Assembly: GCF_009789575.1 (NCBI RefSeq)
Contig: NZ_CP046908.1
Span: 3,563,001-3,627,000 of the forward strand
Source of the DNA: Stappia indica
GTDB taxonomy: Bacteria; Pseudomonadota; Alphaproteobacteria; Rhizobiales; Stappiaceae
Direction of reading: 5' to 3'
DNA length: 64,000 nt
Part shown: one piece after another, positions 1-64,000 of the stretch
How positions within the stretch are numbered: the first letter of the stretch is position 1
Layout of the letters: every line of letters begins with the position of its first letter
Notes under the pieces: generated by a model
What the model was told of the DNA's origin: nothing
Seen by the model: only the letters and a program-made list of their open reading frames with translations
Database searches by the model: none
Made by a program: the position numbers and the translations under genes

Positions 1-408
1 CGGGTCGAGGGCATCGATGCCGGCGCCGACGATTATCTTGCCAAGCCCTTCCGCATGGAGGAGCTGGTCGCCCGCACCCGCGCGCTGATCCGCCGCTCCG
101 TCGGCGTCGCCACCCCCGCCATCGCCGCCGGGCACTTGATGCTCGACACCCGCCAGATGCGCGTTTCGCGCGAGGGCGTGCCGCTCGCCCTGTCGCCGCT
201 CGAATATCGCCTCACCGCCTATCTCATGCATCACAAGGGCCGGGTCGTGCCGCCGGGCGAGCTGCTGGAGCATCTTTACGGCGACGACGATGCCCGCGAC
301 GTCAACGCGCTGGAAGCGGTGGTCGCACGGTTGCGCCGCAAGCTCGGGCCGCACGCCATCGAGACCCGGCGCGGCTTCGGCTACCTCGTTGCGGACGCGC
401 CCGCGTGA
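1..408 (+). CDS. OmpR/PhoP-family response regulator, 5' end outside window
   Basis: The reading frame is open from base 1, so this is the C-terminal part of a response regulator. The first residues (EGIDAGADDYLAKPF) are the end of a receiver domain, with the conserved Lys of the KPF motif. After a linker comes an OmpR-type winged-helix DNA-binding domain (from about residue 45), ending in the usual RRGFGYLV wing. The stretch ARDVNALEAVVARLRRKLG resembles the PhoP branch. The stop overlaps the GTG start of the histidine kinase (GTGA), so the two are translationally coupled. The kinase should phosphorylate the receiver Asp, which lies upstream of the window. The stimulus cannot be read from this sequence. 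Confidence 0.93.
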   Translation, partial: RVEGIDAGADDYLAKPFRMEELVARTRALIRRSVGVATPAIAAGHLMLDTRQMRVSREGVPLALSPLEYRLTAYLMHHKGRVVPPGELLEHLYGDDDARDVNALEAVVARLRRKLGPHAIETRRGFGYLVADAPA

Positions 409-1802
409 CGCCCCACGCTGTCCCGGCCGCCCGGCGGCGCGGCTCGCTTCGCCTGCGCCTCATCCTGGCCGGTGCCGTCTCGGTGCTCGCCGCGCTGGCG
501 CTCGCCGCCGCCGGTCTGCTGGTGCTGTTCGAGCGCCATGTCGAGCGGCGCATCGACCAGGAGCTTTCCGTCCATCTCGACCAGCTCGTTGCCGGTCTCG
601 ACCGCACTGCCGGCGGCGCGCTGGTGCTCCTGCGTCCGCCCGGCGATCCGCGTTTCGCCGTGCCGCTCTCCGGCCTCTACTGGCAGTACGAGGGCCGGAA
701 CGCCGTTCAGCGCTCGCGCTCGCTCTGGGATTTCGAGCTGGCCCTGCCGGCGGAGGAAAACGGCGATCCGCTGCCCCATCGCCACACTCTGGCCGGCCCC
801 GGCGACACGCAGCTTCTGCTGCTGGAGCGGGTGGTCGAGCTGCGCGGCGCGCCCGTCCGCGTCGCCGTTGCCCTCGACCGGCGCGAGATCGACACGGCGA
901 CGCGCGCCTTCGGCCTCGACCTTGCGCCCTATCTTGCCGTGCTCGCCCTGTTCCTGATGGCCGCGGCGGTGGCGCAGGTCACCATCGGCCTGCGGCCGCT
1001 CACGGCGGTGCGCGACGGGCTCGCCGCCATCCGATCGGGCCGCCGTACCCGGCTCGGCGACGATTTTCCCGACGAGATCCGCCCGCTCGCTGGCGAGCTC
1101 GACGGCTTGCTCGCCGCCCGCGAGGCGCAGGTGGAGAGCGCCCGCGCCCGGGCCGGCGATCTTGCCCATGGCCTGCGCACGCCGCTGCAGGTGCTGGCCG
1201 GCGATGTCGAGCGGCTGCAGGCGCGCGGCGAGACCGAGATCGCCGCCGAGATCGAGACCGTCGCGCTGTCGATGCGCCGCCATGTGGAGCGGGAGCTTGC
1301 CCGCGCCCGCCTTGCCTCCGGGCGCGGCACGGCAACGGCCGCCCCTGCCGCCGTGGCACGGGCCGTCGTCGCCGTCGTCTCGCGCACGCCGGCCGGCTCC
1401 CGGCTCGACTGGCAGGTGGAGATTGCGGAGGGCGCGCGCCTTGCCATCGATCCGGATGACCTTGCCGAGGCGCTCGGCAATTTGGCCGAAAACGCCGCCC
1501 GTCACGCGGTCGCCCGGGTCCGCTTCACTCTGGATGAGGCACCCGGCGAGGAAGCCGGCGAAACGCCGCGCCTCGTCCGGCTTGCCGTGCGCGACGACGG
1601 GCCGGGCATTCCGCAAGACCTGATCGGCACGCTCACCGCACGCGGCGGCCGGCTCGATATGGCCGGCGGCAGCGGCGCCGGGCTCGGCCTTGCCATCGTC
1701 TCCGACATTGCCGAGGCCTGGGGCGGCCGCCTCCTCGTCGAGAACCGCGGGCCCGGCCTTGAAGCGGCCTTGTGCCTGCGCCCCGCGCCCTCCGGCACCT
1801 GA
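405..1802 (+). CDS. Sensor histidine kinase, PhoQ-like H-box
   Basis: A 465-residue inner-membrane kinase that starts with GTG overlapping the regulator stop. It has one membrane segment near residues 19-42, a periplasmic domain of about 130 residues, a second segment near 172-196, then HAMP and the kinase core. The phospho-acceptor is His255 in DLAHGLRTPLQVL, the PhoQ-like H-box that has no Glu after His. The ATP-binding domain shows an N box (LAENAARHA), G1 (DDGPGIP) and G2 (GSGAGLGLAI). It is the cognate partner of the upstream regulator. In well-studied PhoQ proteins the sensor domain detects divalent cations or peptides; whether that holds here is unknown. Confidence 0.93.
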   Translation: MTPHAVPAARRRGSLRLRLILAGAVSVLAALALAAAGLLVLFERHVERRIDQELSVHLDQLVAGLDRTAGGALVLLRPPGDPRFAVPLSGLYWQYEGRNAVQRSRSLWDFELALPAEENGDPLPHRHTLAGPGDTQLLLLERVVELRGAPVRVAVALDRREIDTATRAFGLDLAPYLAVLALFLMAAAVAQVTIGLRPLTAVRDGLAAIRSGRRTRLGDDFPDEIRPLAGELDGLLAAREAQVESARARAGDLAHGLRTPLQVLAGDVERLQARGETEIAAEIETVALSMRRHVERELARARLASGRGTATAAPAAVARAVVAVVSRTPAGSRLDWQVEIAEGARLAIDPDDLAEALGNLAENAARHAVARVRFTLDEAPGEEAGETPRLVRLAVRDDGPGIPQDLIGTLTARGGRLDMAGGSGAGLGLAIVSDIAEAWGGRLLVENRGPGLEAALCLRPAPSGT

Positions 1803-1830
1803 GGGCTGCAGGTCTCAGACCTGATGCGCG

Positions 1831-2250
1831 TCAGGCCGGCGGCGGCAGGATGGTCATGCCGGTCGCGCCGGCCACCTGCATCACCTTCGCCACGTCCGGC
1901 GGCCCGTCCATCGGCGCAGGCGCGCTCGTCTCGTCGGCGACCGGCTTGCCCAGCTCGGTGAAGAACCGCTCGTGCATGTGGCCCGGCGCATTCAGGATCA
2001 GCACCCGGGCCGGTGCCGGGCCGCGTGCCGTGAAGGCATGCACCGCCCCGTCGGGAATCGCCACATGGCTGCCCGGTCCGGCGATGCGCGTTTCGCCCGC
2101 CACCATGAACTCGATCTCGCCCTCCAGCACGTAGAAGGCTTCCGTCTCGCCGGCATGATGGTTGGGCGGGGCGCCCAGTCCCGGCGGCACGACGGCCTCC
2201 ACCAGACAGTACTTGCCCAGCGTGTCGCCGGGAAAGGCATGGAATTTCAT
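1831..2250 (-). CDS. Cupin-domain protein
   Basis: A small protein of about 139 residues with a single cupin fold. The first cupin motif is visible in PPNHHAGETEAFYVLEGEIEF, with the two His and a Glu that normally hold a metal, and the second in the segment around IPDGAVHAFTA with its His. The substrate is not identifiable. I chose the ATG at 2250 because the cupin core follows directly. The frame stays open upstream to 2343, and no strong ribosome-binding site decides the start. It is divergent from a TetR regulator across a short region with repeated operator-like sequence, so the regulator probably controls it. Confidence 0.78.
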   Translation of the reverse strand: MKFHAFPGDTLGKYCLVEAVVPPGLGAPPNHHAGETEAFYVLEGEIEFMVAGETRIAGPGSHVAIPDGAVHAFTARGPAPARVLILNAPGHMHERFFTELGKPVADETSAPAPMDGPPDVAKVMQVAGATGMTILPPPA

Positions 2251-2330
2251 CAGGATACCGAGTGTTTCGTAGGTTCTTGCGCGACTGTCCGCCACGGCCG
2301 GGCTCCACTTGTGAGAGAGATGGAATGGAC

Positions 2331-2369
2331 TTATGATACACAAGTCTTTTTATGAGACAAGTGTCTTAT
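2331..2369. promoter_or_regulatory. Candidate TetR operator, two imperfect direct repeats with a dyad
   Basis: Two copies of a sequence beginning TTATGA and ending TCTT lie side by side (2331-2350 and 2350-2369). The second contains the dyad AGACA-AG-TGTCT at 2355-2366. The site sits between the divergent cupin and TetR genes, 17 bases before the regulator start. Binding by the TetR protein is inference from position and symmetry. Confidence 0.55.
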
Positions 2370-2383
2370 TATGAGGAAGCCGA

Positions 2384-2977
2384 GTGACAACCCGCGAACG
2401 CACGTCCCAGAAGAACCGCACCCGCGAGGCGATCCTTGCCGGCGCCCGTGCCCTGATCGAGCGCGGCGAGCCGGTGACCGTCACCGCCGCGGCGGCCGAG
2501 AGCGGCATCTCCAAGGCGACGGCCTATCGCTATTTCTCCGATCCAGCGGTGCTGACGGCGGAGGCAGGCCTTGCGGTCGAGGTGCGCGACTATGCGGAGA
2601 TCGTGCAGGGCTGCGACACGCCGCGCGACAAGGTGCTGGCCGTCAGCCTCTACATGTTCGACCTGGCGCTGGCGCATGAGGGCGCCTTTCGCCAGTTCCT
2701 GGCGCGCAATCTCGACTGCTGGCTGGCCGAAGCGGGAGGGGAGGTGCCGCGCCGCGGCGCCCGCCGCGTTGCCATGTTCCGCCAGGCGCTCGGCGATGTC
2801 CGGCCGGCCCTGCCGGCGGACCGGCTCGCCCTGCTGGTCGGCGCCCTGTCGGCGGCAACCGGCACCGAGGCGATGATCGCGCTCACCGACATTGCCCGCC
2901 TGACGCCGCAGGCGGCCCGGCTGGCCGTGCGCGAAATGACCGAGGCGATTCTCGACCGGTTCCTCGGCGCTGCGTGA
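2384..2977 (+). CDS. TetR/AcrR-family transcriptional regulator
   Basis: A 197-residue protein with an N-terminal TetR helix-turn-helix at about residues 10-55 (TREAILAGARALI, then SGISKATAYRYFSD). The variable C-terminal ligand domain is all helical. The GTG start at 2384 is preceded by a GAGGA ribosome-binding site 6 bases upstream. It probably represses itself and the divergent cupin gene through the repeats at 2331-2369. The ligand is not deducible. Confidence 0.88.
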   Translation: MTTRERTSQKNRTREAILAGARALIERGEPVTVTAAAAESGISKATAYRYFSDPAVLTAEAGLAVEVRDYAEIVQGCDTPRDKVLAVSLYMFDLALAHEGAFRQFLARNLDCWLAEAGGEVPRRGARRVAMFRQALGDVRPALPADRLALLVGALSAATGTEAMIALTDIARLTPQAARLAVREMTEAILDRFLGAA

Positions 2978-2991
2978 GAGGGGCGGCGGCC

Positions 2992-3630
2992 TCAGATCTT
3001 CTGCGCTACCAGGAACCGCGCCCTGCGCGCGGCCGGGTGCAGCTCGGCCTCCAGGATCCGGAAACCGGCGCTCACGATCGTCTCGTCCAGCTCGGGGATG
3101 CTGAAGAAGCCGACATGCGGTGCCTTGCCGACAAGCTGCATCGCGGTGATCAGGGGGCGCATGTACCAGCCCCAGCTTTTCAGGCAGACCGTCTTGGAGA
3201 TCAGCAGCCCGCCCGGCTTCAGCCGCGCGCGCAGCGCGGAAAGCGCGCCCGGCAGGTCCTCCGCCATGTGCAGCATGTTGAAGGCCAGCACCGCGTCGAA
3301 GGGCGGGGCGCCGGCGTCCAGCTCCTCCTGCCCTGCCTCCATCACCGAAGCCTTGCGGAAGGCGACGTTGCCGGTCCCGGTAGCCAGGGCCTTCTCGTTT
3401 GCGATGGCGATCATCTGCGCCGAAATGTCGGTGCCGAGATAGCGGCCCGCATGCCCGGCCAGCTGCAAGGCCGTCGTGCCGGTGCCGCAGCCGACCTCCA
3501 GCACCCGGTCCTGCGCCGTCAGCCGCGCGGCCGTCGCCTCCAGCGTCCGCCGGTAGGACGCCTCGTCCTTGATCGGGTCGGCGGCATATTTGCGGGCTGC
3601 CTTGTCCCAGAATTCGTCCTGCCTGCGCAT
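2992..3630 (-). CDS. Class I SAM-dependent methyltransferase
   Basis: A 212-residue cytoplasmic protein with a Rossmann methyltransferase core. Motif I is VLEVGCGTGTTALQLAG, followed by an acidic motif II (YLGTDIS) and a motif IV-like segment (FDAVLAFNMLHMAED). This is the UbiE/Methyltransf_11 type that usually acts on small molecules. A C-terminal stretch (CLKSWGWYMRPLITAMQLVG) is hydrophobic and may contact a lipid or quinone-like substrate, which is inference only. The start at 3630 follows the in-frame Met before RRQDEFWDKAARKYA, typical of the family N-terminus. It is divergent from the LysR gene at 3733 and probably its target. Confidence 0.85.
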   Translation of the reverse strand: MRRQDEFWDKAARKYAADPIKDEASYRRTLEATAARLTAQDRVLEVGCGTGTTALQLAGHAGRYLGTDISAQMIAIANEKALATGTGNVAFRKASVMEAGQEELDAGAPPFDAVLAFNMLHMAEDLPGALSALRARLKPGGLLISKTVCLKSWGWYMRPLITAMQLVGKAPHVGFFSIPELDETIVSAGFRILEAELHPAARRARFLVAQKI

Positions 3631-3697
3631 GGGTGTCGGCTCCGTCCTGCCATCTCGTGCTGGCCTTCGGCTTAGCGCGGGCGCAAGACGAAGAAAA

Positions 3698-3734
3698 TTG
3701 CATAAAAACGCAGCATCTATATACGTTTTTGCAT
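3698..3734. promoter_or_regulatory. Inverted repeat between methyltransferase and lysR
   Basis: TTGCATAAAAACG (3698-3710) faces CGTTTTTGCAT (3724-3734) around an A+T-rich centre containing TATATA (3718-3723). The dyad spans the whole promoter area and its right arm overlaps the lysR start codon. It looks like the binding site of the LysR protein and may also contain the lysR -10 element. Confidence 0.55.
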
Positions 3735-4629
3735 GAAACAACGCGCCCGCGCCACGTTCGACTGGAACCGTCTGCGCGCCTTCCTCGTCACCGCCGAGGA
3801 AGGCTCGCTGTCGGCCGCCGCCCGCGCCCTCGGCCTCGCCCAGCCGACGCTCGGCCGCCAGGTCGCCGCGCTGGAGGAGGAGCTCGGCGTTGCCCTGTTC
3901 GAGCGCGTCGGCCGCTCGCTCAGCCTCACCCGCTCCGGGTTGGAGTTGCTCGAGCACGCCCGCGCCATGGGCGAGGCGGCGGGCCGCGTTTCGCTTGCCG
4001 CCTCCGGCCGGGTCGAGGCGGTGGCGGGCGAGGTTACCGTCACCGCCAGCGACGTCATCTCCGCCTGGCTGCTGCCGCCGGTGCTGGAGCGGCTGCGCCA
4101 GGCCGCGCCCGGCCTGTCGCTGGAGATCGTCGCCACCAACAGCCTGCGCGACATCCGCCGCCGCGAGGCCGACATCGCCATCCGCCATGTCGAGCCGCAG
4201 GACGGCGAGCTGATCGCCCGGCGGATGCCCGACATGCAGGCCCGGCTCTACGCCTCGCGCGATCTCATTGCCCGCCGGGGCGGGCCGCCGCACGATGCCG
4301 CCGCGCTCTCGGCCTGGCCCTTCGTCGGCTTCGAGCGATCCGACCGCTTTCGTCTGGCGCTCAACGCCCTGGGCCTGTCGCTGACGCAAGGCAGCTTCCC
4401 GCTCGCCAGCGAGAACGGCGTCGTCGCCTGGCACTACGTCCGGGCCGGACTTGGTGTCGGCGCCATGATCGAGGAGGTCGCGCGCCTTTCGCCGGAGGTC
4501 GAGTGCGTGCTGCCGGAGCTTCCTGCCATTCCCGTGCCGGTCTTCCTGGTCACCCATCGCGAGCTGCGCACCAGCCGGCGCATCCGGATCGTTTTCGACC
4601 ATATCACGGCGCTGCTGGCCGGGGATTAA
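3733..4629 (+). CDS. LysR-family transcriptional regulator
   Basis: A 298-residue protein with an N-terminal LysR winged helix (FDWNRLRAFLVTAEEGSLSA, then ALGLAQPTLGRQVAALEEELG) and a C-terminal periplasmic-binding-protein-like effector domain from about residue 95. Length is normal for the family. The ATG at 3733 is the only start that gives a complete HTH, yet no ribosome-binding site precedes it and a TATATA box lies only about 10 bases upstream, so the message may be leaderless. It is divergently paired with the methyltransferase. Effector unknown. Confidence 0.92.
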   Translation: MKQRARATFDWNRLRAFLVTAEEGSLSAAARALGLAQPTLGRQVAALEEELGVALFERVGRSLSLTRSGLELLEHARAMGEAAGRVSLAASGRVEAVAGEVTVTASDVISAWLLPPVLERLRQAAPGLSLEIVATNSLRDIRRREADIAIRHVEPQDGELIARRMPDMQARLYASRDLIARRGGPPHDAAALSAWPFVGFERSDRFRLALNALGLSLTQGSFPLASENGVVAWHYVRAGLGVGAMIEEVARLSPEVECVLPELPAIPVPVFLVTHRELRTSRRIRIVFDHITALLAGD

Positions 4630-4797
4630 CTGCGCAGCGGGCGGGGATAAGCGTGGGCGAGGGGCGCTGTGGCGGTCCGCGCGCCGGGCTGCGCTCTCTC
4701 GCACTTGTCCCCGCTGTTATCCCCACCTTGTTCCCGTCCGGGGCATTCGGCGCGAATTGGCGAATTTGCGACGATTGAGACGTGAAAGGCCGATATT

Positions 4798-4824
4798 GAG
4801 ACGGAATTTTGCAAAATCCGTCTC
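4798..4824. repeat. 27-base near-perfect palindrome in convergent spacer
   Basis: GAGACGG and CCGTCTC flank the palindrome ATTTTGCAAAAT with one extra A. The surrounding 305-base spacer (4630-4934) between lysR and rplT holds no gene that I can support. It also has two copies of TCTCGAAAT just downstream, two TTGAGACG copies upstream, and the rplT terminator. Role unknown; it could be a protein site or a lysR transcript end. Confidence 0.5.
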
Positions 4825-4861
4825 GAAATTTCTCGAAATCCGGCAAGCCGCCCGGGCATGC

Positions 4862-4893
4862 AAAAAGGGCGCGCCCTTGGCAGGCGCGCCCTT
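4862..4893 (-). terminator. Rho-independent terminator of the infC-rpmI-rplT operon
   Basis: Read on the minus strand, a 9-bp G+C stem (GGGCGCGCC / GGCGCGCCC) with a short loop is followed by TTTTTG, about 40 bases after the rplT stop. Confidence 0.85.
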
Positions 4894-4934
4894 CGGATTC
4901 ATGCAGGTCTGCCGGGCAGACGGGCTCTCGCGCC

Positions 4935-5294
4935 TCAGGCTGCGAGCGCGCCCTTCGCCTTCTCGGTCAACTCCTTGAACGCATCCGGCTCGCGGATGGC
5001 GATGTCGGAGAGGACCTTGCGGTCGATCTCGATGCCGGCCTTGTTGAGGCCGTCGATGAAGCGCCCGTAGGTCAGGCCGTGCTCGCGGACAGCGGCGTTG
5101 ATGCGCTGGATCCAGAGCGAACGGAAGTTCCGCTTGCGAACCTTGCGGTCGCGATAGGCGTACTGGCCGGCCTTCTCGACGGCCTGCTTGGCAACGCGGA
5201 TCGTGTTCTTGCGACGACCGTAGTAGCCCTTGGCGGCCTTGAGGACCTTCTTGTGCTTTGCGTGGGCGGTGACGCCCCTTTTGACACGCGACAT
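4935..5294 (-). CDS. rplT: 50S ribosomal protein L20
   Basis: 119 residues, one more than E. coli L20. The basic N-terminal extension ([19 protein letters not shown]) and the core with [20 protein letters not shown] are diagnostic. L20 binds 23S rRNA and is needed early in 50S assembly; in several bacteria it also represses its own operon. The start has a good AAGGAG site. It lies 39 bases after rpmI and ends the operon before a strong terminator. Confidence 0.98.
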
Positions 5295-5333
5295 GGGATG
5301 TAACTCCTTGAAAAGTCTAGAACGCCGTCAGGC

Positions 5334-5531
5334 TCAGCCGTAGGGCAGGAACTTCTTGACGATGCGGGCATCGGGCTCGGCCAGGGTGGTCGTGCCGCGT
5401 GCGTTGCGGATGAACTTGGTCGAACGCTTGATCATTCCGTGACGCTTGCCCGCCTGAGCGGTCTTGACCTTGCCGGTCGCAGTCAGTTTGAAGCGCTTCT
5501 TGGCGCCGGACTTCGTCTTCAGCTTGGGCAT
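5334..5531 (-). CDS. rpmI: 50S ribosomal protein L35
   Basis: A 65-residue, very basic protein beginning [20 protein letters not shown] and ending with the conserved hydrophobic-Pro-Tyr-Gly tail, matching L35 in length and sequence. It is the second gene of the infC-rpmI-rplT operon. An AAGGA site precedes the ATG. The 307-base gap to infC carries a strong terminator-like hairpin and further stem-loops, suggesting separate control of the two ribosomal protein genes. Confidence 0.98.
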
Positions 5532-5625
5532 TTTGCATCCTTTCTCGACCCGGCAGTGCTGATCCGCCGGTTGTTGTTGGAAGCCGTTTTATGAGCCGCC
5601 ACGGCATGCCCTTTTGTCGCGGGCT

Positions 5626-5675
5626 CCGGCCGAAACACGGCCGGTCCCGTGAAGCCGGGCGGCTCGGGACACGGG
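5626..5675 (-). promoter_or_regulatory. Possible structured leader before rpmI-rplT
   Basis: About 95-145 bases upstream of rpmI are a stem CCGGCC/GGCCGG (5626-5631 with 5639-5644) and a second pairing CCCGTG/CACGGG (5646-5651 with 5670-5675). In other bacteria L20 or L20-responsive leaders sit at this place. I infer a possible leader from position; the known L20 leader consensus was not tested. Apart from these stems and the terminator at 5764 I see no gene in 5532-5838. Confidence 0.35.
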
Positions 5676-5763
5676 CTTATAGGCAAAGCGGCCGGGAAAC
5701 GCAAGCGCTCCGGCGGCTTTGCCGGGCCTCGTGCCGCCCTTTTGTCGGCTTGCGCCCAAAACT

Positions 5764-5797
5764 GCGAAACCCGGCCCCTTTCGAGGCCGGGTTTCGC
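5764..5797 (-). terminator. Hairpin terminator or attenuator between infC and rpmI
   Basis: A perfect 13-bp stem (GCGAAACCCGGCC with its complement) and 8-base loop lie about 40 bases after the infC stop. On the minus strand it is followed by AGTTTT. It may end most infC transcripts or act as an attenuator for rpmI-rplT. Confidence 0.7.
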
Positions 5798-5838
5798 GAA
5801 AAACCGCCGCGTGTCGCGGCCGTATCGGATGGCAGGCG

Positions 5839-6381
5839 TCAGCGCGTGATCGGCGCCAGCACCATCACCATCTGGCGGCCTTCCAGCCGCGGGTGGGATT
5901 CGACCTTGGCGAATTCCGCCGTCTCGTCCCGCACCTTGTTGAGCAGCGCGATACCCAGGTCCTGGTGCGCCATTTCGCGTCCGCGGAACCGCAGGGTGAC
6001 CTTGACCTTGTCGCCCTCGTCGAAGAAACGCTTCATGTTCCGCATCTTCACCTCATAGTCATGGGTGTCGATGTTCGGACGCATCTTGATTTCTTTGACC
6101 TCGACGATCTTCTGACTCTTTCGCGCCTCTGCGGCTTTCTTCTGGCTCAGGTACTTGTACCTGCCGTAATCCAGAATCTTGCAGACGGGGGGCGAAGAGT
6201 TCGGAGAAATCTCGACAAGGTCCAGACCGGCCTCTTCGGCCATCCTCAAGGCGTCTTCCGTGGGCGTGACACCGAGGTTCTGTCCATCCTGGTCGATGAG
6301 CTGGACTTCTCGAACGCGGATCTCTTGGTTGGTGCGCGGGCCTTCCTTGGTCGGCGGCGGTGCGCGGTATGGACGGCGAAT
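5839..6381 (-). CDS. infC: Translation initiation factor IF-3, apparent ATT start
   Basis: IF-3 binds the 30S subunit, keeps subunits apart and checks the start codon. The protein reads [20 protein letters not shown], then the N domain, the basic linker ([16 protein letters not shown]) and the C domain ending near [12 protein letters not shown]. There is no ATG, GTG or TTG at the place where the family starts. An ATT at 6381 lies 9 bases after a strong AGAGGAG site and gives 180 residues, exactly the length of E. coli IF-3, which also starts with AUU. A longer frame continues upstream but its translation does not look like IF-3. First gene of the operon with rpmI and rplT. Confidence 0.93.
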
Positions 6382-6813
6382 GGTCGCAATCTCCTCTAAC
6401 GTTTCAACGACTTGGCGAAACCGGCCCTCAGCCGGAGGTTCTGCCTTGCAACGCAAATACCCCGAACGCCATGCGCCGGGGAGGCTTCGCACGCCGCAAG
6501 GCGCCAGACCCCGAAAATCGAGCGAAAACGGCGCCGAGTCAACCGGTTTCGCGCAAGGCCCGCAGCTGGAGGGGCACATCCCGGTTGTTGTCGCCTCCGG
6601 TCGAGTCGCCTGTTTTCGAATATCTCCGGGATAAATTTATCCAATATTGAATTTCTCAAGTAATAAAATCAGAAGTTGTGTTGGAAGTCAGTATTAACTT
6701 CGTGTTCAATTCTGTCTGCAATGAAGGTCGGGGAGGGGCAGAAATACTGGCCGGGCGACTGCTTGCAGGCGCGCGCCACGGCCGGTCGTCCGTCGTTTCA
6801 GGAGAGTTTTGCT
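6382..6813. other. Divergent intergenic region infC / chemoreceptor, with palindrome
   Basis: This 432-base region must hold the promoters of infC (minus) and of the chemoreceptor (plus). From about 6620 to 6725 it becomes markedly A+T-rich. It contains the perfect 14-base palindrome GGATAAATTTATCC at 6629-6642, directly followed by CAATATTG (6642-6649). I see no further gene in it. Confidence 0.5.
6391..6397 (-). promoter_or_regulatory. Ribosome-binding site that fixes the infC ATT start
   Basis: On the minus strand AGAGGAG ends 9 bases before ATT (6381-6379). A second in-frame ATT touches the site itself and is too close to be used. The spacing is what supports the unusual start. Confidence 0.75.
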
Positions 6814-8790
6814 GTGTCCCTCCCGTTCTTCCGCTCCGGCGTGCCCATGGCCGCCCGGGTCGGCGTGCTCGCGGCCATTGCCGTGATCGCCGTCGCCGTC
6901 CTGTCGCTCACCCATTATCTCGGCGACCGGGGCATGAGCGCTGCTCTCGACCGGCTTTCGGACAACCGCGCCCTCCAGTCGCTGGCCGCCAGCGTCGCCA
7001 ACGAGACGCTGCAGATGCGCCGCCGCGAGAAGGACTTCCTGCTGCGCCGCGACGAGGCGGAAGCGCAGCGCTACGGCGCCGCGGTCGCAACGGTATTGGC
7101 GGAGCTCGGCGCCATGGCCGATCTCGACGCGGCCGCGCCCGTGCGCGCCCGCATCGATACGGTCAGGAGCGAGGTCGCGGCCCATCGCGACCAGTTCGCC
7201 AAGGTCGTCGAGTCCTACCGCGTCATGGGCTTCGACGAGAAGAGCGGCCTTCAGGGCGAGCTGCGTGCCGCCGTCCATGCGGTCGAGACCCGGCTGAAGG
7301 CCGCCGATCTGGACGCGCTGACGGTCAAGATGCTGATGATGCGCCGGCATGAGAAGGACCTCATGCTGCGCGGCGACATGAAATATGTCGGCGAAGTCGA
7401 CGCCCGCCGCGCCGAATTCGACGCGCTGCTTGCCGCCTCGCCCCTCGGTGCCGCCGAACAGGCCGAGATCGCCAGGCTGATGGATGCCTATGTCGGCGGC
7501 TTCAAGGGCTACGCGACGATCGACGCCACCATCGATGCCGAAACCGGCGTCCTGAGCGACATCTTCGGGCGGCTGACCCCGGAGGTGGAGGCCGTCGAGC
7601 AGGCCGCGGAGGCCGGACTTGCGGCGGCCGAGGCCGACCTTGCGGCAACCCGCAGCACGGTCTCCACGGTCTTCGTGGCGAGCGCGGTTGCCACGCTGGT
7701 CATCGCTCTCGGCCTTGCCTGGGTTCTCGGCCGCGGCATCACCCGCCCGGTCATCGGCCTCACCGGCGCAATGCGCTCGCTCGCCGACGGCGACACCTCG
7801 GTCGAGATTCCCGATGCCTCGCGGCACCTCGAAATCGGCGCGATGGCCAGTGCGGTCGAAGTGTTCCGCGCCAATGCGATCCGCAACCGCGAGCTGGAGG
7901 CGCAGCAGGCCGAAAACGAGAAGCGTGCCGCGGCCGAAAAGCGCGCTGCGATGGAGCAGCTCGCCCGCGAGTTCGACGACAGCGTCGGCCGCATCGTCGG
8001 CATGATCACGCAGGCCTCGCACGACCTGTCGAGCGCCTCGCAAACCATGGCCACGCTTTCGGAAGACGTCGACACGCGCTCGGCCAGCGTCGCGGCCGCC
8101 TCCGAACAGACCGCCGCCAATGTCCACACGGTCGCTGCAGCGACCGAGGAGATGAACGCCTCGATCTCGGAGATCAGCGCCCAGATCCTGCGCACGTCGA
8201 CCTCGACCCAGCAGGCGGCAGACGAGATCCTGCGCACCAGCAGCCAGATGGAAGCGCTCACCTCCGTCGCCAACCGCATCGGCGAGGTCGTGTCGCTGAT
8301 TTCCGGCATTGCCGCCCAGACCAACCTCCTGGCGCTCAATGCCAGCATCGAGTCGGCCCGCGCCGGCGAGGCGGGCAAGGGCTTTGCCGTGGTGGCGGGC
8401 GAGGTCAAGGCCCTGGCCGGCGAGACCGCCAAGGCGACCGACGGCATTTCCGGGCTCGTCGCCGAGATCCAGGCCGAGACCCGCAACGCGGTTGCCGCGA
8501 TCGACGGGATCGGCCGCCTGGTCTCCGACATCAACGGCACCGCCACGGCAATCGCCGCGGCCATGGAAGAGCAGGGCGCGGCCACCCGCGAGGTTTCGCG
8601 CAATGTGGTCGAGGCCGCCTCGGGCAGCCGTGCCGTCTCCGACGGTATTTCGGGGGTGAGCATCGCCTCGCGCGAGAACCGCAATGCCGTGACGACGGTG
8701 ACGGCTGCTGCCGAGACCTTGTCGGGCCAGTCGGACGAGATGCGCCGCGAGGTCGAGCGTTTCCTGGCCCATATCCGAAACGCCGCCTGA
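6814..8790 (+). CDS. Methyl-accepting chemotaxis protein, helical double-repeat sensor
   Basis: A 658-residue chemoreceptor. I chose the GTG at 6814 because a GGAGAG site lies 7 bases upstream. A membrane helix at about residues 12-33 is followed by a periplasmic, mostly helical sensor in which the motif RR(R/H)EKD-(F/L) occurs twice, near residues 67 and 175. That repeated motif suggests an HBM-like bimodular bundle. A second membrane helix (about 284-306), HAMP and a cytoplasmic coiled coil follow; the hairpin tip reads [20 protein letters not shown]. It should signal to CheA/CheW, which are not in the window. No C-terminal receptor-binding pentapeptide is seen. Confidence 0.92.
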
Positions 8791-8803
8791 CGCAGGCACT
8801 CTC

Positions 8804-8828
8804 CCGCTGGCGCTTGCGCGTCAGCGGG
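8804..8828. terminator. Hairpin at convergent gene ends
   Basis: CCCGCTG (8804-8810) pairs with CAGCGGG (8822-8828), with an inner GCGC/GCGC stem. It lies between the chemoreceptor stop and the convergent glycosyltransferase stop, overlapping the latter. There is no clear T-run, so it is only a possible two-way terminator. Confidence 0.45.
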
Positions 8829-9993
8829 TCTTGGCCAGCCTGTCGTAGACGGCCAGCGTCGCCGCGCACATCGCCTCGACGGTGAAGTCGCGGCGCACAT
8901 GGGCGAGCGCCCGTGCGGCCAGCGCCGCGCGGTCCTGCGGCGTGAGCGCGAGCATTTCGGCCAGCGCCAGCGCCAGCGCAGGGGCATCGCTCGCCGGCAC
9001 GCGCCAGCCGGTGCGCTCATCGTCTGCGACATCGGGCGGCGCCAGCACCGTCTCGGGCACGGCGCCGAGGTTCGTCGCGACCACCGGCACGCCGGCGGCC
9101 TGCGCCTCGACGGCGGCCCGGCCGAAGGCTTCCGGCTCGATCGAGGCGACCACCGCGACATCGGCAAGGGCGAGGGCGGCGGCGACATCGGCGCAGTGGC
9201 CGACCAGCTGCACCCGGTCCGAAAGGCCGGCATTGGCGATGCGCGTCTTCAGTTCCGTCGCATAGGTCTCCCGCCCCTGGGCATCGCCTGCCAGGATCGC
9301 CGTCCAGCCGGTCGGCGCATGGCCGTGAGCCGACAGCCGGTTCAGGGCATCGATCAGCACCGTCTGGCCCTTCCAGTGGGTGAGGCGGGCAAGGTTGAGG
9401 ATCACCCGCTCGCCGCCCTGAAGGCCCCAGGCGTCGGCGAGGGCCTGCCGGCGCTCGGGCGAAACGGACGCCGGGTCGAGCGCGGCAAGGTCGGAGCCGC
9501 GATGGATGACGGTGATGCGGTCCTTTGCGAAAGGGTGCCGCTCGGCGATCAGCGCGGCCGTGTAGCGGGAATTGGCGATCACCGCATCGCCGCGCGCCAT
9601 CACCGAATTGTAGAGCCCTTTCAAGGCATTGGTCTGATTGTAGATGCCGTGATAGGTGGTGACGAAGGGCAGGCCGAGCCGCCGTGCGGCGATCAGCGCC
9701 GACCAGGCCGGCGCCCGCGAGCGGGCATGGATCAGGTCCACCCCTTCCTTGCGGGCAAGGCGCGTCAGCGCGCCGGCATTGCGCCAGATACCCAGCGGCG
9801 ACTTTCGTCCCACCGGCAGCGTCACATGCTCGCCGCCGACAGCCTCCAGTTCCGCCACCAGACGGCCGCCGCGGCTTGCCACGATGGCCCGGTGCCCGGC
9901 CGCCACCAGCGCCCGCGCCACGTCGACGGTGGTACGCTCGGCGCCGCCCGTCTGAAGGTCCGGAATGACTTGCAGCACGGTTCGGCGGGTCAC
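8821..9993 (-). CDS. GT4-type glycosyltransferase
   Basis: A 390-residue GT-B glycosyltransferase. It starts with VIPDLQTGGAERTTVDVARAL, the acceptor-domain glycine loop of family GT4. The C-terminal half carries a nucleotide-sugar domain with ILNLARLTHWKGQ and the E-x7-E motif inside EPEAFGRAAVEAQAAGVPVV. The GTG at 9993 follows an AGGAG site by 5 bases. Family members add sugars to lipopolysaccharide, capsule or glycolipids at the inner membrane; no other envelope sugar genes lie nearby, so the acceptor is unknown. Confidence 0.9.
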   Translation of the reverse strand: MTRRTVLQVIPDLQTGGAERTTVDVARALVAAGHRAIVASRGGRLVAELEAVGGEHVTLPVGRKSPLGIWRNAGALTRLARKEGVDLIHARSRAPAWSALIAARRLGLPFVTTYHGIYNQTNALKGLYNSVMARGDAVIANSRYTAALIAERHPFAKDRITVIHRGSDLAALDPASVSPERRQALADAWGLQGGERVILNLARLTHWKGQTVLIDALNRLSAHGHAPTGWTAILAGDAQGRETYATELKTRIANAGLSDRVQLVGHCADVAAALALADVAVVASIEPEAFGRAAVEAQAAGVPVVATNLGAVPETVLAPPDVADDERTGWRVPASDAPALALALAEMLALTPQDRAALAARALAHVRRDFTVEAMCAATLAVYDRLAKTR

Positions 9994-10111
9994 GAGGGCT
10001 CCTGTCGGATGGGGCAAGCGAAAGCCCGGCGCGGACTTTTCAAGGCTCGCGACCTGTGCCACATCGGGCGGCAATCAGGCAAGATGAACGGGCAAGGAAG
10101 CGGAGGCAGCG

Positions 10112-10924
10112 ATGGACGGGCAGGCTCAGGATCAGGTGCGCCATATCGAGGTCAGTGCCGACAGGCGGCGCATCGCCGTGCTGCGAGAGGAGGGCGCGCC
10201 GGGGCGCTGCGGCGTGCTGTGGCTGTCCGGCTTCAAGTCCGACATGGCCGGCACCAAGGCGGAGGAGCTTGCCGCCTGGGCGCGCGCCACCGGCCGCGCC
10301 ATGACGCGTCTCGACTATTCCGGCCACGGCATCTCGGACGGCGCGTTCGAGGACGGCACCATCTCGCGCTGGGCGGAGGAGGCGCTGGCCGTCCATGCCG
10401 CCTTCTGCCGCGAGCCGACCATCGTCGTCGGCTCGTCGATGGGCGGCTGGATCGCGCTGCTGCTGGCCCGCGCGCTTGCCGCCCGGCCGGTTGCGTCCGC
10501 GCCGCTCGCCGGCATGGTGCTGATCGCGCCGGCGCCGGACTTCACCGAAGAGCTGATGTGGAAGCACGAGTTCACCGACGAGATCCGCGAGACGATCCTG
10601 CGCGAGGGCCGGTTCGAGCGTCCGTCCGAATATGACGACAGCCCCTATGTGATCACCCGCGCCCTGATCGAGGACGGCCGCGACAACCTGCTGCTCGCCG
10701 GCCTGATCGAGACCGGCTGCCCGGTCACCATCCTGCAGGGCCAGCGCGACGACGCCGTGCCCTGGCGCCATGCGCTGCGGCTGACCGAGTGCCTGGCGCT
10801 GGACGATGTGGTGCTGACCCTGATCAAGGACGGCGACCACCGGCTGTCGCGGCCGCAGGACATCGAGCGGCTGATTGCCGCCGTCGAGGTCCGCGCGACC
10901 GAGGCCGAAGCGGAAGCCGGCTGA
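10112..10924 (+). CDS. Alpha/beta hydrolase
   Basis: A 270-residue serine hydrolase. The nucleophile elbow is GSSMGG with Ser109. The probable acid lies in LQGQRDDAVPWRHA and the catalytic His in DGDHRLSR near the end. An early VLWLSGFKSDMAGTKA and the RLDYSGHGISDG loop resemble the ABHD10-like branch of acyl-protein or glucuronide esterases, as far as one can tell by eye. The ATG follows a GGAGG site. It is divergent from the glycosyltransferase and stands alone. Confidence 0.87.
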   Translation: MDGQAQDQVRHIEVSADRRRIAVLREEGAPGRCGVLWLSGFKSDMAGTKAEELAAWARATGRAMTRLDYSGHGISDGAFEDGTISRWAEEALAVHAAFCREPTIVVGSSMGGWIALLLARALAARPVASAPLAGMVLIAPAPDFTEELMWKHEFTDEIRETILREGRFERPSEYDDSPYVITRALIEDGRDNLLLAGLIETGCPVTILQGQRDDAVPWRHALRLTECLALDDVVLTLIKDGDHRLSRPQDIERLIAAVEVRATEAEAEAG

Positions 10925-11096
10925 TCCGGCAGGGCAGCGCCTGCGTCCTTCTGCCCGTTCTTTTTGCAGGGCGGGTCATCGGTTTGTCTTATTTCGCGCA
11001 AAGGCTTGGGCAGGCATGATCGGACCTGCGCAGCCGGCCGGGGAGCGTCCCCGCGGGCGAACGCGCGCGCGGACAGCAAGCGGAGGCAAGCAATCC

Positions 11097-12134
11097 ATGA
11101 CGGCAGCACGCAGGCGTTTCATCCTGGCGATCGACGGAGGCGGTATTCGGGGGCTGATCCCGCTGCGAATCCTCGAGACGCTGGAGGCGCGGCTGCGCGT
11201 GCTCGGCAAGACCCAGCCCCTCCATCGCTATTTCGACATGATCGGCGGCAGTTCCACCGGCGGGCTGATTGCCGCCGGCCTGGCCGCCCCGCGCCCCGAC
11301 GACACCAGCGGCGCACCGGCGGCCGGCACTTCCGAGTTGCGCCGCTTCTTCGAGGTGGAGGCGCGCGAGGTCTTCCGCCGCAAGAGCCTGTTCGAGCGCT
11401 TCGTCGCCAACCCGCGGGCGGTGTTCGACGAGCGCTACGACGAGCGGCCGCTGGAGCGCATCCTCAAGGAACAGCTCGGCTGGACTTCGCTGCAGTCGGC
11501 GCTGACCCGCGTGGTGCTGACGGCCTATGACCTCGGCCGCCGCGAGGCGGTGTTTATGACCAACGGGCGCCAGAGCGACGGCAGCCGGCCGGACGACTAC
11601 TATTTCTGGCAGGCGGTGCGCGCGACGACGGCGGCGCCGGCCTATTTCGAGCCGATGCGCACGGAAAACCTGACCCATGGCGACGAACGGGTGCTGATCG
11701 ACGGCGGCGTCGTCATGAACAACCCGGTTTTGGCGGTCTGGCTGGAGGCGATGAAGATGGGCTGGAAGCCGGAGGAGATCACCATCGTGTCGCTCGGCAC
11801 CGGTGCCGACATCCGCCGCACCTGGACTTTCCGCGAGGCCGCGTCCTGGGGGCCGCTCGGCTGGCTGCTGCCGGCAAACGGCGTGCCGCTCCTTTCCGTC
11901 CTTGCCCATGGCCAGTCGACCACCGCCGCTTATCAGGCCGAGCGCCTGTTGCCGGCCGCCGGTATCGGCGAGGTGGTGCGCCTCGACGGCGACCTGCCGG
12001 CCGGGGCGGAGGCGATCGACAACACCCGTCCGGGCAACATCATCGAGCTGAACGGCGTGGCCGATCGCATCATCCGCGACAACACCCGGCTGCTCGACCG
12101 TCTCGCGCAGGAGATGAGCGAGTGGCCCGAATAG
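11097..12134 (+). CDS. Patatin-like phospholipase
   Basis: A 345-residue cytoplasmic lipid acyl hydrolase. It has the oxyanion loop DGGGIRG (residues 13-19), the nucleophile motif GSSTG with Ser53, and the catalytic Asp202 in LIDGGVVMNNP, so the Ser-Asp dyad is complete. Patatins release fatty acids from phospholipids. A GGAGG site precedes the ATG. Patatins of this form are also used as CBASS effectors, but no nucleotide cyclase or other defence gene lies next to it, so a housekeeping or stand-alone role is more likely. Confidence 0.88.
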   Translation: MTAARRRFILAIDGGGIRGLIPLRILETLEARLRVLGKTQPLHRYFDMIGGSSTGGLIAAGLAAPRPDDTSGAPAAGTSELRRFFEVEAREVFRRKSLFERFVANPRAVFDERYDERPLERILKEQLGWTSLQSALTRVVLTAYDLGRREAVFMTNGRQSDGSRPDDYYFWQAVRATTAAPAYFEPMRTENLTHGDERVLIDGGVVMNNPVLAVWLEAMKMGWKPEEITIVSLGTGADIRRTWTFREAASWGPLGWLLPANGVPLLSVLAHGQSTTAAYQAERLLPAAGIGEVVRLDGDLPAGAEAIDNTRPGNIIELNGVADRIIRDNTRLLDRLAQEMSEWPE

Positions 12135-12267
12135 CGAGCGCCGTCTGACGCCGCGCCTTTTTCGATTTATGGTTAACCGTCCGTAAACGCTCCGGCGCGA
12201 CACTGGGTGTGACCCTCGGCGCACTGCGTCGGCGGGAAGGGCCAGCGCGGAACGAAAGGAGCCGGCC

Positions 12268-13536
12268 ATGTCGCGAATGCGTGCCTCAGCCATGTCCCCG
12301 AGCGGCCGATCCCGCGGCGCCGTGCCGTGCCGCGAACGGCGCCCGCTTCTGCTTGCTCTCCTGGCCACTGCCTGCATTGCCGGCCTTGCCGTCATGGCGC
12401 CCGCGTCCGCGGGCGCTGCGCCGCTGCCGCGCGAGAAGCCGGCGAGCCTGATCGCCGCCGAGGCGATGTCGCGCCTGGAGGAGCGGCGCGTGACCACGAC
12501 GCGCGTCCTGCCGTCGACCGATATCGGCGATCTCGTCGACGCGCGGGGCGAGGTCGCGGCAGCGCCTTCCGGCGAGGTCTATTCCAGCTTCGCTGCTGCG
12601 CCCCTGCCGCGTCCGGCCCCGGCGGAGCGCCCCGTTATCGTGGCCGCCGTACCCGTCGAGCTGGCCTCCGCTCCCTCCGGGCTTTCACCGTCCGCCGTGC
12701 GGCCGAATGCGGTCGCCAAGGATCTTTTCGGCGCCATGCGGTCGCCTGCACCGCTCGCCGCCCGGTCCATCGGCTCCTATGCCAAGGGCTGCCTTGCCGG
12801 GGCGACGGCGCTCGCCGTCGACGGGCCGGCCTGGCAGGTCATGCGCCTGTCGCGCAACCGCAACTGGGGTCATCCGCAGCTTGTCGACACGTTGCAGCGC
12901 CTGGCCAGTGACGCGCCCGCGCTCGGCTGGAACGGCTTGCTCGTCGGCGATCTCGCCCAGCCGCGCGGCGGGCCGATGACCTCCGGCCATTCCAGCCACC
13001 AGGTCGGTCTCGATGCCGATATCTGGCTGACGCCGATGCCGGACCGCACGCTGTCGCGCGAGGAGCGCGAGACCATGTCGGCGATCTCGATGCTGAAGGG
13101 CTCGTCCGAGCTGCCGGGTGCCGACCGCGGCGTCGATCCGGCGAAATGGAGCGCATCGCGCGCCCGGCTGATCCGCCGTGCCGCCCAGGACCCGCGCGTT
13201 TCGCGCATCTTCGTCCATCCCGGCATCAAGCAGGCGCTGTGCCGCTTCGAGACCGGCGAGCGCGGCTGGCTGCGCAAGGTCCGGCCCTGGTGGGGCCACC
13301 ACTACCACTTCCATGTGCGCATCGCCTGTCCTGAGGGGAGCGTCGGCTGCAAGGACCAGGACGCACCGCCGCCGGGCGACGGCTGCGGCCAGGAACTGGC
13401 CTGGTGGCTGTCCGACGAGCCCTGGGTGCCGAAAAAGCCGAAGAAGACCGACAAGCCGGCAGCGCCCGCGAAGAAGAAGCAGATGACGCTGGCGGCCCTG
13501 CCTCAGGCCTGCACCGAGGTTCTGGTGGCGCGGTAG
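12268..13536 (+). CDS. mepA: Penicillin-insensitive murein endopeptidase
   Basis: A 422-residue periplasmic peptidoglycan endopeptidase that cuts D-Ala-mDAP cross-links. A hydrophobic signal segment spans about residues 26-48. A low-complexity Pro/Ala region follows, and the catalytic domain begins near residue 165. Zinc ligands are visible in SGHSSHQVGLDADIWL (His244 and Asp251 by comparison with E. coli MepA) and in HHYHFHVR. The C-terminus ends in a Lys/Pro-rich tail. It is longer than E. coli MepA (274 residues) because of the N-terminal spacer, which could reach through the periplasm. A GGAG site precedes the ATG. Confidence 0.93.
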   Translation: MSRMRASAMSPSGRSRGAVPCRERRPLLLALLATACIAGLAVMAPASAGAAPLPREKPASLIAAEAMSRLEERRVTTTRVLPSTDIGDLVDARGEVAAAPSGEVYSSFAAAPLPRPAPAERPVIVAAVPVELASAPSGLSPSAVRPNAVAKDLFGAMRSPAPLAARSIGSYAKGCLAGATALAVDGPAWQVMRLSRNRNWGHPQLVDTLQRLASDAPALGWNGLLVGDLAQPRGGPMTSGHSSHQVGLDADIWLTPMPDRTLSREERETMSAISMLKGSSELPGADRGVDPAKWSASRARLIRRAAQDPRVSRIFVHPGIKQALCRFETGERGWLRKVRPWWGHHYHFHVRIACPEGSVGCKDQDAPPPGDGCGQELAWWLSDEPWVPKKPKKTDKPAAPAKKKQMTLAALPQACTEVLVAR

Positions 13537-13659
13537 GAGGTCCCGCGTGCCGCTCCTCGGCATCTTGTCCGTCGCGGTGGGGAGTGGTTCCCGTCTTTTT
13601 CGATGATGCGCCGCGCAATCCGCTTTGCCGTCGCATCCGGCGATGGTAAATGGGCGCGC

Positions 13660-15465
13660 ATGAGCACGCAGAAAATCTCCGACATCCGCAACTTTTCCAT
13701 CGTGGCGCATATCGACCACGGCAAGTCGACGCTGGCCGACCGTCTGATCCAGATGACGGGCACGCTGACCGTGCGCGAGATGAAGGAGCAGGTGCTCGAT
13801 TCGATGGACATCGAGCGCGAGCGCGGCATTACCATCAAGGCGCAGACCGTGCGCCTGATCTACAACGCCAAGGACGGCAAGCAGTACAAGCTGAACCTCA
13901 TCGACACGCCGGGTCACGTCGACTTCGCCTATGAGGTCTCGCGTTCGCTGGCCGCCTGCGAGGGATCGCTGCTCGTCGTCGACGCCAGCCAGGGCGTCGA
14001 GGCGCAGACGCTTGCCAACGTCTACCAGGCCATCGACAACGATCACGAGATCGTGCCGGTGCTCAACAAGGTCGACCTGCCGGCGGCCGAGCCCGAGCGC
14101 GTCAAGGAGCAGATCGAGGACGTGATCGGTCTCGACGCGTCCGACGCGGTTATGATCTCGGCCAAGACGGGCCTTGGCGTCGAGAACGTGCTGGAGGCGA
14201 TCGTCAACCGCCTGCCGGCCCCGGAGGGAGATCCCGGCGCTCCGCTGAAGGCGCTGCTGGTCGACAGCTGGTACGACGCCTATCTCGGCGTCATGGTGCT
14301 GGTGCGCATCATCGACGGCTCGATGAAGAAGGGCCAGAAGGTCAAGATGATGGGCACGGGCGCGGCCTACGAGATCGACCGGGTCGGCGTCATGACGCCG
14401 AAGTTCCTGTCGGTCGAGGGTCTCGGCCCCGGCGAGATCGGCGTCATCACCGCCTCGATCAAGGAAGTGGCGGACACGCGCGTCGGCGATACGATCACCG
14501 ACGACCGCAAGCCCTGCGCGCAGGCCCTGCCCGGCTTCAAGCCGGCCCAGCCGGTGGTGTTCTGCGGTCTCTTCCCGGTCGATGCCAACGACTTCGAGGA
14601 CCTGCGCGCGGCAATGGGCAAGCTGCGGCTGAACGATGCCAGCTTCTCCTTTGAGATGGAGACCTCGGCGGCGCTCGGCTTCGGCTTTCGCTGCGGCTTC
14701 CTCGGCCTCTTGCATCTGGAAATCGTCCAGGAGCGCCTCGAGCGCGAGTTCGATCTCGACCTGATCGCCACCGCGCCTTCGGTCGTCTACCGCATGCACC
14801 TGACCGACGGCACGCTGAAGGAGCTGCACAACCCGGCCGACATGCCGGATCCGGTGAAGATCGACATCATCGAGGAGCCGTGGATCCGTGCCACGATCAT
14901 GACGCCGGACGAGTATCTCGGCGCGATCCTGACGCTCTGCCAGGAGCGGCGCGGCGTGCAGGTCGACCTCAACTATGTCGGCAGCCGTGCCATGGTCACC
15001 TACGACCTGCCGCTGAACGAGGTGGTGTTCGACTTCTACGATCGGCTGAAGTCGATCTCCAAGGGCTACGCCTCCTTCGACTACCAGATCACCGACTACC
15101 GCGAGGGCGACCTCGTGCGCATGTCGATCCTGGTCAATGCCGAGCCGGTCGACGCGCTTTCGACGCTGGTTCACCGCTCGCAGGCCGAGCGGCGCGGCCG
15201 CGCCATGTGCGAGAAGCTCAAGGACCTGATCCCGCGGCACATGTTCAAGATCCCGATCCAGGCGGCCATCGGCGCCCGGGTCATCGCCCGCGAGACCATC
15301 GCGGCCCTTCGCAAGGACGTGACCGCCAAGTGCTATGGCGGCGACGCGACGCGCAAGCGCAAGCTTCTGGAAAAGCAGAAGGAAGGCAAGAAGCGCATGC
15401 GTCAGTTCGGCAAGGTGGAGATCCCGCAGGAAGCCTTCATCAAGGCCCTGAAGATGGATTCCTGA
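13660..15465 (+). CDS. lepA: Elongation factor 4 (back-translocating GTPase)
   Basis: A 601-residue translational GTPase of normal length. The G1 motif lies in [16 protein letters not shown]3 in DTPGHVDF and G4 in NKVD. The family-specific C-terminal domain is present through [20 protein letters not shown], the LepA signature, and the terminal [15 protein letters not shown]-like stretch. I start at the ATG in front of [11 protein letters not shown], where the family begins; the frame is open further upstream and the ribosome-binding site is weak. It stands alone between mepA and a convergent radical SAM gene. Confidence 0.97.
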
Positions 15466-15483
15466 TCCGGGCTTTGTCGCCGC

Positions 15484-17091
15484 CTACTCTGCGGCGACGA
15501 GGGCCGGGGGCTGCCAGTTTCCGGCTTCGATCTCGGCGATCTGCGTGTCGATGCGTTGCAGAACGAAGCGCGAGAACGGGCCGAGGTGCACGTAGAGCGC
15601 CACCATGTGCAGCATCGGATTGAGCGCCCGTGGATTGTGCCGCAGCGTGAAGGCGATCATGCGCCACAGGTGGCCGCGATGCTCGGGCTTGTGCCGGGTT
15701 ATCGACCAGACGAGCCGGCCCAGCTTCTTCACGTCGCTCGAAAGCCGCGCGTTGAGCACGTCGCCGTTGGGCCCGTTCATGTCGAGCAGCGAGACCATCT
15801 TGCGCAGCCGGTCGAAATAGGCCTCGGGTGAGTAGATCCGCTCGATCACGGTCCGGTAGTCGGCAAGGATCCGCGCGCGCGGGCGCAGCGTCTCGAAATT
15901 GAGCCCGGCCGTGCACTGGTCGCCCTGTTCATGATCGGGATCGGCCATGTCGAACTCGGCATGCAGCCGGCCCTGCGCCGCAAGCCGCCGGGTGAGCTGG
16001 GTGTTGGGCAGGGCGTAGAGCAGGCCCGTCATCGCAACGGGAATGGCGGCCTCTTCGATGAGGTTGGCTATCTCATCCGCCACGCGGTCGCTCTCTTCGT
16101 CGAAGCCGACGATGAACCCGCCGATGACGAAGATGCCTGCCTCGTAGATCTTGTGCACGCTGGCTGCGATGTCGCGCCGGGTGTTCTGCTTCTTGCGGGT
16201 GGCGACCAGCACGTCCGGGTCCGGGCTCTCGATGCCGACGAAGACGACGAAGAACCCGGCCTGGCGCATCATCTCCAGCAGGTCGGTATCGTCCGCCAGG
16301 TTGAGCGAGGCCTCGGTGGACAGCTCGAAGGGGCGCCCATGGGCCTTCTGCCAGGCGATGAGGTCCGGCAGGAACGCCTTCACCGCCTTCTTGTTGCCGA
16401 TCAGGTTGTCGTCGACGAAATCGACATGGCCGCGATAGCCGAGATCGTAGAGAGCCTGCAGCTCGGCCAGGATCTGCGCGCTGCCCTTGGTGCGCGGCTT
16501 GCGGCCGTAGAGCTCGATGATGTCGCAGAATTCGCAGGTGAAGGGGCATCCGCGCGAGAACTGCACGTTGACCTGCGCATAGTCGGAAAAGTTCAGCAGG
16601 TCGAAGCGCGGGACCGGCGTGGTGGTGACGTCGGCCTTGAACTTCTCGGCCTCGAAGGTGCCGCGCCGCTCGCCGCGCTCGAACGCCTCGAGGAAGGCGC
16701 CGAAGATGCCCTCGGCCTCGCCGATGACCCGGAAGTCCGCCTGCGCGTAATGCTCCGGGCTCGAGGTCACGTCCGGGCCGCCGACCACGGCGGGAATGCC
16801 CGCGTCCTGGCACAGGGCGATGATCGCCAGCGTATCGGACTGCTGCGGCAGCATGCCGCCGGTGAAGACGACGTCGGCCCAGGCCAGTTCCTCGTCCCGC
16901 AGCTCGGTCGTATTGCGGTCGATCAGCCGTGGCTCCCAGCCCTCCGGCAACATCGCCGCGACGGTGATCAGGCCGAGGGGCGGTGCCGGGTATTTGGCGC
17001 CGATCAGGGCGCAGGTTTCCTGATAGTTCCAGAAAGAACCGGCCTGAAAGCGCGGGTAGAGCAGCAGGACGTTGACGGTCGAATGCAGCAT
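15484..17091 (-). CDS. B12-binding radical SAM protein, hopanoid C-2 methylase-like
   Basis: A 535-residue protein with an N-terminal cobalamin-binding Rossmann domain (about 1-160) and a radical SAM domain. The iron-sulfur cysteines are C182-x3-C186-x2-C189 in RGCPFTCEFCDIIELYGR. A C-terminal DUF4070-like region contains the LYALPNTQLTRRLAAQGRLH motif. The opening (LLLYPRFQAGSFWNYQETCALIGAKYP) and GGPDVTSSPEHY recall HpnP, which uses methylcobalamin to methylate hopanoids at C-2. No hpn gene is near, so I leave the gene unnamed. It ends 18 bases from the convergent lepA stop. Confidence 0.85.
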   Translation of the reverse strand: MLHSTVNVLLLYPRFQAGSFWNYQETCALIGAKYPAPPLGLITVAAMLPEGWEPRLIDRNTTELRDEELAWADVVFTGGMLPQQSDTLAIIALCQDAGIPAVVGGPDVTSSPEHYAQADFRVIGEAEGIFGAFLEAFERGERRGTFEAEKFKADVTTTPVPRFDLLNFSDYAQVNVQFSRGCPFTCEFCDIIELYGRKPRTKGSAQILAELQALYDLGYRGHVDFVDDNLIGNKKAVKAFLPDLIAWQKAHGRPFELSTEASLNLADDTDLLEMMRQAGFFVVFVGIESPDPDVLVATRKKQNTRRDIAASVHKIYEAGIFVIGGFIVGFDEESDRVADEIANLIEEAAIPVAMTGLLYALPNTQLTRRLAAQGRLHAEFDMADPDHEQGDQCTAGLNFETLRPRARILADYRTVIERIYSPEAYFDRLRKMVSLLDMNGPNGDVLNARLSSDVKKLGRLVWSITRHKPEHRGHLWRMIAFTLRHNPRALNPMLHMVALYVHLGPFSRFVLQRIDTQIAEIEAGNWQPPALVAAE

Positions 17092-17525
17092 CACAGGCCT
17101 TTCGGCGGATCGAGGAGCCAGCGTGCGATGATGGTAGCAGACTTGGCGCATTTGGGGGCGGCTGGTTGCAAGCCGCTGCAGGGTTCAACTCTGACTTCCC
17201 CTCCCCGGGCAGGGCGCCGGCTGCAGGCCCCTTGCAAAATAGAATTCGCTCACCATTTGTTAACAGTGCCTGTTCATGATTGATTGACGATCACGCGCGC
17301 CGAACGGTGTCGCAAGCCTGTCACCCTCTCATTGCATAAGGAGGGTAGGGCGTTTTCGAAAAACGACCCGAAACGACTTTGGCGCAATTCGTCATGCGTC
17401 GGTGCGATACGTTCCGCACCGCGATGAACCTTTCGCAGCCCGGCACTTCGCGATGGCGAATGCGAGCGCGAGGCACGGCACCTGACGGTGCAAAGAAAAC
17501 AAGAACGATAAGAAAGAGACTGACT
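17092..17525. other. 434-base region upstream of the cold-shock-like gene
   Basis: No convincing gene. It contains TTGACGA at 17282, a hairpin CGTTTTCGAAAAACG near 17353-17367, and a stem GGTGCG/CGCACC near 17400-17420. Cold-shock genes often have long structured 5' leaders, and this region could be one; that is inference from position only. Confidence 0.35.
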
Positions 17526-17726
17526 ATGGAACTTGGTAATGTGAAGTGGTTCGACATCAAGGCCGGTATCGGCGAGATCGAGCCGAACGACGGCGACTAC
17601 GTCCACGTGGACATGGCGACGCTGCGCAAGTCGGGCGTTCCGAGCCTGAGCGAAGGCCAGCTGGTGGTCTACGACCTCGCCTATCTGCGCGGCCACACGG
17701 TCGCCGAAAACCTGCGCGTCCTGTAA
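17526..17726 (+). CDS. Cold-shock-domain-like protein with degenerate RNP1
   Basis: A 66-residue protein the size of CspA. The N-terminus (MELGNVKWFDIKAGIGEIEP) keeps the Gly-x-Val-Lys-Trp-Phe start of the cold-shock domain. RNP1, normally KGFGFI, is AGIGEI here, so both aromatic residues that stack on nucleic acid are gone. The RNP2-like segment reads DYVHVD and keeps one aromatic and the His. The domain continues through SLSEGQLVVYDL to a C-terminal strand. It is followed by two stem-loops, the second a clear terminator. Whether it still binds RNA is doubtful. Confidence 0.8.
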   Translation: MELGNVKWFDIKAGIGEIEPNDGDYVHVDMATLRKSGVPSLSEGQLVVYDLAYLRGHTVAENLRVL

Positions 17727-17762
17727 CGCGCCGGCCGGGACGACCCGGCCGAAGCCGACCTT

Positions 17763-17823
17763 TCACGCAAGGCTTGCGTGATGCGCGAAGCGCCGATGCC
17801 CGGACAAGGCACGGCGCTTTTTG
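17763..17823 (+). terminator. Stem-loop plus Rho-independent terminator
   Basis: An 8-bp hairpin TCACGCAA/TTGCGTGA (17763-17781) is followed by a second stem, AAGCGCCG..TGCC with GGCA..CGGCGCTT, and then TTTTTG (17788-17823). Confidence 0.82.
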
Positions 17824-17865
17824 CGTTTCCCGGGCATGTGCGTTTCCCAGGCAAGGGATGCTGCC

Positions 17866-19062
17866 TCAGGCCCCGGTACGGCGCGACAGACGCCACAGCC
17901 GCGCCATGGCGATGAGGCCTGCGGCGGGACCGAGCGCCAGCAGGGCCAGCAGCACCGGCCAGCCGGCCAGTTCTGCGACGACCGGGGCGGCCTGCACCGT
18001 AACGAAGGTCAGTGCGAAACCGATGGCCGTCTGCAGCGTCATCAGGCTGCCGGCCTGCTCCGGCGGGGCAAAGTCGGCGACGAGCGCCGAAAACTGCGGC
18101 GAGTCCGGCACGATCGAGGCGCCCCACAGCAGGAAGATCGCGGCCAGCAGCCAGACCGGACCACCGAAGCACAGGGCTGCGGCAATTGCGCTGGCGAAAC
18201 TGACCGCGAGCGCGATGATCGCCACCGTGTCCTTGCCGATGCGGTCGGCGAACCAGCCGCCGGCGATGCAGCCGAGCCCTCCGAGCGCGATGGCGGCGAA
18301 GGTGACGATGCGGGCAAGCGCCAGACCCTCGCTTTCGCCCAGGACCGGCACGAAGGCGGCGGCCATGGCCACCCCGGCCCAGGTCCACATGGCGTAGAGC
18401 TCCCACATGTGGCCGAAATAGCCGGCATAGGCGAGGCGGATGCGCCGGTCGGTCCAGGCGCGGCGGATCACCGCCGGATCGAAGCGCGGCGAACTTGCGT
18501 GATACGGCCCGAGGCGGACGGCGAGCGCAAGGATGGCGGCAATGAGCGAGGCGGCGGAGGCGATGAGCACGGTCGCCCGCCAGTCGGCGCCGCCGCCGAG
18601 CGCGATCACATGCGGCAGGGCCGAGCCGAGCGTCACCGCGCCGACCAGCAGGCCGACGAGAAATCCGCGATCCCTCAAGCCCCAGCCGACCGCGATCTTC
18701 ATGCCGACCGGATAGACGCCGGCAAGCAGGGCGCCGGTTGCGACCCGCACCAGGATCGCTCCCGTGCCGCCGATGGGCAGGATCAACAGTGCCGCGTTGA
18801 CCAGGGCCGCAAGCGCGGCACAGGCGGCGAAGAGCCGGCCGGGATGCAGCCGGTCCGGCAGGCCGAGAATGGCGGAGGCGAGAGCGCCGATCACGAACCC
18901 GATCTGGACGGCGCTCGACAGCAGCGCCTGGCGCACCGGGGTGATCGGCCGCTCGGCCAGCATTTCGGGGAGGATCGCGGCGGAGACGAACCACAGCGAC
19001 AGCGCGGCGATGACGGCAAGGGCCAGCAGGGAAAGCGAGCGGGTCTTGGGCGCAGGGAGCAT
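17866..19062 (-). CDS. MFS transporter
   Basis: A 398-residue inner-membrane protein with about 12 hydrophobic helices, the standard size for a major facilitator. The loop after helix 2 reads LGLPDRLHPGRL, a weak form of the MFS motif A; the second half has GGWFADRIGKDTVAI, a clearer motif-A repeat. The direction of transport and the substrate are not readable. I start at the ATG before LPAPKTRSLSLLALAVI; the frame is open upstream and no strong ribosome-binding site decides it. It is divergent from glpK across 215 bases. Confidence 0.85.
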   Translation of the reverse strand: MLPAPKTRSLSLLALAVIAALSLWFVSAAILPEMLAERPITPVRQALLSSAVQIGFVIGALASAILGLPDRLHPGRLFAACAALAALVNAALLILPIGGTGAILVRVATGALLAGVYPVGMKIAVGWGLRDRGFLVGLLVGAVTLGSALPHVIALGGGADWRATVLIASAASLIAAILALAVRLGPYHASSPRFDPAVIRRAWTDRRIRLAYAGYFGHMWELYAMWTWAGVAMAAAFVPVLGESEGLALARIVTFAAIALGGLGCIAGGWFADRIGKDTVAIIALAVSFASAIAAALCFGGPVWLLAAIFLLWGASIVPDSPQFSALVADFAPPEQAGSLMTLQTAIGFALTFVTVQAAPVVAELAGWPVLLALLALGPAAGLIAMARLWRLSRRTGA

Positions 19063-19277
19063 GGCGGAGCGGCGGCCGGTCGGGAGGCTTGCCGGCGATC
19101 CGGCGGGAAGGCAGTCTGGCGAGAGTATCAGCGGCCAATGCCGGCGTCGATTCTCTCCGATTGCTTGCGCGCTTGCGAGCGCGCCCGAAAAGCCTCTGTT
19201 CAATCGTCTGGTTTTTTGTTTCGTTTGAGTGTGGATTTGGGCAATAAGGAAAGAAAGCGAATATTCGGAGGAAACGG

Positions 19278-20774
<1,497 letters not shown>

Positions 20775-20816
20775 CGGGCCCGAAGGCGGCTCAGCCGTTC
20801 AGGGCGATGTGAAAGG

Positions 20817-20856
20817 AGAGCGCGATCCCGAAAAGGGGCCGCGCTCTTTTCGTTTT
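20817..20856 (+). terminator. Terminator after glpK
   Basis: AGAGCGCG (20817-20824) pairs with CGCGCTCT (20840-20847), followed by TTTCGTTTT. Confidence 0.75.
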
Positions 20857-20900
20857 GGCCAGGTCCATCCTCGTCATTTCCGTTGACGTCATCGGCAGGC

Positions 20901-20910
20901 AAGATATCTT
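20901..20910. promoter_or_regulatory. Palindrome upstream of the MarR-GNAT gene
   Basis: AAGATATCTT is a perfect 10-base palindrome 32 bases before the start of a MarR-family gene, followed by TTGACGAAAG. MarR proteins usually bind such A+T-rich dyads in their own promoters. Binding is inferred. Confidence 0.45.
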
Positions 20911-20942
20911 GACGAAAGCAACATGGTCAGGAGATCGGCAAC

Positions 20943-21881
20943 ATGCCGGGATCGTCGGTGCATGACGAGGACGTTGCCGCCGTCCGTCAGTTCAATCGCT
21001 TCCACACACGGCTGGTCGGTGCGCTGAACGAGCGCATGCTTGCCACCGACTATACGCTCGCCCAGGTGCGCATTCTCTACGAGCTCGCCAACGCCCGGCC
21101 CGATGCACCGCCGTCGGCACGAGACCTCGGCGACGTGCTGCAGATGGATGCCGGCTATCTCAGCCGGCTGCTGTCGGGCCTGGAAAGCGACGGGCTTCTG
21201 GTCCGCACGCCGTCACCGGAAAACGCCAAGCGGCTGGCGCTGGCCCTGAGCGAGCGGGGCCGGGAGGTCTTCGCCGGGCTGAACGAGGCTTCGGCACGCG
21301 AGGTCGCCGCGCTGCTGGCGCCGCTGTCGCAGGACGAGCGCAGCCAGCTCACCGGGGCCATGACGCGCATTCGCCGGCTTCTCGGCGACACGCCCGACAC
21401 GCGCACCTTCATCCTGCGGGACCCGCGCCCGGGCGATCTCGGCTGGGTGATCCACCGTCAGGCGGCGCTCTACGCACAGGAGTACGGCTTCGACTGGACC
21501 TTCGAGGGGCTGGTTGCAGAGATCGCCGGCAAGTTCGTCGCTGAGTTCGATCCGGCGCGCGAGCGCTGCTGGATCGCCGAGATGGAGGGCGAGGTCGTCG
21601 GCTCCGTCTTCGTCGTGCGCCAGGACGACGAGGTCGCCAAGCTGCGCATGCTCTATGTCGATCCGGCTGCGCGCGGGCGCGGGCTCGGCCGCGCGCTCGT
21701 CGACGAGTGCCTGCGCTTTGCCCGTGGCGCCGGCTACCGGCGCATGGTGTTGTGGACCAACGACATTCTCGTCTCCGCCCGGCGTATCTACGAGGCGGCA
21801 GGGTTCGAGCTGCTGGAAGAGGAGCGCCACCGCAGCTTCGGCCAGGACCTTGTCGGCCAGATCTGGGGACGCAACCTGTGA
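20943..21881 (+). CDS. MarR regulator fused to GNAT acetyltransferase
   Basis: 312 residues in two parts. Residues 1-150 form a MarR winged helix (DYTLAQVRILYELAN, then LQMDAGYLSRLLSGLESDGLL). Residues 155-312 form a GNAT domain with the acetyl-CoA loop LYVDPAARGRGLGRALVDECL and a typical end (ARRIYEAAGFELLEEE). This fusion is known in proteobacteria. It probably senses a small molecule and acetylates it or a relative. The stop overlaps the GTG of an EamA exporter (GTGA), which suggests a joint resistance or export role. Confidence 0.9.
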   Translation: MPGSSVHDEDVAAVRQFNRFHTRLVGALNERMLATDYTLAQVRILYELANARPDAPPSARDLGDVLQMDAGYLSRLLSGLESDGLLVRTPSPENAKRLALALSERGREVFAGLNEASAREVAALLAPLSQDERSQLTGAMTRIRRLLGDTPDTRTFILRDPRPGDLGWVIHRQAALYAQEYGFDWTFEGLVAEIAGKFVAEFDPARERCWIAEMEGEVVGSVFVVRQDDEVAKLRMLYVDPAARGRGLGRALVDECLRFARGAGYRRMVLWTNDILVSARRIYEAAGFELLEEERHRSFGQDLVGQIWGRNL

Positions 21882-22792
21882 ACGGGCCGGTCCTGGCCTC
21901 GATCTTCACCGGCCTGCAGGTCGGCGCGACCCTGGTGGCGAGCGAGGCGGTGGTCGCGGAGGTCGGGGCGGGGCGGCTGGGTTTCCTGCGCTACGCCGTC
22001 GCGCTGCTGATCCTCGTGCCGGTCGCGGTCCTCTCGTCCGGCACGCCGGTCTCGCGGCGCGACATGCTCCCCGTCGCCCTGATCGGCATCGGCCAGTTCG
22101 GCGTGCTGGTCGCGCTGCTCAATGTCGCCGTGCTGCATACAGGCTCGCCGCGCGTTGCGCTGGTCTTCGCGACGTTGCCCATCGTCACGCTGGCGCTCGG
22201 CCTGCGCTTTGCAGCCGGACGTGTCTCGCCGCTGGAACTTGCCTCCATCGTGCTGTCGGTCGTCGGCGTCGTCTTCCTGCTGGCGGGTGAGGCTCTGACC
22301 GGGCGCATGTCCGCCTCCGACTGGATCGGCGTCGGCTGCGCGGTGCTGGCGACGCTCACCGGCGCGCTGTGCTCCCATCTCTACCGGCCGTATCTGCAGC
22401 GCTGCGGTGTCGCCAAGGTCAGCGTCATCGCCATGCTTGCCTCGCTGCTGCCGCTCGGTGTCATGGCTCTTGTCGAGGGGCAGGGCCTGCCGATGGCCGC
22501 CTGGTCGCGGCAGACGCTGGTGCTGGTCGGCTTCGTCGGCCTGTCGAGCGGTGTCGGTTTCCTGCTCTGGCTCTATGCGCTGAGCCGGCTGCAGGCCGCG
22601 GTGGTGACGGCTTTCCTCGGGCTCAGCCCGGTGACGGCGGTGATCCTGTCGGTGCTGTTCCTGGGCACGGCGCCGACAGTGACGCTGGCCGTGGCGATGG
22701 TGCTGGTCATCGGCAGCCTCGCCGCGACCGCCTTCGCGCAGCGTCGCGGGCGCAAGATGTCGCCGCTGCCGGCGGGAGGCGGAGGCGGGTAA
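21878..22792 (+). CDS. EamA/DMT-family transporter
   Basis: A 304-residue membrane protein with about ten hydrophobic helices in two repeated EamA halves (FLRYAVALLILVPVAV near the start; the second half contains SGVGFLLWLYALSRLQAAVVTAFLGLSPV). Such proteins export metabolites or amino-acid derivatives. The GTG at 21878 overlaps the MarR-GNAT stop by 4 bases, so the two are coupled. A hypothesis is that the GNAT domain modifies the compound that this protein exports. Confidence 0.88.
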   Translation: MNGPVLASIFTGLQVGATLVASEAVVAEVGAGRLGFLRYAVALLILVPVAVLSSGTPVSRRDMLPVALIGIGQFGVLVALLNVAVLHTGSPRVALVFATLPIVTLALGLRFAAGRVSPLELASIVLSVVGVVFLLAGEALTGRMSASDWIGVGCAVLATLTGALCSHLYRPYLQRCGVAKVSVIAMLASLLPLGVMALVEGQGLPMAAWSRQTLVLVGFVGLSSGVGFLLWLYALSRLQAAVVTAFLGLSPVTAVILSVLFLGTAPTVTLAVAMVLVIGSLAATAFAQRRGRKMSPLPAGGGGG

Positions 22793-22934
22793 GGATGCCC
22801 CTATAAAGTGCATTACGTAGAGTTTTTTCTCCATAAGATTGCAAAATAGTCCAGATAGGGTTTGAATACATTCCGGCCATGCCGCGTGCAGAGGCCTAAA
22901 GTGTTTAATCATATGTATTTTCTGGAGACGATCC

Positions 22935-23657
22935 ATGTCCGCAATCAGCCATTCCTTGCCGTTGATGCCTCTTCCGTATGTTGGACTTCCCTATGTCGAC
23001 GATGTCGAGCGCTTCGACGAGATGGGCGATGCGCCGCTGTTCTCGGCTATCGCCGACACCCTGATAGAAACCGGCTTCGACGACACGTTCGGCGTCTGCC
23101 TGTTGCACGTCCACTTCACGCTTGGGTCCGGCGAAGTGGTCTGGGAGAGCTACGACCGGCGCGCCAACACGCTGTCGACCGGTGTCTGTTCGCAGGCCTC
23201 TGTGGCGGCCCGCGGCGGGTTGCCCACGTCCTGGCGGTTCCTGGACGGCCGCTGGTTGCCGCTTTCCTTCGCCGGCCACGGGCTCAGCGAGGCGGACCTG
23301 TCGCGGGCTGCCACCGTGATGGAGAGGATCGGGCGATTGCTGGAAGACGCGGGGCAGGCAGGGCGCTTCGGCCTCTGCCTTGCGCAGGGCGGGTTGCGCT
23401 CCTGGCCGTTGCGGATCCACGTTGAGCGCACCGACGAGGCCGATCGCCGCCAGATTCTGGCACCCGAATGGCTACCTCTGCGCGACCGCGGTCAGGATCT
23501 CGATACGTCCTGGACCTTCCGCCCATCGCTGCTGGCGCGCGCCGGGATCGTCAGAAACTCCGGCAAGCGCTGCCGCACCAAGTGCAAGACGACCTGCCTT
23601 GTCGGGAGCGTCCACGGTCCCTGGCATGAGGGAAAGACGCACGAATCCGGTGCGTGA
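22935..23657 (+). CDS. Protein of unknown function with C-x3-C-x3-C tail
   Basis: I do not recognise this 240-residue protein. It has no signal peptide and no membrane segment. The N-terminal third is hydrophobic and rich in Pro and aromatic residues; a central segment contains a likely helix (SRAATVMERIGRLLEDAG). Near the C-terminus is a basic, cysteine-rich motif with Cys213, Cys217 and Cys221, followed by His-containing residues; it might hold a metal. A GGAG site precedes the ATG. The 142-base spacer upstream (22793-22934) is strikingly A+T-rich for this genome. Coding is supported by codon use and start context. Confidence 0.7.
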   Translation: MSAISHSLPLMPLPYVGLPYVDDVERFDEMGDAPLFSAIADTLIETGFDDTFGVCLLHVHFTLGSGEVVWESYDRRANTLSTGVCSQASVAARGGLPTSWRFLDGRWLPLSFAGHGLSEADLSRAATVMERIGRLLEDAGQAGRFGLCLAQGGLRSWPLRIHVERTDEADRRQILAPEWLPLRDRGQDLDTSWTFRPSLLARAGIVRNSGKRCRTKCKTTCLVGSVHGPWHEGKTHESGA

Positions 23658-23802
23658 CCTTGGGGGCAAGGAGGCTTCTGCGGGCTGGCGATGCCGGCAC
23701 TGGCTGCTGGCGGGATTGTGAAGGCCTGCCGTTTGTTTGGTCTTTCGGCCCGGTTGCCGGCCGTGCTTGACTGGAGGTCCCGGACGTTCAGGAGACACGG
23801 CC

Positions 23803-24579
23803 ATGCGCGCATTCGCCTGCCTTGCCCTTTCCCTCCTCGTGGCGCTTGCCGCGCCGGTGCGCCAGGCGGGGGCCGAGGAGCTCGACCTGGAACTGGTGCT
23901 TCTCGCCGATTCCACCGGCTCCATCGACGACGCGGAAATCCGCTTCCAGCGGCAGGGCTATGCCGACGCGATCACCGACCCGATGGTGCTTTCCGCGATC
24001 CTCGACAATGCCTACGGCAAGATCGCCGTGACCTATGTCGAATGGGGCAGCGACGTTTCGCAGGACGTGGTGGTCGACTGGATGGTCATCGACGGACCTC
24101 AGGCGGCGCAGGACTTCGCGCAGAAGCTGATGGCAGCGCCCCGCCGCGCCTTCGGCCGCAATGCCATCGGCTCGGCCCTGCTCAAGGGCAAGCAGATGAT
24201 CGAGGGCAACGACTACACCGGCCTGCGCCGGGTGATCGACGTCTCCGCCGACAGCGCCAACAGCTGGAACGGGCCGCCGCTGGAAACGGCGCGGGCCGAG
24301 GTCGTCGCCTCCGGCATCGTCATCAACGGTCTCGCCGTTCTCTGCCGCCACTGCTCGGGCCGGCCGGTCTATTACGACCTGGAAGCAGCCTTCGCCGAAC
24401 GGATCATCGGCGGTCCGGGCTCCTTCGTCGTCTCTGCCGATTCCACCGCAACCTTCGCCGATGCGGTTCGCAAGAAGCTCATTCTGGAAATCGCGGCGAT
24501 CCCGCCGCAGCGCAATCTCGCGGCGCTCGAGGGCCCGAGCGTGCGCTTCGGCGCGGCAGGCGGGACGGCGGTCGACTGA
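23803..24579 (+). CDS. Secreted DUF1194 (VWA-like) protein, copy 1
   Basis: 258 residues with a signal peptide (about residues 1-23, ending in Ala-rich sequence before EELDLELVLL). The mature part is a von Willebrand A-like fold: LLADSTGSIDDAEIRFQRQG holds a metal-ion site of the D-x-(S/T)-x-S kind, and RRVIDVSADSAN follows. This is DUF1194, a family common in Hyphomicrobiales with no known function. A GGAG site fixes the start. A longer paralogue lies at 49920-50792. Convergent with the epimerase-like gene. Confidence 0.85.
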   Translation: MRAFACLALSLLVALAAPVRQAGAEELDLELVLLADSTGSIDDAEIRFQRQGYADAITDPMVLSAILDNAYGKIAVTYVEWGSDVSQDVVVDWMVIDGPQAAQDFAQKLMAAPRRAFGRNAIGSALLKGKQMIEGNDYTGLRRVIDVSADSANSWNGPPLETARAEVVASGIVINGLAVLCRHCSGRPVYYDLEAAFAERIIGGPGSFVVSADSTATFADAVRKKLILEIAAIPPQRNLAALEGPSVRFGAAGGTAVD

Positions 24580-24589
24580 CGCTGCGGCT

Positions 24590-25456
24590 TCAGCGCCAGC
24601 CGTCGCGGTGGAGCGTGGTCAGCGCGGTCCGGTAGTCGGGATAGCGGAACGTGTAGCCGAGCTCCCGCTTCACCCGTTCGTTGGAGACCCGCTTGTTCTC
24701 GCCGTAGAAGGAGCGCGCCATCGGCGACAGCTCCGCCGTCTCGAAATCCTGCTCCGGCGGCGGCGCAACGCCCAGCAGCTCCGCCGCATAGGCGACCACG
24801 TCCTGCGGCGGCGCCGGCTCGTCGTCGGTGACGTTGAAGATCCGTGTCGTCGGACCAGCGCCGATTGCCGCTTCCAGCGTGCCGGCGATGTCTTCGACAT
24901 GGATCCGGTTGAACACCTGGCCCGGTTTGATCAGCCGCCGGGCGGTGCCCTTCTCGAAATTCATGAAGGTGTTGCGGCCCGGCCCGTAGATGCCTGACAG
25001 GCGGAAGATCTGCACCGGAATGCCGTGCCTTGCTGCAAAGGCGAGCCAGGCCTCTTCCGCCTCGACCCGCTGGCGCGAGCGCCGCGATACGGGCCGGCAG
25101 GGCGTTTCCTCGTCGACCCAGCCCCCGTCGTGATTGCCGTAGACGCCGACGGTGGAGAGGTAGCCGATCCAGCTTGGGCGCGCGGCGGCAAGGTCGGCGG
25201 CGTGATGGGCAAGCACCGGGTCGCCGGTCTCGCCGGGCGCGATGGAGACGAGCACATGGGTGGCATCGGCAAGCGCCGCGCGCACCCCGTCGCTGGGCGC
25301 GGTGCCGTCGAAAAGAACAGGCGTAATGCCCCGCTCGGCAAGCCGTGCGGCCTTCTCCGCGCTGCGGGTGGTCGCCGTGATCTTTTCGCACCGGCTGGAG
25401 ATGCGCCGGACGAAGGCGTCCGCCGAATAGCCGAGACCGAAGACGAAAAGGCGCAT
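24590..25456 (-). CDS. NAD-dependent epimerase/dehydratase-like protein (YeeZ type)
   Basis: 288 residues with an N-terminal Rossmann fold (RLFVFGLGYSADAFVRRI). It keeps the SDR-like segments YLSTVGVYGNHDGGWVDE and FRLSGIYGPGRN, placing it in the extended short-chain dehydrogenase group close to E. coli YeeZ. The active-site Tyr-x3-Lys is not clear. Substrate unknown. An AGGAG site lies 8 bases before the ATG. It heads, or is separate from, the two RNA methyltransferase genes transcribed in the same direction just upstream. Confidence 0.82.
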   Translation of the reverse strand: MRLFVFGLGYSADAFVRRISSRCEKITATTRSAEKAARLAERGITPVLFDGTAPSDGVRAALADATHVLVSIAPGETGDPVLAHHAADLAAARPSWIGYLSTVGVYGNHDGGWVDEETPCRPVSRRSRQRVEAEEAWLAFAARHGIPVQIFRLSGIYGPGRNTFMNFEKGTARRLIKPGQVFNRIHVEDIAGTLEAAIGAGPTTRIFNVTDDEPAPPQDVVAYAAELLGVAPPPEQDFETAELSPMARSFYGENKRVSNERVKRELGYTFRYPDYRTALTTLHRDGWR

Positions 25457-25481
25457 GGGGCTTGCTCCTGAAAGGATCTGG

Positions 25482-26330
25482 TCAGGTGAGCGACAGGTCG
25501 CCGCGGCGGATCTCGTAGAGCATCACCGCGGTCGCGACGGCCAGGTTGAGGCTGTCGGCCTGGCCCGCCTGCGGGATGCGGGCGAGGGCGCTGCAGGCCT
25601 CCGCCATCTCCTGCGGCAGGCCGGACTGCTCGTTGCCCATCAGCAGCAGCGCCGGGCGGCGATAGTCGATGGTGCGATAGTCGGACGAGCCCTTGAGATG
25701 GGTGCCGACGACCGTGCCCGGCCAGCGGGCAGCGAGCTCGCGAAAGCCCTCGCGGGTGAGACGGGCCAGCGGCACATGGAACAGCGAGCCCATGGTGGCG
25801 CGCACCGCCTCCACCGCAAAGGGATCAGTGGTGTCGCCGACCAGAAGAACGCCCGACGCACCGACCGCGTCGGCGGTTCGGATGATCGTGCCGAGATTGC
25901 CCGGATCGCGCACCTGGTCGAGCGCCACCCACACGCCCTGCGGCGCGGCAACGAAGGCCTTCTCCAGCGCGGAAGCGGAGAGCAGGCGCTGTCCGTAGAC
26001 GCCGACGACCATCTGCGGATTGTCGCGCCGGGTCATCGCGGCCAGCACGGCGGTGGAGACCTCCAGGATCGTGGCGCCGCGCGCCCGTGCGGTCGCCGCG
26101 ACCTCGCGCGCCGGGGCGCTGTCGCGCGCCTCCGGGCCGAGCACCAACATGTCGACCTCCCAGCCGGCGGCCAGCGCGTCGGTGGCAAGCTTCAGCCCCT
26201 CGGCGACGAAGCGCCCGCTCTTCTGCCGGTGCTTGCGCTGGGCGATCAGCGCCTTGATGTCCTTGACCAGCGGGTTGGAGAAGGACGTGACCTGCTTGAC
26301 CTGTCCGGGGCGCGGGATGTTCGTGCTCAT
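25482..26330 (-). CDS. TrmH/SpoU-family RNA 2'-O-methyltransferase
   Basis: 282 residues. An N-terminal substrate-binding domain (VKDIKALIAQRKHRQKSGRF) precedes the knotted SPOUT catalytic domain. The three SpoU motifs are visible: NLGTIIRTADAVGASGVLLV, ALLLMGNEQSGLP and DSLNLAVATAVMLYEI. It should methylate a ribose 2'-OH in rRNA or tRNA. The ATG at 26330 overlaps the stop of the upstream methyltransferase (ATGA), so the two RNA-modification genes are coupled. The exact nucleotide cannot be told from sequence. Confidence 0.92.
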   Translation of the reverse strand: MSTNIPRPGQVKQVTSFSNPLVKDIKALIAQRKHRQKSGRFVAEGLKLATDALAAGWEVDMLVLGPEARDSAPAREVAATARARGATILEVSTAVLAAMTRRDNPQMVVGVYGQRLLSASALEKAFVAAPQGVWVALDQVRDPGNLGTIIRTADAVGASGVLLVGDTTDPFAVEAVRATMGSLFHVPLARLTREGFRELAARWPGTVVGTHLKGSSDYRTIDYRRPALLLMGNEQSGLPQEMAEACSALARIPQAGQADSLNLAVATAVMLYEIRRGDLSLT

Positions 26331-27391
26331 GAGGCGCTCCAGCGGCTGTAGAGCGAGGTGGAGAGCGCGCGGCTGCCGCCCTCCTCGCGCAGCACCAGCT
26401 CGCCGGAGGCGAGCACGCCGCCGCGCCGCGAGAGGGTTTCGGCCATCAGCTCGTGCAGCGACAGGAAGCTCGCCCGGATCGCATAGGCGGTCAGCACCAG
26501 GAAGTCGGCCTCCGGTGACAGGATCTCCTCGATCATCGGCATCAATGCCGGCAGGCTCTCGTAGAGGTCCCATACTTCGCCCTTCGGGCCGCGGCCGTAT
26601 TTCGGCGGGTCGAGCAGGATGCCGTCGTAGCGGTTGCCGCGCTTGACCTCGCGGGCGACGAACTTGACCGCGTCCTCGCAGATCCAGCGCACCGGCAGAT
26701 CGTCGAGCCCGGACATTGCCTGGTTCTCGCGCGCCCAGCCGATCGCCTTCTTGGAGGCATCGATATGGGTGACCTCGGCCCCGGCCGCGGCCGGCACCAA
26801 GGAGGCAAGGCCGGTATAGCCGAACAGGTTGAGGATGCGCATCGGCTTGCCGCCGGCGGCCTTGCGTGCCGCCACCCGCTCGGCCATCCACTGCCAGTGG
26901 GCCGCCTGCTCGGGAAACACGCCGACATGGCGGAACGACATGAAGCGGCCGAGGAAGTGGACGTCGTGAAACCGCATCGGCCAGGTCTCGGGCAGATCTC
27001 GGTTCAGCCGCCAGCGGCCCGGCCCGTCGTCCTCGTCATTGCCGGTGAAGACGGCATCGGCGGACAGCCAGCGCTTTTCCGGCAGGCGGGGCGCGCCCAT
27101 CGCCTGGGGCTCCGGCCGGTCGACGACGATGCGGCCGTAGCGCTCCAGCTTGCGGCCGTGCCCGAAGTCGAGCAGCGCGTAGTCGTCCCAGCCGCGTGTT
27201 TCCAGGATCAGCGGCCAGCATGCGGCCGGCGGCTTGCCGGCAGGGGCGGGAGTGGGATCGGAGCCGGGCATGGCGGGACGAACGGACACGGGAACGGGCT
27301 GCCTTTTCGAACGGCCCGGCGCCGGGCTGGGCAAGATCTGGCGGCGACCGTCGGGCGGATCGCCGTTTCCGTTGGCCTTAGGGCGGTTCAT
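26327..27391 (-). CDS. Class I SAM-dependent rRNA methyltransferase (RlmI-like)
   Basis: About 354 residues. The Pro-rich N-terminus is followed by a domain with ALLDFGHGRKLERYG, then a Rossmann methyltransferase with ILNLFGYTGLASLVPAAAGA (motif I), THIDASKKAIGWARENQ (motif II) and LLDPPKYGRGPKGEVWDL (motif IV). The DPPK form is shared with RlmI/RlmK-type enzymes acting on 23S rRNA. I use the ATG at 27391. Starts at 27421 or near 27271 are also possible because the N-terminus is poorly conserved. Translationally coupled to the TrmH-type gene. Confidence 0.85.
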   Translation of the reverse strand: MNRPKANGNGDPPDGRRQILPSPAPGRSKRQPVPVSVRPAMPGSDPTPAPAGKPPAACWPLILETRGWDDYALLDFGHGRKLERYGRIVVDRPEPQAMGAPRLPEKRWLSADAVFTGNDEDDGPGRWRLNRDLPETWPMRFHDVHFLGRFMSFRHVGVFPEQAAHWQWMAERVAARKAAGGKPMRILNLFGYTGLASLVPAAAGAEVTHIDASKKAIGWARENQAMSGLDDLPVRWICEDAVKFVAREVKRGNRYDGILLDPPKYGRGPKGEVWDLYESLPALMPMIEEILSPEADFLVLTAYAIRASFLSLHELMAETLSRRGGVLASGELVLREEGGSRALSTSLYSRWSAS

Positions 27392-27560
27392 GGCGCGGGT
27401 CAATCTCCTCGCGCGGCCCATGCGCTGCTGCGCTGCACCAAAGAGAAGTTTGTAGCTGATTTTCTTTCAAGCACTTGAAAGGTGTGACCGGCTTGGCCAA
27501 GCTTAGGGAAAGGGTCGGCGTTCCGCAGGGCGCGCGCCGAAGAGAGGGATTGGCGTTTCC

Positions 27561-28295
27561 ATGGATTTGGTTGGCGAGTATCGGATTTTGGCTGGTCGCG
27601 GTGCGGTTTGGGCAGCGCTGAACGATGCGGATGTGTTGCGTCGGTGCATTCCTGGCTGCGAGGAGCTTGAGAAGGTTTCGGACCGGGAGATGACGGCGAC
27701 GGTCGTTGCGAAGATCGGTCCTGTGAAGGCGACGTTCAAGGGCGCGGTGACGCTGGAGAACCTGAACCCGCCGGAGAGCTACACGATCGTCGGCGAGGGC
27801 AAGGGCGGGGTTGCCGGCTTTGCCAAGGGGGCGGCGGACGTGTCGCTGGCCGAGGACGGGGCGGAGACGGTTCTGAGCTACACGGTGAAGGCGCAGGTCG
27901 GCGGCAAGCTGGCGCAGCTTGGCAGCCGGCTGATCGTGTCGACGTCGCGCAAGATGGCGGACGAGTTCTTCGGCAAGTTCAAGGAGATCGTGGAGGGCGG
28001 CGCGGCTGAGGCTGGTGCTGCTGGTGCTGCGGCTGCGGGCTCTGCTGGTCTTGACGAGCCGGACGCTGGTGAGATCGAGGCGGCGAAGAGCGCGGCGCTG
28101 TCGCGGCTTCCCGAAGAGGTCGGCGAGGCAGTCTCGGGTGCGGTGTTTGAGGCGGAAGAGCGTGTGACGAAGGCGGCGCGCGAGGTGGAGAGCGAGGTCG
28201 AGACGGCGGCTGGCCGGGGCTTTCTCGGCGGGCCGATGGTGTGGGGTCTTGCCGCGCTTGCGGTTGTGATCGTGATCCTGGCGCTGATGCGTTGA
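27561..28295 (+). CDS. coxG: CO dehydrogenase subunit G-like SRPBCC protein
   Basis: 244 residues. Residues 1-150 form a SRPBCC (START-like) domain of the CoxG family ([24 protein letters not shown]). An Ala/Glu-rich linker leads to a C-terminal membrane helix ([18 protein letters not shown]). In carboxydotrophs CoxG attaches the CO dehydrogenase to the inner membrane. The gene precedes coxS, coxL and coxM. Its codon use is strongly G-ending (acg, gcg, ctg), unlike the genes before it. Confidence 0.9.
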
Positions 28296-28405
28296 AGTTG
28301 GCGCGCCGAGCTTGGCGCGCTGAGGTTTGAGCAACAGGTTTGAAGATGGCCGGCCTGCCCTGAAGGGGCGTTGGAACAGGCCTTTTGGAACGAGGGAGGA
28401 TTTGC

Positions 28406-28897
28406 ATGGCCGAAGTGAACATGGTCGTGAACGGTCGGACGGTGACGCGGGTGGTCGAGGACCGGACGCTTCTCGTTGAGTTCCTGCGCGAGGGGCTCGG
28501 CCTGACGGGCACGCATGTGGGCTGCGACACGTCGCAATGCGGGGCGTGCGTGGTGCATGTGGACGGCAAGGCGGTGAAGTCCTGCACGATGCTGGCGGCG
28601 CAGGCCTCGGGCTGCGACGTGACGACGATCGAGGGTCTGGCGTCCGGGGGCGAGTTGCACCCGGTGCAGGCGGCGTTCAAGGAGCATCACGGTCTGCAAT
28701 GCGGCTTCTGCACGCCGGGGATGATCATGGCGGCGGTGGACATGATCGCGCGCCATGGCGGGGGTCCGCTGGACGAGGCGACGATCCGGGCCGAGCTGGA
28801 AGGCAACATCTGTCGCTGCACGGGCTACCACAACATCGTCAAGGCGATCGCGGCCGCGAGCGAGACGATGGCCGGGATGAAGACGGCGGCCGAATAG
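28406..28897 (+). CDS. coxS: CODH/xanthine-oxidase family iron-sulfur subunit
   Basis: 163 residues with two [2Fe-2S] sites. The plant-type cluster uses Cys40, Cys45, Cys48 and Cys60 ([12 protein letters not shown]). The second uses Cys99, Cys102, Cys136 and Cys138 ([15 protein letters not shown]). It passes electrons from the molybdenum subunit to the FAD subunit. The ATG at 28406 has a GGGAGGA site 5 bases upstream. First structural gene in the S-L-M order. Confidence 0.95.
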
Positions 28898-28949
28898 GGC
28901 GCCGAACAGGGGACCGGAGGGGGCGTCGCACGGGGTTTGAGGCGCCGCC

Positions 28950-28985
28950 GCCCAGGCCGCCCAGGCTGCCCAGGCCGCCCAGGCA
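28950..28985 (+). repeat. Four tandem 9-base repeats in the coxS-coxL spacer
   Basis: Four copies of GCCCAGGC(C/T/A) in a row. They lie in a 261-base spacer (28898-29158) that holds no gene. Confidence 0.85.
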
Positions 28986-29035
28986 AGGGGCCTGCCGCCG
29001 TTCGGGGGATGGCGATGCGGCGGGCCTGCCGGGAG

Positions 29036-29063
29036 ACTGTTCGAAGCGAACTGTTCGAAGCGA
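29036..29063 (+). repeat. Tandem 14-base duplication in the coxS-coxL spacer
   Basis: ACTGTTCGAAGCGA occurs twice back to back (29036-29049 and 29050-29063), about 100 bases before coxL. Confidence 0.9.
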
Positions 29064-29158
29064 TTGGCACGTCGAAGCTATCGACATGAGGAACGCATGC
29101 AGGGCGGGTGCCGGGCGGGAGGATGCCGGGCATCGCGGCCCTTGCGAGGGAGGACGAG

Positions 29159-31515
<2,357 letters not shown>

Positions 31516-31528
<13 letters not shown>

Positions 31529-31581
31529 TCTGCGCTGCGCCGGCAACAAGCAGCGGAGTGATCTGCGCTGCGCCGGCAACA
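31516..31581 (+). repeat. 33-base tandem duplication across the coxL stop codon
   Basis: Two exact copies of a 33-base unit (31516-31548 and 31549-31581) are followed by a decayed third start (AGCGGCCGAGTGG). The coxL TGA is at 31526-31528 in the first copy, so the duplication lies in the 3' end and the spacer to coxM. Confidence 0.95.
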
Positions 31582-31713
31582 AGCGGCCGAGTGGGGCCGC
31601 GGAGCAGGCCGCGCAATCCTTGAGGACGGTGCTCCCGGACGGCCCTTGGCCCCCGGGGCGCCTCACCAGACGAGCAAGAGGCCCGGTCGGATGCCGGGCG
31701 AGGGAGAACCGGG

Positions 31714-32514
31714 ATGTACGAGACGACCTATCACCGGGCGACGAGCGTCGCCGATGCGGCGGCGAAGATCGCCGCTTGCGAGGACGGCAAGATCCTGTCT
31801 GGCGGCATGACCCTGCTGCCGACGATGAAGCAGCGGCTTGCCGCGCCGTCCGATCTTGTCGACGTGACGCATGTCGCCGACCTGAAGGGCATCACTGAAA
31901 CGGGTGGGGGCTTGCGGATCGGGGCGGCGACGACCCATGCGGAGGTTGCCGGCTCACCGAGCGTGCGGCGGCTGGCGCCGGGTCTTGCCGAGCTTGCCGG
32001 CCATATCGGCGATCCGCATGTGCGCCATCGCGGGACGATCGGCGGGTCGATCGCCAACAACGACCCGGCGGCGGACTATCCCTCGGCAATGCTGGCCTTG
32101 GGGGCGACCATCGTCACCGACCGGCGGCGGCTTGCGGCGGCAGAGTTCTTCACCGGCCTGTTCGAGACGGCGCTGGAGGAAGGGGAGATCGTGACTGCGG
32201 TCGAGATCCCCGCCTGCGCGGCCTGCGCCTATGCCAAGTATCCGAACCCGGCCTCGCGCTATGCGATGGCCGGCGTGTTCGTTGCGCGCACCGACGGCGG
32301 CGTGCGGGTCGCGGTGACGGGGGCGGGCGCGGGCGGCGTCTTCCGCCACGAGGGGCTGGAACAGGCGCTGTCGCAGAGCTTCACGCCGGAGGCCGCAGCC
32401 GCCGTCACGACCGATGCGGACGACCTCATCTCCGACATCCACGGCTCGGCCGAGTACCGCGCCAACCTCGTCGCCGTCATGGCCAAGCGCGCCGTACAAA
32501 AACTCAACGGCTGA
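31714..32514 (+). CDS. coxM: CODH/xanthine-oxidase family FAD subunit
   Basis: 266 residues, the medium FAD-binding subunit that hands electrons to the quinone pool or another acceptor. FAD contacts are visible as LSGGMTLLPTMKQRL near residue 30 and HRGTIGGSIANNDPAADYPS near 108-127. The C-terminal CODH_C domain follows. It is 185 bases after coxL and is closed by a very strong terminator. Gene order G-S-L-M supports form II. No coxD/E/F maturation genes are seen here. Confidence 0.94.
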   Translation: MYETTYHRATSVADAAAKIAACEDGKILSGGMTLLPTMKQRLAAPSDLVDVTHVADLKGITETGGGLRIGAATTHAEVAGSPSVRRLAPGLAELAGHIGDPHVRHRGTIGGSIANNDPAADYPSAMLALGATIVTDRRRLAAAEFFTGLFETALEEGEIVTAVEIPACAACAYAKYPNPASRYAMAGVFVARTDGGVRVAVTGAGAGGVFRHEGLEQALSQSFTPEAAAAVTTDADDLISDIHGSAEYRANLVAVMAKRAVQKLNG

Positions 32515-32534
32515 GGCAAGGCTGCCATAAGCAA

Positions 32535-32570
32535 ACAGCCCGGATGGAAAAACCATCCGGGCTGTTTTTT
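32535..32570 (+). terminator. Strong terminator after coxM
   Basis: A perfect 13-bp stem (ACAGCCCGGATGG with its complement), an AAAAA loop and a T6 run. It may also serve the convergent chemoreceptor gene. Confidence 0.93.
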
Positions 32571-32599
32571 GTTCTCAAGCCGCTATCGGCTGACTGGGA

Positions 32600-35035
32600 T
32601 CAGGCGGCCGCGACGTCGTTCAGGAAACGGTCGATCTGGGCGCGCAGCTGGCGGGTCTTGTCGCCAACATCGCTGGAGGCGACGAGAACCATATCGGCCG
32701 AAGCGTTGGTCTCGGCGACCGCATTGGCCAGCTCGCCCATGTTGCTGGTCACCGACGTCGTGCCCTCGGCCGCGTTCTGGACGTTGCGCGAGATCTCGTT
32801 GGTGGCCGCCCCCTGCTGCTCGACGGCAGCGGCGATGGCGGAGGTGTAGTTGTCGACCTCCTGCATCGTCTGGGTGATCGCGGCAATCGCCTCGACAGCC
32901 CCCCTGGTCTCGCCCTGGATCGCGGCGATCTGGGCGCCGATCTCCTCGGTGGCCTTGGAGGTCTGGTTGGCCAGCTCCTTGACCTCGGCGGCGACGACGG
33001 CAAAGCCCTTGCCGGCTTCGCCCGCCCGCGCCGCCTCGATGGTGGCGTTGAGGGCCAGCAGGTTGGTCTGCTCGGCGATCGCCTGGATCAGGGTCACCAC
33101 CTCGCCGATCTTCTGCGCAGCGGCCGCAAGACCGGAGATCTTCTCGTTGGTCTGGCGTGTGCCGTGGCTCGCCTGGTTGACCACCTCGGTGGTCTGGCCG
33201 ACCTGGCGGGCGATCTCGGCGATGGACGCGGCGAGTTCCTCGGCCGCAGTGGCGACGCTTTCCACATTGTGGGTGGCCGCGCCGCTCGCCCGGGTGGTCT
33301 CCTCGGCGCGTCCGGCGCTCTCGCCGGCAATGCGGGTCAGGTCGCGGGCGGTCGCCTCCATGCCGGCAGCGGTGTCGCCGACCGACGACAGCAGCTCCTG
33401 GACCTGCGCGCGGAAGGAGCCGATCAGCTCGTCGACGCGCGCCTGACGGGCGGCCGCTGCCTGCTGCTCGAGCTCCTGTTCCTCCCGCATGCGGGCACGC
33501 TCGCGGGCATTGTCGCGGAACACCTCGACGGTCCGACTCATCGCGCCGATCTCGTCGCCGCGCTCCGTGCCGTCGATCTCCACATCGGTATCGCCTTCGG
33601 CCAGGCGGCCCATGATCTCCGTCAGGCGGCGCGTCGGGCGGGTGATGGCAAGCGACAGGACGATGGCGACGGCGATGCCGAGACCGACGACGCTGGCCAG
33701 GGTGACCGCGATGGTCCAGAAGCTGGCAGCGCCCGAACTGGCGGCCCGCTCGGCCTGCTCGCTGGCGAGCGAGGTGATCTGGCGGCGCATGTCGGCGGTG
33801 ACACCGGCAAGCTGCTGCGAGGAAGCGCGGACGGCCTCAAGGCTCTTCAGCATGTTCTCGAAGGACGTGCGGTAGCCGTCGATCTCGGTCTGGGCCAGTT
33901 GAACCTTCTCTGCGACCTCCGGGAACTGGCTTGCCGAGGCAGCGAGGGTGCCGGCGACGAAGCTGAGTTCGGAAATGTCGCGCATCACGCCCTCGGCATC
34001 GGTGTCGCCGAAGCCGGAGAGAAAACCGAGCGTCGTTGACTTCACCGCGAGGGCCTGCCGCGACAGGTCGCTGGCATTGGCCGAGACCAGGTCGACCTTG
34101 ATCAAAGCGATGTCGCGGGACTGCACGTCCTGCTGGATCGCGTCGATGGCCTTGTAGGCCGAGGTCTGGACGTCCTTGGCCGCGGCGACGATGTCTTCGA
34201 GCGTCTTGTTGACCTGGCCGCGCAGCTTGTGGACGTCGGCGAAGGAGGTGGTCGCGGCAAGCTGGGTGAACTGCTCCTGCAGCTCTCCGGAGCGGTTGGC
34301 CAGCAATTCGACGCTCGCCTGGTCGACGCCGTCGACGCGGGCATTGGTCAGCGCGCGTGCATTGTCGCCGAGCTTCTGGGCTTCGGCCATCGCTTCTTCC
34401 AGCAGCCCGTCGGCGGTCGACGTGGTCGAGCGCAGGAACATGTACTGGGTGCGCAGCGCCTCTTCGCGCAGCGCCACGACGAAGCGGATGATGTCGTCCG
34501 CCTTGCGCCGGGTGGCGGCGGCCCGCAGGCTCTCGCGCTTGGCATCGCGGCGGACGATCTGCATGTCGCCGTTGATCTGCTTGGAGAGTTCGCCGAGACG
34601 GGCGATGGATGCGGCCAGTTCGCCGTTCAGCTCCTGCTGGCGGCCGGTCTCGGAACTGACGTCCGCAAAGTTGCTGCGCATGACCGAGACGGCCTCGATG
34701 GCAGCGGAAACCTCGCGGCTGGCGGTCGCATCGGTTGCGACGGAAGCTTTCAGCGCCTCGAGTTCCTTCGCGAGATCGCTCACCGCGGCTTCGGTCTTCT
34801 CGGCGTCTTCCGCCTTGCGGCTCTGGAGGAAGCTCTCGCGTACGGCGGAGACCTCCTGCAGGCTTGCGACGACGCCGGTCGCGATTCTCGACGTGTCCAT
34901 CTGGCTGGTCAGGCCACCGATGGCCATGGTGCCGACACCGCCGAGGACGGCTGCAAGAAGCAGCACGATTGCAAAGCCGCCACCGATCTTGGCGGCAAAT
35001 CCGAGATTGCCAATCAGGCCCAACAGCCGGGACAT
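32600..35035 (-). CDS. Methyl-accepting chemotaxis protein with a large sensor domain
   Basis: 811 residues. A membrane helix at about 16-40 is followed by a helical periplasmic region of roughly 400 residues, a second helix near 437-462, HAMP ([19 protein letters not shown]) and the signalling coiled coil. The hairpin tip is [20 protein letters not shown]. The sensor is all helical with no visible PAS or Cache fold, and is about twice the common size. A GGAGG site lies 7 bases before the ATG. Its signalling half is nearly identical to that of the next gene. Confidence 0.93.
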
Positions 35036-35149
35036 AAATGATCCTCCACACCCGTTCGTTGTGGAACCCTAGGCGGACGTCCGTGAATCTTCGGTAAAAT
35101 CCGGGGAAATTTTCTCCAGAAAACAACTTAAGCGATTCCAAGGGCTTGA

Positions 35150-35183
35150 AAAGAAGCGGCGCGCCCCGGGCAGGGCGCGCCGC
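35150..35183 (-). terminator. Terminator after the Cache chemoreceptor
   Basis: On the minus strand a 10-bp stem (GCGGCGCGCC/GGCGCGCCGC) is followed by TTCTTTTC, about 60 bases after the stop at 35247. It separates the two tandem chemoreceptor genes. Confidence 0.75.
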
Positions 35184-35246
35184 ATGTCGTCGGATATAAT
35201 CGGCGGTTGTTGCGATCGGCGCGGGCAAGCCGCTCGGGCAAGCGAC

Positions 35247-36962
35247 TCAGGCAGCCGCCACGCGGGCCAGGAACCTGTCGATCTCGCCGCGCAGGGCGTC
35301 GGTGTTGCGAGCCATGGCGCCGGAGGCGTCGAGGACGTTGTCGGCGGCAGCCGATGTGCTGTCGACGGTATGGGCGAGCATCTCCATGTTGCGGGTGACG
35401 GCGCCGGTGCCTTCTGCCGCCTGCTGCACCGAGCGCGAGATGTCGCTGGTGGCGGCTCCCTGCTGCTCGACGGCCGAGGCGATGGAGGCGGTGTAGCCGT
35501 TCACTTCCTGCATGATCTGGGCGATCTCGCCGATGGCGGCGACCGCCTCGCCGGTCGAGCCCTGGATCGCGGCGATCTGGGCGCCGATTTCCTCGGTGGC
35601 CTTGGAGGTCTGGGTGGCCAGCTCCTTGACCTCGGCGGCAACGACGGCAAAGCCCTTGCCGGCCTCGCCGGCGCGCGCCGCCTCGATGGTGGCGTTCAGC
35701 GCCAGCAGGTTGGTCTGCTCGGCGATCGCCTGGATCAGTGAGACGACCTCGCCGATCTTGTTGGCGGCGGCGGCAAGGCCGGCGACCTTCTCGTTGGTGG
35801 AGTGGGTGCCCTGGGTGGCCTGGTCGACGACCTGGGTGGTCTGGCCGACCTGGCGGGAGATCTCGGCGATGGAGGCGGAGAGCTCCTCGGCGGCGCTGGC
35901 CACGGTCTGGACGCTGCCGGTGGCGGCGGAGCTGGCCTGGGAGGTCTCGCTGGCGCGCTCGGCGCTTTCCTGGGCCGAGGCGGAGAGGGTACGGGCGGTC
36001 TCGTCGAGCCCGTTCGCCGTCTCGCTCACCGTGCCGATCAGCGCCTGGACCTTGTCGCGGAAGTCCGCGACGAGCCCGTCGACTTCGCTCTGGCGGCGTC
36101 GGCTTTCGCCAACGGAAACCTCGCGATCGGCTGCCAGCTTCTGCCGGTCGAGCGCGCGCGCCTTCAGCACGTCGATGGCCGAGCCGAGCTGACCGATCTC
36201 GTCCTTGCGGGACGTGTAGGGCACCTCAACGGCCAGATCGTCGTCGGCGATGCGATGGGCGACCTCGGCGAGCTGGGGGATCGGCTTCAGCAGCCGGCGC
36301 GTCAGCAGTGCCATGCCGCCGACGGCGACGACGAGGATCGGCAGGAAGGCAAGAACCAGCTTGCTGGTGACCGCATCCATCAGGGCGTTGATCGTCGACT
36401 TGCGCACGCCGGCATAAAGAATGCCAGAGATCTCGCCGGAGGGTGCAAAGATCGGCGCATAGATCGTATAGTAGGGCGTGCCGAGGATCACCGCTTCGCC
36501 GCGATAGGTGTCGCCCTTGGTGACCACCGGATAGACAGCGCCCTTCTGGCCGAGCGGCGTGCCGACGGCACGGTTGCCGTCCGGCTTGATGATGTTGGTG
36601 GTCTTGCGCCAGAAGTCGCGGCTTTCTTGATCCCACTTGAAGACCGTGACGGTTTCTCCGGTCATGCGTCCGATCTTGTCGATCATCGTGTGATCGGAAA
36701 TCTCGTCGGGAATGCTTTCCATGACCACGCGATCGACATTGCCGTCCGATCTCCAGGTGATGGTCGTGCCGGGCATCTCGCCGCCCACGATGGTCGCGGC
36801 GACGCGCAAGCTTGTGTCCTGACGGGTGACGGCGTCGTGCATGATGCGGTCCGAGATCACCATGTACATGACCGTGCCGACCGTACCGAGAGCGAGCACG
36901 ATCATAAGCGCCGCGGCCATGGATACGATGGAAACCAGATTGAGACGCGAAAGCAGGCCCAT
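35247..36962 (-). CDS. Methyl-accepting chemotaxis protein with Cache-type sensor
   Basis: 571 residues. A membrane helix (about 12-36) precedes a periplasmic domain of about 165 residues. That domain reads [30 protein letters not shown] and [14 protein letters not shown], typical of a single Cache fold of the sCache_3 type. A second helix at about 200-222, HAMP and the signalling domain follow. Members with this fold often bind organic acids. The tip is [20 protein letters not shown] as in the neighbouring receptor. Upstream is a 551-base gene-free stretch. Confidence 0.93.
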
Positions 36963-37513
36963 GACCGTTCTTCCCTTCCTTGCAGGATCGTTCGCAATTT
37001 CGCTAGGGAAAGATTTATGATCAGGAAGTGTAAAATTGTAGTTATTGGATCATGTGCTGGATTGGATTGGGGGAACGCATCTGAAGGCAAGGATGTTTCG
37101 GGAAGGCGAATGTATCCTGGCGTGATCATGGCTGGAAATCCTGCCGTCTGAGGTGGAGAACTCGGCTGGAGGCAGGTGCGGTATTACCCTGACCCTACGC
37201 GAGGCTTTGCACCTCTCGCTGAGGATGCCGGCAAGGCGCGAGACGAAAGCCGGCTGCTGCTGCCGGTTGAGCTGAAATGCAGGCGCCCGCGCTTTGTCCT
37301 GGATCGGTATCAAGTCATTGATGTTAATTGAAGAAAATGTGCGTTGCGGCGGCGTCGGGGCAAAAGATGCGGTGACATCGGCCCTGCGGCGGGACATCGT
37401 GTTGCGAGATACGCAAGGCAACGGGTTTGCATCGCGCCGGAGCGTCCCATATGTAGTGTCGAAAGTTCAACTTTATAAAGAGGGCCAGCCGATGAGGCCG
37501 GCCGGGATCCAAC
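36963..37513. other. Gene-free stretch between chemoreceptor and bfd, with dyad
   Basis: No convincing gene. The region carries the divergent promoters. AAAGTTCAACTTT at 37462-37474 is a perfect 13-base dyad immediately followed by TATAAA (37474-37479), 35-40 bases before bfd. It is a good candidate for an operator over the bfd-bfr promoter. It does not match the Irr or RirA boxes as I know them. Confidence 0.45.
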
Positions 37514-37747
37514 GTGATCGTCTGTTCCTGCAATGTCCTGACGGACAAGGAGTTGCGCAAGGCCGCGCGCGAACTGCAATCGGGTCCCGACCGGGTGGTC
37601 GTGACGCCGGGCGCGGTGTTTCGCGCGCTCGGCAAGCGCCCGCGCTGCGGCAGCTGCTTCAGCACCGTCATACCGATCATTCACGAGGAAGCACCGGCGG
37701 ACAAGGGCACGTCGCCGGCTGCGGGGGAGAGCACCGATGAAGGGTGA
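37514..37747 (+). CDS. bfd: Bacterioferritin-associated ferredoxin
   Basis: 77 residues with a [2Fe-2S] site formed by Cys4, Cys6, Cys45 and Cys48 ([11 protein letters not shown] and RCGSCFS). In E. coli and Pseudomonas, Bfd docks on bacterioferritin at a haem site and supplies electrons to release stored iron. The spacing between the cysteine pairs is longer than in E. coli Bfd (Cys6 to Cys38 there). The start is GTG. It overlaps bfr by 11 bases, so the pair forms one unit. Confidence 0.92.
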
Positions 37748-38222
37748 TGCCAGGGTAATCGAGTATCTCAACAAGGCTCTCCGGCACGAGCTGACCGCCG
37801 TCAACCAGTACTGGCTGCATCACCGCATGCTGGACGACTGGGGCTACGGCAAGCTGGCCGCGAAGGAGCTGGAGGAGTCGATGGAGGAGCGGGCGCATGC
37901 CGACCGGCTGATCGACCGCATTCTGTTCCTCGGCGGCTTTCCGAACATGCAGAGCCTCGATCCGCTGCGCATCGGCCAATCGCTGAAGGACGTGATGGAG
38001 GCGGATCTCGCCGGCGAGTATTCCGCCCGCGCCCTCTACAAGGAGGCACGCGAGGTGACGCTCGCGGCCGGCGATTACGTCTCGAAGCTCCTCTTCGAGG
38101 AACTTCTGGCCGACGAGGAAGCCCATATCGACTATCTGGAGACCCAGCTGCAGCTGATCGAGCAGATCGGCATCGAGCGCTATGGCCTGCTCCAGTCGCA
38201 GCCTGCCGACGCGGCGGGGTGA
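37737..38222 (+). CDS. bfr: Bacterioferritin lacking the haem-ligand Met52
   Basis: 161 residues, collinear with E. coli Bfr ([20 protein letters not shown]). The ferroxidase ligands are all present: Glu18, Glu51, His54, Glu94, Glu127 and His130. The axial haem ligand Met52, which two subunits use to hold haem, is Arg here ([11 protein letters not shown]; Met49 is three residues away). The 24-mer can still oxidise and store iron but may not bind haem in the usual way. Bacterioferritins without Met52 are known as partners in mixed shells. The gene overlaps bfd. Confidence 0.94.
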
Positions 38223-38235
38223 GGGAAGGCTGGTT

Positions 38236-38871
38236 TCAGCCGTAGTCGACGACCGGACCGCCGGCGGCCTCCGCGTCCGCCCGGTCATGGGTGACGAGAA
38301 GTACGGGCAGGCCGCGTTCGCGTGCCTTGGCGAAGACGAGCTGGCGGATCTGGTCGCGCAGCGCGGCGTCCAGCCGGGAAAACGGTTCGTCGAGCAGCAG
38401 CGCCCGAGGCTGCGATTCCAGCACGCGCATCAGGGCGACACGCGCCTTCTGCCCGCCTGACAGGGTGGCCGGGTCGCGGGCCTCGAAGCCGGCCAGCTCG
38501 ACATCGGCGAGTGCCGCCGCCACGGCCTGCCGACGTCTTGCGCGCCCGTGCAGCTCGGGCGGCAGCGCGAAGGCGATGTTCTCGCCGACGCTCATATGCG
38601 GAAACAGCAGCGGATCCTGAAACAGCAGCCCCAGCCGGCGCTGGTGCGGCGGCAGGCCGGTAAGCTCGGTCTCCCCGGACAACACCCGGCCGCGGGCCGC
38701 GAAGGCCGGATCCAGGAACCCTGCTGCATGGGCGAGCAGCGTCGACTTGCCGATGCCGCTCGGTCCCATCACCGTCAGCACCTCGCCGGGCGCAATCGCG
38801 CGGTCGAGCGAGATGAGATCGCGCCCCGCGAGCGTGATCACGACCTTGTCGAAGATGAGGGCGTCGGTCAT
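38236..38871 (-). CDS. ABC transporter ATPase (YnjD/ThiQ-like)
   Basis: 211 residues. Walker A is GPSGIGKSTLL, the signature is TLSGGQKARVALMR, Walker B is RALLLDEPFSRLD, and a switch His lies in LLVTHDRADA. It energises the fused permease encoded just upstream; its ATG overlaps the permease stop (ATGA). Short ATPases with a two-domain permease and one binding protein fit the YnjBCD and ThiBPQ types. The substrate is not known. Confidence 0.9.
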   Translation of the reverse strand: MTDALIFDKVVITLAGRDLISLDRAIAPGEVLTVMGPSGIGKSTLLAHAAGFLDPAFAARGRVLSGETELTGLPPHQRRLGLLFQDPLLFPHMSVGENIAFALPPELHGRARRRQAVAAALADVELAGFEARDPATLSGGQKARVALMRVLESQPRALLLDEPFSRLDAALRDQIRQLVFAKARERGLPVLLVTHDRADAEAAGGPVVDYG

Positions 38872-40550
38872 GCGGTGGCCTCGTTCTCCGGGCGGCGGCG
38901 ATGGGCGATGCCGGGGACTGCCGCCGCCAGCAGGAAGGCAGCGAAGGGAAGCAGCATCTGCAAAAGCGCATAGATGCCGACGAGTTGCCGGTTGCCGCCT
39001 GCGGCCAGCGCCACGGCCTCGGTCGTGACGGTGGAGATGCGTCCTCCGCCGATCAGCAGCGTCGGCAGATATTGCGCGACGGAGACGGCAAAGCCGAGCG
39101 CGGCGGCCGTTGCCACCGCCTTGCGCGCGAGCGGCAGGCGGACACGCCAGAAGGTGCGGGCTGGCGAAGCGCCGAGGGCCCCGGCCATGTGGCCGTAGCG
39201 CGGATCGATCGCGCGCCAGGGGTCGGAGAGCGCCAGGAAGACATAAGGCAGCACGAAGACCATATGGCCGAGCGCGACGGCAAGGAGGGTGTCGTGCAAT
39301 CCTGCCATCAGGAACAGCACCTGCAGGCCGAAGACGAAGGCGATCTGCGGCACGATCAATGGCAGGTAGAGCAGCGGCAGCGACCGGTGACGGATGGTGC
39401 GGCCGTCGCGCGTCTCGCCCTCCAGGCATGCGAGCGCGAGCGCGATCGCCACGATGACCACCGGCAGCGCGATGGCGATGGTGACGGCGATCGCATCTCC
39501 TGCCGCATGTGCGTGCATCGTCCATGCACGCAGTGTCAGGTGATGGGGCAGGGGATCGGGAAACCGCCAGGGGCCGGCCACCGACCACAGCGCCAGGAGC
39601 GCAAGACCGGCAAGCATCGCGCCTGCAAGTGCCACCATCGCGGTCCCCGAAAGGGCGGCGGCGAGCGGTTCTGCGGCACTGCGCCGGCCGCTCTCGATCC
39701 AGCGGCGGCCGAGTTTCGCGGCGAGCCTTTCGCCGATCATCCACACAAGGATGGCGAGGAGGCTGAGGCCGAGCTGCGCCAGCGCGCCGGCCGACGCCAT
39801 GAAGCGCAGCGACAGGTCGGGATCGTTCATCCATCCAGTCAACCGCACGGCGAGCGGCGGCGGCGTGGTCGGCCCGAGGATCAGCGCCACGTCGACGACG
39901 GAAGTGGCATAGGCGAGCACGGCGAAGACCGGCAGGCGGATCTGCGGATAGACGCGCGGCAATACGGTGGTCAGCCAGGCCGCGACCGGAGCATAGCCGA
40001 GGCTCGCCGCCACCCGGCGGCTGCGCAGGGCGTCGGCCTGCGGCAGGGCCGCAAGGAGCATCAGGAAGAGGAACGGGATTTCCTTCGCCATCAGCCCGAG
40101 CGTCATCGTCAGCCCCAAGGGATCGCCGACGATCAGTAGGTCGGGCGGGCGCTGGAAACCGGTTGCCCAGGGCGACAGCAACCGCATGGCGAAGCCGGAT
40201 GGGGCGATGAGGAAGGCAAGACCGAAGGCGGCGGCCGCATGCGGCACGGCCATCAGGGGCGACAGCAGCCGGCGCAGCGCGCGAAAGAAGCGGGTGCCCT
40301 CGAAGGCGGCGGTGAACAGGATCACGGCCGCGAACGCTCCGAACGTGGCAACGAGCCCGGTGCCGAGCGACAGCGCAGCGGACATTCCGATGCCGGGTTG
40401 GGTCAGCAGCATGCGCAAAGGTTCGAGCGACACTGCGGTGCCGCCGAGCACCGGCACATAGCCGGCAGCCGGCAGCAACGTGCCGAGGAGCCCGGCCGCC
40501 ACCGGCCCCAGCATCAAGGCCAGCGCGAGGACCGGTGCCAGTCTCAGCAT
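38868..40550 (-). CDS. ABC transporter permease, two fused domains (YnjC/ThiP-like)
   Basis: About 560 residues with roughly twelve membrane helices arranged as two BPD_transp_1 domains. EAA-like loops are visible in the first half (AASLGYAPVAAWLTTVLPRV) and the second (AGALGASPARTFWRVRLPLA). One polypeptide therefore forms the whole channel. I start at the ATG at 40550, before LRLAPVLALALMLG. It lies between the binding protein and the ATPase in one minus-strand operon. Confidence 0.88.
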   Translation of the reverse strand: MLRLAPVLALALMLGPVAAGLLGTLLPAAGYVPVLGGTAVSLEPLRMLLTQPGIGMSAALSLGTGLVATFGAFAAVILFTAAFEGTRFFRALRRLLSPLMAVPHAAAAFGLAFLIAPSGFAMRLLSPWATGFQRPPDLLIVGDPLGLTMTLGLMAKEIPFLFLMLLAALPQADALRSRRVAASLGYAPVAAWLTTVLPRVYPQIRLPVFAVLAYATSVVDVALILGPTTPPPLAVRLTGWMNDPDLSLRFMASAGALAQLGLSLLAILVWMIGERLAAKLGRRWIESGRRSAAEPLAAALSGTAMVALAGAMLAGLALLALWSVAGPWRFPDPLPHHLTLRAWTMHAHAAGDAIAVTIAIALPVVIVAIALALACLEGETRDGRTIRHRSLPLLYLPLIVPQIAFVFGLQVLFLMAGLHDTLLAVALGHMVFVLPYVFLALSDPWRAIDPRYGHMAGALGASPARTFWRVRLPLARKAVATAAALGFAVSVAQYLPTLLIGGGRISTVTTEAVALAAGGNRQLVGIYALLQMLLPFAAFLLAAAVPGIAHRRRPENEATA

Positions 40551-40578
40551 GGTCGGACGGGCCTTGGATACAGCGTGT

Positions 40579-41826
40579 TCACTGCGAGGCGTAGCGAGCG
40601 GTCCAGGCGCGCTCCAGCTCCACCATCCAGCTCGCATGCGGCTCCTCGATCACCGGCCCGAGCTCCTCCGGCGACAGGGTGGCGATGCCGAGGTCGAGCG
40701 CGGCGAAGCGTTCGCGGTCGGCCGCCTCCAGCCGCTCCACCGCGAGCACGGTCGGGTCGCCCCAGATCGGCGGGTCCTGCTTGCGCGCCTGGGCTTCCGG
40801 CGACAGAAGAAAGTCGGCGAGAACGAGCGCGCCGGCCTTGGCATTGGCGTTGAACGGAATGGCCACGAAATGCGCATTGCCGATGGTGCCCCCGTCCAGC
40901 ACGAAGGTGCGCACCGTGTCGGGAAGTTCCCCGGCCGCAATCGCCGCGGAGGCGCCGGCCGGATTGAAGGTGAAGGCAATGTCGATCTCGCCGTCGGCCA
41001 GCAACTGGCGCAGCGCCGGCTGGTTCTGCGGGAAAGCGCGGCCCTGCCGCCACATGTTCGGATGAAGCGCGTCGAGATAGGCAAAGAGCGGCGCGACATC
41101 CGCCTCGAAACTCGCCGGGTCGGCGGGGCGCGACAGCTTCGCCCGGTCGGCGATGGTGGTGGCGAGCACCTGCTTCAGGAAGGTCGAGCCGTGGAAGTTG
41201 GGCGGCTGCGGATAGGTGAAGCGACCCGGATTGGCCTTCACATGCTCGGCAAGCGCGGCAAGCGTCTTCGGCGGCTCCGCCAGTGTTCCCGTGTCGTGCA
41301 TGAAGACGAGCTTGGCCATGCCCCACGGGCTTTCCTGGCCGTCGGTCGGCTCGGTGAAGTCGGTGACGACCGCCGGCTTGTTCTCCACATCGACCAGCGG
41401 CCAGTTCGGCAGCTTTGTCGCCCAGCCCGGCGACATCAGCAGGCCGGCCTTCTTCAGCGAAACGAAGTTCTCGCCGTTGATCCAGACGAGATCGACGGCG
41501 CCGCCGCTCTCCTTGCCGGCAGCCTTCTCGGCGACGATGCGCGCGACCACATTGGCCGTGTCGTCCACCTTCACCTGCTCCACGGCGATGCCGTGGCGTT
41601 GCTGCAGCTGTTTGCCCGCCCAGGCGATATAGGCGTTGATGCGCGGCTCTCCGCCCCAGGCGTGAAAGTAGACGGTCTGCCCCTTCGCCTTTGCCAGCAC
41701 ATCGGTCCAGGCGGCCGGATCCACCGCCTCTTCGGCGCGGCTGGCGAGAGGCGCGATCGGCAGGCTCAGCGCTGCAGCCAGCAGGGCGCCGCGTACAGGT
41801 CGCGACAGCAGGCGGATGATGGTCAT
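40579..41826 (-). CDS. ABC transporter binding protein (YnjB-like)
   Basis: 415 residues with a signal peptide of about 31 residues (ending ASRA before EEAVDP). The mature protein reads VYFHAWGGEPRINAYIAWAGKQL, similar to E. coli YnjB, a binding protein of unknown ligand. The fold is the type II binding protein used for thiamine, iron or polyamines. A GGGGA site precedes the ATG. First gene of the three-gene importer. Because the ligand of YnjBCD itself is unresolved, no function is claimed. Confidence 0.88.
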   Translation of the reverse strand: MTIIRLLSRPVRGALLAAALSLPIAPLASRAEEAVDPAAWTDVLAKAKGQTVYFHAWGGEPRINAYIAWAGKQLQQRHGIAVEQVKVDDTANVVARIVAEKAAGKESGGAVDLVWINGENFVSLKKAGLLMSPGWATKLPNWPLVDVENKPAVVTDFTEPTDGQESPWGMAKLVFMHDTGTLAEPPKTLAALAEHVKANPGRFTYPQPPNFHGSTFLKQVLATTIADRAKLSRPADPASFEADVAPLFAYLDALHPNMWRQGRAFPQNQPALRQLLADGEIDIAFTFNPAGASAAIAAGELPDTVRTFVLDGGTIGNAHFVAIPFNANAKAGALVLADFLLSPEAQARKQDPPIWGDPTVLAVERLEAADRERFAALDLGIATLSPEELGPVIEEPHASWMVELERAWTARYASQ

Positions 41827-41930
41827 CTGGAGTTCCCCTTCCCGTTTCGCATGGTGTCGCAAGCGCTTGCGGTGACGGTCAACACACGGCTTCGTGACGC
41901 TGCCGTGCCCGGCATCGGCGCGGCGGGCGG

Positions 41931-42416
41931 CTACAGGGGCAGCACGTGCGTGTCCTTGATCTCTTCCATCACCGCATAGGTATGCGTTTCGCGGACGCCC
42001 GGAAGGTCCAGTACCGCATCCGCCAGCAGCTTGCGATAGGCGGCCATGTCGGAGACCCGCGCCTTCACCAGATAGTCGAAGCCGCCCGCCACCATGTGGC
42101 ATTCGAGCACCTGCGGCACGCGCTTCACGGCCCGCGCGAAGGCGTCGAACACGTCCGGGGTCGTCCGGTCGAGCTTCACCTGCAGGAACACCAGGAGCCC
42201 CTGGCCGAGGCGCAACGGGTCGAGCTCGGCGGAAAAGCGCAGGATGTACCCGTCGCGCATCAACCGCTTCATCCGCTCGGCCGTGGCGGTCGGGGAAAGG
42301 TTCACCTTCGCGGCAAGGTCCGTGGTGGTGATGCGCCCGTCCACCTGCAGCACTTCGAGGATGCGGCGGTCGATGCGATCCAGATCCGTGGATTGCGCGG
42401 CCGTTTCGGATTTCAC
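41931..42416 (-). CDS. putR: Lrp/AsnC-family regulator of proline use
   Basis: 161 residues. An N-terminal HTH (DRIDRRILEVLQVDGRITTT, then VNLSPTATAERMKRL) precedes a RAM/ligand domain (QVLECHMVAGGFDYLVKAR). It is divergent from putA. In alphaproteobacteria such as Agrobacterium and Rhodobacter an Lrp-type PutR in this place activates putA in response to proline; the same role is likely here. The name rests on this arrangement. Confidence 0.88.
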   Translation of the reverse strand: MKSETAAQSTDLDRIDRRILEVLQVDGRITTTDLAAKVNLSPTATAERMKRLMRDGYILRFSAELDPLRLGQGLLVFLQVKLDRTTPDVFDAFARAVKRVPQVLECHMVAGGFDYLVKARVSDMAAYRKLLADAVLDLPGVRETHTYAVMEEIKDTHVLPL

Positions 42417-42426
42417 AGGTTATATT

Positions 42427-42481
42427 CCATTATGAATGCCAATCTTTGACGGAATTAACGGCATATACGGCAGTATAATGG
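42427..42481. promoter_or_regulatory. A+T-rich putR-putA control region with inverted repeat
   Basis: CCATTAT (42427-42433) and ATAATGG (42475-42481) form an inverted repeat 41 bases apart, flanking an A+T-rich segment. Lrp-type proteins often bind several such half-sites. The 159-base spacer must hold both promoters. Confidence 0.45.
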
Positions 42482-42575
42482 GATAAATCCCCGAAGAGCG
42501 AGACTTTCTTCGGGGGATGAGGCGGCCGGACGGATCGTCCGCCGCGAGCGTGTCCTCCTTTGTCCTGGAGCCGTC

Positions 42576-45500
42576 ATGAGCCTTGCCCCGGAACGCGCGC
42601 CCGCCGCGCTGTCGCAGACCGATCTTTCCCCCTTCCGCGCCACCTTTGCGCCCTCCGACGACAGTGCCGTTCGCAGCCTGCTCGGCAAGGTCGTCTTCGA
42701 CGAGACGACCGAGGCGCGGGTCGACGACATCGCCTCCGGCTACATCCAGTCGATCCGCTCGGCCATCGGCGGTCTCGGCGGCGTCGAGGACTTCCTGCGC
42801 GAATACGGCCTGTCGACCCGCGAGGGCCTGGCGCTGATGGTGCTGGCCGAGGCGTTGCTGCGCGTGCCCGACGCGGCGACCGCGGACAAGCTGATCGAGG
42901 ACAAGCTGGCCGCCGCCCGTTTCGACGAGTCCGAGGGCGGCCCATCCGACACCTGGCTGGTTTCCGCCTCGTCCTGGGCGCTGGGCGTCACCTCGCGCCT
43001 GCTGCATCCGGGCGAGCAGCCCAACACGATCCTCGCCTCGCTGGTCAAGCGCATGGGCATGCCGGCGGTGCGTGCGGCGACGCGTCAGGCGATGCGCATC
43101 CTCGGGCATCAGTTCGTGCTCGGCGAGACCATCAAGGGCGCCCTGTCGCGGGCGAAGGGGCAGGAAGCCAAGGGCTACCGCTATTCCTACGACATGCTGG
43201 GCGAGGGCGCCCGCACGGCCGGCGATGCCGAGCGCTACTTCCGCTCCTACGCGGATGCGATCGAGGCCATCGGCGCGGCCGCCGGAAAGGGCGAGTTGCC
43301 CGCCCGTCCCGGCATCTCGGTCAAGCTCTCCGCGCTGCATCCGCGCTACGAGGCGGTCAAGGGCACCCGGGTGCGCGATGAGTTGGTGCCGCAGTTGCTC
43401 AAGCTCGCCCAGGCGGCCAAGCGCCACAATCTGAACTTTACCGTCGATGCGGAAGAGGCCGACCGGCTGGAGATCTCGCTCGACATCTTCGCGGCCGTCG
43501 CGGCCGATCCCTTGCTCGCCGGCTGGGACGGGTTCGGCCTCGCCATCCAGGCCTATCAGAAGCGGGCGCTGGAAGTGGTCAACTGGATCATTTCCCTGGC
43601 CGAGCGGCTGGATCGCCGCTTCATGGTGCGTCTCGTCAAGGGCGCCTATTGGGACACCGAGATCAAGCGCGCCCAGGAGCGCGGCCTGGAGGATTTCCCG
43701 GTCTTCACCCGCAAGGCGGCAACGGACCTCTCCTATCTCGCCTGTGCCCGGGCGATGCTCGGCGCGCGGCCCCGCATCTACCCGCAATTCGCCACCCACA
43801 ACGCGCTCTCGGTCGCGCAGATCATCGCCATGGCCGGCAACGAGGGCGGCTTCGAGTTCCAGCGCCTGCACGGCATGGGCGAGAGCCTGTACAAGGCCGT
43901 GACCGAGCGTGACGGGCACCCCTGCCGCATCTACGCGCCCGTCGGCGGCCACCGCGACCTGCTCGCCTATCTGGTCCGCCGCCTGCTGGAAAACGGCGCC
44001 AACTCATCCTTCGTCTCGGCGGTGGGCGATGCCTCCGTGCCGATCTCGCGGCTGCTCGCCCGCCCGCACGACCTCTTGGCCGGCGGCACCCGTGCCCGCA
44101 ACCCGCGGATCCCGATGCCGGCCGCGCTCTACGGCGAGAGCCGCAACAACTCCAGGGGCCTGGAGTTCGGCCTTGCCCGCGACCGCACCCGGCTGGTCGA
44201 GGACATGGCCAAGGCTCCGCGTGTGGTCGAGGGCGCAGGGCCGCTCTATCCGGGTGCGAAGGCACGCGGCAACGAACGCTCGGTCCTGTCGCCCGTCGAT
44301 GGTGCGTCCCGTGTCGGCACCGTGCGCGAGGCGACGGCCGACGAAGTGCCGGCGATGTTCGATGCAGGGCTCAAGGGCTTTGCCCGCTGGTCGCGCACAC
44401 CGGTCGACCAGCGCGCCGCGGCCATTGCTCGCCTCGGCGACATGCTGGAGGCGGAGACACCGCGGCTGATGGCGCTGCTCGCCCGCGAGGCCGGCAAGAC
44501 CCTGCCCGACGGCCTTGCCGAGGTGCGCGAGGCGGTCGATTTCTGCCGCTACTACGCGGCCGAGGCGGTGAAGCAGTTCGGCGAAGGCACCTTGATGCCC
44601 GGACCGACCGGCGAGGAAAACCGCTACCGCCTGCGCGGCCGCGGCGTCTTCGTCTGCGTGTCGCCGTGGAACTTCCCGCTGGCGATCTTCCTCGGCCAGA
44701 TCACCGCAGCGCTGCTGGCTGGCAATACGGTGATCGCCAAGCCGGCCGAGCAGACCCCGCTGATCGCCTTCGAAGCGGCGAAGCTGATCCATGCCGCCGG
44801 CGTGCCGGAGGATGTGTTCCTGCTGGCTCCCGGTGGGCGCGAGTTGGGCGCGGCGCTGGTGGCCGAGCCGCGCGTTGCCGGCGTTGCCTTCACCGGCTCG
44901 ACCGAGACCGCCTGGGCGATCAACCGGTCACTTGCGGCCAAGCGCGGCCCCATCGTGCCGCTGATCGCCGAGACCGGCGGCATCAACGCCATGCTGGTCG
45001 ATGCGACGGCGCTGCCCGAGCAGGTCTGCGACGACGTGATGATGTCGGCCTTCCGTTCCGCCGGCCAGCGCTGCTCGGCGCTGCGCCTGCTGTATCTGCA
45101 GGAGGACGTCGCGGACAAGCAGCTGGAAATGCTGAAGGGCGCGGCGAGCGAACTGTCGCTCGGAGATCCGATGGATCCGGCGACCGACATCGGCCCGGTG
45201 ATCGATCTCGAGGCCCGCGACCGCTTGCTCGCCCATGTCGAGGAGATGCGCCGGAGCCAGAAGGTCCTCTACGCTGGCGAGGCGCCCGGCGGCACGCTGG
45301 CGCGCGGCACCTGGGTGGCCCCGCATATCGTCGAGCTGGACCGGCCCGACGCGCTGACCAGGGAGACCTTCGGCCCGATCCTGCATGTGGTGCGCTACAA
45401 GGCGTCCGACCTGCCGAAGATGCTGGAGACCATCGCGGCGACGGGCTACGGCCTGACGCTCGGCGTGCACAGCCGCATCGATGCGACGGTGGCGGCCGTC

Positions 45501-45719
45501 GTCGACCGCCTGTCGGTCGGCAATGTCTATGTCAATCGCAACACCATCGGCGCTGTGGTCGGCACCCAGCCCTTCGGCGGATCCGGCCTGTCCGGCACCG
45601 GCCCGAAGGCCGGCGGCCCGGCCTATCTCGGCCGCTTCGCGCTGGAGCAGGTCGTCTCGATCAACACGGCGGCGGCCGGCGGCAATGCCAGCCTGATCGC
45701 CATGGCCGAGGAAGACTGA
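42576..45719 (+). CDS. putA: Bifunctional proline dehydrogenase / P5C dehydrogenase
   Basis: 1047 residues. The N-terminal half is the FAD-dependent proline dehydrogenase barrel (RPGISVKLSALHPRYE, FMVRLVKGAYWDTE). The C-terminal half is the NAD-dependent aldehyde dehydrogenase (SPWNFPLAIF, catalytic Cys833 in SAGQRCSALRLL). Proline is converted to glutamate with channelled intermediate. Unlike E. coli PutA (1320 residues) it has no ribbon-helix-helix DNA-binding domain, which fits the separate divergent PutR. A GGAG site precedes the ATG. Confidence 0.97.
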   Translation: MSLAPERAPAALSQTDLSPFRATFAPSDDSAVRSLLGKVVFDETTEARVDDIASGYIQSIRSAIGGLGGVEDFLREYGLSTREGLALMVLAEALLRVPDAATADKLIEDKLAAARFDESEGGPSDTWLVSASSWALGVTSRLLHPGEQPNTILASLVKRMGMPAVRAATRQAMRILGHQFVLGETIKGALSRAKGQEAKGYRYSYDMLGEGARTAGDAERYFRSYADAIEAIGAAAGKGELPARPGISVKLSALHPRYEAVKGTRVRDELVPQLLKLAQAAKRHNLNFTVDAEEADRLEISLDIFAAVAADPLLAGWDGFGLAIQAYQKRALEVVNWIISLAERLDRRFMVRLVKGAYWDTEIKRAQERGLEDFPVFTRKAATDLSYLACARAMLGARPRIYPQFATHNALSVAQIIAMAGNEGGFEFQRLHGMGESLYKAVTERDGHPCRIYAPVGGHRDLLAYLVRRLLENGANSSFVSAVGDASVPISRLLARPHDLLAGGTRARNPRIPMPAALYGESRNNSRGLEFGLARDRTRLVEDMAKAPRVVEGAGPLYPGAKARGNERSVLSPVDGASRVGTVREATADEVPAMFDAGLKGFARWSRTPVDQRAAAIARLGDMLEAETPRLMALLAREAGKTLPDGLAEVREAVDFCRYYAAEAVKQFGEGTLMPGPTGEENRYRLRGRGVFVCVSPWNFPLAIFLGQITAALLAGNTVIAKPAEQTPLIAFEAAKLIHAAGVPEDVFLLAPGGRELGAALVAEPRVAGVAFTGSTETAWAINRSLAAKRGPIVPLIAETGGINAMLVDATALPEQVCDDVMMSAFRSAGQRCSALRLLYLQEDVADKQLEMLKGAASELSLGDPMDPATDIGPVIDLEARDRLLAHVEEMRRSQKVLYAGEAPGGTLARGTWVAPHIVELDRPDALTRETFGPILHVVRYKASDLPKMLETIAATGYGLTLGVHSRIDATVAAVVDRLSVGNVYVNRNTIGAVVGTQPFGGSGLSGTGPKAGGPAYLGRFALEQVVSINTAAAGGNASLIAMAEED

Positions 45720-45745
45720 AAGACGCCGGCCGGGTCAGGCTCGCG

Positions 45746-48241
45746 CTACTTGCGCGGTTTGGCTCGGTTGGTCGCGGCCGCCGACAGCGGGTCGTCCGGC
45801 CAGGGGTGCTTGGGGTAGCGGCCTTTCATCTCCGCCTTCACCGCCGCCCAGGACCCGCGCCAGAAGCCGGGCAGGTCGCGGGTGATCTGGATCGGCCGAT
45901 GGGCCGGCGACAGCAGTTCCAGGATCAGCGGCACGCTGCCCCCCGCAATCGCCGGATGCCGGTCGAGGCCGAAGAGCTCCTGCACCCGCACGGGCAGAGT
46001 CGGCCCTTCCTCGCGGTCGTAGTCTATCGGAACATGCGATCCCGAGGGCGCGGAGAAATGGCTCGGCAACAGCCGGTCGAGTTCACCCAGCCGGTGTTGC
46101 GGCAGCAGGGCCGCGAGCGCATTGCCGAGAAGCTCCGCATCGAGCGCGGATGCGCTGCGCACCCCTGCGAGATAGGGGCCGAGCCACGCGTCCATGGTTT
46201 CGCTCAAGGCGTCGTCGCGAAGATCCGGCCAGGCCTCGGCTTCGGCCGGAGGCAGCAGTCCGCGCAAGGTCACGACGCGGGCGCGCAGGGCCGCCTGGGC
46301 CTTGCTCCAGGGCAGGGCACGTGCGCCGCGCGCCTTGAGAAAGGCGAGAAGGGCGGCGGCGACGGCATCCGGATCGGGATTGGGCTCGACCGCCTCGCGC
46401 AGCACCAGCCGGCGATAGCGGCGCAACCGCCGCGCCCTGACAGAGCCGGAGGCCTCGCAGGCGACCTGCACCTCGTCCTCGATCTCGCCGGCAAAAAGCT
46501 GTTCGATCTCCTCGCGCGAGATCGGCGCGGCGAGCAGGATGCGTCCGCGCGCGGCGTTGCCCTGCAGGTCGGCGACGACGAGAAACGGCTCGCGGGCCAG
46601 CGGGTCGGCCTCGTCGACGCGGCCGCCGCGGCCATTGGCCATGCGGAAGCCGCCGCGCCCGTCCTGCGCCTGCGCCACCCGGTCGGGATAGGCGAGCGCC
46701 AGCAGCCTGCCTGCCGCCTCCGCGTCGCCGGCTGCCGATGATGCCGCCTTCGGCCCCCTTTCGATCAGCGATTGCCAGCGCTGGGCCATGCCGCGAGCGG
46801 CGGTGCTGCGCGGGTCGCGGGCGCGGCGAAAATCGACAAGGCGGTGGCGAAGATCCGCCGAGCGCCCGCCGAGCCCTTGTTCGGACAAAAGGGCCGCGAT
46901 CTCGCAAGCAAGCCGGCCCTCTCCCGTTTCCGCCGCCCGCACGAGCATATGCGCAAGCCGAGGCGCAAGGGGCAGGGCGCGCATGCGCTCGCCCTCCGCC
47001 GTCAGCCGGCCCGTGTCGTCGAGCGCCTCCAGCCGCTGCAACAGGCCGACCGCCTCGCTCCAGGCGGCGGCCGGCGGCTGGTCGGGAAAACGCAGGGCCA
47101 CCGGATCGCTCACGCCCCATGCGGCAAGGTCGAGCGCCAGGCTGGAAAGGTCCGCCTCCAGGATCTCCGGCCGGTCGTCGGCGGGCAGGGACGCGGTCTG
47201 TGCCTCGTCCCAGAGCCGATAGCAGATGCCCGGCTCCATGCGCCCGGCACGGCCGCGCCGCTGGTCGGCAGCGGCGCGCGAGGCCCGCACGGTCGCGAGC
47301 CTTGTCAGACCGGTTGCCGGCTCATGGACCGGCACGCGGGCAAGGCCGCTGTCGATGACGACGCGCACGCCTTCGATGGTCAGCGAGGTCTGGGCGATGG
47401 AGGTCGCGAGCACCACCTTGCGCCGGCTGCTCGCCGCCGGGCGAATGGCGGCACTCTGCTCGGCTCCGGTGAGGGCGCCGTAGAGCGGAGCAAGATCGGT
47501 ATCTGCCGGCAGTTGGGAGGCGAGCATGTCGGCGGCACGACGGATCTCGCCCTGCCCGGGCAGGAAGGCGAGGATCGAGCCGGTCTCCTCCGCCAGCGCC
47601 TTGCGCACCGCAGATGCCACTTGAGCCGCGATGTCGCGGTCGCCATCGCGCCCGAGATAGCGGGTCTCGACCGGAAAGCTGCGCCCCTTGCAGTGGATCA
47701 CCGGCGCGCCGCCGAGATGGCGGGCGACGCCTGCCGCATCGATGGTCGCCGACATCGGCACGATCCGCAGGTCCTCGCGCAGCGCTCCTTGCGCATCGAG
47801 CGCAAGGGCAAGGCCGAGATCGCCGTCCAGCGAGCGCTCGTGGAACTCGTCGAAGAGAATGCAGGCAATGCCCGTAAGCTCGGGGTCCTCCAGGATCATT
47901 CGGGTGAAGACACCCTCGGTGACCACTTCGATGCGGGTGCGGGCCGAGACTTTCGTCTCCAGCCGCACCCTGAGGCCGACCCGTCCGCCGACCTCCTCGC
48001 CGAGCAGCGAAGCCATGCGGGCGGCGGCAGCGCGGGCCGCGAGACGTCGCGGCTCCAGCACGATGATGCGCCCGTCGCCGCGCCATGTCGCATTGAGCAG
48101 GGCCAGCGGCACGACCGTGGTCTTGCCGGCGCCGGGCTCGGCCACCAGGACGCAGGCAGTATGCGTCTCCAGCGCTGTGAGCAGGTCCGGCAGCACCGCA
48201 TCGATGGGAAGCGGCGGGCGCATTGCGGCAGTCTTGCTCAT
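45746..48241 (-). CDS. hrpB: ATP-dependent RNA helicase HrpB
   Basis: 831 residues, the usual HrpB length. The DEAH-type helicase core has Walker A EPGAGKTTVVPLALL, Walker B in the form DEFHERSLDGDL, motif III MSATID and motif VI RRGRAGRMEPG. The C-terminal HrpB domain follows (KGRYPKHPWPDDPLSA near the end). Its exact RNA substrate is unknown. The start overlaps the glk stop by 4 bases. It is convergent with putA across 26 bases. Confidence 0.96.
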   Translation of the reverse strand: MSKTAAMRPPLPIDAVLPDLLTALETHTACVLVAEPGAGKTTVVPLALLNATWRGDGRIIVLEPRRLAARAAAARMASLLGEEVGGRVGLRVRLETKVSARTRIEVVTEGVFTRMILEDPELTGIACILFDEFHERSLDGDLGLALALDAQGALREDLRIVPMSATIDAAGVARHLGGAPVIHCKGRSFPVETRYLGRDGDRDIAAQVASAVRKALAEETGSILAFLPGQGEIRRAADMLASQLPADTDLAPLYGALTGAEQSAAIRPAASSRRKVVLATSIAQTSLTIEGVRVVIDSGLARVPVHEPATGLTRLATVRASRAAADQRRGRAGRMEPGICYRLWDEAQTASLPADDRPEILEADLSSLALDLAAWGVSDPVALRFPDQPPAAAWSEAVGLLQRLEALDDTGRLTAEGERMRALPLAPRLAHMLVRAAETGEGRLACEIAALLSEQGLGGRSADLRHRLVDFRRARDPRSTAARGMAQRWQSLIERGPKAASSAAGDAEAAGRLLALAYPDRVAQAQDGRGGFRMANGRGGRVDEADPLAREPFLVVADLQGNAARGRILLAAPISREEIEQLFAGEIEDEVQVACEASGSVRARRLRRYRRLVLREAVEPNPDPDAVAAALLAFLKARGARALPWSKAQAALRARVVTLRGLLPPAEAEAWPDLRDDALSETMDAWLGPYLAGVRSASALDAELLGNALAALLPQHRLGELDRLLPSHFSAPSGSHVPIDYDREEGPTLPVRVQELFGLDRHPAIAGGSVPLILELLSPAHRPIQITRDLPGFWRGSWAAVKAEMKGRYPKHPWPDDPLSAAATNRAKPRK

Positions 48242-49293
48242 TCCGGGGGCGTGGCAGTGCCTGTTGCGCCGCCAAGGCTCCAGTGCCGGCCTTCAAGCTC
48301 CACCGCAAAGAGCGTCGGAGTGCGGGCGAAGCTCGCAAGGCCCTCCAGCGCCGGATTGCTGTGGCGGATCAGGAAGGTCGGGATCGTGGCGAGAAGCGCC
48401 GAATGCGGGGCCTTTGCCTCGAAGGAGGCGCGGAAGGCGGGATGGGCCAGATAGGTGTCGATGCGGCCGGGAATGCCGCCGCCGAGAAAGACGCCGCCGC
48501 GCGCCAGGAAGGTGAGGGCGAAGTCGCCGGCCACCCGGCCGAGCGCCCGCACGAAGATGTCCATCGTGCGCAGGGCGATCTCGTCGCCGGCATCGGCTGC
48601 CTCGGTCACGTCGCGCGGGCGCTCAAAGGCGCGCTCGGTCCCTGCCTCCGCCGCCACGGCCCGCGACAGCCGCAACAGGCCGGACCCGCTGATGATGCGC
48701 TCGGCACCGATCCGCCCTTCCTGCCGTTCGATATGCGGCCAGACCCGGTAGTCCGCCTCGGAGACGGGGCCGAGTTCCATGTGGCCGCCCTCGCCGGGGA
48801 TCGGGATCCAGGTGCCGGCCGTGTGGATCATCGCCGCGGCACCAAGACCGGTGCCCGGTCCAAGAACCACCTTGGCTCCGTTCGCCTGTGCCGTCCCGCC
48901 GCCGATCCGGCGGATGTCGTCGCCTTCCAGCCCCGGCAGCGCCAGCGCCTGCGCCTCGAAGTCGTTGAGCACCACGACGCTTTCCAGGCCGAGCCGGCGG
49001 ATCAGTTCCAGCGGTTCGATCACCCAGTCGGCATTGGTCATGGGGATGCGGTCGCCGGTGACCGGGCCCGCCACGGCGAGCACTGCAGTGCGCGGCATCA
49101 CCGAGGTGTGGTCCAGCACCGTGGCGATGGCAGCCTCGGCAAGGCCGGGAAAGCCGGCCGTCGGCACCGAGCCGTAGACCCTGGTCGCCGCATGGGTGTC
49201 GGTGACCATCGCGAAACGCGCATTGGTTCCGCCGATATCGGCGACCAGCACGGGAAAGCGAAAACCGCGAAGGCTGGGCGGGGAAAGGGTCAT
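48238..49293 (-). CDS. glk: Glucokinase
   Basis: About 351 residues of the bacterial Glk family. Phosphate-1 is VLVADIGGTNARFAMV, the sugar-binding region includes TNADWVIEP and LNDFEAQALALPGLEG, and VLGPGTGLGAA and GEGGHMELGP follow. It makes glucose-6-phosphate in the cytoplasm. Start codons GTG (49296) and ATG (49293) are adjacent. I choose ATG because it overlaps the mgsA stop in the ATGA form seen across this window. Confidence 0.95.
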   Translation of the reverse strand: MTLSPPSLRGFRFPVLVADIGGTNARFAMVTDTHAATRVYGSVPTAGFPGLAEAAIATVLDHTSVMPRTAVLAVAGPVTGDRIPMTNADWVIEPLELIRRLGLESVVVLNDFEAQALALPGLEGDDIRRIGGGTAQANGAKVVLGPGTGLGAAAMIHTAGTWIPIPGEGGHMELGPVSEADYRVWPHIERQEGRIGAERIISGSGLLRLSRAVAAEAGTERAFERPRDVTEAADAGDEIALRTMDIFVRALGRVAGDFALTFLARGGVFLGGGIPGRIDTYLAHPAFRASFEAKAPHSALLATIPTFLIRHSNPALEGLASFARTPTLFAVELEGRHWSLGGATGTATPPE

Positions 49294-49754
49294 CACGCCT
49301 GGGGTATGATCTCGGGAGTTGTCGAGGTGGTGGGGAGGCCGGCAAGGCGCGCCGAGCGCAGCAGGATATCGGCCGTCGCCCGGTTCAGCGCCATCGGGAT
49401 GTTGTAGACGAGGGCAAGACGCATCAACGCCTTGACGTCGACATCGTGCGGCATGGGCGACAGCGGGTCGACAAGGAAGATCAGCCCCTGCAGGCGGCCT
49501 TCCGCGATCATCGCGCCGATCTGCTGGTCGCCGCCGAGCGGGCCGCTTTTCAGCCGTTCGATGGTCAGGCTGGGACAGGCATCGAGAATGCGCCCGCCGG
49601 TCGTTCCGGTCGCCACCAGGCGGAAGGAGCCGAGCTTGTCCTCGTGCACCCGGGCAAAGGCAACCATCTCGTCCTTGCGCGCGTCATGGGCGACCAGCGC
49701 CAGCGCGGGCTTGGCGGGACGGGTCTCGGGCAAGGGGCTCGCGGGTCCGGTCAA
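49293..49754 (-). CDS. mgsA: Methylglyoxal synthase
   Basis: 153 residues. Diagnostic stretches are [45 protein letters not shown] and [19 protein letters not shown]; the last carries catalytic Asp residues. It converts dihydroxyacetone phosphate to methylglyoxal when phosphate is short or sugar phosphates pile up. Coupling to glk by overlap fits a role as a glycolytic bypass. The glk partner overlaps its stop codon. Confidence 0.95.
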
Positions 49755-49783
49755 GGCGATCCTGTTCGGTCTTCAAGGTCAGT

Positions 49784-49828
49784 GCGTAAGCGGATATGTA
49801 TCCTTTCCAAGGATGTACCCGCTTACGC
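49784..49828. repeat. Long imperfect palindrome upstream of mgsA
   Basis: GCGTAAGCGG (49784-49793) pairs exactly with CCGCTTACGC (49819-49828). Inside is a second dyad, ATCCTT/AAGGAT. It lies 30 bases before mgsA and about 90 after the DUF1194 stop. It has no T-run in either direction, so an operator or RNA element is more likely than a terminator. Confidence 0.65.
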
Positions 49829-49919
49829 GCCAGGTTGAAAGCCGGTCCTTGTCCAACTTCTCTTGCTGGCCCGTCCGCAAGCCGTCGTGCTTGCCGACGC
49901 CGGCAGGGCCGGAAAAGAC

Positions 49920-50792
49920 TCAATCATACAGCCCGCAATTCACCGGCTTGCGCCCGCTCGCCCTGTACAGCACTGGCGTTTCGGGCGTCAGTCCGGCGAT
50001 TTCCAGGACCAGCTTCATGCGGATGGCGTCGGCAAACTGCTCGCGAGAGCGAACCGGAATGAAGAAATGGCCGGGGCCGCCGATCACGCAGTCCTCATAG
50101 TAGTTGTCGACATTCAGCAGGGACTGCCAGGCATCGCGCTCCGACTTCATCATCAGCGGAAGCCCGTTGATGGTGATGCCGGCGGCGATGGCCTGGTCGC
50201 GGAACAGCGCGACCTTGCCGCCCTGGTTGTTCGGCCCATCGCCGGAGATGTCGATGACCTTGCGCAGGCCCTCGAACCGGTTGGCGGCGACCATGGCGGT
50301 TGCCTGCGACAGGGCCGAGGCGATGGAGGTGCGCTGGCGCTGGCGCAGCGGGGCCTCGGCGATCTTTGCGGCGAAGGCTGCGGCGGAAGGGGCGTCGGTG
50401 ATCACCGACCAGTCGGCGACGATGAACTGCTCGCCCGCGCCGCCCCATTCCATGTAGGTCACCGCGATCCGGCCGGTCGGGCCGTAGCGGATCGCGTCGA
50501 TCACCTGAGGCGAGGTAAGGGCGGCAACATAGCCGGCGCGCTGGACCTCCTGCTCTTCCCTGTCCATCGACTGGGAGATGTCGACGGCCAGCACCAGCTC
50601 GACATCGACCTCGCGCTCCGGGTCGTAGCCATAGCCGAGCAGCGGGGTGTTGCCGGCAGCGCCGGCGGGAATTGAGGAAAGTCCCGCAATCACGAGGGTG
50701 GAAAAGAGCCAGCCGGCGAATGCAAGAAAGGGGCTGGCGATGCGGTCCGGCAGGGCGGCCCCTGCCATTAGGGAGAGACGTGGCACGCACAT
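49920..50792 (-). CDS. Secreted DUF1194 (VWA-like) protein, copy 2
   Basis: 290 residues with a signal segment at about residues 20-46. The mature protein is the same family as the product at 23803: VELVLAVDISQSMDREEQEVQRAG has a full D-x-S-x-S metal site, and VIDISGDGPNNQGG and a C-terminal FADAIRMKLVLEIAG align with copy 1 (FADAVRKKLILEIAA). Function unknown. A GGAG site fixes the ATG. Confidence 0.87.
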   Translation of the reverse strand: MCVPRLSLMAGAALPDRIASPFLAFAGWLFSTLVIAGLSSIPAGAAGNTPLLGYGYDPEREVDVELVLAVDISQSMDREEQEVQRAGYVAALTSPQVIDAIRYGPTGRIAVTYMEWGGAGEQFIVADWSVITDAPSAAAFAAKIAEAPLRQRQRTSIASALSQATAMVAANRFEGLRKVIDISGDGPNNQGGKVALFRDQAIAAGITINGLPLMMKSERDAWQSLLNVDNYYEDCVIGGPGHFFIPVRSREQFADAIRMKLVLEIAGLTPETPVLYRASGRKPVNCGLYD

Positions 50793-51383
50793 GGTCGAAA
50801 CTCCTTCAACCGGTGAAGGGCTCCCGCCTTGTCCGACGCTCCTCGTTGCGTGCCTTATCTTGCGTCCGTTCCCTCTCCCGACCGCACCCCCTGCGGCCTC
50901 CTTCCGGCGCTCTGGCGACAGGGAGAGATCAGCAAGAGCCGTGCCAGACGCTACGGAAACCGCGCGCGTCCTGCGGCGGGCGAGCCGCGTGCACTGCAGA
51001 AGCCGAGTCGCACCCTGTGCGCCTGCCGATTGCCCATGGCGATCAGCCGGTTAAGAAACCGTCCCGGCGGTTCCCGCCCGCTTTCCGCAACGTCTTCCGT
51101 GAGAGGGGCGTGCCTGCGTTTTCGGCAAATTACGGCGATCTGCAACACGCCTGGGCAGATCCTGCCGGCCACCCGGCAAATTTTGCCGACCAGGACCTGC
51201 CCCCAGCCGGTTCTTCCGCGAACGTGCTTGACGTTGAGCGAGGGCTCATGCAGTCTGATTGAAAGAAAACTCAAGAGCTGAAGAAATTTTCAGCCACAGG
51301 CGAGGGGTCCGGCATCTCACTCCGACGCGGCAGGCAGCCGCGCGGAAGGCCGTCCCTGTTGATGCGGGACGACGGGCACGGGC
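50793..51383. other. 591-base gene-free region before the nucleoside cluster, with dyad
   Basis: I see no convincing gene here. Near the right end CGGCAAA-T-TTTGCCG (51174-51188) is a perfect 7-bp dyad, and a related half, CGGCAAATT, lies at 51123-51131. TTGACG follows at 51228. These are candidate operator and -35 elements for the SorC-type regulator and the cluster after it. Confidence 0.45.
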
Positions 51384-52361
51384 ATGCAGGCAGGCGACTG
51401 GACAACAGACATGGCGATCCGCGCCGCGTGGATGTCCTTCGTCGGCGGCGCGACGCAGGGCGAGATCGCCACGCGCCTCGGCATCTCCACGGCCCGCGTG
51501 CATCGGCTCATCGCCCATGCCCAGAAGACCGGCCTCGTCCGCTTTCAGATCGCCGATCGCCCCTCCGACTGCCTGGAGATCGAGGCAGTGCTGGTGGACG
51601 CCCATGGCCTGTCCTCCTGCCTGATCGCGCCCGATATCGGCGGCGGTGACGATGCGTCGGCGATCCGGGCCATCGCCGAGGTGGCCGGTCCGCATCTCGC
51701 CAGTCTGCTCGGCAATCCCTCGCTCGTCCAGCTTGGCGTCGGCATGGGCCGCACGCTGAAGGCTGCGGTGGAGATGATGCCCCGCATCCAGCGCCCGGAT
51801 CTCAGCATCGTTTCGATTTCCGGCTCGCTGACGCGCAAGCTCTCCGCCAACCCGTTCGACGTCGTCCAGCAGTTGGCTGAGCGCACGGGCGGCGAGGGCT
51901 ACTATCTGCCGGTGCCTTACCTGGCCGAGAGCGTTGCCGAGCGCGACACGTTCCTCGGCCAGCGCAGCGTCCAGGCGCTGCTCGACCGTGCGCGCGCTTC
52001 CGGTCTCTTCGTCATCGGCATCGGCTCGGTGGAAGACGACGGCCATCTCATCAGTCGCGACCTGATCTCGCGCGAGGAGCAGCGCGACCTGATCGCGACG
52101 GGTGCGGTCTGCGACCTGATGGGCCGCTTCATCGGCCGCGACGGACGGCTGGTGCCGGCCAAGCTCGGCGACAAGGCGGTCGGACTGCCCTTCGAGGCCG
52201 TTCGCGGCGCGCGCATCGTCGCGTTGGCCGGCGGGCTCGGCAAGCTTGAGGCCACGCGTGCAGCGCTGCGCGCGGGGCTGATCACGGACCTGATCGTCGA
52301 CGAGAGCCTGGGCCGGGCCCTGGCCGTCGCGGAAGGAACCAGACAAGCCCGCTCGGCATGA
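51384..52361 (+). CDS. SorC/DeoR-type sugar-binding transcriptional regulator
   Basis: 325 residues. An N-terminal HTH (QGEIATRLGISTARVHRLIAHA) precedes a SorC-type sugar-phosphate domain of about 260 residues (LGVGMGRTLKAAVEMMP, ISGSLTRKLSANPFDVV, FVIGIGSVEDDG). Such proteins usually sense a phosphorylated sugar. As first gene of the nucleoside cluster it is probably the local regulator and may respond to (deoxy)ribose-5-phosphate; in B. subtilis DeoR of this family binds deoxyribose-5-phosphate. The start is uncertain: the in-frame ATG at 51411 is also possible. Confidence 0.9.
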   Translation: MQAGDWTTDMAIRAAWMSFVGGATQGEIATRLGISTARVHRLIAHAQKTGLVRFQIADRPSDCLEIEAVLVDAHGLSSCLIAPDIGGGDDASAIRAIAEVAGPHLASLLGNPSLVQLGVGMGRTLKAAVEMMPRIQRPDLSIVSISGSLTRKLSANPFDVVQQLAERTGGEGYYLPVPYLAESVAERDTFLGQRSVQALLDRARASGLFVIGIGSVEDDGHLISRDLISREEQRDLIATGAVCDLMGRFIGRDGRLVPAKLGDKAVGLPFEAVRGARIVALAGGLGKLEATRAALRAGLITDLIVDESLGRALAVAEGTRQARSA

Positions 52362-52391
52362 CGCCGGCGGGAGAACAGGTGGAGGTAAGTC

Positions 52392-53390
52392 ATGGTGATG
52401 AAAAGCGTGATCCTCGGGGCTGCTGCGGCGGTCCTGCTCGCCGGAACGGCGCTGGCTCAGGACATCCAGCCGGCGGTCGTCTATGATCTTGGCGGCAAGA
52501 ACGACAAGTCCTTCAACGAGGCGGCCTTCATCGGCGCCGAGAAATTCAAGGCCGACACCGGCATCGACTATCGCGATTTCGAGATCCAGAACGACAGCCA
52601 GCGCGAGCAGGCGCTGCGCAACTTTGCGCGCCGCGGCGCCAACCCGGTGATCGCCATCGGCTTTCTTCATGCCAATGCGCTGACGAAGGTCGCCAAGGAA
52701 TTCCCGGACACCCAGTTCGCCATTGTCGATGAAAAGGTCGATCTGCCGAACGTTCGCTCGATCGTCTTCAAGGAGCATGAAGGCTCCTACATCGTCGGCA
52801 AGCTCGCCGCGATGGCCTCGCAGAGCGGCAAGGTCGGCTTTGTCGGCGGCATGGACATCCAGCTGATCCGCAAGTTCGCTTGCGGCTACAAGCAGGGCGT
52901 CAAGGAAACCAACGCTGACATCGAGATCCTCGAGAACATGACCGGTTCGACCGGCGCTGCCTTCAACGATCCGGTCAAGGGCGGCGAGCTCGCCAAGTCG
53001 CAGATCGACCGCGGTGCGGACGTGATCTACCACGCTGCCGGCGCCACGGGTCTGGGCGTCCTGCAGGCCGCCGCGGATGCCGGCAAGCTCGGCATCGGCG
53101 TCGACAGCAACCAGAACGCCGTGCATCCGGGCAAGGTGCTGACCTCGATGCTGAAGCGCGTCGACGTTGCGGTCGAGAAGGCCTTCACCGATGCCAAGGA
53201 CGGCAAGTGGACCTCGGGCGTCTATTCGCTCGGTCTTGCCGAGGATGGCGTCGACTGGGCGCTCGACGACAACAACAAGGCGCTGATCACCGAGGAGATG
53301 AAGTCCGCGGTCGACCAGGCCAAGGCCGACATCATTTCCGGCAAGATCGCCGTCCATGACTACATGGCGACCGAGAGCTGCCCGTTCTGA
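52392..53390 (+). CDS. BMP-family nucleoside-binding protein, copy 1
   Basis: 332 residues with a signal peptide cut after about residue 23 (LAGTALA before QDIQPAVVYDLGGKNDKSFN). The fold is the BMP/Med family (PnrA-like) of purine nucleoside receptors. The N-x-A-A-F-x-G-A-E segment, NPVIAIGFLHANALTKVA and VGFVGGMDIQLIRKF are conserved with the next gene. There is no lipobox Cys, so the protein is soluble in the periplasm. A GGAGG site precedes the ATG. Confidence 0.93.
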   Translation: MVMKSVILGAAAAVLLAGTALAQDIQPAVVYDLGGKNDKSFNEAAFIGAEKFKADTGIDYRDFEIQNDSQREQALRNFARRGANPVIAIGFLHANALTKVAKEFPDTQFAIVDEKVDLPNVRSIVFKEHEGSYIVGKLAAMASQSGKVGFVGGMDIQLIRKFACGYKQGVKETNADIEILENMTGSTGAAFNDPVKGGELAKSQIDRGADVIYHAAGATGLGVLQAAADAGKLGIGVDSNQNAVHPGKVLTSMLKRVDVAVEKAFTDAKDGKWTSGVYSLGLAEDGVDWALDDNNKALITEEMKSAVDQAKADIISGKIAVHDYMATESCPF

Positions 53391-53469
53391 CGGGAGAAGG
53401 CGCGCTGCGGGCCTTGCCCGCAGCGCGCGCTGCCTCGCATCGCGGGGCGAGCGACGCGGAACAGCGGTG

Positions 53470-54465
53470 ATGACGCCTATCCTGAAAACCGTTGCGGTTC
53501 TCGCCCTTGCGGCTGGCCTTGTCGCGACACCCGCCATGGGTGAACCGGCCCTGGTCTATTCCGTCGGCGGCAAGTTCGACGGCTCGTTCAACGAGGCGGC
53601 CTTTCGGGGCGCCGAGCGGTACGCTGCCGAGACCGGCGCCCCCTATCGGGATTTCGAGATCGCGCGCGATGCCGACAGCCTGCAGGCGTTGCGCGGCTTT
53701 GCCGCGCGCGGCGCGGAACCGGTCGTTGCCATCGGCTACAATCAGGCTGCTGCCGTCGCGGCCGCGGCGAAGGACTTCCCGCAGACGGATTTCTCCATCG
53801 TCGACATGGTGGTCGAGGCCCCCAATGTGCGCTCGGTCGTCTTCCGCGAGCATGAAGGCTCGTATATCGCCGGCCTGCTGGCGGCGATGGCCTCGAAAAC
53901 CGGGACCATCGGTTTCGTCGGCGGCATGGACATTCCGATCATCCGCCGGTTTCTCTGCGGCTACCGGCAGGGGGCGGCATCCGTTTCGCCCGACATCCGC
54001 GTTCTCTTCAACATGACCGGCGACACGCCGGCGGCCTTTGCCGATCCGGCCCGCGGCGCGGAGCTTGCGCGCGGCCAGATCAACCGCGGCGCCGATGTGA
54101 TCATCCAGGCAGCCGGCGGCACCGGCATCGGGGTCCTTCAGGCCGTGGCCGATGCCGGCGTTCTCGGCATCGGCACCGACAGCAACCAGAACGGCCTCCA
54201 TCCGGGCCGCATCCTCACCTCGATCCGCAAGCGCGTGGATGTCGCCGTCTACCGCAATTTCGCCGACGCGCAGGCGGGCACGTGGAGCGCGGGCATCGAG
54301 GTGCTCGGCCTTGCGGAGGGCGGCATGGACTGGGTGATCGACGACAACAACCGCGCGCTCGTCACCGCGCAGATGGAGGCGGCGGCCGGCGAGGCAGCCG
54401 CGCGGATCGCCGGCGGCACGATCACCGTGCACGACGCGGCCAGCGACGGGGAGTGCCCGCTGTGA
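53470..54465 (+). CDS. BMP-family nucleoside-binding protein, copy 2
   Basis: 331 residues with a signal peptide (LATPAMG-type end before EPALVYSVGGKFDGSFN). It is a tandem paralogue of the preceding gene, alignable over its whole length (NEAAFRGAERYAAETGAPYRDFEI; IGFVGGMDIPIIRRFLCGYRQG). Residues that differ around the ligand pocket suggest a different specificity. The start is ATG at 53470, just after an overlapping GTG. The stop overlaps the GTG of the ATPase gene. Confidence 0.92.
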   Translation: MTPILKTVAVLALAAGLVATPAMGEPALVYSVGGKFDGSFNEAAFRGAERYAAETGAPYRDFEIARDADSLQALRGFAARGAEPVVAIGYNQAAAVAAAAKDFPQTDFSIVDMVVEAPNVRSVVFREHEGSYIAGLLAAMASKTGTIGFVGGMDIPIIRRFLCGYRQGAASVSPDIRVLFNMTGDTPAAFADPARGAELARGQINRGADVIIQAAGGTGIGVLQAVADAGVLGIGTDSNQNGLHPGRILTSIRKRVDVAVYRNFADAQAGTWSAGIEVLGLAEGGMDWVIDDNNRALVTAQMEAAAGEAAARIAGGTITVHDAASDGECPL

Positions 54466-56000
54466 GCGACCAGCTTGCCATCGAACTCGTCGGCGTCGAC
54501 AAGCGCTTCGGACAGGTCCACGCCAACAAGGACATCCACCTGAAGGTCCGCAAGGGCTCCATCCACGGCATCGTCGGCGAGAACGGCGCCGGCAAGTCGA
54601 CGCTGATGTCGATCCTCTACGGCTTCTATCACGCCGATTCCGGCGAGATCCGCGTCGATGGCAGTAAGGTCTCGATCCCCTCCAGCCAGGCGGCGATCGC
54701 GCTGGGCATCGGCATGGTCCATCAGCATTTCATGCTGGTGGAGAACTTCACCGTGCTGGAGAACATCATTCTGGGCGCCGAGGGCGGTGCGCTTCTTGCC
54801 GGCGGTGTGTCGAAGGCGCGAGCGGAGCTGAAGCGCCTTGCCGACGACTATGACCTCAAGGTCGATCCCGACGCGCTGATCGAGGACCTTCCCGTCGGCC
54901 TGCAACAGCGGGTGGAAATCCTCAAGGCGCTGTTCCGCAGCGCCGACATCCTGATCCTGGACGAGCCGACCGGCGTTCTGACCCCGGCGGAGGCCGATCA
55001 TCTCTTCCGCATCCTTCGCGTGCTGCGCGACGAGGGGAAGACGGTGCTGCTGATCACCCACAAGCTGCGCGAGATCATGGCGGTGACGGACGAGGTCTCC
55101 GTGATGCGGCGCGGCGAGATCGTCGCCACCCGCCAGACGTCGAAGACCTCGATGGGCGAGCTTGCCGAGTTGATGGTCGGCCGCCGTGTCCTGCTGGAAG
55201 TGGAGAAAGGTCCGGCCGCGCCCGGCCGTCCGGTGCTGACCGTCGAGAACCTGACGGTGCGCGATGCGCGCGGCGTCGATGTCGTGCGCAATGTCTCGCT
55301 GGAGGTGCGGGCCGGCGAGATCGTCGGCATTGCCGGCGTTTCCGGCAACGGCCAGTCCGAGCTGCTGGAGGCGATTGCCGGCATCCGTGCGGTGACGTCG
55401 GGCATCGTCACGGTCGACGGGACGCGGGTGGATCTTGCGCAGGGCGGCACAGACCCTGCCGCCATGCGTGCACTCGGGCTCGCGCATGTGCCCGAAGACC
55501 GCCACCGCATGGGGCTGGTGACGCGCTTTCCCGAATGCGAGAATGCCATTCTCGGCTATCACCGCGACCCGGCCTATGGGCGCGGGCCATTCCTCGATTT
55601 CGACCGCATCCGCGCGGTGGCGAAGGTCGAGATCGAAAAATACGACATCCGCCCGGCCGACTGCATGCTGAAGACCGCCAACTTCTCCGGCGGCAACCAG
55701 CAGAAGATCGTGCTGGCGCGCGAGATCGAGCGCGATCCGGTCATCCTGCTCGTCGGCCAGCCGACGCGCGGCGTCGACATCGGCGCCATCGAGTTCATTC
55801 ACAAGCGCATCGTCGCCCTGCGCGATGCGGGCAAGGGCGTCCTGCTGGTCTCGGTGGAGCTCGACGAGATCCGGGCACTGGCCGACCGGGTGCTCGTCAT
55901 GTTCGACGGTCAGGTGGTCGGAGAGCGCGCGCCGGAAACGGCGGAAAGCGAGCTGGGCCTGCTGATGGCGGGCGCCAGCGGACAGGAGGCGGCGGAATGA
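54462..56000 (+). CDS. ABC transporter ATPase, two ABC domains (nucleoside)
   Basis: 512 residues with two fused ABC domains as in RbsA and NupA. The first has Walker A GENGAGKSTLM and a Walker B near LILDEPTGVLTPAE. The second has a degenerate Walker A (GVSGNGQSELLE) but a good signature (FSGGNQQKIVLARE). Only one site is likely to hydrolyse ATP fast, as is usual in this family. The GTG start overlaps the binding protein stop, and the end overlaps the first permease. Confidence 0.94.
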   Translation: MSDQLAIELVGVDKRFGQVHANKDIHLKVRKGSIHGIVGENGAGKSTLMSILYGFYHADSGEIRVDGSKVSIPSSQAAIALGIGMVHQHFMLVENFTVLENIILGAEGGALLAGGVSKARAELKRLADDYDLKVDPDALIEDLPVGLQQRVEILKALFRSADILILDEPTGVLTPAEADHLFRILRVLRDEGKTVLLITHKLREIMAVTDEVSVMRRGEIVATRQTSKTSMGELAELMVGRRVLLEVEKGPAAPGRPVLTVENLTVRDARGVDVVRNVSLEVRAGEIVGIAGVSGNGQSELLEAIAGIRAVTSGIVTVDGTRVDLAQGGTDPAAMRALGLAHVPEDRHRMGLVTRFPECENAILGYHRDPAYGRGPFLDFDRIRAVAKVEIEKYDIRPADCMLKTANFSGGNQQKIVLAREIERDPVILLVGQPTRGVDIGAIEFIHKRIVALRDAGKGVLLVSVELDEIRALADRVLVMFDGQVVGERAPETAESELGLLMAGASGQEAAE

Positions 56001-57103
56001 CGGCGGGACAGCTTCCGCGCTGGGTCGACTACGGATTGATGCCGGCGCTCAATGTCGCGGCAGCCTTCCTTGTCTCGGGCCTGGTGGTGCTCTTGATTGG
56101 CGAGAACCCGGTCGAGGCGGTCAAGGTTCTGGTCTGGGGCTCGCTCGGCTGGAACGAGGGCATCGGCTTCACCCTGTTCTACGCGACCAATTTCATCTTC
56201 ACCGGCCTTGCGGTGGCCATCGCCTTCCATGCGGGCCTCTTCAACATCGGCGGCGAGGGCCAGGCGTATCTGGGCGGCCTCGGCGTCGCCCTGGCGTGTC
56301 TGGCGCTCGACCGATATGTGCCCTGGTGGGTGACGCTTCCCTTCGCGGTACTGGGAGCTGCCGCCTTCGGCGCGGCCTGGGCCTTCATCCCGGCGCTCCT
56401 TCAGGCCAAGCGCGGCAGCCATGTCGTGATCACCACGATCATGTTCAACTTCATCGCCGCCTCGCTGATGGTCTACCTGCTGGTCAACCTCCTGTCGAAG
56501 CGCGGGTCGATGCAGCCGGAAACCCGGACCTTCGAGAGCGGCGGCCGCCTGCCGCTGCTGCAGGACGTGCTGCCCGGCACCGATTTCGGATCCGCGCCGG
56601 TGAATTTCTCCTTCCTGCTCGCGCTCGCCGCCTGCCTTCTGGTGTGGATCGTCGTCTGGCGCACCCGGCTCGGCTACGAGATCCGCACCTTCGGCGCCAA
56701 TCCCGTCGCCGCCGTCTATGCCGGCATTTCGCCGCTGCGCATTACCGTCGTCACCATGCTGATGTCCGGCGGTCTCGCGGGCATGATGGCGATCAACGAG
56801 ATCATGGGTTCGCAGCACCGGCTGCTGATCGAGTTCGTGTCCGGCTACGGCTTCGTCGGCATCGCGGTCGCGTTGATGGGACGTGCGCATCCGGTCGGCA
56901 TCGTCTTCGCCGCAGTCCTGTTCGGCATGCTCTACCAGGGCGGTGCGGAACTGGCCTTCGAGATGCCGACGATCACCCGCGACATGATCGTCGTCATCCA
57001 GGGGCTGGTGATCCTGTTCGCCGGTGCGCTGGAGCATATGTTCCGCCCGGTATTGCTGCGCATCTTCGGGGTGCTGGCCGCCCGGCCGGCTCCGGCAGCG
57101 TGA
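55997..57103 (+). CDS. Nucleoside ABC transporter permease 1
   Basis: 368 residues, about ten membrane helices, of the BPD_transp_2 family (as NupP/YufP). The conserved loop region reads ANPVAAVYAGISPLRITVVTMLMSGGLAG, and GLFNIGGEGQAYLGGLG marks the early core. The ATG overlaps the ATPase stop (ATGA). It pairs with the following permease to form the channel. Confidence 0.93.
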   Translation: MTAGQLPRWVDYGLMPALNVAAAFLVSGLVVLLIGENPVEAVKVLVWGSLGWNEGIGFTLFYATNFIFTGLAVAIAFHAGLFNIGGEGQAYLGGLGVALACLALDRYVPWWVTLPFAVLGAAAFGAAWAFIPALLQAKRGSHVVITTIMFNFIAASLMVYLLVNLLSKRGSMQPETRTFESGGRLPLLQDVLPGTDFGSAPVNFSFLLALAACLLVWIVVWRTRLGYEIRTFGANPVAAVYAGISPLRITVVTMLMSGGLAGMMAINEIMGSQHRLLIEFVSGYGFVGIAVALMGRAHPVGIVFAAVLFGMLYQGGAELAFEMPTITRDMIVVIQGLVILFAGALEHMFRPVLLRIFGVLAARPAPAA

Positions 57104-57116
57104 GGGGAGGGGAAAG

Positions 57117-58085
57117 ATGTTCGAAACCCTGATCTTCGTGCTCGACAGCACCGCACGCCTGTCCACACCGCTGCTGCTGGCAGCCCTTGCCGGGCTCTAT
57201 TCCGAGCGCTCCGGCATTTTCGACATCGGGCTGGAAGGCAAGATGCTGGGCGCAGCCTTTGCCGCCGGCACGGCGGCAGTGCTCAGCGGCTCTGCCTGGA
57301 TCGGCCTTGCCGCCGGCATTCTCGTCTCGGTGGCGCTGGCGCTGGTGCACGGTTTTGCCTGCATCACCAATCGCGGCAACCAGATCGTCTCCGGCGTCGC
57401 CATCAACTTCCTGGCACTGGGCCTGACGGCGCTGCTCGGCCAGGCCTGGTTCGGCCAGGGCGGACGCACGCCGTCGGTAACGGGAGACGGCCGCTTCGGA
57501 GATGTCACATGGCCCTTCGCCGCGGAGCTGCGCGACGTCCCGGTGATCGGCGGGCTCTATTCGGAGCTCCTGTCCGGCCACAACATCCTCGTCTACGCCG
57601 CCTTCCTTGCCGTGCCCTTCTCGTGGTGGGTGCTGTATCGCACACGCTTCGGCCTGCGCCTGCGCGCAGTCGGCGAGAATCCTGGCGCGGTCGATACGGC
57701 CGGCATCTCCGTCACCTGGCTGCGCTATCGCGCGGTGATCTGCACGGGCATCCTGTGCGGCTTTGCCGGCACGTATCTCTCCATCGGCCAGTCGGCGAGC
57801 TTCATCGCCAACATGACGGCCGGCAAGGGTTTCATCGCCCTCGCGGCGCTGATCTTCGCCAAGTGGAAGCCGGTGCCGGTGATGTTCGCCTGCCTGCTCT
57901 TCGGGTTCCTCGATGCGGTGGCGATCCGCCTGCAGGGCCAGCAGGTGCCGGGCATCGGCGAGGTTCCGGTGCAGGCCATCCAGGCCCTTCCCTACATTCT
58001 GACCGTGGTGCTGCTTGCCGGGTTCATCGGCAAGGCGGTCCCGCCGCGCGCCGGCGGCACCGCCTATGTCAAGGAACGCAGCTGA
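57117..58085 (+). CDS. Nucleoside ABC transporter permease 2
   Basis: 322 residues, the second BPD_transp_2 permease (as NupQ/YufQ). Recognisable parts are SGIFDIGLEGKMLGAAF and GLRLRAVGENPGAVDTAGISVTWLRYRAVI. GAGGGGAGGGGAAAG lies directly before the ATG, a strong ribosome-binding site. Together with the ATPase and BMP proteins it makes a complete purine/pyrimidine nucleoside importer. Confidence 0.93.
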   Translation: MFETLIFVLDSTARLSTPLLLAALAGLYSERSGIFDIGLEGKMLGAAFAAGTAAVLSGSAWIGLAAGILVSVALALVHGFACITNRGNQIVSGVAINFLALGLTALLGQAWFGQGGRTPSVTGDGRFGDVTWPFAAELRDVPVIGGLYSELLSGHNILVYAAFLAVPFSWWVLYRTRFGLRLRAVGENPGAVDTAGISVTWLRYRAVICTGILCGFAGTYLSIGQSASFIANMTAGKGFIALAALIFAKWKPVPVMFACLLFGFLDAVAIRLQGQQVPGIGEVPVQAIQALPYILTVVLLAGFIGKAVPPRAGGTAYVKERS

Positions 58086-58107
58086 GCGCAACGGCAACGA
58101 GGACGAC

Positions 58108-58518
58108 ATGAGCCGCTTCGACGAGTTGTTTGCCGCCGCCAGTGCGGCCCGCGAAAATGCGCATGCGAAATATTCCGGCTTTCGCGTCGGGGCTGCCCTT
58201 GTCACACGCGACGGGCGCATCTTCGCCGGCTGCAATGTGGAAAATGCCAGCTTTCCCGAAGGCTGGTGCGCCGAGACCAGCGCGCTGGGCGCGATGGTGT
58301 CCGCGGGCGGCCGGCCGGGCGACGTGGTCGAGGTGCTGGTCACCGCGAAGGCGGCGCTGTGCACCCCTTGCGGCGGTTGCCGCCAGAGACTTGCCGAATT
58401 CGCCGGCGACGATGTGCCGGTTCACATCTGCGACGACACCGGGCTGCGCCGCACGCTGACCATGGCGGACCTGCTGCCGGCCCGGTTCGTTCTCAATGAC
58501 GAGGAGAGGGACATATGA
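58108..58518 (+). CDS. cdd: Cytidine deaminase
   Basis: 136 residues, the short tetrameric type. Zinc ligands are Cys54, Cys88 and Cys91, with the catalytic Glu56 (CNVENASFPEGWCAETSA and CTPCGGCRQRLAEF). It turns cytidine and deoxycytidine into uridine and deoxyuridine, the substrates of the phosphorylase downstream. The Phe-Pro-Glu-Gly-Trp before CAE departs from the more common Ala-x-Tyr-Gly-x form. Its stop overlaps the next gene. Confidence 0.95.
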   Translation: MSRFDELFAAASAARENAHAKYSGFRVGAALVTRDGRIFAGCNVENASFPEGWCAETSALGAMVSAGGRPGDVVEVLVTAKAALCTPCGGCRQRLAEFAGDDVPVHICDDTGLRRTLTMADLLPARFVLNDEERDI

Positions 58519-59327
58519 GCGGCTACGGGCCGGAATGCGCGGAGATGGTCCGCGCCGCAAGACCCGGCGACTACCGCGTCGGAATGGTGCTGGGCTCGGG
58601 CCTCGGCCAGTTGGCCGACGAGGTCGAGGATGCCGTGCGCATTCCCTATTCCAAGCTGACGGGCTTTCCCGTTTCCTCGGTCTCCTCCCATGGCAGCGAG
58701 CTGATTGCCGGCCGCCTCGGCGACGTGCCGGTGGTGGTCCTGTCCGGCCGCGCCCACTACTACGAGGGGGGCGGCGCCGATGTCATGCGCACGCCGCTGG
58801 AAACGCTGAAGGCGCTCGGCTGCGACACGCTGCTGCTGACCAATGCGGCCGGGTCCCTGCGCCAGGAGTTCGCGCCGGGCACGCCGATGCTGATCAGCGA
58901 CCACATCAACTGGTCCGGCCTCAACCCCTTGATCGGCGAGGAAAGCGACCGCCGCTTTCTCGACATGAGCGCCGCCTACGATCCCGACTTCCGTGCCCGT
59001 CTGCGGGCGCTTGCCAAGGACGAGGAGATTGCGCTGGGCGAAGGCGTCTACATGTGGTTTTCCGGCCCCTCCTTCGAGACGCCGGCGGAAATCCGCATGG
59101 CGAAACTGCTGGGAGCGGATGCAGTCGGCATGTCGACGGTGCCGGAAGTGATCCTCGCCCGCTATCTCGGCCTGCGCGTTGCCGCGATCTCGACCATCAC
59201 CAACTATGGCGCCGGCCTGCAGGCGCACGGCCTGTCGCACGAGGAAACCAAGTCGACCGCACTGATGGCCGTCGACGCGCTGAAGCGGCTGATCCGCCGC
59301 TTCGTCAAGGATCTTGGAAATGCCTGA
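58515..59327 (+). CDS. Purine nucleoside phosphorylase (trimeric class)
   Basis: 270 residues with the class I, trimeric PNP motifs: GMVLGSGLGQLADEVED at the start, SGRAHYYEGG, and LLTNAAGSLRQEFAPGTPMLISDHIN. It splits guanosine, inosine and their deoxy forms with phosphate into a base and (deoxy)ribose-1-phosphate. The ATG overlaps the cdd stop (ATGA). This family is named punA, xapA or deoD in different species, so I leave the symbol open. Confidence 0.93.
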   Translation: MSGYGPECAEMVRAARPGDYRVGMVLGSGLGQLADEVEDAVRIPYSKLTGFPVSSVSSHGSELIAGRLGDVPVVVLSGRAHYYEGGGADVMRTPLETLKALGCDTLLLTNAAGSLRQEFAPGTPMLISDHINWSGLNPLIGEESDRRFLDMSAAYDPDFRARLRALAKDEEIALGEGVYMWFSGPSFETPAEIRMAKLLGADAVGMSTVPEVILARYLGLRVAAISTITNYGAGLQAHGLSHEETKSTALMAVDALKRLIRRFVKDLGNA

Positions 59328-60096
59328 CATGACACCTGCCGAGCTGGCGCAGCGCGCGCTGCCGCTGGTCGACCTGACCAATCTGGATGAGGCCTGCACC
59401 ACCGCCGACATCGACGCGCTCTGCGCCCGGGCGGCCACGCCCCATGGCCCAGTCGCGGCGGTCTGCATCTGGCCGCGTTTCGTTGTCCAGGCCGCAAGCC
59501 TGCTCGCCGGCTCCGGCGTTCGCACCGCCACCGTCGTCAACTTCCCGCAAGGCGGCGACGACACGCTGGCCGTCCTGGCCGAGACCCGCCAGGCGATTGC
59601 CGACGGCGCCGACGAGATCGACCTCGTCATGCCCTATCGCGCCTTTCTGGACGGTCGGCGCGGTTTTGCCGAGACCCAGATCCGCAAGGTGCGCGAGGCC
59701 TGCGGCGACCGGCTGCTGAAGGTCATCCTGGAGACCGGCGAGATCGGCGACCCGCTGCTCATCCACGCTGCCTCGCTGCTGGCGATCTCGGCCGGTGCCG
59801 ACTTCATCAAGACCTCGACCGGCAAGGTGAAGGTCAACGCCACGCTGGAGGCGGCGGAGATCATGCTCACCGTCATCGAGGAGATCCGCCGCGAGGGCGG
59901 CCCGGAAATCGGCTTCAAGCCGGCCGGCGGCATCCGGACGCTCGCGGACGCGGGCGCGTATATCGCGATCGCCGACCGCATTCTCGGGGCCAACTGGGTG
60001 GCCGCCTCGCATTTCCGCTTCGGCGCGAGCGGCCTGCTCGATGCCCTGCTTGCCGCGCTCGACGGGCGCGAGCCGACCACCGCCAAAGGATATTGA
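59320..60096 (+). CDS. deoC: Deoxyribose-phosphate aldolase
   Basis: 258 residues (259 in E. coli). The Schiff-base lysine is Lys164 in [17 protein letters not shown]. Other marks are [12 protein letters not shown] and [17 protein letters not shown]. It splits deoxyribose-5-phosphate into acetaldehyde and glyceraldehyde-3-phosphate. The start lies inside the last codons of the phosphorylase gene. ATG 59320 is my choice; ATG 59329 and TTG 59314 are possible. Confidence 0.95.
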
Positions 60097-60100
60097 CCGC

Positions 60101-61423
60101 ATGCTGGCGCAGGAACTGATCCGCAAGAAGCGCGACGGCGGCACGCTTGCCCCGGAAGAGATCGCCTTCTTCGTCAAGGGGCTGACCGACGACAGCGTCT
60201 CGGAAGGGCAGGTGGCGGCGCTTGCCATGGCCGTGTTCTTCCGCGGGCTGTCGCTGGACGAACGTGTCGCGCTGACGCTGGCGATGCGCGACAGCGGCAC
60301 CGTGCTCGACTGGTCCGACATCGACGCGCCGATCCTCGACAAGCATTCGACCGGCGGCGTCGGCGACAATGTCTCCCTGATGCTGGCCCCCGCGCTGGCC
60401 GCCTGCGGCGCGGCCGTGCCGATGATCTCCGGCCGCGGCCTTGGCCATACCGGCGGCACGCTCGACAAGTTCGATGCTATCCCCGGCTACAAGACGCAGC
60501 CCGACAACGCGCTGTTCCGCAAGGTGGTGCGCGAGGTCGGCTGTGCGGTGATCGGCCAGACGCCGGATCTCGCGCCGGCCGACAAGCGCTTCTATGGCAT
60601 CCGCGACGTGACGGGCACGGTCGAAAGCCTCGACCTCATCACTGCCTCGATCCTGTCGAAGAAGCTCGCCGCCGGCCTGCAGGGCCTCGTCCTCGACGTG
60701 AAATGGGGGACTGGCGCGTTCATGGCGACGCTGGATCAGGCCAAGGCGCTCGCCGAAAGCCTCGTGACCGTCGCCAATGGCGCCGGCTGCCGCACCAGCG
60801 CGCTGCTCACCGACATGAACGAGCCGCTGGCTTCCGCCGCCGGCAACGCGGTCGAGATGCGCAATGCCGTCGATTTCCTGACCGGTCGGGCGGTCGACAA
60901 TCGTCTGTTCGACGTCACGGTGGCGCTCGGCGCCGAAGCGCTCGTCCTCGGCGGGATCTGCGCCGATGCCGGGGAGGGGGCGGAGAAGATGCGCGGCGCC
61001 TTCGCCAGCGGTGCGGCGGCCGAGCGCTTTGCGAAGATGGTTTCGGCCCTCGGCGGCCCGGCGGACTTCGTGGAAAAGGCGGAAGCCTATCTGGCGTCCG
61101 CCCCGGTTGAGCTGCCGGTCTATCCGCAGGAGCCCGGCACCGTCGTCGGCGTCGACGCGCGTGCCATCGGCGTTGCCGTCGTCGAGCTCGGCGGCGGGCG
61201 CCGCCGGGCCAGCGACGTGATCGATCCGGCGGTAGGGCTGGTGCACCTTGCCGGCATCGGCCATTCCGCCGACAGCGACGCCCCGCTTGCCATCGTCCAC
61301 GCCGCCGACGAGGCGTCGGCGCGAAGGGCGGCGGAGGCGGTGCGCGCCGCCTATCGGCTCGGCTCGCCGCGCGACGTGGAGGATCGGCCCGTCGTCGTGG
61401 AGCGTATCGCGCCGTCTCTCTGA
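60101..61423 (+). CDS. deoA: Thymidine phosphorylase
   Basis: 440 residues, the family length. The phosphate and nucleoside motifs are [18 protein letters not shown] and [16 protein letters not shown], followed by [14 protein letters not shown]. It cleaves thymidine and deoxyuridine to base and deoxyribose-1-phosphate. An AAGGA site precedes the ATG, four bases after the deoC stop. Confidence 0.96.
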
Positions 61424-61507
61424 CGGCGGCCCGGATCGGGAACCGGGTTTTCGGAACTGCAATGGGGCGGGGCACAACCGCCCGGCAACGACAAACGGGG
61501 AAACCTC

Positions 61508-62728
61508 ATGGCACGCGCGATCCTGTGCGTCTTGGACAGTTTCGGTATCGGCGGGGCGCCGGATGCCGCCCGCTTCGGCGACGAAGGCTCCGATACGCTC
61601 GGCCACATCGCGAGCGCCTGCATGCGGAGCGAGGGCGACCGCGAGGGGCTGCGCTCCGGTCCGCTTGCCCTGCCCAACATGACCGCGCTCGGCCTTGCCC
61701 GCGCGGCGCAGCTTGCGACCGGCAAGGTGCCGGCGGGCATGGACGGGGCCGCCGAGCTGGTCGGCATCTTCGGCACCGCGAGCGAGACCTCGCACGGCAA
61801 GGACACGCCGTCCGGCCACTGGGAGATCGCCGGTGTGCCGGTCGCCTTCGACTGGGGCTATTTCCCGGATACGGTGCCGACCTTCCCTTCGGAACTGACG
61901 CAGGCGATCATCCGCGAGGCGGGCCTGCCCGGCATCCTCGGCGACACTCACGCCTCCGGCACGGTGATCATCGCAGAGCTCGGCGAGGAGCATGTGCGGA
62001 CCGGCAAGCCGATCTGCTACACCAGCGCCGATTCCGTGTTCCAGATCGCCGCGCACGAGGAGCATTTCGGCCTGGAGCGGCTCTATCGTCTCTGCGAGAC
62101 CGTTCGCCGTCTGGTCGATCCCTACAATATCGGCCGGGTGATCGCGCGGCCCTTCATCGGCGATGCCGTCTCCGGGTTCGAGCGCACCGCCAACCGGCGC
62201 GACTATTCGGTGCTGCCGCCGGAGCCGACCCTGCTCGACCGTGCCGTTGCCGCAGGGCGCCGGACGCTGACCATCGGCAAGATCTCCGACATCTTCGCCC
62301 ATCAGGGCGTATCGGAGGTGCTGAAGGCGGCTGGCAACGATGCCCTGTTCGACCGCACGCTGGAGGCGATGGACAAGGCCGGCGAGGGCGATCTGATCTT
62401 CGCCAACTATATCGATTTCGACAGCCTTTACGGCCATCGCCGCGACGTGCCTGGCTATGCAGCTGCGCTCGAGGCGCTGGACCGCCGGTTGCCGGAACTG
62501 CTGGAGCGACTGCGGCCGGGCGACCTGCTGATTCTCACCGCCGATCACGGCTGCGATCCGACCTGGCGCGGCACCGACCACACCCGCGAGCGGGTGCCGG
62601 TGATCGGCCTTCTCAAGGGGAGCGCGCCGAAGGAAATCGGCATTCGCGACACGTTCGCCGATATCGGCGAGACCATCGCGGCCCATCTGGGGCTGGCGCC
62701 GGGGCGGCACGGCACCTCCTTCCTCTGA
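61508..62728 (+). CDS. deoB: Phosphopentomutase
   Basis: 406 residues of the alkaline phosphatase-like, manganese-dependent family. The catalytic Thr lies in [10 protein letters not shown], and metal ligands appear in [15 protein letters not shown] near the start and in [19 protein letters not shown] near the end. It interconverts (deoxy)ribose 1- and 5-phosphates, linking the phosphorylases to deoC. Eighty-four bases follow deoA, so it may have extra control. A GGGGA site precedes the ATG. Confidence 0.96.
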
Positions 62729-62819
62729 TATCGGGCTCGCCGAACTGGAGCCCGTCCGGTCCTCCCGCTAGACTGTGCGGCATCGATCCGCACGAACGGT
62801 ATCCCCAACGGAGACGCGC

Positions 62820-63683
62820 ATGATCGCACGGTCCTTTTCCGCACCGCGGGACGGAGTTCTGACGCCGGAGATGCAGGAGGCCTATGCCCAGGACGGCTTC
62901 CTGGTGCTGACCGGCTACAAGTCGGCGGCGGACTGCGACGCGCTGAAGGCCCGCATGTCCGAGTTGATCGACGCCTTCGATCCGCACGAGCATGCCTCCG
63001 TCTTCGAAACCGGTGCCCAGAGCCATGCCCGCGACCGCTATTTCCGCGAGAGCGGCGACAAGATCCGCTTCTTCTTCGAGGAGGAGGCGTTCGACGAGGA
63101 CGGCCGGTTGCAGCGCGACAAGCATATGGCGCTGAACAAGGTCGGCCACGCGCTGCACGACCTCGACCCGGTGTTCGAGCGCTTCTCGCGCGATCACCGG
63201 CTTGCCCGCACGGCGGAGAGCCTCGGCCTTACCGCGCCGCTGCTGGCCCAGTCCATGTATATCTTCAAGCCGCCGGAGATCGGCGGCGAGGTCAACTGCC
63301 ACCAGGATTCCACCTTCCTGCACACCGAGCCGCTGTCCTGCACCGGATTCTGGTTCGCGCTGGAAGACGCCGACGAGACCAATGGCGGCCTGCTCGGCGG
63401 GCCGGGCGGGCATCTGGCGCCCCTGCGCCAGCGCTTCCACTATGACGGCGAGGCGCTGGTGATGGAGCCGCTGGACGACACGCCACTTGCCGGCGACGTG
63501 CCGCTGGTCGCCCCCAAGGGGACGCTGGTGGTGCTGCACGGTCTGGTGCCGCATCGCTCGGCGCCGAACCGCTCGCCGCGCTCGCGCCATGCCTATGCGT
63601 TGCATCTGGTCGACGGGACCGCCCGCTGGTCGCCCGACAACTGGCTGGTGCGCGCACCGGAAAACCCGATGCGCGGGTTCTGA
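62820..63683 (+). CDS. Phytanoyl-CoA dioxygenase-family (PHYHD1-like) oxygenase
   Basis: 287 residues with an Fe(II)/2-oxoglutarate dioxygenase fold. The iron ligands are His161 and Asp163 (NCHQDSTF) and His245, and a 2-oxoglutarate-binding Arg lies near 254-256. The end (SRHAYALHLVDGTARWSPDNWL) closely resembles animal PHYHD1, whose substrate is unknown. A GGAG site precedes the ATG. The gene sits inside the nucleoside cluster, directly before adenosine deaminase (3-base gap). This suggests a nucleoside or base substrate, which is inference. Confidence 0.9.
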   Translation: MIARSFSAPRDGVLTPEMQEAYAQDGFLVLTGYKSAADCDALKARMSELIDAFDPHEHASVFETGAQSHARDRYFRESGDKIRFFFEEEAFDEDGRLQRDKHMALNKVGHALHDLDPVFERFSRDHRLARTAESLGLTAPLLAQSMYIFKPPEIGGEVNCHQDSTFLHTEPLSCTGFWFALEDADETNGGLLGGPGGHLAPLRQRFHYDGEALVMEPLDDTPLAGDVPLVAPKGTLVVLHGLVPHRSAPNRSPRSRHAYALHLVDGTARWSPDNWLVRAPENPMRGF

Positions 63684-63686
63684 CGC

Positions 63687-64000
63687 ATGCCGGCAAGCGC
63701 CAGCACGCGGGCAATGCTTCCCAAGGCGGAACTGCATGTGCATATCGAGGGGGCGGCGCCGGCCGATCTCGTGCAGCGCCTTGCCAAACGCCACGGCCAG
63801 GACGTCGAAGGCCTCTTCGACGAGCGCGGCCGCTACCTCTGGAACGACTTCTCCGAATTCCTCGCGGCCTATGACAGGGCGAGCCGGGTGTTCCGCACGC
63901 CGGAGGACTACGCGCTGCTCTCCGGAACCTATCTGCGCATGCTGGCGGCGGAGGGGGCGATCTATGCCGAACTGACGATCTCGCCCGATCACGCCGCCGG
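63687..64000 (+). CDS. add: Adenosine deaminase, 3' end outside window
   Basis: The first 104 residues are present and open to the window edge. LPKAELHVHIEGA is the zinc-binding start motif (His-x-His) of the adenosine/AMP deaminase family. DFSEFLAAYDRASRVFRTPEDYALL and EGAIYAELTISPDHAA follow as in adenosine deaminase. It would convert (deoxy)adenosine to (deoxy)inosine for the phosphorylase. An adenine deaminase of the same fold is a less likely alternative until the rest is seen. Confidence 0.85.
   Translation, partial: MPASASTRAMLPKAELHVHIEGAAPADLVQRLAKRHGQDVEGLFDERGRYLWNDFSEFLAAYDRASRVFRTPEDYALLSGTYLRMLAAEGAIYAELTISPDHAA

What the first reader, a model, noticed from the sequence alone, without database searches (positions are those of the whole stretch)
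62820..63683. A PHYHD1-like Fe(II)/2-oxoglutarate dioxygenase inside a nucleoside catabolic cluster
All other genes from 51.4 to 64 kb have a clear place in nucleoside uptake and breakdown. The dioxygenase does not, yet it lies 91 bases after deoB and 3 bases before add, on the same strand, and its iron ligands are intact (His161, Asp163, His245). PHYHD1, which it resembles, has no established substrate. Fungal enzymes of the wider superfamily hydroxylate thymine or pyrimidine deoxynucleosides. I infer that this one may hydroxylate or demethylate a modified nucleoside so that the pathway can use it.
Basis: partly seen in the sequence, partly recalled or inferred. Interest (0 to 1): 0.8.

Follow-up and report, generated by a model that had tools for sequence, protein, structure and literature searches.

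The report
Bacterial 2'-O-methyl nucleoside demethylase in nucleoside operon
A bacterium carries, inside its gene cluster for using nucleosides, a close relative of the animal enzyme PHYHD1, which most likely strips the methyl group from RNA-derived 2'-O-methyl nucleosides so that the ordinary enzymes next to it can digest them.

Summary
In detail: an intact 287-residue PhyH-family Fe(II)/2-oxoglutarate dioxygenase (62820-63683, +) lies 91 bases after deoB and 3 before add. The premise that PHYHD1 has no substrate is out of date: a December 2025 paper (PMC12709175) reports that human PHYHD1 and animal, plant, fungal and bacterial relatives demethylate free 2'-O-methyl nucleosides. The window protein is a PHYHD1 orthologue by sequence and fold, with intact iron ligands and five of the six docking contacts named there. 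Of 37 other homologues in the window's class, 20 (13 of 27 genera) sit beside nucleoside genes; of 40 other PhyH paralogues from 18 of those genomes, none does. In the window's family the gene fills the deoB-add slot in 20 of 20 relatives fetched outside the genus; in 21 of 21 sampled relatives without it, deoB and add adjoin. Best reading: a cluster-encoded 2'-O-methyl nucleoside demethylase that unblocks RNA-derived nucleosides for Cdd, Add, Pnp and DeoA. The chemistry is a known kind; my searches found no paper on the bacterial operon context. No activity was measured, and 44 of 65 homologue groups lack nucleoside neighbours.

The parts
62820..63683 (+). PHYHD1-type Fe(II)/2-oxoglutarate dioxygenase, predicted 2'-O-methyl nucleoside demethylase, 287 aa
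61508..62728 (+). deoB, phosphopentomutase
   Evidence: NCBIfam TIGR01696 488 bits, over cut-off
63687..64000 (+). add, adenosine deaminase; start of the gene, which runs on past the window end (340 aa in L002)
   Evidence: NCBIfam NF006848 438.8 bits, over cut-off
60101..61423 (+). deoA, thymidine phosphorylase
   Evidence: TIGR02643 670 bits, over cut-off; start as called in L002
59314..60096 (+). deoC, deoxyribose-phosphate aldolase (start codon uncertain)
   Evidence: TIGR00126 216 bits, over cut-off
58515..59327 (+). pnp, purine-nucleoside phosphorylase
   Evidence: TIGR01698 338 bits, over cut-off
58108..58518 (+). cdd, cytidine deaminase (start codon uncertain)
   Evidence: TIGR01354 143 bits, over cut-off
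57117..58085 (+). ABC transporter permease of the presumed nucleoside uptake system
   Evidence: PF02653 132 bits
55997..57103 (+). ABC transporter permease of the presumed nucleoside uptake system
   Evidence: PF02653 118 bits
54462..56000 (+). ABC transporter ATPase
   Evidence: PF00005 158 bits
53536..54465 (+). second Bmp/PnrA-type substrate-binding protein (start codon uncertain)
   Evidence: PF02608 174 bits
52392..53390 (+). Bmp/PnrA-type substrate-binding protein
   Evidence: PF02608 196 bits
51384..52361 (+). DeoR/SorC-like regulator (start codon uncertain; the name SorC is recalled)
   Evidence: PF04198 sugar-binding domain 176 bits; NCBIfam DeoR model 116 bits, under its cut-off of 420

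Best explanation
The gene encodes a bacterial PHYHD1 orthologue that, with Fe(II), O2 and 2-oxoglutarate, hydroxylates the 2'-O-methyl group of free ribonucleosides. The unstable product falls apart into formaldehyde and the unmodified nucleoside, with succinate and CO2 as by-products. 2'-O-methyl nucleosides come from degraded RNA and are taken up by the Bmp-type ABC transporter; the methyl group blocks their use until it is removed. The freed nucleosides are then deaminated by Cdd and Add, phosphorolysed by Pnp and DeoA, and the pentose phosphate is channelled through DeoB and DeoC. Shown here: gene, predicted fold, catalytic and contact residues, recurrent placement in nucleoside clusters. 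Shown elsewhere for relatives: the reaction. Inferred: that this protein does it, that the transporter imports the substrate, and the nutritional role.
Against: No assay of this protein. 17 of 37 class homologues and 44 of 65 homologue groups lack nucleoside neighbours by the same counts, and a Pfam tally of 107 of 160 listed neighbour genes of such groups showed no recurrent nucleoside family among the 25 families printed of 235. The formaldehyde enzyme is not linked to the cluster, and the family is common (control rings in 13 of 14 genomes, over cut-off in 3). The sixth docking contact, S154, is Asn here and variable in homologues.
Confidence: 0.85

Rival explanations
1. Same fold and nucleoside substrate class, different reaction: it hydroxylates an unmethylated position, for example C2' of 2'-deoxynucleosides, or acts on another modified nucleoside, to feed the deo pathway.
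For: The cluster is of the deo type with DeoA, DeoB and DeoC; the paper's introduction cites a fungal nucleoside 2'-hydroxylase, and its substrate table lists no 2'-deoxynucleosides, so this is open.
Against: The ribose contacts are those docked for 2'-O-methyl nucleosides in human PHYHD1 and are kept in nearly all of 107 homologues. Deoxynucleosides are degraded by deo enzymes without an oxygenase (established pathway knowledge).
Confidence: 0.08
2. Same reaction, but the role is clearance of inhibitory free 2'-O-methyl nucleosides made by the cell's own RNA turnover, not feeding on imported ones.
For: The paper ascribes the zebrafish role to turnover of free 2'-O-methyl nucleosides and discusses harm from their build-up. 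Many bacterial homologues lie outside nucleoside clusters.
Against: Here the gene lies in a cluster with a presumed nucleoside importer, and elsewhere near 5'-nucleotidase-like genes.
Confidence: 0.2
3. Chance neighbour: a PhyH enzyme for an unrelated substrate that was inserted in the cluster.
For: PhyH proteins are numerous in some of these genomes (up to 26 matches in one), and 44 of 65 homologue groups lack nucleoside neighbours.
Against: Paralogue control 0 of 40 against 20 of 37; several gene orders and genera; published activity of orthologues.
Confidence: 0.03

Closest known systems
Human/animal PHYHD1 (isoform A; PDB 2OPW, 3OBZ)
   Different: About 42% identity; shorter loop where PHYHD1 has its extra helix; S154 is Asn; encoded in a bacterial nucleoside cluster
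FJS and the other assayed bacterial PHYH-like demethylases (Sphingomonas, Poribacteria, Acidisoma; PMC12709175)
   Same: Bacterial PHYH-family enzymes with published 2'-O-methyl nucleoside demethylation
Human phytanoyl-CoA 2-hydroxylase (PHYH, PDB 2A1X)
   Same: PhyH-family fold with an iron and 2-oxoglutarate site
   Different: Far weaker match (profile 83 against 312 bits); no activity on 2'-O-methyl nucleosides detected in the paper
RK9NH and LbNH 2'-O-methylribonucleoside hydrolases
   Same: Bacterial catabolism of 2'-O-methyl nucleosides; RK9NH lies next to a DeoC-like aldolase (PMC6278475, passages; PMC12709175 introduction)
   Different: They cleave the glycosidic bond instead of removing the methyl group; nucleoside hydrolases, another protein family

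Membership tests
PhyH family (Pfam PF05721) | Profile match over the curated cut-off | tested here: met
   128.3 bits against 22 over the full profile
Fe(II)/2-oxoglutarate oxygenase | HxD...H iron triad and 2-oxoglutarate-binding Arg | tested here: met
   H161, D163, H245, R256; kept in 107, 107, 105 and 106 of 107 homologues; that R256 binds 2-oxoglutarate is recalled, not tested
PHYHD1 group | Closer to PHYHD1 than to PHYH and other PhyH enzymes of known structure, by sequence and fold | tested here: met
PHYHD1 group | Ribose contacts K102, H105, Q139, W277 and stacking F161 (docking in PMC12709175) | tested here: met
   K107, H110, Q144, W275, F166 by the alignment; conservation
PHYHD1 group | S154, hydrogen bond to purine bases in the docking | tested here: not met
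   Asn159 here; variable in homologues. The paper offers it as a purine preference, not as a defining feature of the group
PHYHD1 group | Extra helix near the cavity mouth (human Q56-L71) | tested here: inconclusive
   The model has short helices at 67-71 and 73-76, in and next to the least confident block (61-70, pLDDT 71); the loop is shorter than in human PHYHD1
2'-O-methyl nucleoside demethylases | 2-oxoglutarate-dependent release of formaldehyde from free 2'-O-methyl nucleosides | not testable with these tools
   Needs the purified protein or complementation
Phytanoyl-CoA 2-hydroxylase (PHYH) | Best match to PHYH | tested here: not met
   PHYHD1 is far better

The most novel reading that the evidence does not exclude
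Many bacteria carry a dedicated, operon-encoded module that eats ribose-methylated RNA debris: 5'-nucleotidases make free 2'-O-methyl nucleosides, a Bmp-type importer takes them up, PHYHD1 unblocks them and the deo/cdd/add/pnp enzymes burn them, so PHYHD1's ancestral job would be nucleoside catabolism, later kept in animals for turnover.
Probability: 0.6. Interest if true: 0.65.

Novelty: new member of a known kind. Interest (0 to 1): 0.5.

Why it matters
It gives an independent, genome-based line of evidence for the recently reported role of PHYHD1, an enzyme that long lacked a substrate and has been linked to human disease (PMC12709175). It also points to an operon-level pathway by which bacteria could recycle 2'-O-methyl nucleosides, whose catabolic pathways that paper's abstract calls largely unexplored. 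The pathway is testable in cultured Stappia strains.

Tried and rejected
A plain gene caller based on codon-position GC missed the target gene in 13 of 108 loci and its script ended in an error; it was replaced by a codon log-odds caller, which missed 1 of 108 (L117, gene cut by the contig end). L117 is left out of the counts and after. In one search the generic ABC ATPase counted as a nucleoside family; the stricter count leaves it out. NCBIfam gave no match for the dioxygenase.

For the groups without nucleoside neighbours, one search listed 160 genes within two places of the enzyme (one locus per group; genes under 80 or over 899 residues and genes at stretch ends were already left out). 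107 of these 160 were scanned; the 53 dropped were mainly from further Marinomonas and Kordiimonas-type loci, with a few others. The tally showed no recurrent nucleoside family among the 25 families printed of 235; the other 210 were not shown. A promoter and terminator scan of 61400-64000 found none, with about 0.1 and 1.0 expected by chance; this neither shows nor excludes one transcript. Phytanoyl-CoA hydroxylase and ectoine or proline hydroxylase readings were rejected because their matches are far weaker than PHYHD1. Literature searches for a PhyH enzyme with phosphopentomutase and adenosine deaminase, or with nucleoside, ABC transporter and cytidine deaminase, found 0 papers; a search for the fungal nucleoside hydroxylase found nothing to the point. 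The library is open-licence PMC only.

Limits of the counts. The 40 paralogue stretches are the first 40 non-PHYHD1 rows's cut list, from 18 of the 38 genomes, not a random draw, and some lie on short contigs (4-20 kb); some of the 37 PHYHD1 stretches are short too (from 5.9 kb). Fisher's test treats loci as independent; the genus count (13 of 27) is the fairer figure. The 107 homologues hold near-copies and some genomes fetched twice (for example L033 and L083); groups at 80% identity (65) reduce this. In one search at most six first-look candidates per genome were scored. One search finds close relatives only, so the 70 named loci are not an even sample.

Full report
What is there. The open reading frame 62820-63683 (+) encodes 287 residues, Pfam PhyH at 128 bits. 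The cluster is a DeoR/SorC-like regulator, two Bmp binding proteins, an ATPase, two permeases, cdd, pnp, deoC, deoA, deoB, the dioxygenase and add, followed beyond the window by upp, a short-chain dehydrogenase and a ribokinase-like gene. The nearest named relatives by the dioxygenase are Stappia records (97, 96 and 94% identity). The genome holds one copy at E 0.001 or better and one other PhyH protein at E 1e-8 or better.

What PHYHD1 does. Of PMC12709175 (Nucleic Acids Res., December 2025) I read the abstract, introduction, methods, all results and the discussion, not the supplement or reference list. [quoted passage not shown] for FJS the products are the nucleoside and formaldehyde. FJS and human PHYHD1 do not act on the nucleotides, and FJS, human and plant enzymes did not act on the RNAs tested. 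Zebrafish without the gene accumulate free 2'-O-methyl nucleosides. The E. coli auxotroph used in the screen cannot use 2'-O-methylcytidine until such an enzyme is supplied.

Residues. Docking in the paper names K102, H105, Q139 and W277 as ribose contacts, F161 as the base-stacking residue and S154 as a purine contact of human PHYHD1. By the alignment the first five are K107, H110, Q144, W275 and F166 here. Across 107 bacterial homologues they are K in 107, H in 106, Q in 107, W in 106 and F in 88 (Y in 18, W in 1). The paper says that bacterial demethylases have Tyr at the stacking place; the window protein has the animal residue. Serine 154 is Asn159 here and varies.

Neighbourhood. I took 20-kb stretches (shorter at contig ends) around the 37 class homologues other than the window's own, and scanned them with the window's Bmp, permease, Cdd, Pnp, DeoC, DeoA and DeoB proteins and the genome's Add. 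20 of 37 hold at least two of these families, in 13 of 27 genera and 11 of 23 families. Of 40 other PhyH paralogues, drawn from 18 of the same 38 genomes, 0 do, and 1 holds a single family. Within those 18 genomes the PHYHD1 loci score 12 of 18 (recounted). Among 65 homologue groups from the class and from named GTDB genomes, 21 have at least two nucleoside families within seven genes, and 20 have one as an immediate neighbour. The orders differ: deoB-X-add, deoA-X-add, deoA-X-5'-nucleotidase, X-bmp-ATPase-permeases-cdd-pnp. One locus from an actinobacterial metagenome assembly (L105) also has nucleoside genes nearby. On the tree the label changes at least 8 times, 2 forced by well-supported branches, against 18 on average in shuffles: it is clustered by descent, and on this quick tree not one single event.

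Filled and empty slots. In the window's family 35 of 87 genomes have the gene, 13 in the genus and 22 outside. Of the 22, 20 were fetched, and in 20 of 20 it lies between deoB and add; three of these have about 1.1 kb between deoB and the enzyme. The other two were seen: one has deoB followed by the enzyme with the stretch ending before add, the other is the copy broken by a stop. In the window's own homologue group the order deoB-enzyme-add holds in 10 of 10 loci. Of the 52 family genomes without the gene, 21 were examined: deoB and add adjoin in 21 of 21, 29-192 bases apart between tblastn match edges. The other 31 were not examined. The gene is thus an optional part with a fixed place in an otherwise stable cluster of this family.

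Companions. In Pelagibius and relatives (seven loci, two groups) the next gene is a calcineurin-type 5'-nucleotidase-like protein, found three genes on in a further group; in three other groups a protein resembling lipoprotein e(P4) 5'-nucleotidase lies one or two genes away (one member of each family was scanned, the e(P4) one under its NCBIfam cut-off, the others joined by blastp clusters). This fits an enzyme that acts on nucleosides and not nucleotides. The genome has an S-(hydroxymethyl)glutathione dehydrogenase over cut-off, far from the cluster; this is compatible with formaldehyde release but not specific.

Mechanism. Inferred steps: import of 2'-O-methyl nucleosides by the Bmp transporter; oxidation of the 2'-O-methyl group; loss of formaldehyde; deamination, phosphorolysis and pentose phosphate catabolism by the neighbours. 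Only the anatomy is shown here; the chemistry rests on orthologues.

What speaks against. 44 of 65 groups and 17 of 37 class homologues lack nucleoside neighbours by these counts; their own neighbours showed no common nucleoside theme in what was printed. The enzyme may serve turnover in those hosts, or something else. Hydroxylation of deoxynucleosides is not excluded, as the paper's table does not list them.

Novelty. The reaction and the protein group are published. I found no paper that describes the bacterial operon context (searches, open-licence PMC only; a term search of the main text of PMC12709175 shows no neighbouring genes of FJS). PMC6278475 (passages only) describes a different route, a 2'-O-methyluridine hydrolase beside a DeoC-like aldolase. 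I rate this a new member of a known kind, with a useful new context.

Noticed in passing
L190:10542-11564 (- strand): A proline racemase-family gene (PF05544, 343 bits) lies between deoB and the dioxygenase in this relative; L181 and L191 show a gap of about the same size.
   Followed up: partly
G387 contig C2, 39404-40298 (search list): In one family member the dioxygenase gene is interrupted by an in-frame stop, so the gene may be decaying in its slot; described only.
   Followed up: no
G000:C1:3194192-3194809 (- strand): The genome's other PhyH-family protein (115 bits), outside the window.
   Followed up: no
L002:15880-18243: Beyond the window the cluster goes on with upp, a short-chain dehydrogenase near the D-xylose 1-dehydrogenase model (343 bits, under its cut-off of 400) and a ribokinase-like kinase (under cut-off).
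   Followed up: partly
L047, L049, L064 and Marinomonas loci among L115-L137: Homologues outside nucleoside clusters have their own steady neighbours in some lineages (c24 and c36 genes in one; c10, c15-c20 genes in Marinomonas), which may be other contexts or plain inheritance.
   Followed up: no
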